A stretch of DNA of 64,000 bases, from assembly GCA_026874595.1 (NCBI GenBank), contig CM049320.1:11929964-11993963 (forward strand), written 5' to 3'. Numbering within the stretch: position 1 is the first letter of the stretch; each line of letters starts with the position of its first letter. The position numbers were made by a program, and so were the translations under genes. Below the pieces are notes generated by a model, which made no database searches, was not told the DNA's origin, and worked only from the letters and a program-made list of their open reading frames with translations. Origin of the DNA: Sipunculus nudus (Eukaryota > Annelida > Sipuncula > Golfingiida > Sipunculidae). This document shows positions 1-64,000 of the stretch, piece after piece.

Positions 1-161
1 TGTTTCGAAACAGATACAATGTCAACTACATCAAAATGTGAAGAAATAAAACTATCAAACAAAGACAACTCTTATTGTTTTTTAAAGACGCAAAAGCACA
101 CTCAAGCTAAGGGGTGTACTTGGCCACTGTGCCCAAGCTGATACAGGGCCTAGGTTCTTAC

Positions 162-235
162 CTCTAGAGCAAGCTGGTTGAAGTACGCAGCAAACCCTGC
201 CGCTAAAATAGCTATAACCTCCTCTCTGATATACT
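162..235 (-). CDS. MFSD8-like exon G (TM7), last visible exon
   Basis: Acceptor gctgtacag and donor gtaagaacc. Completes the split Glu codon from exon F and reads YIREEVIAILAAGFAAYFNQ then LALE, a TM7 signature of MFSD8-like proteins. It ends in phase 0. Further exons (TM8-12) must lie to the left of the window. Confidence 0.82.
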
Positions 236-583
236 CTGTACAGCAAAATAAGAAACAGAATTACAGCAGACATACAGTTACAAGTGCATAATAATATACT
301 CCGTTCATCAAAGTATCACAATTAAAGCTCATGTGTAGCTTTAACTTAAGTAATTGATGACATACTTGACATAATTTTTACAACAAAATTAGATCAACTG
401 AATTAAATCAAGTATATATATCATGATACACTCTTTCATAAAAAATAAAGTAATTAGTATTATGATTATATATGCTTTGTTAAACAAAATTAGATATACA
501 GAAATACGGCTGTTGTACAGTGGCAAGAAATTATATGATGAAATGTCTTTTCTGTCATTCCCTCTCAGATTGATTTCACAGAG

Positions 584-646
<63 letters not shown>

Positions 647-3600
647 GTTCTATTTACAAATAAAAAAGGTAATCAGTTCCTGATATGACCAGAAAAATTA
701 TTTTTACTTACTTTTTTCGGCTGGAATATTCAACAGAGATATCAATTGGAGAATAATATCATAATAATTGTAATATTTATGTAATTTTATCAATATGATC
801 AACATGTAAAATCAGAAGCAAGATATACCATCGTAGAAGAACCGCAATCTGCTCTTGAAATTTCCACCTTCGTAACTTATTTCCCATGATGCAGTGTCAT
901 TCAAAGGACCAACTGGTTTATACGGAAGAACTCCTTCTTCTGCTACTGTGCCATAGGTAGCAGCACCAGTGGTATTCATGTGACCATGTGAGAGTGGAGA
1001 GTCTGTGGATTCCGACAAATTAACCCTTCTCCGAAATACCCCATCATCATTAACTGGATTGTTTATTGCACCCCTGCTGACTCTGTTGGAAGCTGGAATG
1101 TATGGATGATTGTCAGACAGTGTCGCATCAGTTCTTTCATGCTGATTAACAATAGCAGAAGAAGAAACCATAGCCATGCTAGTTATATCTGACACAGGTC
1201 TACGCTCCTGCGGATCATCTGTCCTCCTGTCTTGTACATGAGGCCCTCTAGTGAGTATGTGTTCCTCTTGTGTCATTTCATCACTAGGCAATACTGGTGC
1301 TGAATTATTTATATCTGCAGGCATATTTTGCTGTTTTTGATCATCTGTGTTATTTTTATCCTCTCCATGCAGTGATGCATTTTGCATCTCTGACTTTCTG
1401 AATGGGGAGTATTCTTCATGCATTTTTGCAAAGGAATCCTGATATCTGGGTAAAGCAGATTTTACTTGATCTGTTTTATTGGGCTTATGCCATCTCTCAA
1501 CCTCAGATGAAGTAGCCCCTATCATCAATTCTGCTGTCTCCATGAGTGTAGATGCTGTTCTCTGTGAATCATGTAATGTGGGTAGAACAGTCCGCCTTTT
1601 AGGAACACCCACTGATTCTGAATAACTTTCAGGTTTACCTTGTATTTCAGGTTCAGAAACATCAGTCAATTTAGCATTTACAACTTTCTGTTTTCCATAT
1701 TCACTTTGATCACAAATAGATTGTTGAGAGATATTTTTTCCTGTTCTCACATCAACTTCCATATATGGTTCATCGTATTGTTGTACAGTGCTTTCGTTTG
1801 TTTCTCTGGTTTCCAAAGTTGGGCCATCAGAATACACTAAATTTTCACGAAGTTCTTCATCTCTTAATTTTACAAGTTCATGATATAAAAACACAACCAT
1901 AAACTGGAATATAACCCATATCACAGCCATGAAAGCCTGAAACAGACAATTTTTATTTAATAATTAATTAATTAAACAATTTTGATATCAGATTTTAATA
2001 CTGCAAATACACTACAAATAAATTTTAGGATTTAACTGAACTTATGATAATATTTTAAAAAATCATTTAAATGATAAAATCTAAAACTGATAGTGTTTCC
2101 CTGAAGAGGCCACAATTCCTTTAATCTGACACATTTGTAAAAATATAGTAAACATGTGATTTTCATAAATGACTGAAAGCTTGAAAAGAAAAATGTTTAG
2201 CATTTGCTGCACCCATGATAATTGTATCCGCCAAAACAGAGTTTTGCGGATACTATGTTTTCAGCTGGCCGCCGCCGCGTAGGTGTCTGGAGAACACCTC
2301 CATAACCACTAGGCGGAATTTTACGAAACCCGGGATTATGTTCGGGTCACATGTGAACTGCTGCGCCCCGATTTGATTTTGACCTCTGACCTTTCCTCTG
2401 CGCTCTGCGTCTGTTTGTGCGTCTGTTTTCACACATAAACCCACATATCTCGGGAACCGTTTGACCGATCAGGAAAATTTTTTTGCACAAATGTAGCTCT
2501 TGGAGAGCTTTATAACATGCACAAAAAATGGTGGCGCCACCTGCAACCACGTTTGCACAGTGTCCATCTGTTCGTCTGCCTTGGGTTAAAATCACTCATA
2601 TCTCTGCAGTGACTTGACTAATTCACCTGAAATTCGGCATGCGTATACATCCTCGATAGCTGATTTTATGATTTTTCTCGGCAGTGGTTTGACATATCTG
2701 GCTAAAATTTTGCAGGTTTATACATCCCCGACAGCTCTCTTGATTTCATGACAGGTGGCGCCACCTGCATTCTAGTTTATGCAGCAGACATCCAAGCTCA
2801 TATCTTGGGAACCGTTTGACCGATTGGGCCAAAGTTTTGCATGTGTATAGTTCTCACATAGCTCTTTATCATACGCAAAACTGATGGCGTCACCTGCAAC
2901 TATTTTTGCTCAGCGTCCATCTGTTTGTCTGCCACAGGCTAAAATCACTCATATACATGCAGTGGTTTGACTTATCTGCCTTAAATTTTGCATATGTATA
3001 CAACTTGGACGGCTTTCTGGATTTTGTGGTGGGGGGGGCAACCTACATACACAATTTGGCTGCAGACATCCATGCTAATATGCAACACTTCACTCTATTT
3101 CCCCTTGCCACTCAATCCATGCCTCACTTCACCCGTTCCACTCTGATTTAGGCGGATACACGTAGTCGCTTGTCGACTACCCGTATTCTAGTTTGAATTC
3201 TGGATAGTCCTGAGTTCTCTGTATTTGTTACAAAGGTAAAGCAGGTATTGGTATTACAATCAGATATCACAAGAAATAATAAGGTTCTTCTGGCATATAA
3301 CCCATATTTGTGTTTTCAAAAGGTCAGCAGGATTTTGGCTGGAATTGTGAGGGCCAGGTTTTCCATGGGGTGAGTTGACAGGGGCTAACCCCACTGAGAT
3401 AGTTTCTGATAGATGGTGCTGTGACAGACCCTTCATGAAATAATGGCATATTCCTCAGGATTTATGGGGGAAATATAGAAAATGATCCCCCTTATGACAT
3501 ACTTGGCGTCATTCCAAACAATTCATGACCAAAAACTGTATTTCTGATGCATGGCCACAAGGAGAGCAACAACGGTTGAGAGACACATTGTCAGTTCCAA

Positions 3601-6600
3601 TACAAATACTTTTCCTTCTTAGTCAGTTCAGCTTGTTCCTGCATGTTTTTTTTTTCCAAACTCCCTTCGGAGCATACAGCACAAGCAACTATTACACACA
3701 GAATGAGGCTATTTCAGGGAACCCAGGCTTTCACCTTTTTCAAAGGTCTATAAACACTTTATCCCTGCTTTAACAGCTGATACTGGACTGACAGTAAGTC
3801 GAAGATGATTACAACTTACCCCTGGTGATGTATACTTGTCAACCTTGAATGGTCCAATGTAGAAATCTAACTTCCTGAGAAACAAATTGAAGGCAGGACC
3901 TGTAATGAAAGTTATATGAAAATTCTAGTTTGGCTTCAACCAGGTCACTATGACTTATTTTCAGACTAAGTATAATTCCAAAGAAGTAACACAGACTTTG
4001 TCACCATTATATGGATATCTGTAAGGGCCCTTTTTCATGCAAGTGGAAACATGAGCACTCTGAAAAAAATCTTCCTTTTTCAGGGATTTTACATTACTTA
4101 CACCTGAAAATTACTAGGAGTCAAGGAAAGCCTTGTGACTACACTATTCCAGTCATTATAGTTAATATAAATCTCTTAGTAGTAAATTTGAGCAAATATT
4201 GATTTCTGGGCAAAATACTGTTTTCAACAGGCAGTTAAAACCAGGTTATAAGCCTCTTGCTTAAACTTCCCTGCCTAAAACTTGCAAACCTTGCTTGTTA
4301 CATTGTTAAAGGCACACTGGGCATTAATTATTATCACTGACTAAATTGAATAGAATGTCTGCATATCTATCTACATTTATAAATGCTTGATTTAAGGCAG
4401 CATTAATAAAGATTATGGTTTCTTAAAAAAAAAACGAAATATTTTTACAAGTGTTTCTGCCACTTTTGCCCAGCAGAAAGACATTTCTGCCAGGCAAAAT
4501 GGTTTTCTGCCTTATATATGCCATCAGCAGATCAGAAAGGTATGTTTATGCATTAGAAAACCATCTCTGGCAGGGAATGGTTTTGTCAGGTGCTGTTCTC
4601 TTTATGGTAACCTATGATTATTTAACATCACCTAAATCTGAAGGAAATTACAGCACAGCATTGAGTCTAAGATCATATGATATATTGCAATGTATGATTA
4701 CAAGTTAATAAAGTAACCATTGTGTATATGAAAGCATAAACTGTGGATTCAGAAAATATTGTGGGTTTAAATATGTGGTTTTGACATGAAATACTATCTG
4801 TGGAGTTAAAATTTTCATGGAATAATCATTGTAATTAGGCCTTGTATTAAAATTATTATGTGACCAGACCTGAAATAAAATCAATGCAAAATAATTATTT
4901 ATAAGGAATGCACTGAATGTTTACAAGTTTTACTTGATAACTCATTAAATTAAATGAGTTTTTTCTCACAAACCCGGTGCCAGCGATTGGCTTTATGGCA
5001 CAACAACTATATCTGCTCCCTTTTCTGAGAAGGGGGGTGGGGGGGGGGGGGGGGGGGGGGGGGGAATTTGTGGGTATGTCTCGATAGATTCTTCTAAATG
5101 ATTGTGAGTTTTGTAATTTTGTGGATTAAATCTACCTGTGAACAAAAATAAGAACCCAACAAATACCTCTGAATCCACAGTACATTGTAAACTCACCAAA
5201 AATTAAACCAAACTGCCTGACAGCCATGAACACTGACAGCACCCTCGTCCTCTCCTCGCTACTTGTCACCCTTGCTATATCCGCAACGATAGCTGCACCA
5301 ACAGACGCCCCAACACCTACACATCCAAAACATTGAAATGAAACAAAATATAAGCTATTCCCAGACGCGCCAACCATTTTTGGATTCCTCAACAAATAAC
5401 AGTCAAATCTGCTCTTCAGAAAGTTATATCTATACTGAGAAACCTGTGTTATAAGACAAAAGTGGTCTTAATTGACAGGTGGTCTACACTGGTCGGTTAT
5501 AACCAATGTAATTTTTTTTGGTTATTGCAAAGGTGTTCTTAATAGACGGGTGGTCTTTAAGACAGGTTCAACTGTAGTTAGAAAAATCTGTAATTATAAA
5601 TTATAGATAAAACTGTGACAGATTAGGGTGTGGGAGGATAAATATATTTGTAACTTACCAACCACGAGTCTTCCACCCAGGACTACCCACTTGCTTGTCC
5701 CTATAAAGTACATGATGTTTCCTACGATCTCCCACATATTGGCAAACAGCAGAATCCACTTGGTGCGGTGGGTCTTGTCCGACAAGCTAAAATAGTACAG
5801 AAATAGTTGTAGCTGGAGGGGGGGGGGGGGGGTTTACTGTAGTTTTTATTTTATAAGAAATTCTACACAGAAATTTGGCATCTTGCTGATAGAAACAGTT
5901 GTTATGTTACTATTTATTATATTATGTACAATTATTATTTTTTTCAATAATTCCTCAAATTTTTACATGACAGTTACCAATCAGTATCTGTAATACCTCC
6001 CCCCCCCCCCCCTTCCATTTTATCAAACTTCACAGTTAACTGTGGTTCTGAAATCAGTCACTTTTCACATAAGTAGAGATGGTTGCTCTCTGAATGTGTT
6101 CATGTTAATCCCTGTGATTACCTTCCAAGCAGTGGTCCAGCAAACAGTCCTGAGAAGCTGAAGGCTGACAGGGTCATCCCCAGGAAGTACGGCTCAGCAT
6201 TGAAGCGTTCCTTCAGGTACAACCACAAGCTGGGCAGGATAACAGCTGCAAACAAAACACCATGTTATGATACACCCAGACACTGACACATCACCATATA
6301 TGTGCGTAATTTTAAACACGTGACACTCCAGCTCCTTGGTCTGATAACTCCTTCACACACTCTCTGCCCTGTGACAGAACCAGTGTAATTAGATTAACCA
6401 GAGCGTGTGTCAGATGATTAAAAGTTGGAGCTGGATGCACTGAGCAATAACACTGTCTCATTGGTCTGGTTACAATTCTTTGCTCTGTGGGCACCTTGGT
6501 GTACGTAGTAGGTGCTCTATCCTCAGCCATGTTATGTAATATATGAGACTGGCCACAAGTACAGTCCTACCGAGCTGTCTGAATATACAACACTATTGCC

Positions 6601-7188
6601 AGGTACATTTGTACGATGTTATGACCGGTGGTCCCTGCAGTGATGAATCTGTCTCAAAACTCAGGAATTTATATTTCACAAGTGCAGTATACTAATTCAG
6701 AAAATGGAATAAACAAAGGAATAAAAACAGACCTGCAGTACTCACGTAAATATATTCATCTCCTCACTCTAACCATATTTTGGCCCGCATAAACCCACAC
6801 TAAAATATCATGTAGCCTGCCCCGCCCCACATATCCCAGCTTTCAGCCTGCACCCACCCTTCCCCGCAGATTACTTTTTTGGCCACCCCTGCCCCACAAA
6901 ATCATAAATAAATCGGATCGTTGGGGCCCACAAATGTATACCATCCTGGTGGAGGCAATAAAGGAGAAAATGGCTCAGAACTTAAATTCTAACATAACTT
7001 GTTTGCATCAATAACAAGTAGTGAGATTGGAAGCAATAATTCATTTTATAAATCCTTGAATCATTTATTCTGTGGTTAATGACTCACCATATTCGATGCC
7101 ACCGAGAAGAAAGAAGATGGCGATGACAAAGAATGTACATTTCTTCTTGGTCTGGACATTCATGTTGAAATCTTCCACCATCCAGCCC
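162..7188 (-). CDS. MFSD8/CLN7-like major facilitator transporter, 3'-partial (7 exons)
   Basis: Spliced gene read right to left: exons 7188-7088, 6245-6122, 5786-5659, 5316-5197, 3899-3820, 1936-829 and 235-162. All junctions are GT...AG and phases match, giving 576 codons from the ATG at 7181 to the last visible codon, with no stop. TM1 ends in GIEYAVILPSLWLYL, as in the MFSD8 and plant SPX-MFS vacuolar transporters. The loop between TM2 and TM3 carries an MFS motif A (GSLSDKTHRTKW). TM4 starts GRLVVGVGAS, TM5 carries FGLIFGP, and TM7 starts EEVIAILAAGF followed by FNQLALE, typical of MFSD8-like proteins. Human MFSD8/CLN7 is a lysosomal membrane protein, so an endolysosomal place is likely; the substrate cannot be told. 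TM8-12 and the stop lie off the left edge. The ATG at 7181 may not be the true start, because a splice acceptor lies only 7 bases upstream and an upstream exon could add residues. The family call is from recalled similarity. Confidence 0.82.
589..643. repeat. (TA)n microsatellite
   Basis: About 27 TA units inside the intron between MFSD8-like exons F and G. The rest of this intron (236-828) shows nothing else. Confidence 0.95.
829..1936 (-). CDS. MFSD8-like exon F (TM6 and very long central loop)
   Basis: A 1108-bp exon with acceptor tttcag and donor gtatat. Starts with TM6 (AFMAVIWVIFQFMVVFLY) and HELVKLRDEELREN. It then runs about 330 residues without hydrophobic segments, rich in Ser, Thr, Asn, Gln, Glu, Asp and Pro, and ends RLRFFYDE just before TM7. 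The position is the central cytoplasmic loop of an MFS fold, which in vertebrate MFSD8 is only a few tens of residues. The open frame over 1.1 kb in AT-rich DNA supports real coding. The loop shows no domain I recognise and is predicted to be disordered. Confidence 0.85.
2228..3194. repeat. Dispersed repeat with GGTGGCGCCACC, copy 1
   Basis: Lies in the MFSD8-like intron 1937-3819. The left end is an inverted repeat (ccgccaaaacagagttttgcgg); the right end is tagtcgcttgtcgactaccc. In between are imperfect internal repeats of about 120-230 bp, each with 'no longer coding' text such as cagacaaacagatgg-like blocks, and two exact GGTGGCGCCACC palindromes (2530, 2754). Related copies lie in inverse orientation at 12438-13265 and 35309-36330. 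Confidence 0.75.
3820..3899 (-). CDS. MFSD8-like exon E (TM5-TM6 loop)
   Basis: An 80-bp exon found by splice signals (acceptor cattacag, donor gtaagt) and phase. Encodes PAFNLFLRKLDFYIGPFK then VDKYTSPG. The YTSPG just before TM6 matches the Y(T)APG turn that I recall from MFSD8-like and SPX-MFS proteins. It bridges exons D and F with no phase conflict. Confidence 0.78.
5032..5064. repeat. Poly-G tract
   Basis: A run of 33 bases, G except for one T, in the intron between MFSD8-like exons D and E. On the transcribed strand it is poly-C. Shorter G or C runs recur at 5818-5832, 6000-6013, 24783-24797, 25965-25980, 26222-26234 and 63603-63621. Confidence 0.9.
5197..5316 (-). CDS. MFSD8-like exon D (TM4-TM5)
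   Basis: Acceptor gatgtgtag and donor gtgagt. Encodes VGASVGAAIVADIA (TM4), the charged loop RVTSSEERTR and TM5 (VLSVFMAVRQFGLIFG). The conserved Arg/Gln in AVRQFG and the following GP belong to the MFS motif C region. Joins exon E within a split Gly codon. Confidence 0.83.
5659..5786 (-). CDS. MFSD8-like exon C (motif A, TM3)
   Basis: Acceptor attttag and donor gtaagt. Starts with the MFS motif A segment SLSDKTHRTKW in the cytoplasmic TM2-TM3 loop, then TM3 (ILLFANMWEIVGNIMYFIG) and the start of TM4 (GGRLVVG). A run of 15 C on the transcribed strand (5818-5832) lies about 32 bases upstream of the acceptor. Confidence 0.82.
6122..6245 (-). CDS. MFSD8-like exon B (end of TM1, TM2)
   Basis: Acceptor tttgcag and donor gtaatc. 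The frame continues AVILPSLWLYLKERF, then a short luminal loop and TM2 (LGMTLSAFSFSGLFAGPLLG). It joins exon A in phase 1 and exon C in phase 2. Intron 7087-6246 on its right shows no coding signal. Confidence 0.8.
7088..7188 (-). CDS. MFSD8-like exon A (first recognised; TM1)
   Basis: Acceptor ttaccacag at 7189-7197 and donor gtgagt from 7087. The frame gives GWMVEDFNMNVQTKKK followed by a hydrophobic TM1, CTFFVIAIFFLLGGIEY, and ends in phase 1. The in-frame ATG at 7181-7179 is a possible start with G at +4. Because an acceptor precedes it, a 5' exon upstream (right) is needed; I searched to about 11 kb and found no convincing one. Confidence 0.75.
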
Positions 7189-8640
7189 CTGTGGTAATAT
7201 AAAACTCCAATAAAAACACCACTGAGCTCAAATATGTCAGAAGTTTTCCAGTTAACCATTCACAACTACTGCATTACCCTTAATATCGAGGGGCCCAATT
7301 TTCTCACTTACATGATTTTACGAAGTTTTATAGAGTTGCATTTCCATTATAGAGCATTTACTTAATGTTTTTAATAGAATACCAAAACAAGATAATTGTA
7401 AACCTTTACAACCTACACAAAATTACCTTGCCCACTCTGTTCCATTAATTAAACAGCTAAGCCCACGTCCAGTGAATGTACTGACAACTAGGTTTAAGGG
7501 GTTCAGTTTCACCAACTCTGCTGAGAGGGGATTGCCATGACGACCTGTTTTCCATGGTTACCCAGCAACTTGTATATCTCATGGCAGATAAATAATAATA
7601 TGGTGACATGAAAATGCAGGGCCAGACCCAAGGGGTTTCTCAGTGGTCAAACACTCACACTGAATTCCAGGAATGTCACACAACGCAATCAACATGATCC
7701 TCATATATCTCTTGATATTCAAGTCAAGTTAAACATTAAAAACCAGGTGCAAATCTGTCAGCTGTGACCATTTCTCTTACGGAAGTTTAGTTTTGAAAAA
7801 TCAGCTGATCTGGAGATACAATGTATAACAGAACCACAGGCAGAAGAAAGGAGAATATAAGAAAGAAAAACAATTTTGTTGTAGATAGTAAGAACAACCC
7901 CCCTCCCCCCCTCAATAAAAGAAAACATGACACAAATATCAATTCAGAAATAAACTCATCAACCCCAAGAAGCCTCCCCTGCCTTGACAGATGCTTAATA
8001 AACACTAGGCCTCAACAGGAATCAAAGGTGCAAAAAACAGATACATACCCCCCCAGCAGTCCATCCCAAAATGTCAGAGGAGAAAAATATGCCCGTTCTA
8101 AAAAGTTATGATGTTTTGGTAAACATAAATCTGCAGACTAACAGACTTGACCTTGATGATGAAGTTCAAAGTCAACACTTTTCAAACTTATCAGAGAATA
8201 TGGCAGAAACAACTAATTTGTTAGTTTGAAGAATAAATCTTCAGTACTTTAAAAGTAATGGGATCACAATATTCCTAGACTTAAAAGGGCCTATTCATGT
8301 AACAGGTATCATAAAATATGCATGGAGGATAGCGTTATCTCCTTAATAAATTATTATGGTAACTGCCAATATTTCAATCTTAAACTGTACATGAAAAGGT
8401 TGTACCCCTTACAAGTTACAACCAGCCTCCTAACACTGCTGTCAGATCTGTGCCCTAACATTTGGGATTATTTCCATTTTTCCCTAATGAAACAGCTGTT
8501 AATCAGAATAACATGTGAGACTTTATATGCTTGCAGGTGAAGGCAGATGTCAGTATAATGAAATACCAGGGATGAGCTGATGTAAACAATCACAAGCCTG
8601 CTTTTAACCTTTTAATCTGATGAATTGTGAGAAGAACCAC
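7189..8640. other. Non-coding stretch upstream of MFSD8-like exon A
   Basis: No exon, RNA gene or convincing repeat seen. The 96-codon frame at 7821-8111 is low-complexity Lys/Asn-rich and looks like chance. The 5' exon and promoter of the MFSD8-like gene should lie here or further right. Confidence 0.4.
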
Positions 8641-9743
8641 ACACAGATCTGATACCTAATATAGAATAAAGTTCACACCCCACTCTGACAGTGATGGAGC
8701 AGAGAAACTCCTCCAGAACCTGAACCCACATAAAGCCACAGGCCCTGATAAAGTCTATGCCTGGATACTCAAGGAAACTGCACCACAAATGGCACCAGCA
8801 CTGACACATCTCTTTCAGGCTTCCCAAAATCAAGAAATTCAAGATAGAGTACCAACCGAATTGAAATCTGCAAAAATCAGGCCACTTTTTAAGAAGGGAG
8901 ACAGAAGTGCACAGTAAACTACAGGCCAGTGTCACTACTGCTGTGTGCAGTAAGGTCATGGAACATGTCGTTCACAGCCACATCATCTGCCACTTGGACA
9001 GGCCTGGATAGCTGATAAAGCTCAGCATAGCTTCAGAAAGCAAAGCTCAACTGAGACCTTGTTGCGGATCCACAACTGTGATACATTGTTGACGGAGAGG
9101 AGCAGAGCGGATCGGAATCACACGTCTTGGGCCGAGACAAAACTGAGACCCAGCTAATCCTGTCAGCAAATGATCAAGCTCAGAGTACCGGTATTTCTCT
9201 TTGGGAGCCAGTGGACTGTTTATTGTTGGACCTTTCCAAAGCTTTTGATAAAGTCCCACACAACAGACCACTGATGAAACTTGACAATTATGGCATCAGG
9301 GGCAGTATCCTTCAGTGGATCACAAGTTTTTTCCTCAGTGAACCACACCCAAAATGTCGTCTTTAATAGTCAGTCATCGGCTGCAACCACAGTTTCATCT
9401 GGAGTTCAACAAGGTACTGTCTTAGGACCTCTCCCCTTCCTTGTCTAATAAAGTTATAAATGACTTGACTTCATCAGTTTTGTCTACAACTATATTTGCC
9501 AATGATTGCTTCAAGTGCAGAAGGATCAAGACACCAGAGGGCCAGGCAACCTTACATAGAGACCTTGACAATCTAAAGCAATGCGATGACAAGTGGCTCA
9601 TGAAATCAACACAGACAAGTTTGAAGTCTTACGAATCTGTCCAATCACCAGCAGGAAATCCCTTCTGCTTGCTGACTATAGTCGCTCCAAATATAATGGT
9701 AACTCAGAAGCACCCACTATCCGTAACTTGCACCATTATTTAA
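8640..9743 (+). pseudogene. Decayed non-LTR (jockey/CR1-type) reverse transcriptase
   Basis: Fragments in several frames follow the reverse-transcriptase order. First comes NPHKATGPDKVYAWILKETA with RVPTELKSAKIRPLFKKGD (about 8720-8905). Next are NYRPVS-like remnants and a FRKQSST block (to about 9055), then LLDLSKAFDKVPHNRPLMKL and YGIRGSILQWI (9220-9330). A SSGVQQGTVLGPL remnant (9396-9440) corresponds to the usual SGVPQGSVLGP motif, and a thumb-like KFEVLRICPI segment ends near 9735. Frameshifts and stops show that it is dead. The catalytic YxDD box is not intact (FANDC near 9495). No endonuclease domain or poly-A tail is visible. Confidence 0.85.
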
Positions 9744-9749
9744 CTTTTT

Positions 9750-11077
9750 GACATAGATATTTTATGTGGGATGCTGCGCGCCCCCCTCAATTCTTGCAGT
9801 GTATCCCAGGTTTCCCTTATCCCTACTCTCTTAAATTTAATTTATGATTTATTATAAGTTTAAAAAAATACTCCAAATATATATGAGCATAATCAATGAA
9901 TGTTGCCCTGTTTCAGGTTTACATACATGAGCCTGATGAGATATTCTGATTTCTGTAGATCGAAGGTGTAATTGTTCTGGCTGTCTTAAACTGAAAAGAT
10001 CCCTTCGAAAAAATTTGCATTCAGTGATAAATATTGAAAAAGATCCCTTCAAAAAGCTGCCTGCAGTGATATTATTATTAATGGCTCATCAGGAAATTTA
10101 ACAGATCAGCCACTGAATGACAAGATCTCATAACCAGTTAACAAGTCATCCTAATGATCTAGGAGGGTATACTCGATATATGGACATAACTTTTTTCATA
10201 AACACTGATTCATGTAACTCACCGTAAGGGTTACCCTATGATCACTAATGTCAGCTGATTGTCATTGCCCGGTTCTGGACGCTCGGGTCATCACAGTTCG
10301 ACTACACCGTTTCATGTGTTTATATGTGAAACGGCAAAAACGCAAGTCAGTTAAATACATTCACCACCAGCATATGTTTGCGTGACTGAGGCAAAATCCT
10401 TCATCACGAACAACCGTGGACGCATTTAATATTTAACAGTCACCGGCTTACCAAGCAACTTTAATTATAAGCTACACAAATATTGAAGATTCGTTAAATT
10501 CTTTTAAAAGTCTCTCACCATAAAGGAAGTACCAAGTCTAGACAACTTTAAATATAATTTGTCGCATGATTTATAATAAAAATTCCTCCTATAAAAATAA
10601 ACTTAACCGTGGTTTTTACCCCGGATGGCCCGGAAGATTAATACTCTCTTTGAAGAGTAAGCTTTGTATGATGTTTCCTACCACGATATCATCCTCTTTG
10701 TTTAAAGTCGTGATATAATGATGACACGTGATGTTTACTTGCAATAGAGGGCCTAAATTCATATACTTGCTCACTGATACATAGAAACTTCAATAAAGAT
10801 CCAATATAATTAACACTATATTAATTTATATAATAAGTACGTATTACCGTCTTACAAGTCTTTAACTGCAGCTGTTACAACGATTGAAAGATCCATTATC
10901 ATCGAGTGATAGCTAAATTAAGGCCAATAAATGTCGACTGCATTTTACTTATGATTGCAATTTGAACTCTTAATCATTCATAAAAATAATATTATGATAG
11001 TTAAACCAACTAGACCGCAAATAAATTTCAAGTCAATATGTTGAAAAATTCCTAGAACCTTAGGCAAATATATGTAA

Positions 11078-11081
<4 letters not shown>
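9750..11081. other. Non-coding stretch
   Basis: No gene seen. It holds a small local duplication (gatcccttc blocks at 9998 and 10042) and a short inverted repeat around 10310-10335 (gtttcatgtg/tatgtgaaac). It could contain the 5' exon of the MFSD8-like gene: gtgaga- and gtaaaa-type donors exist on the minus strand at 10519 and 10620, but nothing decides it. Confidence 0.35.

Positions 11082-11126
<45 letters not shown>
11082..11126. repeat. (TA)n microsatellite
   Basis: Uninterrupted AT/TA run in intergenic DNA. Confidence 0.95.
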
Positions 11127-11130
<4 letters not shown>

Positions 11131-11603
11131 GGTATACATATTTGTATATATCAAACTGATATTTTTAAATGTTTTTCCAAATAGAGATACGTCTAAAAAT
11201 TCAGTCATTAGTTCCTCGACAGAAGCAACTTTTTTTGCACGCCTATTGCTAAATTAAGGTCTGCTAAAATGTTAGGCCTAGGCCTATATAAAGCTTAGGA
11301 GGACGAGCCATAAGTAATTTAAACCTTCATTAAGTAAAGATACTGTTCTCCCGTTTCAAGTTCTTATGCTGAGCAGATCTAGGCCTATAGCCAGCAGATC
11401 TATGTTTATTATCATCCAAAGAACATATCATATATAAGGTAAGGCCTAAATATTTACTTTCAGAACAGCAGATCCCGGAGTTTTGCTATTTTTTTAGGGT
11501 TCTAAACACCCATATATATAGGCCCTAAATAATTTTTTTCCTCATCTGACCTCACCAGATATATCCTACAGGAAATCAAAGAACTTTATAGTTGGGACCT
11601 ATA

Positions 11604-11714
<111 letters not shown>

Positions 11715-11804
11715 TGCAGATCAGGGAACGCTTATAAAAACGCCACGCAGTGAAGTTCCGTAAAGATAACACACGGGAAATTTCATATAACTTACGTTAA
11801 GCCC

Positions 11805-12428
11805 AAAACAGACAAACGCGCGCGCATGAAGCGCGCGTCAAGCGTCTCGCGTGCGCCACGCGACAAATTCAAAACACACTAACGCGGCTACAACGCGCAC
11901 GACACGCGTCAGATTGGAAGGTATTAACCAAGCATTTATTATATTTTTTTGTTTTGTTTGTCTTTGTAAAAATAGTTATTTCGAAAATCAGCGTTGGATT
12001 ACTTGTATACAAATATATATCTTTTGTGACATGTTCTATAAAGATGACAGAACTCAATCACTATTCTGAACGATATTTGTATATTTGTGTTGCTTTGTTT
12101 CATGTTTTCTATCCAGATACAAATCAATAATTATAGTGCAGTGAATTATAACAAACGTTTCACGCGCAGTTTTATATAGAATTTGATTGCTGGGGTGGAA
12201 AACCTCTATTTAGTTATATGTCATTATCAGGAATCCCCACGCGGCTAGCGCGCGTCACGCGTCAAAAATCGCTCCAGGAGCGATAGCTGACGCTTGACGC
12301 TTGACGCGCGCGTATCGCGCGCGTTAGTCTGTTATATCATTGATAAATAGAGTGGAGCAATTTTTCCAGATTTGGCGCTTGACGCGTGACGCTTGACGCA
12401 CGCGTGACGCGCGCGTTAGTGTGTTTTT
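11805..12428. mobile_element. CGCG-rich inverted-repeat element (MITE-like)
   Basis: The ends are inverted copies: the left end starts AAAACAGACAAACGCGCG and the reverse complement of the right end starts AAAAACACACTAACGCGCG. A second, inner pair (acacactaacgcg at 11873, cgcgcgttagtctg at 12319) repeats the pattern. Between them are clusters of TGACGC, CGCGTCA and GCTTGACGCG on both strands around an AT-rich core of about 300 bp. I found no target-site duplication or coding. The CpG density is far above the surroundings. Confidence 0.6.
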
Positions 12429-12437
12429 AGCTTTAGA

Positions 12438-13265
12438 AAACGGGTAGTTGACAAGCGACTACGTTTATCCCCCAATACGCTGAGTGTTACGGGTAGGCTA
12501 AAGTGAGGCATGGATTGAGTGGTAAGGGAGGGAAAAGTGAGATGTGTTGCATATTAGCATGGATGTCTAGCTGCCACTTAAACATGGCTGTAGGTGGTGC
12601 CACTTAATTGTCATTTGAACGAGAAAGCTATCCAAGATGTATACTTTTGCAACCTTTTAGGTGGATAAGTCAAACCACTGCTATAAAACATGAGTGATTT
12701 ATGGATTTAGAGCCTCGTAAGAACTATACTCATGCAAAATTTTAGGCCGATTACTCATACCAGTGCTAACTTGAAGATATTAGCAAGGATGTCCACAGTG
12801 TAAACGTGTTTAAAAGTGGCGCCACCAACCAACTCAACATAGCTCTATCCTAGATGTAAACATATGCAAAATTTCAGACAGATAAGTCAAACCACTGCCA
12901 AGACATAAGTGATTTTACCCTTGACATACAAACAGATGGCATCATAAAAAATAGTTGCAGGTGGCGCCACCAGTTTTGTGTATGATATAAAGCTATCCCA
13001 GAGCTACACTCATGCAAATTTTTAGCCCGATTGTTCGAACGATCCTAAGATATGTGGGTTTATGTGTGAAAACATACACGCATATGGATGCTCTGCAAAA
13101 AGGAAAGGTCATAGGTCAATTCAAAATCACATGTGACCCGATCATAATTCCGAGTATCAAAAAATTCCGTCCAGTGGTTACGGAGGATTCTCCTTATAGG
13201 CCTACCTTTGCGGCGGCACCGTCCGGCTGAAAACATAGTATCCGCAAAACCCTGTTTTGGCGGAT
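12438..13265. repeat. Dispersed repeat with GGTGGCGCCACC, copy 2 (inverse of copy 1)
   Basis: Starts gggtagttgacaagcgacta and ends with the inverted repeat ccgcaaaaccctgttttggcgg, the reverse complement of the ends of the copy at 2228-3194. Internal blocks repeat phrases such as gataagtcaaaccactgc and carry the palindrome at 12960 and a near copy at about 12817. No convincing coding capacity. Confidence 0.75.
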
Positions 13266-13865
13266 TCAATTATTGAAGAACAAAACCAGAAATACTCTAT
13301 ATATTGAGTACAGCCTTGATGTGAATGATCAATGAATTATAATTATTCAGGCCTGTTAATTTAATTCAAGGGCATGATTTTTTTTCAGTACAGAGTAAAC
13401 CATTCAATTATAGAGTTGCACACATCCTGAATCACTGCAACACGATTCCAATGTACAGCTGCAGAAAATGATATGAGTCAGCATCACGTGATAACATCAA
13501 AGTTGAAAAATGAACAAACTGAAAGACTATGTTTTGTAATAACTTCTGCCTCCTTAGTATCCCCAGATTTGGTCAAAAATGTATCATTATCATTGAGTTT
13601 AGTTATAGCTTTCTTATCATATTTTCTATAAATAAACTAGGTTTATAGGCTTAATGCGAACCTGTGCAAAGTTTGGGAGCATGAATGGAGGTATTTTTTT
13701 TAAATTTAATATTGATCCTCTTATGTCCTGCACATCTACCTTAGTCATTATATGATTTCATCCAAATTGACGTTTCGGACCTGCACGTTTCGGACTAGGA
13801 CATTTTAAAACTAGGATGTATCAGTCAGGTATTTCGGATATGTTCTTTTTGCCAGGGAGGATTAT

Positions 13866-15000
13866 TTGGACAGAGGAACGGATAATTTGGCGGCATGGTT
13901 TCAGAGAAGAACATTTTAAAATCTTTCCTAGCCTTTTCCCTATAAAATCTAAGAAAATGCAGTTAGATGACTAATTTCTTTGCAAAAAAAAAAGTTGGTG
14001 ATGCCAGCTACTGCAGTTTGGGAAATATCTAGCAGGCACGACGGACGACGCCGCACCATCGCATAAGCTCACAGATTCGCTAAAAATGCAAACCAAGTTT
14101 TTTTTTTTCAAACCATTGAAAGATATGTGTACTAGTTCTAATCTGAGCATTCTGCGTCTAGACCATGTGACGTCGTCTAGACGTCAAGACGATGTGTCTA
14201 GACAGCAGACAGAGCCAGGTCAGTTGCCATGGTGATGTCTGGACCTCATCTGGTCGAACTAAGTGACCTCTTGACTTGGCATGTTGAAACTTGGCATGTT
14301 GTCAAATCTGTTTTCAAACACTGAAAGCCTTTTTCAATTGGCTAAACTGCTTTTTTAAAGCTGCATTTACCCAATTCATTCTTATAAAACTGACAGAACC
14401 CTACCATAGAATAGTTCTTGTAAAATTTAAACCAATCAGCGCAACAGTTTCATCATAAAAACATTGTAAAAACTAGAAGAGACTAAAATAACATTTTTGC
14501 TCTTAAAAACAGATCAATGTAGGTGGCGCCACCAATACCTCAATTTCAGATATGACCTATGAGACAAACATTGGCATAAAATTTCGTGATGATAGCTTCA
14601 GATTATTTTAGTGTGCTTTTTTTGACAGATTACTAAGTTCAACTTCCTGTAACTCGGCCAAATATCACCGAACTTGAACCATTCGAAAACTTGAGAGAGA
14701 TTGTTCCAGTGATTATTTCTGTGAAATAATGGACAATTTGGCTGGACAGTTTCGGAGAAGAAGATTTTTAAAATTTTTTTTTAGCTTTTTTCCTTTAAAA
14801 TCTAAGAAAATGCAGTTAGAAAAAAATAAACAAAATCCGATAGAGTTTTTCAGATGACGCATAATTTGTAAAAAAAAAAACAATTGGTGATGCTAGCTCC
14901 TCCCGTTTTTGAGATAGCTATGGATAACGTACAGACGACGCACGAAGGACAACGCCGCACCATCGCATAAGCTCACAGGTTCGCTAAAAATATATCTAGA
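13866..15000 (+). repeat. Two direct copies of a repeat ending ccatcgcataagctcac
   Basis: About 225 bp at 13866-14090 is repeated at 14728-14995. Shared landmarks, in order: gcgg/ctggacagtttc-like start, taaaatctaagaaaatgcag, an A run, ttggtgatgc, and the end gccgcaccatcgcataagct. Between the copies is a GTCTAGAC-rich block (14155-14205) and a GGTGGCGCCACC palindrome (14522). Repeats ending this way are, from memory, widespread in mollusc genomes. Confidence 0.65.
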
Positions 15001-15239
15001 TGTTTTTTCCCCAGCTGAGAACTATCTTGTGTTACATCTGAACATTCCTGTTTTTTTTTTTACTTTGTTTCTATACGGTAATTATTTTCTCAATTTCTAA
15101 TTTTTTTAACTCTCTCTTTTTCTTTTTCTTTTTTTTTTTTTTTTTTGCCCTCCTGTCATCAAGAGTGCCGGTATATTTTTCATCTAACGGTATTCGTTTG
15201 ACAAAAAATTCTTAGTGTTATAACAAATCCTTTCCGTTT

Positions 15240-15912
15240 ATTAACTTTAAACTTGTCTGGTCTACGAGAAAACTCCAAGATGGACAAACATGCCAAATTT
15301 CAGAGCAATACATTGAACCGCTCGTTAGATATGAGAATTTTTCACCTAAAGCAAACGTACGGATGGATTAAACACAAAAACAATTGCAGATGGCACCAAC
15401 AGTCTTAAGTATGAAATGGAGTATCCAAGATCTATGGACATGAACAATTTCAGGCCACCAATATGGCGCCACAAGTCTTGAATATGAGATGGAGGTATCC
15501 TAGATAAGCACAGTTTAAGCCCAATAAATTAAATCGATCACTACGACGAACAGATGAAAAACGCATGGATGGACGGCACGTAAATCCTTGCAGTTGGCGC
15601 CACCAGTCTCGAGTATAAGATGGAGAGATCTAAGATCTGTGGATAAGCAATATTCAAGCTCAATACATTGAATTACTCCCGATATATGGGCTTTTATTAG
15701 AAAGACACCCAGAATCAAACCGCACAAAAAGGATGGTAGGTGGCGCCACCACTCTTTTTAATGCACAACTACATAGGTCAACGAATAACTATGCCAGGTT
15801 TCAGAAAGATTGGACTAAGGGTCTGAGAGAAGTTCTTTGGAAATGAACGCGGGGGTGGAACCCGTGTGAAAACATAGTATCCGCAAAACTCTGTTTTTGT
15901 GGATACAATGAA
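15240..15912. repeat. Dispersed repeat with GGTGGCGCCACC, copy 3 (partial)
   Basis: Ends with aacatagtatccgcaaaact and a tgtttttgtggata inverted partner, the same end as the copy at 12438-13265. Contains repeated blocks of about 130 bp (agtatgagatggag-type phrases), one exact palindrome (15739) and a near copy (15596). Confidence 0.65.
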
Positions 15913-16376
15913 CAAGTAATTGCACTAATCAAATGACGCGAGTACACTTGTTTTTCGCGGACATCTGGTGCCATATTGTGATCATATGTTTAGCATTGCC
16001 GGGAAGGCATCGTGAATCTTACCAGTCAAAACCATATAGGCCTGTGCCGTTTCTGGTACATTGATTTCTTGTTCAGGCGGCGTGTGGACAGGGTATTGTA
16101 TGCATTCTGTTCGTTTAATTTGATTGGCAATTGTGATTTCGGCACCAACACTGACAGACTTGTTCATATTTCATGAAATAGACACAAGAGAGGGTCGCGG
16201 AATCAAGGTCTCTGAAAGAGTAGCCATGGATTTGGTTGTATGAAGATGCTAATGCTTCCAGTATGACATACAAACGGAGCATGACAGTCACGGACAGCAC
16301 AGGAGAATGGGAAATTTCAGCTAGAATGCCAAGGTTTAACGGAACGGTCAAGATTTTATTCAGTTTTAATAAAAAC

Positions 16377-19300
16377 AAGTGACCCATGGGTCATGACGCT
16401 CAGCTGACTGGGAAGAGATTCGCAAAAGGAAATTTTATCATCTGAATGGTAGTATATACCCATTCAACTGAAGCATCAAACAGATTAACCAACAGGCCAA
16501 AATTGTGTCTGTATTTATATATCTCAAAAATAGAGAAAAAATGTGTAAATAATATACAAGTGGCTCCACAAGTCTGCAGAAACTAATAAAAAGACTTAAT
16601 GGTCAATATGCATGCAAAGAATCATGGTGATCTCTGCATTAGTTGTTACAACTTGTGCCATGTAAACAGATGACAGCATCCTTAAAGGTCTCAAAAATAG
16701 AGAAAAAAATCGAAAAATTGAATAAAATATAGGTGGAACCACCAGTCTGCAGAAACTGATGAAACACTCCATAAACATTATCCATCCAAAGAATCATGGT
16801 GATCTCTGCATACTTCAGCTTTTGTATCAAATTGTTCATTATTCTGAGGGATACTTCGGAGTCCTATAGCTTAAAGGATATGGGTAACAGAGACCTAATT
16901 TCATTTTCCATGGAGACTTTTCATGGATCTCCCTGTGTGTCAAGAATGAAGATTCTAGATCCAGTTGTTATGATTTGTACCCTGTTGACAGATAATCACA
17001 TCTTTAAAGGTCTCAAAAATAGAGAAAAAAAATTGAAAAAATAGAGGTGGCACACCCAGTCTGCAGAAACTGATGGAACACCTCATGATCAATATGTATG
17101 CCAAAAATCATGACCATCAGTGTTGAAGTTATTGAGATACTGCAGTTTTTGTATCAAATTTTTCATAATTCTTAGGGATACTTCGGAGTCCTATAGCTTA
17201 AAGGATATGGGTAACAGAGACCTAATTTCATTTTCCATGGAGACTTTTCATGGATCTCCCTGTGTGTCAAGAATGAAGATTCTAGATCCAGTCTATACAA
17301 TTTGTGCCCTGTTAACAGATGTTCATATCTTTTAAGGTCGCAAAAGTAGAGAAAAAAATTCGTAAAAAAAAAAACGAACAAATATACGTGGTGCCATCAG
17401 TCTGCAGAAACTGATGAAACATTCCATGATCAATATCCATGCAAACAATTATGGTGATCTCTGCATTAGTTGTTCAGCTTTTGTATCAAATTTTCCATTA
17501 TTCTGAGCTGTACTTTGGAGTGCCATAGCTCAAAGGATATGGGTAACAGAGACCTAATTTCAGGTTTCCATGGAGACTTTTCATGGGTCTCCCCGTGTGT
17601 CAAGAATGAAGATTCTAGGTTCAGTCGTTAAGATTTGTACCCGGTTGACAGATAACTACATCCTTAAAGTTCTCATTAATAAAGAAAAAAAATTATAAAA
17701 ATTTGAAAAAATAAAGGTGGCGCCACCAGACTGCAGGAACTGATGGAACACCTCTTGATCAATATGTATGCCAAAAATCATGACCATCAGTGTTGTAGTT
17801 ATTGAGATGTTGCAGTTTTTTTTTATCAAATTTTCCATTATTCTGGGGGGTAATTGGGAGCCCCACAGCTCAAAGGATATGGGTAACAGAGACCTAATTT
17901 CAGGTTTCCATGGAGACTTTTCATGGGTCTCCCTGTGTGTCAAGAATGAAGATTCTAGGACCAGTATTTACGATTTGTGCCCTGTTAACAGATGTTTACA
18001 TTTTTAAAGGTCTAAAAATAGAGAAAACAATTCGTAAAATATCGAAAAATATAGGTGGCGCCACCAGTCTGCAGAAACTGATGAAACATCTAATGATCAA
18101 TATGTATGCCAAAAAATATGACCATCAGTGATGTAGTTAATGAGATTTTGAAGTTTTTTTTAATGAAATTTTTGACAATTCTGGGGGGTACTTTGGGGCC
18201 CCATAGCTCAAAGGATTTGGGTAACGGAGACCTAATTTCTGGTTTCCATGGAGACTTTTCATGGGTCTCCCCGTGTGTCAAGAATGAAGATTCTAGGTTC
18301 AGTCGTTAAGATTTGTACCCTGTTGACAGATAACTACATCCTTAAAGGTCTCATAAATAGAGAAAAAATTTTAACAATTTTAAAAAATAAAGGTGGCGCC
18401 ACCAGACTGCAGGAACTGATGGAACACCTCTTGATCAATATGTATGCCAAAAATCATGACCATCAGTGTTGTAGTTATTGAGATGTTGCAGTTTTTTTTA
18501 TCAAATTTTCCATTATTCTGGGGGGTAATTGGGAGCCCCACAGCTCAAAGGATATGGGTAACAGAGACCTAATTTCAGGATTCCATGGAGACTTTTCATG
18601 GGTCTCCCTGTGTGTCAAGAATGAAGGTTCTAGGTCCAGTATTTACGATTTGTGCCCTGTTAACAGCTGTTCACATTTTTAAAGGTCTAAAAATAGAGAA
18701 AACAATTCGTAAAATATCGAAAAATATAGGTGGCGCCACCAGTCTGCAGACCCTGATGAAACATCTAATGATCAATATGTATGCCAAAAATTATGACCAT
18801 CAGTGATGTAGTTAATGAGATTTTGAAGTTTTTTATGAAATTTTTGACAATTCTGGGGGGTACTTTGGGGCCCCATAGCTCAAAGGATTTGGGTAATGGA
18901 GACCAAATTTCTGTTTTCCAAGGAGACTTTTCATAGGTCTCTCACTGTGTCAACAAATGAAGATTCTAGGTCCAGTCTGTACGAATTTGTGCCCTGTTAA
19001 CAGATGTTCACATTTTTAAAGGTCTCAAAAATAGAGAAAAAATTCGTAAAAAATCGAAAAATACAGGTGGCGCCACCAGTCTGCAGGTACTGATGGAACA
19101 TCTCATGATCAATATGTATGCCAAAAATCATGACCATCAGTGATGTAGTTAACGAGATATTGAAGTTTTTGTATGAAAATTTTGACTATTCTGGGGGGGT
19201 ACTTTGGGGCCCAATAGCTCGAAGGATATGGGTAACAGAGACCTAATTTCTGGTTTCCAAGGAGATTTTTCATCGACCCTTTCCGTAAAAGATGTGAACG
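16377..19300 (+). repeat. Tandem array, period about 335 bp (8-9 units)
   Basis: Each unit carries, in order: ctcaaaggatatgggtaaca, a gtttccatggagacttttca block, gtgtgtcaagaatgaagatt, gccctgttaacagatg, an A-rich stretch, GGTGGCGCCACC or a variant, and agtctgcag. The ctgcag marker falls near 16573, 16751, 17060, 17403, 17731, 18069, 18407, 18744 and 19083, so spacing is about 310-345 bp after a short first unit. The palindrome is exact at 17716, 18054, 18392, 18729 and 19066. The left end (aagtgacccatgggtcatga, then GCTCAGCTGACTG) matches the left end of the single-unit element at 62922. Open frames of 60-80 codons recur per unit but shift frame between units, so I read them as chance. Confidence 0.88.
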
Positions 19301-19389
19301 GGGTGGTGTGTTCGTCTTTATTTGGGTGCCCTGCCTTTCCATACATGTGGATTTTCACCTCAGCGGGACTTTGTGGACTTTTTAACTTG

Positions 19390-19970
19390 GCCGTTTCCAT
19401 TCATCCGTATTCATAGTCCGTATGCGTAGTCCGTGTGCGTATTCCGTATCCGCACGCTGCCGGGAGCGATCTGTGTGCACTACGCATACCAATCATCCTG
19501 TCGATTTCAGGTTTAGCATACAGTTTTCAGATTCAGGCCGTGCTGTATGCAGTCTCTATTTCCAACCGGTATGAATGTCATTTCTGGCATCAGTTTTCAG
19601 GAAACCAAACATATTGGCATTTGGCCGAGTTTTGTTTTCCTTTCCTTATCACAGACATGTTTTTTAGATGATTGAAGCGTAAACATAACTGTCCCTTATA
19701 AAATATTACTAATAATTATGATTGTTTAAAAATGTTATTTTAATTTTGTTTAAACTTTTGATGTTAATATATACAAATGTACATTACATATATAATGAAA
19801 TGGCTTGCAAAAAAAGAAAAACTTCCGCTATCGAGCACCTATCAATACGGAGTACAGACTACGCATATACATACTTATGGAAAACGAACTTTGCGGATAC
19901 GGACTACGGATACGGACTACGCACTTATGGAAAACCACCTCGTCTGGAGAAACGCATGCACTAATAATCA
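19390..19970. mobile_element. Foldback sequence with CGTAGTCCGTATCC arms
   Basis: The left arm (about 19393-19455) repeats agtccgtatgcgtagtccgt-type words; the right arm (about 19850-19940) carries their reverse complement (gcggatacggactacggata). Both arms lie next to a ttttccat/atggaaaa word. The spacer of about 400 bp has no coding signal. It looks like a small non-autonomous foldback element; no target-site duplication was found. Confidence 0.5.
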
Positions 19971-20255
19971 TAATTTCTCAAATTTTGGTGTAATGTGTTT
20001 GTATAAGAAAATATTCCGTTTAAACATTTATACTAACTGATGAGGCAGATCGAAGCGGATTTAAATCGGATCTCACCAGCCAGGCTTAAATGGTGGCTAT
20101 TTCCTGTCAAACTCTTAACTAGAGATGGTCCCGGGCCGTATCTCATTGAAGTGGTCGTATATTTTTTTATGCAGTCTAATAATCTCTACAAGCTCCCTTT
20201 TTTCAAAGAGAAGAACACGTGCCTGCTACAGATATATACGTGTAGCATCCGCATT

Positions 20256-20304
20256 CGGGCCCCCGCAGAAATCCATCACTGCTGGAACCGCATGCGGGGG
20301 CCCG
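20256..20304. repeat. GC-rich perfect inverted repeat
   Basis: Arms CGGGCCCCCGCA (20256-20267) and TGCGGGGGCCCG (20293-20304) pair at 12 of 12 positions around a 25-base loop. A third, partial copy (cgcgggggcccc) follows near 20357. Surrounding DNA is AT-rich. Confidence 0.7.
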
Positions 20305-20399
20305 TACTTATGGAACAATGATATCACATTTGTTGGATTTCAATCGTGCGGAACCCGCGCGGGGGCCCCATGAATGGAAAGGCTCCCTTAAATTAAGGA

Positions 20400-23242
20400 G
20401 AATGCCACGAGTTGTCTCCTTTAAACGAGTGAGGTCAGCTACATTGCCTGAACAAGCTTGCAGGGTTGTGACCAATTCCTAGGGACACACAGGGATGTAT
20501 CTGGCAAACTCGCATTCATACAAGTTATCATTGGTAACTGGGTTTAGAATTTTACGCGTAATACATTTTCAAACGAAAACTTACATCAGGCATTCATAAC
20601 AGGAGAAAATTATTACTTGTTACATATAGTCTGAATTAAATTTGTCAAATTTTACAAACTTTTAGCAGTGCATTATACTTATTGGTCGATTCCCGAGTTA
20701 TGGCTTGCCGTGCTACCATGGGACGGTATGTCCATGCACATTCAGAGCAACAAATCAAATTACTATTGATGCTACTCAAAACTCAATGCAATAACATTAA
20801 TTTATTCAGCTTAACTGCAAATATACTAAGACAAATCGCACCGCCCATTCACAGTTCTCGATACTATTTCGGCGGCTGCTTTTGACCATGCCATTACAAC
20901 TGGCTGAACATCACGGATATGACCAAAACAACAATTTGATATTGTATAATTTTAATTACATCCAGTGTATTCAGAACACGTTCACTTGAATATGAAAACA
21001 ACTGACAAACTGTTTACGACATGTAGAGTTTTAACATACTTACAACCAGTGATCTGTACAAACCGAGAACATAGCTCAGTTATTCAAGATGGTGTTATAG
21101 TGGCATCACGCCGCAATCCTTATTATTTACATTATAATCATTATAACATTGAGTTTAGTGCGATGACACGTTAGATTTTAATTTCTTTTTTCCCGTACAT
21201 TTGACCATTTTAATGTAATAAAAGAGAAACGGAAAATGAAATACAAAACCTACACATTCTCAAAAAGGGCAAAAAAAAAAACGACAAAGTATTTGGTGCA
21301 CAATAACGTTCTACAGCAAAGAATAGGTAACATGTCATGGTTCCAATTAGTATCAAAGACTGACTTTATCTCACGGTATCATCCACTTAACTAATACAAT
21401 CCCGTATCAATTTATTATAAATATATACACCAAATGTTCACAGGGCTAATATTTAGTTTCCCTACCACAGGACAGATGGCGTAACGATACAGCAGGCACC
21501 AGGTCAACACTGTGCCCTGTCACAATTACATTTGTTGGTTTCACCATACTGAAAAGCTGACTGGCAAAATCAGCCCAGAAGTACACATTGTATAGGGAAC
21601 TGGAATGTTAGCAGGTAATTCACAGACTAGACTTCACAATGTTTCTAATGATACGCCTATGCTGTTTTAGTGGCGAAACACATTTTTCAACAATTTCACA
21701 TAACATGTACCTATTGCTGGACTGAAATGCTCTTTGAAACTGTCCTAAAACACCATGAAGTTACATGATTCTGTATCCTAGTGTATGGAAGGAACGACTA
21801 TTCTGGAACTGACACATGAAAACCTTAACAATCATACCATTATCTGATGCCATGATAATTCTGTATTAGTGTGTGGGTCAGTTGTAACAAATCATTTAGC
21901 AACAGTTGACCACGACCAAGTGAATAGAGATTTCAAAGTTATATACGTCAAAACTTTGGTGATTTATTTAAACTTTTTTTGCAGGCAATCACTTCACATT
22001 TGACCTAATAGGGTTTCAACACAGCCAATCTATTGATCACATGCATCATCTACATTAAGATATACTTTACAATATATATCAACATGCACCATTGATTGCT
22101 ATCAATGGATCAACATCCATACTCTGTATATGATACAAGAACTATGACTTCTATTTACATATCTAAGAATAAACTACGTTTATACAATAATCAATACAAT
22201 TTTTTTATTTGATTAGGCCCCACACCGATTGCAAAGTTTCAATATACAAGACTACACTGGGATCTTAACCTCTGAATATACAATCACACCTTTCATCAAA
22301 TGTTTTATCGGGGCGAGTACATTAATTTGCAACAAGACCATTTTCATCAGGCTAAGACTTCTGCCTATCAAGCTTTAAGCCTATCTTGTCTCTGGGGCAT
22401 GTGCTGGTATTACTGCGTACAAGGCCTACCACCACTGTTCATTTTTCATCACAGTTTGGTCATTGTTTATAATATCATAGAAACATTCATCTACAGTACA
22501 TTTCTTGATCTGGAGTATATTATTCGCACTTTTATTACTATCAAGCAGTTTTGGAATTCAGGATGTTTGAAGGGGTTTTGACAATATCTATACAGTTTTG
22601 ACCACTCACCCTAGTACAAACCACAGATGTCTATAAGTGCTTTAAGAAAACTTACAACAGTAATATTATTTTTATGCAGCTGCTTGAGTTTTTCATGTGA
22701 TCTTAAGTGTCTGAATTCAACAAAAAGTAAATCTTTACATTTAGTGTATCCTATTGTGCAATCTTAGCAATACCTACATCAGTGAGGATTAAATATGAAG
22801 CCAATTGCATCTGCAATTACATGACATAAGGATTTTTACTTATTAGATTTTAAAATCTTCAGAAAATACTACTAAATCCCTAGAACACTGCACCAAATGA
22901 ATAAATCAATCTTGAGCTGATATACCATGTTAAAAATACAATTACTTCAAATATCTTTAATAAAGTTTCAGTTTTCACTTTTTCAGCTTGATTTTTTTAA
23001 GACCATGAAACTCTCCAAGTTACTTAACGGTCTGTTTGTGTTTGTTAATAAATATCCATATCCAGAAATACCTTAAAAAAGACAATAGAAACAAACATAT
23101 ATACAAAAAGGGTACATAGGTATTACGTGTCTTTGACCCAAAGAAACTGTTAAACTAAAAATATGAAGAATTCTATATGAACAAACACAGTGGAGACATG
23201 AACGCTTAACATTGTGCATGAAGATACAGGCATACACTTTTG
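20400..23242. other. Non-coding stretch between foldback repeats and the VAMP 3' end
   Basis: No exon, repeat with clear ends or RNA gene seen. AT-rich single-copy-looking DNA. Frames up to 93 codons occur but lack splice context or recognisable motifs. Confidence 0.35.
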
Positions 23243-23248
23243 TTTATT
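23243..23248 (-). terminator. Candidate poly(A) signal of the VAMP gene
   Basis: The first AATAAA on the minus strand after the VAMP stop codon that I could find by eye, which would give a 3' UTR of about 1 kb. Later signals may be used instead. Confidence 0.35.
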
Positions 23249-24258
23249 TATTAACTTTTTACACTTTTGTCTATTTTGTAAATATATATTATATATTCCT
23301 TATTTATCTATAAGGGCTCCATAAAGAAGCTCCTTTTCAACTATAGACCTAACATTGGTGAAAATAATACATATCTTGATGCGAGTACCAGTCTTGTGAA
23401 ATACAAGAGGCATACTGATACAAAGGTTCTTGTGCTAAAACATGAACCCCACGGGAATTACAAGCAAGCATACATGGTAACAAAGGATGTTGGCTTGGTT
23501 CATCAACAACTCAACAACCTCAGAACTGGTGACGACAGTACCTCAGTCCTAAGAAAGTAGGCTTCTGATGTTTCAAACCAGGAACGGCCTAAAACCAGTC
23601 ACTTTTAGAAGGTAACACAGATAATAGATTAACATGATACTCCCTCCCACAACCTCCATGCTTCAATGCATGAAACTACTCCCAACCCTCTTGCATCTGC
23701 AAACATGCACTACCAGATCCCTAACAAGCTAGGTTTCTATTTTTTCAATTGAGGAAATAAAACCAATTTATGAAATTACATCAGTCATGTAATGGCCTGT
23801 GCATCAAAGGTTCTCCATGGATGTGAAAGTTTAAACCCTGAACGTCAAATGTTTTTGTTATTGTAATACTTTAAACTGCTTCATATTGTATGGATTAACA
23901 TAAACTGAATAATCATAACAAAGTAGACAATGCTGGTAAAAACTATTGGTTGATTACTAACTGTATCATTTTGTTATTTCTGCAGCTGATCAAGTGTGCT
24001 GCAGTCCATACTGGGATGGTCAAGGTTGCTCTGATCAAATGAAATACTGTCAGCTCAGTATTGTATTGAAGTCCATCCGGAAGTACCAGCGTGCATGTTC
24101 CACGAGGCCAGACATTGTAAATTCATGGAGCCCCATAGAATACGCACCGGAGGCAGTGGCCGGATGTTTTACGTTTTCAGTAAATGGTCGACCCAGTGAG
24201 GCCAACAGGTTTATGTAGATGAGTGTCCTATAGGGGGCGCTGATGTTGGTCCTGCATC
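23249..24258 (-). other. VAMP 3' UTR (proposed)
   Basis: Sequence between the stop codon and the first AATAAA on the minus strand. No coding signal. The frame open over 24050-24289 would be read only if both TM exons were included. Confidence 0.4.
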
Positions 24259-24290
24259 TTATTTCTGCTTCTGGCTTGTCACAACCCATA
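24259..24290 (-). CDS. VAMP exon 7: luminal tail, stop and start of 3' UTR
   Basis: Acceptor tttattgcag at 24291-24300. With the phase-1 base from either exon 6 it reads [10 protein letters not shown] then TAA (24261-24259). The tail resembles the WVVTS-type ends that I recall from mollusc VAMPs. A 16.7-kb intron separates it from exon 6b. The exon continues as 3' UTR. Confidence 0.88.
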
Positions 24291-27200
24291 CTGCAATAAA
24301 AGCATATTGATTATATAAGCACTCATACAAACTGTCTGAATTACTGTCATAGTTTTTTTATGTGCAAAACATGGGACATGTTATTACAGTATTATACCTG
24401 TATATTACTGCAAAGAACGATGATAAGGAAAATTTCCAATAATCAATATATTTTGACAGAAAAGTGGCATCTTTTGCAAATACTTACTACCACCTAAATC
24501 CATCTCATTCCCATTTTACTCCTGTTGTTGTAAAACACAAACAAATGGAAACAAGTCAATCATTCTATACATAAATCTAGAAGCCACTGACAACATTTTT
24601 ACCTTGATTAACAACCAAGTTTTATCTTTAGCCAATGCACACATTGTGATGCTATTCAGTTGAACACCATGTTAAATTCTGTGACAGCATTATATCTTAC
24701 ACATGTCAATAAATCTTAAAAGAACAGAATATGGAGTCCTGAAAATTAATGGAAACATAAAGAAAATTTTTACACAAGCTCCACCCCCCCCCCCCCCAAA
24801 AAAAAAACCCCACATAAACACATGTATATATATGGACACAAGTACAGCAATCATGATGACGCAAACCACAGTTCATACCATGACACACACAAAATATGCC
24901 ATATTTCTTCCAATCATCCATAATCTGTGTTTACACATATCCTTTGTATTGAACAAGAGTTCCAATCCCCCAACGGCCTGGTCTTCATAACGCAGTAATG
25001 AAATAACAACAAGACGGTTTCGGGGCCATAACACTAATCCATGATCATTTGAATCATATGTCTATTTTGGGCATTTTATCTGTTGAAACAACAGTGCTTG
25101 GTCACTGGCACACATAACTGAAATCAAACCACACCATTCAAAATGAGGACAACATGGCCAGCCAAACTGAAGATATAAACAGAGTGGACCTAATAATATA
25201 TACATGGCTAATGCATAAATAAACCTTTCTACAATCTTTGATTATCATGTACTATTATAGTACATGAAACAAGTATAAAACATGTCTGTCGATACTGTCA
25301 CACCTGTTTACACCTGATACGTCTAGCTTAACAATTAGTTACAACAATCTGGATATCTGACCTGTAAACTATTGGGGCTGATCATTTTGCATTGCAAAAC
25401 CCCCATACTTGAGCCGCATGCATAATCACATGTTGAGTACAACTTAAAAATTTGTCTCAGTCTTAAGCTGTCTCACACACAGCTCTGTACCTTTGATGTC
25501 TTTTACAAAAACATTGTACACATCATCCTCTACCATCAACAACCATACTCAAATATATTGGCACGCTCTCTCTTTCACTCCAATCTTTTTTTTTTCTATA
25601 TGGATATATGACCTGCATGGAGTAGTTTTGAGTTTATGAAAGTTAAAATATGTCCATAGCATGAAAAAAAAATCATCTAAGCAACCACTGACAGCAAAAT
25701 ATGAAATATGTAACAACCCCCTCTCCAAAATCTTGCAGTTCACAGTCTTGCTGTCATTTTCTCTCAGAAAATTGTGCAGATTAAAAAGCTGGGTTAGCAA
25801 AACCCACAATTAACAACTGTCACCCGACTTTAAGTAGTCAATTATTGATATATTATTTTTAGTCTATGTGTAATTACCTTTGTAAATTAAGTTAAATGTC
25901 TTAAATGTCCACGCAAGTTTCCTAGATGTCACTAGCACAAGTGGATACAGGATCTGCAACAAGGAGGGGGGGGGGGGGGGAGGGGGCTTAACACTTGGGA
26001 ACAGGTAAACGTGTCCTGGGAGTTCCGGTAGACTTTATACATGTATCTCTCCCATGCTGAAGTATTGGGAAGACAGAGTCTGGTACTGCTGTTCAGTATC
26101 ATGTGTATATTATTCTATTTTCCATATTATTTAGGTATATTAGAGTGGTTGCGTTCCCAAAACACCTCCCTAAATTCACCCAGGCTTTGTTTCTTGTCTA
26201 TGACCAATGATGTTTCATCTTTGGGGGGGGGGGGGAGGATTAATACGGTCAAATGTCAGACAACCATGTAACATCAATGTATTCATTACATAGGATATCT
26301 GACGAATGTGATAATAAATTATGATCAATATATTTGCGCATGATTTAATGCACCTTCTAATTATCATGAAATCTATTGCATAGAATTATATCTAAATGTT
26401 GTCTGAGTGAAGATTCAGTCTGACCCTCTACACCACACAAACAGGATAAGGTAATGGCTGGGTTGTTAACATTTGTTCACTGTGTAAGGTCCAGGTTTAA
26501 TGCTGTTAGCTGAATTGTGTCCCAGGTTTGATATTAGAATTTTTTCTATATAATAAGACTTCTTAGCATGTGCATACACACTTGCTTAGGGTCAATTATG
26601 CAACAATGCAACCAATTTAATCGATTATGAAAGAAAACGACTAATAAATTATTTGGCACATCACTAATAACAATAGTGTCTTTGTATCATGATGCCTCAG
26701 TACATCAGAGTTACCTTTCAACCATAATTTGACCAGTGACATGACCTCACCCTCGTATAAGTAGATTCTTTCTCCATACAAACATCAGTGCCAAACATGC
26801 CAATCAGGTTCACCACAGAAGTCAGCTGTTCCTGATAATATCTCTGATTTATTCACTATTAATATAATAAGTACATTCACAAGTATATACCACATATTTT
26901 ACAGTCACAACTTTTACCTGGGGTTATTTTCAAAGTGGAATAACAAGTCATATACATATATAAACATTGCAGTATATATGTCCTGTGATTAAGTATATAC
27001 ACTCACTTCTAGTATTCACATACTTATCTATAATATACAAGACTTCTTAATCTTTATAAATATGTATGCTTGGAACATCACTAAGTGCGTATTTACGTGT
27101 ACGACTGGAAATAATAAATAAATGTTCTGCCTTGCCCCCTGTCACTAACTGGTACAACTTCACAAATAAAACATGCAACTAGTCATGCAAAACTGATATT

Positions 27201-30200
27201 TACTGACACACAATAACAGGTGTGTTTATAGAACCCGCATAAAACGAACAGGTTCTTCACATTTCAGGCTAGATTCCACGCAACAGATCACTTGACACTG
27301 CATTGTTAGGTCACGGTTGTTCATCACTCACCTGTCATTACGTCAATGTATGATACTGATGCTGAAGCAATGAACATGCATCGATTGTCTCATACAAAAT
27401 AACCATAACAAAGTTCAGGTAACGCTAACATAGCATCTCATGTATAACCTGTACATGGTTGTTCTCCCCTCAAAGGGCATTAATTCTTTAAAAGACTGTA
27501 ACATGTTTACTTAATTTAAGGACAGATTTAAGCTACCTATGACCAAAAACAGTGATCTGTTCTAAATTCACACCTGAGAGACAGAGCCACTTTACACTGC
27601 TGTTAGCAAACAAGATCTGCACCATGATCTTCAAAAGTTGACTTAGTAAACTGAAATAATCTCGTTCTCATTCATGGAAACTCAAAGTCAAATATATTAG
27701 CACAGACCTTCCCATGTTTGACTCATATCAACTTTTCAACTCTTACACCACATCACGTTTGAACCAAGTCATCTATGGTTTCACCTGAACCATTCTGGTC
27801 ACTCTGAAACCACCTTGCTTTGGTCTAAGCCACTCTGGTCTGATCAAATTCACTCTTGTCTACTCTAAACCACAACCAGCCATCTCTGGTCAGACACAAA
27901 CCACACTGATCTGACTATAACTGCCATGATCTGACTATATAACACCACTGACCTGACTCAAACCACATTGGTCTGACTATAGCCACCCTGATCTAACTAA
28001 ACTCACTTTCAGAGCTAACCTGGTCTGACTGGTATCCAGCCAAGTCTGACTCTTATCAAGGAGGTTTTACTCCAACCATTTTTGTAAGGCTCAAACCACC
28101 TCTGACTAGAGCTAATGTAGTCTGTCAGACTTAAATCACCCAAGTCTGATTAAAACCATCCTGACTTGACACTCCAAAAAAAACCTCATGTTTGATCTAA
28201 GCTGATTTGGTTTGCACTAGACTACCCTGGCCTGCCTAAACCCACCACAGGTTCAATCTGAGCTAACTCTGAGAAACTTGGTTGGACTCAAGCACCCTGT
28301 CTAGTCTCATATTACCTCTGGTCTAACGTGGGGGCACCCTGTCTGACTCATACTACCTTCCTAGGACTCAATCCACTTTTTTGTCTGGCCCAAGTTACCC
28401 TTGTTTTGGATCAAACTACCCACGTCTTAACTCAAACCACCTCTGGGCTCCTCTGAGCTGACATTGGGTGGACTCTCATCAAAAAGTTCTCCTTCTGAAC
28501 AACCCAGGATTTAAAATACCTGAAGTCTACCTGCTAATTATCTCTTCATCCTCTCACACCTCACAAATAAAGTGGCCTGCTGTATACACTCCCTTGGTTA
28601 GTCTCTTGGTCAAGACATACTGTTTGGTTCTACATATACACAATGATTAACTGAAGTGTAGTCTCAAAAGGCTGCCTTCACCTGCAGGAACACCTGTTTG
28701 TGCCATAATAGGTTGATGTTGCTGATATGCTGGTAGTCAGCATCTTCTTCCGTTATACATTAATCACAAAGACTTGTGCATTTCTCTTAAAATTTATCTA
28801 CGTTTAATTTTATGAATAACATAATGGCCAAACTTTCATGAAAGCATGGTATTACTTCTGATATCTTCATTGGAATGTGGTTTCTTTCACCGATACACAA
28901 ATTCTCAAATACCTTACAATAGCGACCGTGCACACTGTCTTCCTCTTAACGAATATGCTCAAAACTTTCCATTTTAACACAGCACTGTGATCTTTTATAG
29001 GGTCTGCACTTTATGACCTCTCATCTTTCTGATGAGAACAGTGACACACACATGGCAATAAAACATGGTAGGTGGCTTTGATTTTGAGCCATATAAAGAC
29101 ATGTTTATCTTTAACACTAATTTTGTTATATTGCAAACACTGTCATAATTAGAACAACTGAGTGACAGGTACATGTTTGTTAAGCAAGGATGATTTTGCA
29201 GTGTAAAACATAAATGCCCATATTAAGTATATTGATTACAACAATACACATACATCAGGCATAATATCCATTCATGCCTCTTCCTACCCAGCCAGTGTTA
29301 GCCATTTGCCTTAAGTGACAGATAGGAGCCTCACCAAATTATTCAACAGATTTAAGTCACTCTGAATGAATGGATGTGCAGATGGTGTCTGATTCAATGG
29401 GGTGAACAGTAAACACACTGCCACCTACATGCACCTAGCTTAACTATAATGTTTGAATTCTATTTCTGATTTAACTATGCTAGTTGAGACTTGGGGGATA
29501 TATGCTTCATTGCAAGTGTTACAGTTGCAAACACAATGAGCAGCCAGGAAGGTTAATTCATGCCTTGCTTACACAAAATTCTAAAATATTTTCATATGTA
29601 TAAGTTGACAAAGACATTCAGAAACAATGTCACTGTAAGGGGCACTAACCTGCAAATTTCCATAGTTCAATGTACTTTTATGACAATCCCACAACTAATA
29701 TAGGTCAGGTAAAATTCAAAATGGAAATTTTTTCAGGCAGCCAGCTGGCCATCCCATCAACTCTTAAATGGCTTTTTAGAAGGCTTGAAAATCCCCTAAT
29801 TACATCTGTGGAAGGTATAGGTCTCAAGGGTATACTTATGCATTTACACTACAATACCAACATCTGTTACCTCCTTGAATGTATAACCACACATACTATA
29901 CTAGTTCCATATTTACATTACCAGTCAGCAGTTAGAGGAAGTACTACGACACAGTTTAAATAAATCTAATATTTCACACCATCAAACACAATCTATTTAT
30001 TTTTGCTGTTCTACTGATAAATATGAACAGGAATTTAATACTGCCAAGTTACAGTTGATAGAGGGAAGTTAGTTATAACTAGCTCTATCAGCTCAACTGA
30101 ACCATGTAATTTTACTTTGGATCCAGATTACATCAGAAACTAACACTCAACATATTATCAGCCTTTTTCTCTCAACAACGGTTTTGGGGATTTACCTTTA

Positions 30201-33200
30201 TTCTTCTACACCTGTTTGTACTGAACATTTTTGTGCACAATGGTTTCATGTATTATTATATCTCCACATTTTCCAAAACTGATTTATTTTTGCTCCATAC
30301 TGCTTTTATCAGAGCTTATCCCAGTTCTGAATGCTCTTGTCATATACTAGATCTAACTCAAACTGCTCTTATTACATTTTCCCCATCTCTTATTGATCTT
30401 TCCAGTTATTATTCCCCTCTTAAACTGCACTTGTTATTTATTATTCCTATCTCAAACTGCTCTTGCTACCTGGTAGTTATTATTCCCTTCTCAAACTGCT
30501 CTTGACCATTATTATTTCTATAAGGATACGCTCTTGCTAGTTATTATTCTTCTTGTACCAATAACTGCACAATCCATTCTACATATACAGCTCTTTTGAA
30601 TTACTGATTCTATGAACTGTTTTTACCAGTTCATGTCTCTACTCAGAACTGCTCCTACCAAGTGTACTTCTTGCCAATTTTTATTCTTTTCAAGAAAAGA
30701 TCCAATTGGTCAGCAGTTTTTCTTTATGAGCTGTTCTTTTCAATTAATATCAATATCAAGAACTGCCTTTGACATGTATTATTCCTGTTGTCATCTGTTC
30801 TTGTCACAGTTTCCAAACAGGCATTTTTTTTTGTCAGAACTGGCTCATATTAAAACTGCTCTTGACAGTTATTGTTCATATCAAGAACTGCTCTTGACAG
30901 TTATTGTTCATATCAAGAACTGCTTTTGACAGTTGTTCCAATGATGCATTTCACAAACCAGAAGCTGCTTTGCCAGTGTAATTTCCATGAAATTTTTTTA
31001 CAGTTATGGTTAATATCCAGGGCTATATACTATTCAGTATAAACAATACTGACACCTGCTCAGGCCAGAGATCATTCATGCCAAATCCTAAATGTGCTAG
31101 TTGTTTTTTTCCTCCCAAACACCCCTTTGATGTTTTATTTTTCTTATCCTGGAACTTCTTTTGACTAGTTACATGTGAATCATTTCCTGATCAATCATGT
31201 ATTTGTAGTTTATTTTCTGCCAGCATTTCTTCTGTCTGCCCGTTTTATCATTCCAGTGGCCCATTTTATCTAGTTGTGCTTGAAAACAAGCTACACTTTC
31301 TGTCAGAATTAAGTTGCTGGCTCCAATATTGCTGACAAGTATCCCTGCTTACTTCCTAATTAAATCTTTATCTAATGATATTAATACTGACTCAAAGATA
31401 ACCAGATGTTCTAATTGATTAGCTGCCTCTGTCCTAACCAACAGATAATCTTGTAAATATTTAAATCCATTTATATCACCCTATGTTGTCTGTCACAAAG
31501 ACATGCAAAACTCAATGTGCACATATACTTTTATCTTTTGTACACATTAACTGTAAAACATCTCATTGTGTAAATTTGTGGGCTTTTTATTTATTTATTT
31601 TTTTTAATATTAAATGAAATATGTATGGTTCTGATCTTCCTCTGTTGTACAAAGTACAAACCCCATGTTGTATTTTAATTGCTTATGACTACTCTCCAAT
31701 GCTTTTGTGGGTTCTTCAGTAGGTCTTTCTAATTCTCATGGGTTATAACAAATTATCAAAAAGTATACAGAACCCTACAGAAACTATGATCATAACAGTT
31801 AAACAAGAGACAGGTTCCAAGTTCTGCACAGCTCTTAGGTAACACAAAATACAAATACACAAACAGTTTGTCCTTCTTTATTTCAGCCTGGAAAACAATT
31901 GTTGGACAAAGAAAATCAGTTAACAATGTGGCTCTCATCAATGCTTTCCATTCCTCCTTTTTCATTTTATTTTCCAAGTATGAATTCTACTGTCAAAAGA
32001 AACTGTTAATAACACAAGTAACTCAAAGAATACAACTGTGGTATTTGTTTCTGCTTTTCCAATGCTCACTGACCTGTCAGTGGTGATGCATTACTTATGG
32101 CTGACTCAAAAGGTGTAATAATTATCTGGGAACAAATAACTAACCACAAGCCAAGTTTTAATCATTATTACTCTGATTAAAGCAAGGTTCACGACAACCT
32201 GTCAAACAAAGTGACTTCTCTTCTTACCTTGTTGAACCAAGATCCTTTAAAGCTCAATTGTTGAAACAACCCAAGTTTTATTGTTTTAAATCAAATAATT
32301 GGTGATTTCTATGATCATTCTATATCTAATGCTAGTTCATTGTGCTTAAATCCCTGAAAATCAGCCAATAAATTCAAGTGAAACTGTCAATCATATCATA
32401 TAACTTCTCATCACTGTATCCTACACACTCTAAACTACTGTTCAACATATACTGACTGGCTTATATACATTGTTATGTATAGTACAATGTCCACTCGATC
32501 AGATGTGCGACCTAAAGTGCCAACTATAGTGGTCATGTGAGCTGGAATCCCGAGATTATTGGCTCTCTGCTGCTAACCACAAACCAATCTCACATTGTAG
32601 TAGAGGGTGCCTTGTTTGTGAAGAATAACGCGCTAAGACTTCAGGAGTAAGATCAAATCATATACAGTTAGAGTTAATTGCCTGTCTTTCCACCTCATGG
32701 CTGGGTCATCCACACTGAGTGAAGGCATGTGGAGAAAAATAAGAACACTGATGAGTGTCACAGAAAGAGAATGTCTGTGATAATGCAACAGGATGAATGA
32801 ATATGAAGCAATTCCGATGATCATAAAATATATAATAATTAAAATACATTATTTTAAGTAAAGTTATTAAAGTATTTAAACTGCCGACAGTGTTCTATGC
32901 CAAGCTAAGATGATGTGAACATTTTTTAATCAGCCTTTATAGCAAAATAAAATTAAAATGCACAATACTGAAATAGTTTTTAATATTAGTGTTCATCAGA
33001 AAATATTAAAGAAATTATATTCCTGCAGATTTTTTTATGTGAAATGTTCATCAGTTCTACAAATATATTGCAAATATTGTGAGGTCATATTGTGATCCTG
33101 TTGCAAAAGACAAACAAAATCAACTGAGGTAACAATAACTTCAAGAGAAGAGGGGAAAAATCAAACTCAAGGTACCCTATGTGAAATTTCTAAAATGTGA

Positions 33201-36200
33201 CAACAGGCAAGGGTTGAGCAAACAGGAGAGTAGGAATCTGGACAGAATTATCAATGTACAGTGAATTGCCATTTATCTGACCATCTACTGGGACAAGTAT
33301 TTCTGTACAGATAAACAAACATCCAGGGATGGGGCCAGGTACCTGTACCTAGGTACACATTTCAGAGTACCTTGTACCTGTACCTGCTTCTAAAGTACCT
33401 GTACCTGGTACAAGTTACCCCAGGTACATTTTCATATTTTCAGTTGTTTTTTTTTTTTTTTGGTTTTTTTTTGTTCTCTTTAGTATTAAATTACCTGTAG
33501 TGTAAAATAATCAGCAAGCCATCAGTGCAATAAACTGCTCATGAACTGAATTGTTATCACACCTCTAGAATGGTCACATGTGTGAAATCAGCTGTAACCA
33601 CTAATTGAGCAAATCATTTGATTATACTGTACTTGGTGCATTTAATGAACATTTAGTACACAAATATCATGTTTGTGAAGTATGGTGCCATACAGTTAAT
33701 AAGCTCTCTTACTGTACTTGGTGTACTTAATGGACTTTCCGTAGATTTGAATTTCATGTTGGTGAATGTTTGCCATACATTTAATACGTTCTATTAAAAT
33801 ATACTTTAGCAAATGACTTCAGAATTATTTGATGGAAAAAAGGCATGTTAACTTGCATATATGTGAATTTATGCCGAAAAAGGTTTTTGAGGTGATCCTC
33901 AAATAAATGTACCTGTACCTAGGTACATTCTAAAGTACCTGTACCTGTACCTAGGTACTCTGTGAAAATCAAGTACCTGTACATGTACCTGTACCTGGCC
34001 AATTCTTAAGTACCTGTACCTGTACCTAGGTACTTTCACTTGTACCTGGCCCCGACCCTGCAAACATCCTGATGACTGTCAATGGCTAGAAGTGATATGA
34101 TGGGATCATTCTGTGATACATACCTGTATATACTGGCATACTACATTTGAAAAATCAAACATTTCCCTCAATATTATATCATTTTGAATTTTTCAAACAT
34201 TTTCAAAAGATCTCACTGAGTTAACAAAAATTGGTAATTTTCTCAAGTGAGTAGATCAGATCACACCCAGCAGGTGCAGTTTAAAGGAAGCTGGCAGAGT
34301 GTAAAACACTGAGAAATAATGTGCTTTTACACTTGCAGCTCCGCCACAGATTCAGTGACCCATGCTTCAATAAGTTGAAACAGAAGTAAAACCTTCAATC
34401 TGTTCTTTCCATTCAATAAATATTTATTTTAGATCAAAAGATTTTGGATAAAGGGTCATAATTTTGGTTCTCAATTTCAAACTTTGGTTTTGCAGATAAG
34501 TGGTGTTCAGATAAATGGCAAACAGCAGTATCTTACACTGAATGAGATATGTATTGAAAAAATATGCTCTATAAGATAGATAAGGATTATCCTTGAGAAG
34601 TGCTTGTAGGAATTGTACAAACTATGAGTGTCCAAGTGATAATTCATCATTTGGCATGACTACCTGTTAGTTTTCAGGAGGAAATATTTATTCTTGTTTG
34701 AAGTCATAACAAATGAGGTCGAAGTGACCTATTTTTATCAAAATTTAAGAATGCTCTGATCATCACATTTCCCAGACTGAAATTACAGCCATTAGTTTTG
34801 TTTATGATTGGTCACTGACTGATGTTTGAGGAAAATGGTATTCATTTTTCTAAACACTCAATTATTCTCAGATTCTATTGTGAAATTTGAGGAAATTGAC
34901 AAGAAATTCTACAGGGCAAGCTACACAGATAAAAAGTGCTGGTGATTATCACACTGAAACAAAATGTGACATACCAAAGATAAAACAAATAGAAGAGCCT
35001 TGATGTTACCATATAATGCAAAACATGTAAAAATAATGAAGAAACCAGTGGTGAATGTAATAACACAAACTCATCCAGAGACGTGCACATGTCTCTAGAG
35101 ATAAAATAAGACAACCAAGGGTTGTTCATAATAGCAGACCTACTAATTCTTAGCGAAAAATGGAAAAAGAGGTTACTGGTCTAATCAATAAACTAATTTT
35201 ATAAGTTATTATTATTATAACAGCAAAATGATCAGTCTTTATGACTTAATTTTAAAGTGGTAATGGCTAATATGTAGAATTCTATAAATATCAGACTAGA
35301 TGAACTAGAATACGGGAAGTAGACAAGCGACTGTGTATCCTCTGAAACCAGAGTAGGACAGGTGAAGTAAGGCATGGATTGAGTGGCAAGGGGAAATAAA
35401 GAGATGTGCATTGCATATTAGCAGGCATGTCTGCAGCAGAAATGTATATGTAGGTGGCGCCACCTGCCACAAAATTCAGAAAATTATCCAACTTGTATAC
35501 AATTGCAAGCTTTTAGGCAGATAAGTCAAACCACTGCCAAGATATGAGTGATGTTATCCCACGGCAGACAAACAAATGGACACTGTGTAAAAATGAACGC
35601 AGGTGGCCCCACCAGTTTTGCGTATGATTAAAAGCTATGTAAGATCTATACACAGGCAAAATTTCAGGAGGATATGTCAAACCAGTCCTGAGATACAAGC
35701 TTGGATGTCTGCAGCCTGAACAGGAAAGTAGGTGGCACCACCTGCCACAAAACTGAGAAAGCTATCCAAGATGTATATACATGCAAAATTTTAGGCAGAT
35801 AAGTCAACCACTGCTGAGATAGGTGTGATTTTATCCCACGGCAGACAAACAGACGGACACTGTGCAGAAATGGTTGCAGGTGGCGCCACCAGTTTTGCTT
35901 ATGATAAAGACCTATGTGTGATCTATATACATGCAAAATTTCAGGAGGATATGTCAAACCAGTCCTGAGATATAAGCTTGGATGTCTGCAGCCTGAATGA
36001 GAAAGTAGATGGCACCACCTGCCACAAAATCAAGAAACCTACCCAGGATGAATACAGATGCTAAATTTCAGACTGATAAGTCCATTCACTTCACAGATAT
36101 GAGTGATTTTATCCCAAGGCAAATGGACAGAAGGACATTGTGCAAAATCGTTGCAGGTGGCGCCACCATTTTTTATGTATGTTATAAAGCTACCCAAGGG

Positions 36201-39200
36201 TTACATTTGAGCGAAATTTTTTTCCTGATTGGTCAAATGAGTCCGAAGATATGTGGGTTAATGTGTCAAAATGGAGAAACAGATGGATGTACTGGAGAGA
36301 GGAAAGGTCAAAGGTCAACGCTAAATATTAGGAAATTTCATGTCATAAAATATTTCATGATATTGCATCTTAATAATTTGTTTGGAAAAATGAAAAGGGC
36401 CAAATTATTTTGACTGTTTCTGACAAAGGGAATGAGTGATAAGACTGAATTGAAGGTACAAGATGAACTTAACAATGACTTTGTGGTGAACAGGAAAGGC
36501 ACTAGTAAATAATATGAATACCAAAATTTCTTCAGTTGGTTATTTAGATGTGAATAATATCATATACATGTATTTTAAATACATAGGTTATGTTTCTGTT
36601 GTGAAAGATGCTGTAGTATAAGTGCACTAATTTACAACTGTTAGTTTCCATAAAATGAATGCTAAGTAACTGGTTTTAGTTTTTCTCCAAAATCATTCTC
36701 TTGAAAGCAAGTGCAGGAACCCAACTATATATCCAATTGGCCATTTTCACGTATCTATATAATTCAGGGTGAAAGTCGGCTCGCAAGATGAAAGCCCTTC
36801 TAACTTCACAACTTAGGTCAATTTTTGTATACACAATCAATGTTTGATGTATAAAAGATTTTGTATCTTATAGTTTTTACATTTCAAGTTTTACAGTTTC
36901 ACATCACTGACAATACCAGTCTCATCTGATTCTTCACTTTAATTCCTGCTCTACAGGGGTTTGTTTATTCTTGAGCTGCTTCTGTGTTGTGAGCAGCATA
37001 CAATGCAAGCAGCCAAAACTGGCGAAAGGATAATTTCTCTTCATATGCAAGGCACCTTGGCCAGTACCCATTCATTCTTGGGAAAAGGGGGCTATCTCTC
37101 GCCGTAAAGACCTTTGAGAATATGTTAAACAGGGTATACACCAATGATGCTCAAGTTTTGAGCCACTTATCCAAAAAATTTCTAAAGAAAACTTAACAAT
37201 TCAGCAGCTCTTTCAAGGAACTGGTCTACATAGTTTGATGAAGATGAGCAGAAAAAGACAGACTTCCAAAGCAACAACTTTGACAGGACACATATTTTGG
37301 CTGCTGGGATGTTTACATAAATGTTCATGTGGTTGCAAAAATCCACCTTGAAAGGAAGAGCTCAGATGGCAGCTCTCACAATGATGTATTATAATGAATG
37401 GAGTGGAGGTGTGTGGTATGGAGGATTAAAAAGTTCTAGCTTTTCTCTGCGACAGATTCACTGAGACATTTGTTATTAACCAGAACAAAGTATACTGTAG
37501 GTGAATAGGTGAATTACTGAGTAAAAAGAAGCACAACAATTAAAGTTTTCCTTTAGATATAACTGAGACAACATAATGAGTACAGTATCATCTTCTAACA
37601 ACTTAGAGAAAATATAAAACTGCACATCCATGCTGATAAACTGACGATGACTAGTGACTACGGGAGACTGATAAAATACAGTGATCAAAGGTAAGCCTAC
37701 CCTTTATTTTTTAGTTGCCCAGACTAAAAGAAAAGAAAAACAGCATATGAATAATGTATCAGTTTTTATCACCTACCTTGACAGACATGTAAATACGCTA
37801 CAGGTATCATGAACAGTATGTAGTAAATCTATGCACTAAGTAAACCAGCACTAAAGAGGACACTGTCATCCTCATCTGCTGCAACTATTGATATAAAAAT
37901 AATCCTGGAATATGCATCTTCCTATTAGCAAGGCAGATTATTAGCTCTGACAGATCTTGAACTAGCGGTCTGCTCTGCCAACTATTCTATGAATTATGAA
38001 CAAGCCCACATGTCATGATGTGGAAATCATAATGTCCTACAAAAATCCAACAGATTTTAAGTAGTGAGTACACAGTAGACAGTAGTTAAAACTTTTAACA
38101 TGCTGTATTAACAAGAACACATGCACTGGAAAAAGGAGTGTTTTATGAATGGTCAGATTCTCATTAAGATTTTGACAATGCAAACCATTTATCTTAAAAT
38201 AGTAACAGATTTTTCTTAAACATAAAGGAAGAGTAAGCAAGTCATCTGACTGCTCTGAAGGTCTTATTCATAACTTAAGAAATGGCTGGAGAGCAGCCTG
38301 GCAGAACATGGTCTCCCTGAGCATAGCTAAAAAAAGAGTCTTGCTTGCCTGAAGATGTGATAATGGATTTACCGTTATCAGTTATGATTTTCAAAATCAT
38401 GAACAAGGTACCACAGACTGAACATAAACTAGATATTGCCAAGAACTGATAATTATTCTCTACAGACTTTATTGCCAGTTAAATAAAACCCCTGTTGGAC
38501 TCCGGTACCACTTAATATATATTATACATCTTAATGCTTGCTCACTTGTCTGGATTTCTTTTGATATGCAATTATGATAAAAAGATATATAAATGACTGA
38601 TTACACATATAAAAGATGTCAGAAAACACTGCATACATTCTGCATTAGCTTATACACCTGGAAGTTAAAATTATGGTCAATATATATATATAACTTCACA
38701 ATAACCTGAGCTAAACAATAAAGTTTGTTAAATGGAGATATGAGGGAAAGAAGACTAACTACTGCCCAATGCTCAAAGACTAAATAACATAAAGGCTACT
38801 GGCAAGATGGGTGTAAAAATGCTAATTAATATCAATCGTGCTAACTTAATTATCTGCAAAATCAATAAAGAACTAAATTTGCTAAACACGCAACTGTCAT
38901 AATGTGAAGAAGATTCATAAAATTACATCATACTTGAAAATATAAAGACGTAAGTTCTATAAAAAAGGTGAAACATTCAGCACACCTGCCCTCGTTGCTT
39001 GGTAACAGACACATACCCATAATATCCTCACAACAACACTGGCAGGAGTCCAGTCTGATAACGTTCATAAAACAGGTAGTGGCACTCAAAAAACAAATAA
39101 TACAAACCATACTGCACCATGAGTACTCATAAAAGCAGCCGTCAGTCATTATGCTTGGTCATAACAACCAATAAAAGACCATAAACATGCTTCAAACATT

Positions 39201-42200
39201 AAAACACACACACGCACATTTGAACACTTTAATCATAATATCTGTAGTTGTTTAATCTTGATCATCATTCCTTAGGCTTAACACAGTGTTTCTTGATCTT
39301 TTTTGGTAATAGATGGTTGGTAAAATATCCCCCAGGCTTAACAATTACCAATTATAAAATACTTCCATTAATACATGTATTTCGGAATAATCATTATTAT
39401 TGCTGGATATGTGATCAAAGTCAAGCCTTATGAATATGCTTGACTTTTTAATGTTCTCTTTACATTAGACTTTTTATATTACACAGGACAGCTCTTTCAT
39501 AAAAACCTTTATGATTTAATTTGTCACAGAAATGCTATGTAAATATATACCCAGTGTTTAGCAAGAAGAGTTCTAACATCAAAATCCTACGTGAATATAA
39601 CTCAAAATTTCCATCTCTCAAACCTTTTAAATGGTTAGTGCAAAGCAAACATGGATGGAATACCTATATTGGCACTTGTACTAAATAAAGACAAATTTTC
39701 ATACTTTTTCCAAAAATATGAAAAATTTTTGTTATCAAGTTTATTAATGAGAGCACAAAAGCAGAACAAGAAAAGGTTGCGTTTCTTCACCATCCTTCAC
39801 CCATTTAGAATACAGATAGTTTTATAAAGCATCGTCCCTGTGCCCAATAACCCCCACCACCAATCCTTCTGTCACCAGGTTTTATAATGAAAAGTTTGAA
39901 TTTACTGCAAAGACTCTGTTAACAAAACATCTTCACACCCGGAAGGTAAGACCATTAACCATTTTAACCAAATAATTGCTACATAATATTCCTTCAAAAT
40001 TTCTCTTCCCTGTAATAAACAGCTACATTTGGTATAAAGGTATCTGCATCATTTAAATGGAATGAGCCACTCATAATAGTTGGATAGATGATGCTGTATG
40101 TTATCCAATATTCAATTACTAATTAATATATTGCAATTAAATCATATTAATCAGAAACATAGAAACTCTAGTATTTATGTAAATCCCCAACCTATGGAAA
40201 AGCAGTCTTTATTAAATAGGCTTTTGACAGGCATATATAGTAGAATACAATGGAACATTCAGATCAGAAGTATCTTCTGAGGACATCCCTAAATTAACAG
40301 CACAGGCCAATTTCACCTTTACACTCCATGGCTCATTCTAATTTCTTGGTATGATTTTTTAAATTTTTGATACACAGTTAAAAATTAAAATTCGACGCTG
40401 GTGAGATGGCTTAATATTGGACTAAGTGGTCTAATATGATACAACTGAATGCTGTGTGCAAGAGTAAAACATGTTTATTATTATTTTTAGTATATTGGTC
40501 AGACCAAACTTTTAAAAAGAAACATTTAAATAAGGCTGAGCATGTGATACTCCGGTTCAAATTGTTAGCATTGAGATTTCAATTCCATTTTTAAATATAC
40601 CTAAAATAATATAAAATGTAATTACTTAAACACCTTAGACAAAACAGTGTCATTTTTCTTTCAGTTAATGAAGCATACTTATTTTGTACACAATGCCCTT
40701 GTACAATACCGCTAAAATTCAATGGTCATCATGAGAAAATTGACTTTAATTGTATTCATTCATGCTGTTAACCTCAGGGGAGATTCATATGTTTGACCAA
40801 AATATCAAAAGTTTCTGTCAAAACCAATATAATCTGTTGTCGTCTAAAATGTTATTGGTTCCATTGTATTCTAAAATGACTGTCAATCTTGAATTACATT
40901 CTGTCTGAATCACAGACAGATCTAACTTGTGCAGAGCAAAGCAAAGAAACATAAAACAAAGGAGAAAATAAAACGTAACCACAACACTTACCAACAATGA
41001 TAATTATAATGATAAGAATAATGACTATCAAAATGATCCACATCTGAAATGCACAGAAAACAAATATTCATGCACATCAATATGCAAATGAAAATGCATC
41101 AGACAAATAACTACCCACAATGCAGTTTGTTTCAGTCATGTGACCATGCCTGACTGCCATATTTAGATGGGAACCAGACACAGTCACAAACAGTAGAACA
41201 CACAGGTACAACTCCATGATATGAAGGTTAATGCTTACAAAACCCAAGAAATAACAAATTCATCATATGACATAGTACCAAACATATAAAAAGGAAATAA
41301 AATTCAACCTGAACTAATTCTGATTTTCACTGATTCACATATCTCCCGAAAAGAAAATTCTGTTTTTTATTCATTTTAATTAATACATTATTTTAAACTT
41401 TTTTTGGAAGGGGGGGTTGTTCTGTTTGTGTGCTACTATTTACATGCTTGAGGAAGGGCAGACCTTAGCAGCTTTACACCAGTAATCAGTAAATAGTTCC
41501 AGTTTATCTCTAAAATCCATGTTAGGTCATGGATAGTGTTGAAATTCAAAATGGCATTTTTATAGAATATATAGAGTAAAACTTTCTCTAGAATATTTTT
41601 CTGGCCTCTCATGAACAGGTCAATAATTTCTTTCACAAAGAGTAAATTTTTCAAGAATGAATATAAATTGCACATTTCATTGGTAGCCAGTGACTGACAA
41701 ACCAAGGTCTGCAGGTCTTACCCAAGTCAACAACACATAGTGAACAGAAATACTACAACAGCTATTCAGGCTACACATTTATAACAGTCAGTCAAAGGGC
41801 AAGCGACAATTACCGCACTTACCAACAATTATTATTATGATGACAAGTATAATTCCTCCCAGAATTAACATCATCTGCAAAGTCATACATGGCATTATTA
41901 TCTCTCTTTAGCATTACTGTGCTATTATCACCATTGCAAGCTATAATTGGTACCTATATACTTGACATACTTTCATGTTATTCCCCTAAAATACTCATAG
42001 CTGGGACTGTTATTGTATTCACATTCACTGCCCAAGCATTAACATCTAGTTCTTCCTTATTTGAGTGTATGTGTGCAATATGACAAGGGGGACAATATAT
42101 GTAAGATCATTGTACACTAGAATGTGTCACATTTTCATAATGACTGACAGAGTATCTGGAATTCAGCTTGAGGACAACTTTGAAGTAATGAAGTTTGAAC

Positions 42201-45200
42201 ATGGACAGGTTTATATTTATACAAGGGGATGCATCATCTTACTTTCTCCAAAGCTAATCATTTGAATATGACTCAATGGTACCTTAATTTTTATGAATCA
42301 ACACATACCTTTAAAAATAAACAGGGATACATTTGAATATTTCATAGAATAGAGGAAAAGTTTGGCACAGAAAATGAAACATTTTTTTTCAAAGCTTCCT
42401 TTAATATAAGGGGGACATTATTTTTTTCAACTCTTCTGATAATGGCCTGTGAGGTATATACAGTGAACCATATAATGATGTTTCTAACTAAATGTCACTA
42501 TATTCCTTTTTTTGAATGGAGGATTTTATATGAAGTATATAAGGGTCTAGGAAAGTTGCACTGCCATTAAAACAGTCATACTGAGCAAAATAAATATTAA
42601 CTGTGGATCCTGATTACTTCATGATGTGCAATAACTGATTTTGCCAAATATAATCTGTACTGATATTTAAGGATCGTTGAGTCTGATTTAATAATTGTAT
42701 AATCATTACAGATCTTAACTGTATACAATTTTCAATTTATAGGACCTGAAGGGTAAATTATTTTTTTTTATTTTCATCCAGTCTTATATGGAGTTCCCTG
42801 TTCAAACCTTAGGACAAATTTAAGGAATGTTAAGGACCATAAGCATCAGATTTCATCGACCAATCTCCATATTAGTCATACAGTTTCTGAAGAATGGCTA
42901 AAATAGCGGTTTAATTTGTTCATCCAAACAACTGATGCTCCATCCTTTGCTGGTGAATTCACAAATTTAACCATGATCACTGGAGACTTCCGGGACTGGG
43001 AGAGGACATTATTTCGAGAGATCATATAGAGATTGAGACCACACTGCACAGAGGTACAATCAGACCTTTCACAGCTAAAATAACTTTTTTTAGCATTCAA
43101 CAATGATAATAGTGAAAGAGAGAACACAAATGCAAAATTTACGGACTTTCATGGACTTCTGGTTATTCTTATGCAAGTTTAACAATATTTATATATTTCA
43201 AATCTATAGTTTTGAAGTCTAGGACTTTCCTGGTTTTAAGGGGCCCATATAAACCCTGTTATAGTTCTACTAGACTGGATGGTTTACAGCTCTCACCTTT
43301 AGGTTCTTCCACCAGTATTTTCTCTTCAGCTTGCCTGCACTGGCCTCAAACTGGGATGCTCCTGCTTGCAATGCATCTGTGATGGACAAGCAGACAATGT
43401 TCATTCAACTGAGGAAGGGATGATATCAGTTCTTTATACAATAATAAAAAAAATTTCTTGCGCTATATCATGATATCTTTATATGAGTATCTGGAGCAGG
43501 AACTCCAGCACTTGCCTTCATATCTGTTCAAGGAATACTTATTAACCAGCAGATCCCTAGAGTTTTGAAGAAAGGGATTCTTTAAGTTTGTCTAACACTG
43601 TGATTTCTAACATACCAATACCCATATAATTTTTATTATAATAATTAATTCTATATAGAATTTCATATGATCCATTAAAATAAATGTCATCCCTGAAAAT
43701 AAATGATTCTCTTAACACAGAGAGACCCTTGTGATGCCAGTTATGCGATTATCTTAAGGTAATAATCCTAAAAAGGCTTATTATGGACAATATCTTTGGA
43801 CAAAAACACATATCACAATGATAAGGAAGTTAGCAGTACAATTATCAATGCTGTCACATATAAAAGCTTGAAAGACAGGTGTTCATTCAAACTGTGACCA
43901 TTCATGTAGATTTCACAGGGTAATTGCCCACTGATGTTTCTTACCTGCCCTGTCATCAAGTTCTGAAAGTTTTTGATCTCTCTCCAATACCTTGTCAACG
44001 TTCACTCTCATAATATCAACCACCTACAAATACATCAACAGCTAGGGTTATATTTACAATTATCATCAAGGCAGGAAATGTTTATGTGAGGATTCTGGTT
44101 CAAATCAACAAAGATTGCGCAAGTATATGATGTCAAAAGTGATACAAGTACTGGTATCCAATTTGCATCTATGCAATGTACAACCACAACTTATTCGCTA
44201 AAATATTAAGTAGCGATTAACTATAGTATATCTTCAGCAAGCTTGCTACCCAAAGAATACTCCTCCCCTGATATTTATCTTGGTCTTACTTCAAGTACAA
44301 ACAAAGAGTAAACCAGGTTTGTTATCTGTTTAATATTTAAGATCTTTCTGCCATGACCTCTCAAACAAAGAATGACAACTATATGAGCAAACCCCAAGAG
44401 TCTTTACAGTAAGTTACACAAAGTCTTGAAAACAGAGCAACCTGAACACAATAGTTTCATTTAAATTTTTCAACTTTAAATTAACTTATGTTTTGGCAGT
44501 TAATATTATTTCCTCAATATCATACAAGCTGCCAACAAGCAACCCTGACAGTACATTCCAACTTTTTTTTGTTAACTAGTGATTTGTAAGAACCTGACAG
44601 GTTCTCCTCCAGCAGTCTGTGCTGTCAGGTAACTAACCTCATCAACTTGGGCCTGTGTCTGCTGCAGTCTTTTGCTCTCCATCTGTCCACGAGGTGGTCC
44701 TCCTGGGCCCCCAGACCTGCCAATCAAAAAAAGACATTAAATAGTGACCCATTTTTAAGATACAGCCCATGTAAATGGTCATACAACTCATACAGGAAAC
44801 ACAAGCTGAAATCAAGATACATTATTACTACTCTAGCTACCATCAATTTACATCTATTTGCCATTTATTCATAAACCTAATAAACAAGGGAGGTTTTTAT
44901 TGGTGAGTGCATAAATGTAACCCAGTGTCATGTTTCTTTAATAACAGGTTTACTAGGTAGTTTAATAATATTAGCATAGTTCAAAAGATTATATAAAACT
45001 ATATATATATTCATGAATAAATGGTATGATCTACCTGGCTACAAACATTTCAAAAATTCATCTGATCTTACTATTTATCAATGACAAACTTCTTATCATA
45101 AGAACTTTATGGGTAATGAGGAGCCTGTGAAATGATATTTAACAGAATATGACAGATTTATAGAAACAATTTGTTAACCAGTTTAGATCCAATTAGGAAC

Positions 45201-48200
45201 TGAAACACTAACATCCTTTATTCCAAATGCTTTATAAATGTAGGTGAGTTAACTCTATACTCATGAGCAGTACTAAGTCAACCACTCAAAGGTGACCAGC
45301 TTATGTCATAAACAGCAATACAAACGTGATTCACTACATAAACAATACATATATAAGCTCCATATAATATAAAGCATCTCTAGCCAAGTTTAAAACCAAA
45401 ATAAAGTGGCGATATCATACCATGCTTACCATAAACATGCAGTCCCAGTGTCATACACTGTTGACATGTATACTCTGAATCACCTACGTTAGTCAATAGA
45501 TCAGCTCCTGGTCACATGACTAAACAGATAGATCACATGACATTGGATTATTGTGTACTTAATTATGACCTGCAGTGAGTCATTTTTTTACCCTTAGGGT
45601 AAGTTAGTAGATCATATGCATGTGCACTGATATGAACTTAAAAAATAAAATTTATACATATCCATTCAGAAGTGTTTCTCACTGTATAACCACTGGTAAA
45701 ATTTACATCCTGTTCTTTGTAAATCGTATCTTATAAATAATCAATACATGTGAACCAGAAAATCCTTCCCCTGTGTATATATAAAGGCTGTTTTGATGTA
45801 AACAAAACTCAATCTGATTATCATGTCATTCTTGGCAAAATAAAAATCCAAAGTACATTTCCATGCTTGAACCCAAGTAATATAGGAAAACAGTATTCAG
45901 AAAGCAGTGCTCATTGATCGTTTTAATGAGAATTTCTATGTTTCTAAATTTTTTCTTGTGTTAGGATTTCAAAACAAGCATACAAAGAGTTCAGAACAGG
46001 TAATCCTTTCATGTTTCGTAATCCAGAGTAATTTTTTTCTATTGAAGGAAATTCCCCAGTGATAAACTGAAGTACACATTATTATATGAATATCGTAAAA
46101 AGGACATACTCTCTTGATTTAGGGTTTAAATTTCACAAAACTTTTGCTTGCCTGTGCATGTTTCAAGAAACTCACCTATTATTATAATGTTACAAGCAAG
46201 AGAATGGCACCTAGTGATATTAATCATTTTTTGACTTTTCCAATGGAAAACAACCCAGGAGGTTTGTTAGTACCAATACCTATTATATTTTCCAGTTTAT
46301 TCAATGAATTTCTAGAAACTTGCATTTGGCACTAACTTGTCTCAACTGAAATCAAATGGTTAAGAGTATGCAACATCTGGGGCCCTGGAAACTGCAGAAA
46401 ATTGATGTGGTTGATGTCATAAAATGATAAATTAATCTAAAGAAAAATGACACCCATATCACTGACACTGTAATAGAATACTGCAACAGAATATTTAAAT
46501 CAGGATGTGGCATAGTCCCTGATTAACGAATGATTCATTAAAAACTAATGTTAATACTGTATACTAGTATAATGAATATCTGAACAATACCAACAGTTGC
46601 AGTATGAAACAACAGAAACAGTGTTTTGTCTGATACGACAATGCTTATTTGTGAGCAGACTCATATCTTATATACCACAAACCTCAATAAATGTATAATT
46701 TTAGCATTACATGAATAAAATCTCACATGAGGAACCACTAATTATTTCATGTTACATTGTTAGCCTTAGAGGAAAGTCAATATTATTCTTACCATATTTT
46801 CAATAAATTTAATAAAACATGATCTTATCATTTATGAATCTTGGAATGATTGGACCAATTCCTCTAAATTTATAAAGTAAAGATATTCTTGTCTCATACA
46901 TCTATTTTGCTAAAACCATAAGAGCACTGGCTTACAGAATGAATCTGAACTTTACTCCTTAAAGTTTTAATTTTTTCAGTTTCAGCAACTGTGTTAACAA
47001 GCATACACACAAAGAAATAAATATGACACAATTGCCATACAGCAGAAAACTACTGGCAAGCACATAAGAAGAATTTATTTAAAAGAAACAATCGTAAATC
47101 ACAAGATTTATATCAAATTTAATCATCAGCTTCGATACCTAATAGCTATAGATGTCTGATGGAATGTGTGCACAAAATGTACCTGAACAAAATGACATAA
47201 AGCAAAACATAGCTACACAAAATGGTACATAGGGAAAATTGGACACAAGTCATTAAAACCAAAACAATGGATAACATCATTTTAGCATTGATGATTCTAA
47301 AACAAAATTAAATATAAAGTAACATTTAAATCCTTCAAAAATGTAAAGTGTACAGATTGTGGCATTTTGTGGTACATAATTTGTTTCATTTTTGTTCAAA
47401 GAAAAGTAAATAATAGCTCACAAACAGCAAAATGGTATTAAATGTTATAATCCCGTTTAATATTTTTGAAGTAAATCATATTTAATGCTGTTTGATGAGA
47501 ACATTATGATCAGGAACTACATGCACAATTCATCAGTTCCTTCACCTTCTTGAAATATCAACTGATAAAATTTGGTTTTAATTATGTATTGCTTTCACAT
47601 TTGACAAAGGAATTCTGAAGATCAGTGAAGTATTTCTACACGAAAGTATAAATATAGCCAATAAAATCACCTTGACGGGGTTTGAAGTTCATATGAAAAT
47701 AACTAAATTTTTATGAAGCAATTTAATTTAACTTGGTTATGGATTCATGATCATTTATGCATTCAATCAAGCCTTAAAGAAAAACAACAGAGCATGATAT
47801 CATATCATGTTAATATCTGTATGCCATTTTGTTCAGTTAAGTTATGCCCATGGGAACTTTGTTCTGTGATGTTTATTTCTCAGACCTGTCCAACAGGAAG
47901 CGACAAAGATAGACAGTAGAACCACAGTGACATCCAGTTGAACACTACTGCAGTACCTGCATTAGCCCAAACTGTGAAGCGGATCTATTTTTAAGCTGCC
48001 CCCTGTAAGTGCTGTCACCATTAGTGTCAGATCATTGTGTTTGAATCACTTCATATTGATGATAATCCAGAAATAATCAATATTAGCAGCATCTGGCTTA
48101 GTAGCAGAAACTCAAATAGATTTATATGTATACAAACATCAGCTCAATGAACATTTATATTAACACAAACGGGATAAACAAAAATTATCATGGATAAGAC

Positions 48201-51200
48201 ATTCAGTGTCCATGCATACAATATCAAGTTACATGCTTAATGTCTGCTTACTGATAACTGTTATTTCAAAAGCATTAAGTTCAATTTTACTTCCTTAATT
48301 CTATTTTATATGCTTCTCTTAAACCAATTAAACAGTGATTTTAAAATCCCACCCCATCCCACGTGTCATTTAAATCTCTTCAGAAAATTTTGACCAGCTT
48401 GGGAAAATATAACGCTGGCAATGATAGTGTAAGACTTATCATATTAAAAACTTCATTTCAGTAAAACAAGTATGGAGACTTGTTCTTTAGTTTCTTTCTC
48501 CCTTTCTGTTACATTCATGCCATTTTAAAACAACTAGATCTTGTCTAATTCAGATTATATATCAGTCAAGTCTTCCACAGCAGCTGTAATTTTGCTTCAT
48601 TCTTATAATGAAAGACATCAAACTTTAAACAACTTGAAAATAATAATTATTAATTTTCATAACAGTGAATGCTATAAAAGGCTACCATTTTTTTTTAAAT
48701 TTTCATGTATTAGGATAACCTCAAATTAGGACCATACGAAACTGGTTATTTATCAAATAAATTCTTAATGTAACTTTTTTTAAATAGGGATGATCAGAGC
48801 TGCTGATGTATACACATATCACATGACACAACACCAATCACATGACAACAGTGAGATCATGTGACTACTTACGGAGGCCCACCAGGGCCTGCTTGTGGGT
48901 TGGCCTGGGGTGGTGGAGCAGACCTACATATGTACAAAAAATGCAACTGTCAATCATGTCTTAACATCATGTAACTGTCAATCATGTCTTAACATCATGT
49001 AACTGTAAATAATGTCTAAACATCATGTAACTGTCAATCATGTCTAAACATCATGTAACTGTCAATCATGTCTAAACATCATGTATCTGCCAATCATGTC
49101 TTAACATCATATATCTGTCAACCATGTCTTAATATCATGTAACTGTCAATCATGTCTTAACATCATGCACCTGTCAATCATGTCTTAACATCCTGTAACT
49201 GTCAATCATGTCTTAACATCATGTAACTGTCAATCATGTCTTAACATCATGTAACTGTCAATCATGTCTTAACCCCATGTAACTGTCAATCATGTCTAAA
49301 CATCATGTAACTGTCAATCATGTCTTAACATGATGTAACTGTCAATCATGTCTTAACATCATGCATCTGTCAATCATGTCTTAACATCATGCATCTGTCA
49401 ATCATGTCTTAACATCATGCAACTGGCAATCATGTCTTTACATTATGTAACTGTCAATCATGTCTTAACATTATGTAACCATCAATCATGTCTTAACATC
49501 AGGTGAAACCACTGTTCCTTAGAACGCAAACCTTTGGTTAACCGCAGATATGAACTAGCTTTTTTTGCGCCAATACACCAAAGGTCAAATTACCGTCTAT
49601 TGGCTAACATAATAAGCTGAAGACTGTCAGTACTCCTACATCATAGTAAATGTAAGGGTTCACAAAATAGAATAGAATAAATTTATTCAGATAAGACCTC
49701 AGGCTCAAAGTGCAAAAAAAAAACCTCAACATAGTATTTCAATATAAATATCACATTGTCATTATGACAATTTTGATATTTATATTGCATAACTATGTTG
49801 ATGTTTCTTTTTTGAAATTTTAGGCCTAAGGCCTTAACCTGAATAAACTAATTTTCCTCTATTCAGGGTGCGCAAGTTTTACCAAACACCTGGATTTTTC
49901 CTTTGGTTTAACTCAGGCAGAGGAAAACAACCCAGGCTGGGTAAAATAGGTTTAACCCAATTTAAATGTAAACCCTGGTACCAACTGTTCATTATAATAC
50001 ACACCTATGGCTAACCTCAGATAACATGCAACCAGCTTTTTTGTGCCAATGGTACAGTTACTGCAAAGTGGTAAACAAATCAAGCTGAAGACTTGTAGTT
50101 TATCTGTCCAATAAAACAGTCATATTAAAATTTACACCAAGGAAATAGAAATATGTATTGTTTGAACATACCACATTTCTTCTTCTTTCATCATTGTGTA
50201 AACCTATATAGATGCAGTAAGAATGGACACTGGTCTGATCTAATTTGATGACTGCGTTATATTTAAATTTAATGTTCATTTCAGTGACAGCTGGCCAGGC
50301 AATATGTCCTTATCTTGTCTGGTAACCCATACACATTTAAATGATTTTATTATTAAGTCCATGGTGGTTGCCCATATTGACAACAGACCTGGCCCATGAC
50401 CATTCAATGCAACTGAAATATCAATATCACATGATTTTACAGCCCACGGAGCATGTTCTGTGGAGTGATGTGTATTTGGTGATCTGATGAACCAAGAGGT
50501 TCCTAGGTGAGAAGAATGTATTATTAATTTATTTTAAAGAATTGTTGCATTTCATGTATAGAGTAGCAACAGATTAAACTGGCAAATTAACATAGTTGCC
50601 GGCATTTTAATCAATTATTTTAGCTGTCCCAACTACAATAAATCTCTCCTATAAATTAGCAAACAGTTATGCGATATCTTCTGAGAAGGCTCTGATCAAA
50701 CGAATAATAGCCCAAGTTACTCTGGGCTGTATCACAGCTCAGCTGCTAATGTATGCCTCAATGACAATGCTACTTTTTAAATTATTTTAAGAATCATCAA
50801 TGCTGCTTCTCCAGCCCCGAATCAGTTAAATCAGGATTTTATCACAAAACAATCTGTTACCCTTACAGAGGAAATTGAATTTAAATAATTATATATTGCA
50901 GTTTTAGCACTGGTCCAGAGAGATCCAAAGCATATAATATACATATATGTATATAAATATATATCTAACTGAGCAGCCATGCCGAATGTTGTCAAGGGGC
51001 ACCACAGCTGCCACTGTGTGTCAGTGGTTGGAGATTTATGCTGGAATGACATAACCCACAGGTCCTGGCTCTAGCAGAGGTTGGGGTGAATGAAAATGGC
51101 ACCTCTGTATCAGGTATCTGTATTAAATGTGTACCATTGTTTCATCCCTTGGGTTAAAAATGGAGCATTTGAATAGGACAGTAATGGTTTAATGATCAAA

Positions 51201-53640
51201 TTTTCAATGGATAAATATTATTGTTCAATTGTATAGTTGTGTTTACCATGTATTAGTGATAGGTACTACCAACTACAGTGACAATAAATGGGATTCCAAA
51301 AAAATAAACAATTTAGGAGCCCATTCTTGTGGGCTACTAGTAAAGACACCCCTGTGTATGAGATTGCAGGTTCAAACATGGCCGAAAGTCGGAACTAGAC
51401 CAAGTTGTTGTGAATGACTATGTTATAAGTGATATGAAAATTTATGATTGTAATGAGTTTACGTCAGGATTCAATGCGTGTGTGATTCCCGCCTTTGGAT
51501 ATGATTACGTCAAGTTTCAATGATGGTGTGATTCCCGCCTGGGAATATGATTGGTTGATGAGAGAAATGCGCAGTGAGGAGCGAATGGTCATCCCTGAGT
51601 GCTAGCGGCAGAGCCCTGTAACTGGACGTGAAAGTAAGTGCTACAGTTGTGGCTCTCAGAGTCACAGACGAACGGACCATGTTTATCTTTTAACCAGCAG
51701 GTGGGGTGCTATAAACTACTGTGAAGCACTTGAATGGCCCTGTCTATTCGGTCTCTGTTGCTTCAGTCAGCAGGATACATGTACCTCATTATTATCTGGG
51801 TGGACCACAGTGTTAGCCGATAATGTAATTAATGAACCCCACTGGTTGAAACTTACAGTGTCAGAGTTGTCAGTGGCCTTGTTGTAGAAACCACAACTGT
51901 GATACTCCATTCATCGTTATGGTAATAATTTGTAAAATTAGGCTATGTAATGATGAAATGGTATTTATAAGGTTTAAAACAAATATGATAAACAGACAAA
52001 ATATACACATCAAAATATATCTGTTTGTGCCTTTGGTAATAAATGAGTCTTTCACACAATATAAGCATATTCTTGCCTTAACATTTTAATCAGTTATCCA
52101 CCAAATGATCTTTGAAGGCACTGTTAGCCAATTCAAAGCATCATTGTGATATTGCCTATAAACAAGGCAGCTTCTAGAAATATTGGGTTTGTGAAGGGCA
52201 ACTTTGCAACATTACACTGGTGCTATCACCATCACGTTTCATAAAATGACCAAGGAAATTATCCTAGGACATCATCAAGGTCACTTCACACATATATTTA
52301 TATATGATTTACAAAGGGTTAGTATGGCCAAACTCAAGACACTGATGTTAAGGGGCAGAGCTAAAGAATAAAGCGTCTCAGGACAAGCCCAGTAGTGGCA
52401 ACACTCACTGGGACCCAACACACGGTGTCATACAATTTATTGCAAGTGCTGCGCAGCCAACACCCAGCAAACCAAAAGCTCAGTAAAACCAAAGCAGATT
52501 GGCTGAGTCTGTAAACCAAGATGGCAAGCCCCTTGTGCGGCACTGCAAGAGAGGAAATTTGCAAACAGTGGGGGATAACTGACCTCAGGCCACACCAGCA
52601 AGTTAGTATAGAGACTGTCTTGAAAGGTGATGATTGCATCGTGTGTGTTTCAACAGGGGTAGACAAGGTCTGTACTCCCTGAAACCTTCGACCAGAGTGC
52701 AAATCAACTGGCACCTCCAAGAACCTGCCATGTGATTGGTAAAATTTTACGCAGGAGGGAATTCAACAGAGAAAGCACCACCTGGTGGCAAAACCTGACG
52801 TGCAGCAGCTACAGCAAAGCGAATAGATGAGCATAGTGTACCCGCTGCTTTTGGAGTATAAACTGAGTCTAGGTTGCTCAAGACCACTTGTGTATATTAC
52901 GGTAACTATTGGGTAGTATCATGCTTGTGTATGGAGCTTGTTGTCACTAAGGAATGATTGCAGTCTATTAGAAGTGAATCCAAGAAAAATATAAATATCT
53001 ACATTATCAACCTTTCTGAATCATGAAGACGAGATTTTGTAATCATTCAATATATACTTATCAGTATATATACTTATCATATATACTTCAGTCTATAGAC
53101 TGGCCCAATTCGTTCATTTCAGTTAGCATGAAGGGAATACAAATAACAACAATATCACTGATCATAATCAGTTAACATGAACAGAATACAATCATATATT
53201 GTCAATAACAACAATATTGTTATTATTTGACTCTGCATACTAAATTTATGTTATCATGGTCAACATATGCCAGCATACTGGCCACTGAGTTTAACACCAA
53301 CTTTGGCTGAGAAGCCAGCTTCAACTTCGGGCCTTTACAAAATTACAGTTAAACCAGTGAATGTTTTTTCCACGACAATTCCACCCTCATTCTCAAGCCG
53401 GGTGGCCAAGAAGATCGATTCATATCTAGACGACCTGGGTCATTTCTTGGAAAAGCTTTTTCTCCTGGGCAAGGAGTGGTACATGGGGCCAATCTTATAG
53501 ATATTTAGATTTTATCTGTATCATCGGATCATACACTAGGGATATACTCACATTTTTTTTCCAGAATTTCGGTGCAGGAAGGTTTTCAACTGAACTGATC
53601 TGACAGGAAAACAAAGATGGCGGATATAATGTAGTCTGAT
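24259..53640 (-). CDS. Neuronal synaptobrevin / VAMP (VAMP1/2-type R-SNARE), complete
   Basis: Vesicle R-SNARE that pairs with syntaxin and SNAP-25 to drive exocytosis. Exons: 53640?-53552 (5' UTR plus AT), 48923-48873, 44716-44638, 44023-43945, 43376-43297, then either 41874-41823 (6a) or 41043-40992 (6b), and 24290-24259 plus 3' UTR. All junctions are GT...AG in phase. The product is 124 residues: a Pro/Gly-rich N-terminus (1-29), a SNARE motif (about 34-88) with zero-layer Arg59 in [21 protein letters not shown] with the Gln79-Phe80 bond that matches human VAMP2 Gln76-Phe77, the juxtamembrane [12 protein letters not shown], one TM anchor and a short tail [10 protein letters not shown]. Human VAMP2 is 116 residues. 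The sequence identity is unmistakable from recalled family knowledge. The TM exon choice and the split start codon are covered in separate entries. The gene spans about 29 kb. Confidence 0.95.
27765..28460 (+). repeat. Degenerate short tandem repeat, tctggtctgactcaaaccac type
   Basis: About 700 bp of loosely repeated 20-30 bp phrases combining (t)ctggtctgact with (c)aaaccac or taaccac. Copies diverge strongly and spacing varies. No fixed period could be set by eye. Confidence 0.7.
30290..30960 (+). repeat. Degenerate short tandem repeat, caaactgctcttg type
   Basis: Phrases such as tctcaaactgctcttg and agttattattcc recur every 30-50 bp. The last copies (about 30850-30940) are nearly identical 43-bp units containing tatcaagaactgctcttgac. 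A second degenerate satellite in the same intron, unrelated in sequence to the one at 27765-28460. Confidence 0.7.
33324..34060. mobile_element. hAT-type MITE with GTACCT subterminal repeats and intact TSD
   Basis: The ends are 19-bp terminal inverted repeats, CAGGGATGGGGCCAGGTAC and (reverse complement of the right end) CAGGGTCGGGGCCAGGTAC, 17 of 19 equal. An exact 8-bp target-site duplication CAAACATC flanks it (33316-33323 and 34061-34068). CAGGG ends and 8-bp duplications are diagnostic of the hAT superfamily. Within 110-160 bp of each end the hexamer GTACCT or AGGTAC is repeated many times on both strands, probable transposase binding sites. The core is AT-rich with no transposase, so it is non-autonomous. 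Confidence 0.9.
35309..36330. repeat. Dispersed repeat with GGTGGCGCCACC, copy 4
   Basis: Same orientation as the copy at 12438-13265: starts tacgggaagtagacaagcga and continues with blocks of about 180-290 bp sharing gataagtcaa(a)ccactgc and cggcagacaaaca. Exact palindromes at 35453, 35879 and 36156. It fades out near aggtcaaaggtcaacgc without the usual inverted-repeat end. Lies in a VAMP intron. Confidence 0.75.
40992..41043 (-). CDS. VAMP exon 6b: transmembrane anchor, version 2
   Basis: 52 bp, acceptor atttcag, donor gtaagtgttg. Encodes [17 protein letters not shown] plus one base. 12 of 17 residues equal exon 6a, but both glycines are replaced (Ile, Val) and Met2 becomes Trp, so the helix is almost pure Ile/Leu/Val. 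The acceptor and donor are as good as those of 6a. It lies 779 bp downstream of 6a and evidently arose by tandem exon duplication. Confidence 0.88.
41823..41874 (-). CDS. VAMP exon 6a: transmembrane anchor, version 1
   Basis: 52 bp, acceptor tttgcag, donor gtaagtgcgg. Encodes [17 protein letters not shown] plus one base. Closest to the vertebrate VAMP2 anchor start (MMIILG) and keeps two glycines. Phase 0 in, phase 1 out, identical to exon 6b. Confidence 0.93.
43297..43376 (-). CDS. VAMP exon 5 (SNARE C-terminal half, juxtamembrane)
   Basis: 80 bp, acceptor catcacag, donor gtgaga. Encodes [20 protein letters not shown] then YWWKNLK. It retains the Gln-Phe bond and the two juxtamembrane Trp residues. 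Ends in phase 0 and is followed by two competing TM exons. Confidence 0.97.
43945..44023 (-). CDS. VAMP exon 4 (SNARE core with zero-layer Arg)
   Basis: 79 bp, acceptor tttgtag, donor gtaaga. Encodes [20 protein letters not shown] then ELDDRA. Arg59 in LERDQ is the ionic zero-layer residue (Arg56 in human VAMP2). Confidence 0.97.
44638..44716 (-). CDS. VAMP exon 3 (start of SNARE motif)
   Basis: 79 bp, acceptor gattggcag, donor gttagt. Encodes [15 protein letters not shown] then [11 protein letters not shown], the first heptads of the R-SNARE helix. Phase 2 in, phase 0 out. Confidence 0.95.
44717..48872 (-). other. VAMP intron 2
   Basis: 4.2 kb of AT-rich DNA. No exon, RNA gene or repeat with clear boundaries seen. 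Confidence 0.5.
48873..48923 (-). CDS. VAMP exon 2 (Pro/Gly-rich N-terminus)
   Basis: 51 bp, acceptor tatgtag, donor gtaagt. Supplies the G of the start codon, then [16 protein letters not shown] and two bases of the next Pro. This low-complexity N-terminus is typical of VAMP1/2. The acceptor lies 17 bases from a 28-bp minisatellite. Confidence 0.9.
48941..49500 (+). repeat. 28-bp minisatellite, about 20 copies
   Basis: A 28-bp unit containing aactgtcaatcatgtcttaa and ending acatcatgt, repeated head to tail for 560 bp with scattered substitutions. It lies in VAMP intron 1, ending 17 bases before the exon 2 splice acceptor (minus strand), so it occupies the place where the branch point should be. 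Confidence 0.95.
49505..50110 (+). repeat. Direct repeat pair flanking the palindromic MITE
   Basis: Words accactgttc, ggttaacc-cagat, actagctttttt, gcgccaat and aagctgaagact in the left copy recur in order in the right copy as accaactgttc, ggctaacctcagat, accagctttttt, gtgccaat and aagctgaagact. The insert between them includes the MITE and an additional stretch of about 110 bp. Confidence 0.6.
49670..49864. mobile_element. Palindromic (foldback) MITE, 195 bp
   Basis: The left half, gaatagaataaatttattca then gcaatataaatatcac-type sequence, recurs as the reverse complement of the right half, with mismatches. Shared words in order: GAATAGA, TTTATTCAG, AAGRCCT-AGGC, CAACATAGT, CAATATAAATATC, attgtcat. 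The two arms meet near 49765. No coding. Two diverged copies of a repeat of about 130 bp (49505-49650 and 49983-50110) flank it. Confidence 0.75.
51312..51395 (+). repeat. tRNA-like (SINE-head-like) sequence
   Basis: tgggctactagtaaagacac resembles a pol III A box with D arm; gattgcaggttcaaacatgg, about 45 bases later, resembles a B box (GGTTCAAA). No acceptor-stem pairing, so it is not a functional tRNA; a tRNA-derived SINE fragment is the likely reading. Confidence 0.35.
51459..51551 (+). promoter_or_regulatory. Two direct 45-bp repeats with CRE-like TACGTCA
   Basis: TTTACGTCAGGATTCAATG at 51459 and ATTACGTCAAGTTTCAATG at 51504 each continue to gtgtgattcccgcct and ggaatatga. An inverted CCAAT (attgg) follows at 51551. 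The layout resembles an enhancer of a retroelement LTR or a promoter, but no element ends or downstream gene were found. It lies in VAMP intron 1. Confidence 0.35.
53552..53640 (-). CDS. VAMP exon 1: 5' UTR and first two bases of the start codon
   Basis: The exon ends in eight A then AT, directly followed by the donor gtgagtat (53551 down). Exon 2 begins G TCT GCT, so splicing creates ATG TCT GCT (Met-Ser-Ala) with A at -3. No other in-phase upstream ATG is needed. The 5' boundary is approximate: it is set only by a YY1-type motif, and no TATA box is evident. Confidence 0.7.
53614..53623 (+). promoter_or_regulatory. YY1-type motif AAGATGGCGG near the VAMP start
   Basis: AAGATGGCGG, equal to CCGCCATCTT on the VAMP strand, is the classic YY1 core often found just downstream of transcription starts in TATA-less animal promoters. 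It lies about 60 bases before the exon 1 donor. A GC box (gggcggg on the minus strand) lies near 53710, about 90 bases further upstream. Confidence 0.45.
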
Positions 53641-53924
53641 GTCATTATCCGGGCACTTGTTCATAGAACTCGGTGCTGCCCTCTCATGTCTGAAACCAAA
53701 AACCACCTTCCCGCCCACAATGATTTTCTGTTATAAGTAGCACGAGGTTGCCACATTATGGAAAATTGGGAAATAGTAATTTAATAATAGTCTCATTTAC
53801 CAACGAATTAACAAAAAAAAAAACTTCGTAATGACCATAAAATACAGCAACAGTACAGTTATAAATTTTATTATGTTCATCACAAACTATTATCCTTTAC
53901 ACTCACAAACCATGAAGATTGGTT

Positions 53925-54870
53925 AGCCTAAATATAATCAGTTTAAATGGTTAAACCAATTTTGGTTGTTTTAACCAAGATATTGTTTATCTTAACCTAC
54001 ACGTTGTTAAAGTAGGCCTACTAACCAAACCAGTTAGTTCTTCTGGCCATTTTTATTGGTTAACAGAATAAAAATATACTGTGTGTAGGCCCCCTATATA
54101 TAGGCTTAGGTTTTACTTTAGGCCGAACCAATTGGGCTAGGCTATATATAGGCCCTATATGTCAATAGATAACCAAAATATTGGTTACCTTAGCACACAA
54201 ATATGACCAATCTGGTTGGTTAAGATGTTAGGCCTATTGGTTGATTTTACCAACATATTAATTGGTTATTTTTACCAACTGATAGGAAAAGCACTGACCA
54301 AACCGATTGGTCAATGTTAACGTCATGCATGCAGGTAGGCCTACAAACGTGCTCCAAATCAGTTACAAGAGATGCAAGCTTTAGGCCTACTGGTTGAGGG
54401 GCAGAACGTCTGACTTGTACATGCGAGCGGTTACAGGTACGATTCCAAGATCGGTGTTTTTTTGTGTTATATATACCCAATTGAAACCCCATACAACCAA
54501 ATAAACCCGAAACTGAAGAAAGACTTATATATAAGAAGATTTCCGGTCAATCTGGAGAATAAAACAAATGAAAAGGGGACGGAAAGTATAGCAGTGCACA
54601 CATAAAAGTGTCCACAAGTCTGACCAGCTGTTGTGACCAATTTATTATCTGATTTAACCAATTTGTTTTTGTTGACCTAGACCAAATAACCAAATTATTT
54701 TGGTCAAACTGACCAATTTTGTTGGTTTAATTAAACGATCAGCTGTGTTGGTTGTTATGACCAATATATTGGTTGATTTGACCAATTGGCCTACCTGTTA
54801 TTTGATTTCAACCAAAATAAATTGGTTGTTCTAAACAATAAATTGTTTAGACATATTTTGACCAATCATA
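53925..54870. repeat. Block saturated with ACCAA/TTGGTT motifs
   Basis: ACCAA, TTGGT and mixed palindromes such as aaccaattttggttgttttaaccaa recur dozens of times on both strands. The middle (about 54335-54600) lacks the motif and carries a tRNA-like sequence, perhaps a later insertion. Same architecture as the GTACCT-rich hAT MITE, but no terminal repeats or duplication could be fixed. Confidence 0.6.
54380..54470 (+). repeat. tRNA-like sequence (degenerate tRNA or SINE head)
   Basis: Contains a D-arm-like tactggttgaggggcagaac, an anticodon-arm-like tctgacttgtacatgc and a B-box-like ggtacgattcc, followed by a run of seven T (a pol III terminator). The acceptor stem does not close. Reads as a tRNA pseudogene or tRNA-derived SINE inserted in the TTGGTT block. 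Confidence 0.5.
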
Positions 54871-54941
54871 AATGGGTTGGATTTATTATGCTTATAAGCC
54901 CTTTAAGTCTATAAGCCAACTATGCAGGGCGGGATATAGGC

Positions 54942-55008
<67 letters not shown>
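54942..55008. repeat. (TA)n microsatellite
   Basis: Nearly pure TA with one G interruption, in intergenic DNA. Confidence 0.95.
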
Positions 55009-55010
<2 letters not shown>

Positions 55011-55371
55011 CCTATATATCGGCAAAAATACAGCTATAGGCATGTAGGCCTATAGGCCCATGAATGTGAATTCGACTCTTCTTGTATAAAGCTCAAAGAA
55101 AATATTCAATTTTGTTCCACAAAGCTACTGGCACGGTAACATATGTAATTTTTAGTCATACACTCATAAACTATATAGAATTATATAAGAAATAAAGCAT
55201 CAGGGCTGTACATATAGGCTTATATAGATAGGCCTATTAGGGATCATTGTACGAAAAACTACCCATTTCAGCCGGTAGGCCTTTAAGAATATATATAGTC
55301 TCACATGGAAATAAAAAATGTAGGCTAAACAATATGCAATTAATTTAAGCAGAGCACTTTAGTCCATGCAT

Positions 55372-55379
55372 AAATATAT

Positions 55380-55466
<87 letters not shown>
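55372..55466. repeat. (TA)n microsatellite
   Basis: About 95 bp of TA with two AA interruptions. Chance frames of alternating Tyr/Ile across it are meaningless. Confidence 0.95.
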
Positions 55467-55469
<3 letters not shown>

Positions 55470-56955
55470 GTGGCTAATATTTAATGCCCTAAAAGTATCA
55501 TCAAATTCAACACGATTACAGACTTTTAGCAGTGCCTGCTTATGGAAATAATAATGAAAGATTGAGTTGGATATTTTCCTGCCAATTTTACGGTTCCACA
55601 TAATCAATTGGGAAAAAAATACTAAAGGCTTACTTGTACGGTGCATTTTATTCTAACAATATATTTTAACCCCGAATAATGATTATTTTTGATGTTATAA
55701 GGTATATACATTTGTATTTGAATCCTGAAACAAAATACAGCCGCAATCAACTGAAGGAAAATAATGCAATAAATTGAAGGAAAATATAGCAATCTACCAC
55801 GGGTAACAAAAATGAGGGAGATAAAAGCATTTTCTACATGTTTTATTATATTTCTTTTATTTTTTTCTTGAAATTATGCCTATTTTCAAAATATAACGGC
55901 ATTGAAGAAAGGAAACGGTGTTGAATTATAATTTATGTCATCATTTGCAAGATTATTACCTATAGGATGCAGATTTCGTTTATAATATTTTAAACTGTAA
56001 TATTTAGAAAAACATAACACAATAATCCCTTTCAAAACGAAGAAATTCTGAATACCGATGCCAGTTTGTATAGAATTAAGATGTTACTTCTACCCTGTCA
56101 CTTTTTTTTCGACACTATTCATCGGCATTTACCACTGTTAAAAGTGTAGAGTAACGTTTTTCATAACGTTTTGAAGAAAAAATAAATGATATTTATTCGA
56201 AGAAAATTAATAACTCCTTCAACCTTTCTAGTTCTCAGCAGGCCTATATATTTGAGTGTTGAAGGTGTGCGCCATATATTCTAAAACTATATATACGATA
56301 AGCATTTACCTCCATCATTTTGAAGAAATATATAGGTAATGGTGTTCAAGAACAATAAATATATACATAAGTACGGACATTTACACAATTATATGGATTT
56401 TTAAATGACACAATACATACCGATAATGATGGTTTAATGAAGTCATTTTGTGACGTTACTTCAAGTTTTAGGCAGGTTTTAAACAAGGAGTAAACAATCA
56501 TTATGGTGCCATGGCGATCAAATCGTCTTTGTAACGGTGTTGAAAAAAACTGGGCACATGCATTTTTAAAGTGAAATACATGGGGGATGTCAAGAAAGTT
56601 GTTAAAGTTTTTAAGGAACGATGAAATTATTTATGAAGGTTGAAAAAAAAAAATCCTAGAGCTATACCATTTTTTATGAAAGATATTCATGAGGATAATC
56701 ATATTTATTATGGTATTGGGGACAGGTACCTTTTGATGACCTTTGAACCATTAAGGAAAGATGTTAAGCATTTCAGGTATATTACTCAGCTTAAGAAATA
56801 ATTAAGCTCAAATTAAGCGGAAAACATTTGAAACTAAAATTCAACCCCAAAAGCACGATGTTATATATGTATATATGTACAATAGGGTATAACATGAATG
56901 CAAGAGACATGAGTTTTCATGAATTCGGTCGTTTTCTGTAGAATAACCCATACAG
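55467..56955. other. Intergenic stretch without visible features
   Basis: AT-rich DNA between the VAMP promoter and the unknown gene at 59603. No exon, RNA gene or bounded repeat seen. Confidence 0.4.
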
Positions 56956-56959
56956 CCAA

Positions 56960-57325
56960 CACTGTTAAAAGTTGCACGTAAAATAACGGTGCTTTGCACC
57001 GGCAGCAAAGTTGACAGTGCAATGCACCGTTATTTTACGTGCAAAAAAATAACGCAGTGCGTTAAATAACGTCGCATTTCACCGTAATTTTACAGCGCTT
57101 TGGGACGTAAATAAACGGTGCTTAGCCACGTGAAATGACGGGCATGTGTTATTTTACGGGACAATATGCCGTTATTTAACAGTGCTTAGAGACGTGAATA
57201 AACAGTGATTTAAACAGGAATCAGGGCATTGCACCGTTATTTCACGGTGCTTTGATATGTAGAATAACAAAACATTGTTACTTTATAATAAATAACAGTG
57301 CTTTGCACTTGGAGCTATACACTTT
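56960..57325. repeat. Block saturated with ACCGTTATTT/AAATAACGGT motifs, with a 28-bp hairpin
   Basis: AACGGTGC, GCACCGTTATTT, AAATAACG and variants recur on both strands. A near-perfect hairpin pairs 56972-56999 with 57017-57044 (28 bp, one mismatch, loop of 17). The ends cactgttaaaagt (56960) and acttttacag (57321-57330) are partly inverted copies, suggesting a MITE, but no target-site duplication was found. Confidence 0.6.
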
Positions 57326-58408
57326 TACAGGTTTCCATAATCTTTCTCAAAACGTTTCTGTCTTGTCACTCCGGACGAACCCTATATTTGTATGTGTACT
57401 TCAGGTTTCTCATAAAGTTTTTTAGATTTTACCAGTAAAAATATTACGAACGAAGTCAGACCTCCTTATGATGATAGAGTTGTAACTTTCTGTTTGAAAG
57501 TCAAGTGTCCCGAAAATCAAATCAGGATATCCACATCTTGGCTTATTAGGAAATGGCATTAAAAATGCATGCTCACACATAATATCACACAACTTCTTTA
57601 TTGTATGAAATATTCAACAGATCATCAACATGTACAACACGTGTACTTAATGTATATAGTTATTCAGATTATACTGATCTTCCAAAAGGCATCATTAGGA
57701 AGCAAACATATTTAAACATTTTGACCACAACTAAACATAAAATTTGGCAATTAGTGCAATACTATATGATTACTATTATGAATGCTGTGTTATCTGATTA
57801 AGGTTGCTGATCTTTTTAACAATGGGGCCCAAATCTATTTATAATGTATCTTTGAAAAATAGATAAAAGTGCATCAATAAATTTATAGTTTTGTAAATTA
57901 ATGGTATCTTTAAAGTAAAAGATGGTCAGAACACAAGTCAAACAATTGAAATGGATTTAACTTATATGTCACCAAATCTTTCTACAGTAAAGGCATCTAC
58001 TTTGTGTGAAGCTTCTGATAATAAATTCCAAAATAAAGGTCCTTGGTAAATAAATGATTTTTGCATCAATTAAATTCGAACCTGAGGGAGTTTAAGAGAA
58101 TGCCTAAACTGTAACAAGGGTGCAAATGTAAACGTTTTTCCATAAAAGTAATAAGATAATCACCTGATTTAATTAAGGTATTTAAACACAAGAATGTTAA
58201 AAGTGAAATAGTTGTTAACTGATATTTCCTATATTGTTGATATATTATAGAGGAAAATGCAGCATTAAAACATTAAATCTGACCAACCAGCTCTATTGAC
58301 AGTGAGAGGGCAGTTAGAGGTGCATTCAATTACCCAAAAATATAGAAACCTAAAGGTCTTTTTAGTCCCTTGGGATACTCCAGGGTAAATATCCAAAATG
58401 ACGCATAC

Positions 58409-58690
58409 ACTGTAAAAACTAAAAACCCAAAGACATGTCTATTTAAAGACGCTTTTCTGTTACACTTAATAAACATGTCTAATGTCTTTGTGAAGACACT
58501 GGTGTCTTAACAAAGTCATGTCTTGTGTCTATAAAAAAGACACTTGTGTCTTTACTTAAGACGCCAGTGATTATGATTAGACACCAGTGTCTTTAAGACT
58601 GCTGGTCCATTTTCATTTGTGTTTTGTGAAAATAAGAAGAAATCTGTGTCTTTTTGGAGGATGTGTGTTAAAACCAAAAAGTCTTATTGG
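58409..58690. repeat. Block saturated with AAGACAC/GTGTCTT motifs
   Basis: Starts cactgtaaaaac, like the block at 56960. GTGTCTT, AAGACAC, ACATGTCT and AGACACCAGTG recur on both strands within 280 bp. No right-hand terminal repeat could be found, so it is called only as a repeat. Confidence 0.55.
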
Positions 58691-58924
58691 AGCCTTGAAG
58701 TGAAACTGTAATCAGGTGTAAACAGGGGATGACAGGTTGGGACAGAAAAGTTGACTCATCAGGCAGACTTGTTCTCTCATGACGTAACCTATTTGCATGT
58801 GACCTGTTTCAACAAAAAATGAGATATTGTTTTTATATTGATCCATTTTATTCTCATTAGGTGTTAACATATACAAATGTGTATCATTTATACAAACAAT
58901 ATGCATCACAAGTATCCATTATTT

Positions 58925-59590
58925 GACTAGGATGTCAAAAGCTGACAAAAGCCAGAAACCTTATAATTGGGTGACACCCCAAACTTGTGCAGCATTTACA
59001 GATTCTCAGGATAAATGACCATACCATGTTTCATAATAATCCAACTGCTGGTTCTGTGAGAAATAAGCTCCTAAGTTTTTTTTTCTATTATACGGTCCAT
59101 GACCTTGAAAAGTAGACCAAGGTCACCCTTCTTTGTACTTGACTGAGATTTTGCTGATATGCATCACCATTAAATAAAAGAAGTTTCTGTGTTGAATGCT
59201 TTTGGAGATATCCTACTCACAAGCAAAAGTTAAAAATTCTGTTAAATTCTTAAAAAAATCAGAAATTGTAGGTGTGCCCAGTGAAGCAGTTACAGACCAT
59301 CAGTCCCAGTGACCATAGCATGTTGTATAATAATCCATCTATTGGTTACAGCTTGTAACTGTTTTCTAGAGTTAGCCCTGAAACCTTGAAAAATATGGCA
59401 AGGTCACCCATCTACGAACTTGACCAAGATTTTGTCGATATACATCTACATTAAAGAAATAAAATTCCTACAGTGAAACCTTTAAAGAGATATCCTGCTG
59501 ACAAGGTAAAAGTTAACGGATGCTGGATGGACAGTCAGACGGGGGTCTTGGATGATGACAAAAGCCCATAAGCCTAAAGGGCTGAGGGGT
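58925..59590 (+). repeat. Tandemly duplicated dispersed repeat (two units of about 300 bp)
   Basis: Unit 1 (about 58970-59250) and unit 2 (about 59275-59510) share, in order: aatgaccata-type gaccatancatgtt, ataataatcca, ctgctggtt/ctattggtta, ccttgaaaa followed by caaggtcaccc, ttgactgagattttg/ttgaccaagattttg and gagatatcctnctnacaag. It ends gatgatgacaaaagcccata. Repeats of this wording are, from memory, common in mollusc genomes. Confidence 0.65.
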
Positions 59591-59602
59591 AATAACAGGT
59601 AT

Positions 59603-59959
59603 TTATTTTTCTTCTTCCTGTTTGTTATGTTGGACAAAAAACTTGTCCACCTGCAGCATAAGTTTGGATAATTTGGTGCTCATGTTGTTCCCTTGTATTG
59701 GATCTTTGAGCACCGTTTGTTGCACCAAATTTAAAATCTGACTATAGACTCTGGGGTATTCAAGGTCTGACACATAGTACACAATGGACAAATACATAAG
59801 TGCCTGAGGCACTGATTTTGCACCGGTGCAAATGTTGATTTCATCCCCAACGATGACTGCTTCATCCAGTTCATCATGAGTAGACATGAACAGCACCAGT
59901 CTTGGCGCATCCCCTCTCTTGGATGTCAGCACCGTGCTTTCTGTTGTGGTGTCAGAGTG
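59603..59959 (-). CDS. SAMD3-like terminal exon
   Basis: 357 bp including TAA, acceptor attctacag. Starts HSDTTTESTVLTSKRGDAPR, then a hydrophobic strand pattern (LVLFM, AVIVGDEINI), a helix with YLSIVYYVSDLEYPRVYSQI, and an acidic end QEEEK. The 3' UTR is not delimited; AATAAA at 59602-59607 overlaps the stop, and a further one lies near 58848. Confidence 0.8.
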   Translation of the reverse strand, partial: HSDTTTESTVLTSKRGDAPRLVLFMSTHDELDEAVIVGDEINICTGAKSVPQALMYLSIVYYVSDLEYPRVYSQILNLVQQTVLKDPIQGNNMSTKLSKLMLQVDKFFVQHNKQEEEK

Positions 59960-60849
59960 CTGTAGAATACATGTAAATTTGAAGGTATATAACATAAAAC
60001 CTGTTGATCTTGTTAATCTGTGATGCGCAAGATTAAGTCTTATCTCTTACATGCTTTGATTGAGAACTATATGTATTTTATATTCATAAAATGTACATGA
60101 AATTATACAGCATTTATAGTATTGATGGGGGTCATCTCCTTGATCACAATCCATCATGAACAGTTTATCATCAAACAATGATCAACTATTATTTACTGTT
60201 GAGAAGTTATAATATCATGAAAAGTCATCAGGAAACATTAGTTGAGCTCAAGGAGTATGAAATTTCTGATCAAATACAGATCTTTACTTCCTCTCAAATG
60301 ATATAGGCTTCATCTTAGCTAATATATAATACAGTCATTATAATTATATAAAGCTTAACATTTGTGAAAATTCTTTAGCTAATTATGTCAATACAAGATT
60401 AAACATTGGACCATCTGCATCAACTGACTGATCATCAATTTTACATTCAATCATCAGTCCCAACGATAACAAATTGAATTAGCATCATGGATAATTATAT
60501 AATTTATGAACACTTACTTTTTCAACAGTGAAAACTGTCTTAGTTTTTGCTCCTTTCCCCTTATCATAGGCACTTGCCCTCTCCAGAAACTGGGCCACTG
60601 CCAATTCCTGTTCAGCCTTTAAACCCTGAAATCATAAAATAACATAAGCTTATAGAGAAGTCTGACATGTAAAATACCATGCAAGCAGGATTCACTTTAT
60701 ATCATGATAACATGTTAGATGAATAAAACAAATTATATAAATTGAATCCTCTTGTCACAGAATTTTTTAAATTAGTTTTCTTCACCCTGTGGATCATCAT
60801 AGAAAATAAACAAGTTACTAATGGGCCAAGACCCTCAGCTGAACCTGAA

Positions 60850-60912
<63 letters not shown>

Positions 60913-62776
60913 AAAACAGTTTTTGTTTGATCTAGTGAAAGCTATAATCTGTATATGTCCAAGGACATGTAAATCCCAACAATAATTCTACTTCCTACAT
61001 AATGAAAGGAAACAACACAAATTAAACATTTACCTGTGCTTAAAAATATAAAAGGAAGTTTATAACTTAATTTAGGTTTTATTATTTCACAGTGACCAAG
61101 CTTGACCTGTTCATAACCTAAGTTTCCCAACAACTGTGATAAATCTGGGAAACTGTATAGACTGAAGTATATGTAAAATTTTATTATACACCTTAAAAAA
61201 TTATAAACCTGTCCTGTTGCCGAAAATGTCCATTGTCATAAATTTCAAATCCTTCCATGATCAATACAATTTTTGGGACACTGAAGGTGCCCAAAAGTCA
61301 AAGAAGGTAGACCAATGATATAATTTTAGCTTTCCTATAACATCGTTCAAAGCTAACCTGGTTGCCAAAATTTGTTAATCTGGTTGCTAAACGTATCATT
61401 ATAATGACTTGTAGCTAAAATGTGTGTCCCTCTATAATACAATAAGAGGGTGCACATGCTGAAAGTCATGTAGATAATGGACAAAGGGCTATCCTTATAC
61501 CTCTTTTGAGGAGGATACTGTGTTGAAAATTTTTAATTCCATGAATAGATCACACTCATGATTTAAATAAAGTTTTCCCACAGATATCTATGAAGCAATT
61601 TAAACAAACTCACTGATGGTTTTCTTGGCATCAGATTCAAGCCTGACTTGAATAGAATCTTCATATTTCTCTGTTCCTGCTTCAAATCCTCATTTATGCT
61701 GCGCAGGAGACAGAACTCACGAAGGATCTGGAAGAATATAAGATGTGGAGCTGGCAGATGCAAATTATTGGCAAACCCTAGCTGTTATACACATATCACA
61801 AGCATTGGTTAGATTTAATGAATTCTAGGAAGTAGCATGACCACTGGCATAAGAAATGCATATATTTATTTACCACCATATTTTTGTCAAGATTATGAAC
61901 AAGGGACCCATTGGTCACGGCGCACAGCTGATTGTGACAGTAATAACTGCATCACCATAGATTTTTTAATGTGCATTAAAAATACTATCCTGATTGCTCA
62001 GGAACTAAGGCTAAATGACAGGGGGGAGGGGAGAGTTACTTACAACACCTCTAGATATAAATACAGAATACGGAATTAAAATCAATGGTGCTTACAGGGA
62101 CTGGTGGGGGGCAGCATGATCTCAATTAAATGACTTGGATATTGCAACTGAAGCAGCAACAGCAACTGAGTATTATAAAATAAGTGATCCATGGATCAAA
62201 ACATTCAGCTTAAAAGCAAGCCATTTTATCCTAACATTCACAACTAGAATTTAATCATCTGAAATTGATGTTGAATTTTAACTTCAGATATGATCTTGAC
62301 CTTTGACCTTCTAACACATCACCAAGGTTCTTTCGTAAGTGATAGATGACAAGTTGGCCAAGTGTGTATCAACTAAAAAGTTTCAACCACTTTAGGTGGT
62401 ATCGTACAGGGACACCTTAAATTTCCAAGGAACAGACATAGTAACAAGAAAGTACACTCCCCTTTCCTTAACCTTGTGTCCTATTTTTAAAGAAATTATC
62501 TTATATCTTACATTTTCAGTGTTTACTATTGTACATGAAGGGATGGATAATATGTGAATTAAAATGCCTTTACTTACATAGTCCATGTCACCAAGAAATG
62601 GAAATCTCTCAACAAGTGGTTTAACCCTCCCTGCTGGCTGCTTGGTCAACCACTCCCTTCTATCAAGGAAAGTCTCTCGTTGCAGCATTGTCACATGAGC
62701 AACATCAGGACTTGGCTTTCGCCACTCCTCTTGGATGGCCTCTTCACATTTCCTCATCTCCTCTGTAGACAACTTT
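59603..62776 (-). CDS. Uncharacterised protein, SAMD3-like C-terminal region; 5'-partial (4 exons)
   Basis: Exons 62776-62578, 61727-61614, 60625-60518 and 59959-59603, all GT...AG in phase, giving 259 residues up to the TAA at 59605-59603. The segment FLDRREWLTKQPAGRVKPLV then ERFPFLGDMDYILREFCLL resembles the R-R-x-W...P-x-L...E-F block that I recall from the many SAMD3-like proteins of fish and invertebrates. The last exon (PRLVLFMSTHDELDEAVIV then GDEINICTG, later YYVSDLEYPRVYSQIL) fits their C-terminal block with a YYV-N/D-EYP motif. No SAM domain is visible; it would lie upstream, beyond the window. The function is unknown. No signal peptide or membrane segment is seen in this part. An AATAAA overlaps the stop codon. 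The family call is tentative; the exon structure is firmer. Confidence 0.72.
60518..60625 (-). CDS. SAMD3-like third visible exon
   Basis: Exactly 36 codons in phase 0, acceptor atttcag, donor gtaagt. Encodes GLKAEQELAVAQFLERASAY then a basic DKGKGAKTKTVFTVEK. Because it is phase 0 at both ends it could be skipped without a frame change. Confidence 0.75.
60852..60908. repeat. (TA)n microsatellite
   Basis: About 28 TA units in a ttgatctagtg-flanked part of the region between SAMD3-like exons 60518 and 61614. Confidence 0.95.
61614..61727 (-). CDS. SAMD3-like second visible exon
   Basis: 114 bp in phase 0, acceptor attcttccag, donor gtgagt. Encodes ILREFCLLRSINEDLKQEQR then NMKILFKSGLNLMPRKPS. 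Joins LGDMDY of the preceding exon. Confidence 0.75.
62578..62776 (-). CDS. SAMD3-like exon (first visible)
   Basis: Acceptor gctttag, donor gtaagt. Encodes KLSTEEMRKCEEAIQEEW then RKPSPDVAHVTMLQRETFLD and RREWLTKQPAGRVKPLVERF. Charged, helical, Trp-containing. The acceptor position could shift by a few bases, as a second AG lies 6 bases upstream. The preceding exon was not found before the window edge. Confidence 0.7.
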
Positions 62777-62921
62777 CTAAAGCTTCATATATAAAGTAAA
62801 CAATAAATTTCTAAGGTATCCTTATCCTTTTACTAAATCATTAGGAGTTAAAGTAAAAATATACATAAATGACTTCTGTATGTGTCACTGAGATTTTTAC
62901 TTCCTGAGAAATATGTACAAT

Positions 62922-63850
62922 AAGTGACCCAGGGGTAATGATGCTCAGCCGACTGACATTTGGATAATATGTCCTTGCACAGACAACCAGGCGGCATCAT
63001 TGTTCATGCATATTAGCTTAAGTTCATCAAGACCCATAAGCACAACAAATTTGATGACAATCAGCCTTTCATGAGGAATCTGGCAATTTGTGTGTATATT
63101 GCATTATTTCTGGGGTGCTCAAATATACCCCAAAACTCTGAGAATATAGGTCACTGTGACCCAATTTCAGGTTTCTGGGGAGAACTTTTGAGGAACTCTC
63201 AGGATGTCAAGTTAGAAGATTCTGGGCCCCATGGTTATGATTTGTGCCCTACTTTGGTATCAAATTTTCAATTATTCTATGGGGTACTTCTGAGCCCCAT
63301 GGCTCGGACAATATGGGTGACAGAGACCTAATTTCAGGTTTCCAAGGAGACTTCTCATGGGCCTCCTAGCATGTCAAGAAAGAAGATTCTAGGTCTAGTT
63401 GTTACTATTTGTGCGCTATTAGCAGATGACGGCATCTTTTAAGGTCACAAAACGGAGAAAAAATTGTAAAAATACAGGTGGCACCACCAATCTGCAGAAA
63501 CTGATGGTACTCTCAATGATCAATATCAATACAAGGAATCATGGTGATCAATGCATTAGTTGTTCAGAAACTTTAGCTTTTGTATCAAATTTTTCATTAT
63601 TCGGGGGGGGGGGGAGGGGGGTACTTCGGAGCCCCATAGCTTGAAGAATATAGGTAACAGAGACCTAAGGAGACCTAAGAGACCAGAGACCAAGGAGATT
63701 TTTAATGGACCTCTATGGATGTAAAGTAAGAAGATCCCAGGTCCAGCAGGTACGATTTGTGCCTTGTGAACGGACAGACAGCCGGACAGCCGACAAGCAA
63801 AGAGTGATCACTATAGCTAAGATGACCTACAGTCAGCTGAGCTAATAAAA
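62922..63850 (+). mobile_element. Foldback element carrying one 335-bp-type unit
   Basis: The left end aagtgacccaggggtaatga then GCTCAGCCGACTG matches the left end of the tandem array at 16377. The right end tcagctgagctaataaaa reads, in reverse complement, GCTCAGCTGACTG, so the element has terminal inverted repeats. The interior holds about two units (63120-63300 partial, 63300-63660) with tatgggtgacagagacctaa, gtcaagaa-gaagattctagg and ggtggcaccacc. A poly-G run sits at 63603-63621. The end carries cggacagacagccggacagc. Confidence 0.7.
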
Positions 63851-64000
63851 TGTTATCAGCCAGGTGTTTTTTATTGTATCTTAAAGCATACTGATGAATC
63901 TGAACATATTACATTATTGCATTACAAAGCAGGGAATATATAGATATTTGTGTGTAAAAAATGAAAGCCAGTTAAAACTACAACAAAACATCCCAAGTTG

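Follow-up and report, generated by a model that had tools for sequence, protein, structure and literature searches.

Splicing that swaps the membrane anchor of a SNARE protein is already known for the syntaxins. The C. elegans unc-64 gene possesses two alternative anchor exons, 8a and 8b, which give rise to UNC-64A and UNC-64B and are controlled by UNC-75/CELF (PMC4946901). They represent a precedent for tissue-specific anchor exons; they are alternative 3′ exons, the anchors are of equal length and only the last 14 residues vary. Splicing of vertebrate Stx3 also alters the transmembrane sequence of a SNARE, although the SNARE motif and the anchor vary together in STX3A and STX3B (PMC11119284). 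Tandem duplication of an exon, followed by mutually exclusive splicing and distinct functions of the two copies, is described for exons 5a and 5b of vertebrate SNAP25, a single SNARE gene (PMC2581893). That pair encodes, however, another region of the protein. SNAP-25 is not known to have a C-terminal anchor of the VAMP type. Among the synaptobrevins, splice variants of VAMP1 vary in the extreme C-terminal region (PMC3123573) and variant J of Drosophila n-syb has a different C-terminus (PMC6025963); in these two sources, neither is described as a swap of homologous anchor exons. Exon-skipping variants have been reported for VAMP7.

The locus described here lies in a stretch of 64,000 nucleotides from Sipunculus nudus, which was analysed as a whole and is referred to as the window. 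Like unc-64, it is a single SNARE gene with two alternative anchor exons which encode anchors of equal length and alter only part of the anchor. In contrast to the syntaxin (t-SNARE) gene, it encodes a v-SNARE, its variable exons are internal and followed by a common last exon, and the half that varies is the one entering the membrane. The initial annotation knew of no described swap of the transmembrane core. For the VAMPs this agrees with the matches listed in the open-licence literature, among which no anchor swap by splicing was found, but it does not apply to the syntaxins, for which anchor swaps have been published. The VAMP/synaptobrevin gene, which encodes a vesicle protein driving membrane fusion, is situated on the minus strand of the window, and its exons 2 to 7 were identified from splice signals and reading frame:

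48873..48923, minus strand: VAMP exon 2, 51 nt, frame-neutral, encoding a proline/glycine-rich N-terminus (acceptor tacatatgtag, donor CC/gtaagt)
44638..44716, minus strand: VAMP exon 3, start of the SNARE motif, aligns to VAMP2
43945..44023, minus strand: VAMP exon 4, aligns to VAMP2
43297..43376, minus strand: VAMP exon 5, phase-0 end, C-terminal letters WWKNLK
41823..41874, minus strand: exon 6a, canonical anchor, Gly kept at VAMP2 position 100
40992..41043, minus strand: exon 6b, alternative anchor, Gly100-Gly101 changed to Ile-Val and Met96 to Trp
24259..24290, minus strand: exon 7, common luminal tail, first codon split with exon 6 (G/TA, Val)

A candidate donor of exon 1, AT/GTGAGT, was located at 53553; a rough estimate puts the number of such sites arising by chance in 11 kb at about 0.6. 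With the start codon AT/G assumed, the spliced 6a and 6b products are 124 residues long each. PF00957 is the sole Pfam domain in both, with scores of 117.5 bits for the 6a form and 116.8 bits for the 6b form (cut-off 26.4), and the anchor follows directly after WWKNLK. As first annotated, both exons fit between exon 5 and exon 7. The nearest solved chain to the 6a form is that of VAMP2 (2kog, E 7.5e-49). Judged by sequence, the gene is a synaptobrevin of the VAMP1/2/3 type and both spliced products are full VAMPs.

The 5′ part of the gene may hold a second splice choice. Exons 2 and 3 share the initial GTCTG, and skipping of exon 2 gives a valid N-terminus, MSGGPGG, in place of MSAPPPQ..., which makes inclusion or skipping of this exon possible. 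The acceptor of exon 2 might be influenced by a minisatellite with a 28-bp unit (48941-49501, 20 copies, 91% matches), which starts 18 nt upstream of the exon. At the other end of the gene, the intron upstream of exon 7 is 16,701 bp long. A tandem array (35450-36173) is situated in the intron between 6b and exon 7 and another one was found at 16646-19273; their units are 277 and ~337 bp long, respectively, and the consensus units share GGTGGC(G/A)CCACC. Elsewhere in the window, the segment 9082-9366 resembles reverse transcriptase weakly (PF00078, 20.8 bits, short of the 29.6 cut-off) and is probably a retroelement remnant, and an open frame of 383 residues on the minus strand (812-1963) gave no Pfam match at E 0.001. 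No Rfam family matched within the window at gathering scores.

The gene seems to be the only one of its type. A search of the 1.43-Gb assembly with the VAMP query, run exon by exon in the 6b form with E up to 1, yielded 11 protein matches. Four of them correspond to this locus, namely to its exons 2, 3, 4 and 5 (identity 90-96%; E 0.5 for exon 2), and the other seven, located elsewhere in the genome, reach at most 52% identity; exons 6a, 6b and 7, being very short or of simple sequence, gave no separate matches in this search. The Pfam search of the genome also gave 11 matches, one of which is this gene. A second VAMP1/2/3-type gene was thus not found in the assembly by this search, which is heuristic and no proof. 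A single gene of this type would fit the use of splicing where vertebrates use paralogues.

Exons 6a and 6b are each 52 nt long, start in phase 0, end in phase 1 and lie 779 bp apart between exons 5 and 7. Their positions, spacing, phases and peptides as first annotated were all re-derived from the sequence. The two exons are identical in 38 of 52 bases (73%), and a repeat finder recognized them as a 65-nt direct repeat with 77% identity which includes the splice sites. The first codon, the last seven exon bases, seven donor bases and the three intron bases preceding the exon are the same in both. Both acceptors and donors had been called strong, which applies to the two donors (7/9 each vs CAG/GTRAGT), but the 6a acceptor is moderate with pyrimidines at 10 of 16 positions; the 6b acceptor has 12 of 16, and the other acceptors of the gene have 9 to 12. 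Ten of the 17 codons differ, five synonymously and five nonsynonymously, the latter being M96W, L97I, G100I, G101V and V105I in the direction from 6a to 6b (VAMP2 numbering). Four of these five residue differences are found within the first seven anchor residues, and within codons 8-17 five codons are changed, four of them silently. These features lend good support to the view that the two exons are homologous, equivalent in frame and the source of alternative anchors.

The hydrophobic character of the pair was compared with that of other exon-like stretches, defined as open sequences 40-100 nt long which are bounded by YAG and GTRAG and run from phase 0 to phase 1, and scored by the number of core-hydrophobic residues in the best 15. 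Exon 6b scored 15/15 and 6a 13/15, and the next best of the 16 stretches in the window scored 11 and 10. A control set of 20 stretches from the same genome, 200 kb in total and read on both strands, contained 75 candidates, none of which scored at least 12; four scored 11. In 400 single strands of 19 kb simulated with a dinucleotide Markov model, which underrates microsatellites, the mean number was 0.0025 at a score of at least 13 and 0 at a score of at least 14. A chance origin of the hydrophobic exon-like pair is unlikely. With regard to 6b alone, it might be argued that it is only an AT-rich lookalike of an exon. It is a low-complexity sequence rich in ATT, ATC and ATA, an ATT-rich simple sequence encodes poly-Ile, and over 45 bp 6b shares 87% identity with a simple repeat of the AAT type located on a different contig. 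A chance microsatellite would not, however, be expected to have the length and phase of 6a and to agree with it in the first codon, in the final seven bases of the exon and in seven bases of the donor, and none of the 75 candidates in the 200-kb control is equally hydrophobic; we consider this explanation extremely improbable. The partial match on the other contig was rejected as a second genomic copy of 6b, as it is a simple repeat and the surrounding translations contain no VAMP. Apart from this match the DNA around 6b is single-copy, as is the DNA around 6a.

No third anchor exon was detected in the window. The joint 6a/6b pattern matched those two sites only (0.03 expected); it was built from 6a and 6b themselves and consequently speaks for the lack of a close third copy without being an independent test. 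A hydrophobic, frame-compatible stretch between the two exons (41239-41308, minus strand, 11/15) has a poor acceptor (5/16 pyrimidines) and donor (5/9), shows no evident resemblance to 6a or 6b and probably arose by chance.

The age of the duplication and the constraint on 6b bear on another explanation, namely that 6b is an old duplicate, seldom or never used by the spliceosome, which is decaying or drifting. The loss of the conserved Gly100 and the gain of Trp could be results of drift. After 14 simulated unconstrained substitutions, however, an open and all-nonpolar peptide survived in only 0.4% of cases for 6a and 0.4-0.5% for 6b. If half of the changes occurred on the 6b branch, i.e. seven substitutions, 6-7% of unconstrained sequences stay open and nonpolar, and the constraint test is then weak. 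The frame of 6b is open, its donor is the same as that of 6a and its acceptor is richer in pyrimidines, which argues against decay. In an ungapped comparison of the 60-nt flanks, no similarity past the splice sites was evident, and the duplication is therefore not recent, unless the exon alone was copied. At the DNA level, the two exons are far more alike than after codon shuffling (P = 5e-5), but with the peptides fixed their identity is only slightly in excess of synonymous recoding (38 vs a mean of 34.1, P = 0.04). Taken as a whole, an unused, drifting duplicate appears unlikely, and we hold with high confidence that the exon pair 6a/6b is genuine and that it very probably offers a functional choice between anchors.

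The reading frames point to how this choice may operate. Joining exon 5 directly to exon 7 would end the protein as ...WWKNLKYGL-stop, i.e. as a soluble VAMP, and inclusion of both exons would attach a frame-shifted tail of 97 residues to the 6a anchor with no early stop (exon 7 being taken as the last exon and left unspliced). Since double skipping and double inclusion both spoil the product, a normal protein results from the choice of one of the two exons only. Nothing in the sequence indicates that the products of double inclusion or double skipping are destroyed. We propose that an old tandem duplication of the anchor exon took place in a single VAMP1/2/3-type synaptobrevin gene and that the spliceosome would use either 6a or 6b as the link between exon 5 and exon 7. 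Both normal products would have a common SNARE motif, WW juxtamembrane segment and luminal tail, and most of the difference between them would fall in the anchor half on the side of the cytoplasmic leaflet. Mutually exclusive splicing of the pair is likely, and we infer that both exons are spliced in vivo and that the choice is regulated.

Two short motifs near 6b could be involved in such regulation. TGCATG, which we take to be an Rbfox-type motif, is present on the minus strand at 41069-41074, 26-31 nt upstream of 6b; there are 13 such sites in 24-49 kb, so that this one is merely a lead. TGTTGT starts at 40986 on the minus strand, right after the 6b donor, and is one of three such sites in 40.5-43.4 kb; we assume, speculatively, that it may serve as a UNC-75/CELF-type motif. 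A search for a base-pairing switch in 40700-43300, which takes in intron 5, the intron separating 6a from 6b and a short segment past 6b, revealed scattered imperfect inverted repeats of 14-25 nt but nothing convincing.

The chemistry of the two anchors differs in a defined segment. Val and Ile occupy three of the nine residues 95-103 in 6a (33%) and six of nine in 6b (67%), whereas in the other half of the anchor (residues 105-112) they occupy 8/8 positions in both forms. Position 100, where a small residue is conserved, is Gly in the 6a form and Ile in the 6b form; the 6b anchor is free of glycine and has a Trp at the interface. Residue 103 is Ile in both forms, so that the second small residue, at this position, is absent from both. 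For the same nine residues, Table 1 of Dhara 2016 (PMC4972536) gives 22% for syb1, 33% for VAMP3, 44% for syb2, 73% for VAMP7 and 77% for VAMP8. With 67%, 6b is nearer to VAMP7 and VAMP8 without reaching them.

Engineered mutants of VAMP2 provide the closest functional comparison. According to Dhara 2016 (PMC4972536), a mutant with Ile in the N-terminal half of the anchor (polyI-Nt) supports secretion and quickens release events, polyL in the N-terminal half slows release events, polyL in the other half has no effect and neither has the single change G100L. Hastoy 2017 (PMC5460238) describes Gly100 as a hinge and as the residue of the anchor with the highest conservation; the single change G100V partly lowers hormone release, and evoked exocytosis is almost lost with G100V/C103V. 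The polyI-Nt and G100V/C103V constructs resemble 6b in that beta-branched residues were introduced into the outer-leaflet half or in place of the small residues of the anchor, but they are laboratory mutants whereas 6b is a natural exon. The link to the fusion pore is more specific than it was in the initial annotation, because four of the five changes fall in the half facing the outer leaflet of the vesicle, which controls the pore in the experiments of Dhara. By its sequence 6b resembles the polyI-Nt mutant, yet it carries a change like the harmful G100V. As G100L had no effect in one paper and G100V caused a partial loss in the other, the two papers predict different directions of effect. 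We lean towards faster dilation by 6b because the whole anchor half is changed.

By analogy with these mutants, the best mechanism, which we regard as reasonably probable, would be that the choice between 6a and 6b is made by splicing and tunes the fusion pore. The switch most likely sets pore behaviour. In this view 6b would be the form that dilates fast or belongs to large vesicles or non-neuronal cells, and 6a would be the form of the synaptic type; the cell types assigned to each form and the direction of the effect are inferred. In a more detailed version, offered tentatively and with less than even confidence, the glycine-hinged, VAMP1/2-like anchor of 6a would serve small synaptic vesicles and the 6b anchor, with its VAMP3-like MW start and a beta-branched content near that of VAMP7/8, would serve large or fast-dilating granules, so that splicing would set the fusion-pore behaviour cell by cell.

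The pair might also be alternatively spliced for sorting or tissue fit and not for pore kinetics. A glycine-free Ile/Val anchor with an interfacial Trp would suit another membrane in terms of packing, sterol content or partner proteins, as has been suggested for UNC-64A/B, and the anchor of cellubrevin/VAMP3 likewise starts with MW (Table 1 of Dhara 2016, PMC4972536). However, all but one of the five changes are located in the anchor half for which control of the pore has been demonstrated, and the polyL, polyV, polyI, polyL-Ct and polyL-Nt mutants of VAMP2 were, according to the figure legend, all sorted to granules with similar efficiency (PMC4972536). We consider sorting or tissue fit a possible but rather doubtful reason for the pair, and retain the tuning of the fusion pore as the preferred reading.

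If this reading is true, one synaptobrevin gene would do by the choice of an anchor exon what vertebrates do with separate VAMP genes. The debate on whether the SNARE anchor is a mere tether or an active shaper of the pore draws on engineered mutants, and on Gly100 the two studies cited diverge. A natural splice pair which alters little but this anchor half, in one protein with a common SNARE motif and tail, would be evolution's own experiment, and the 6a/6b pair would allow the question of the anchor to be addressed in secretory cells of the animal itself.
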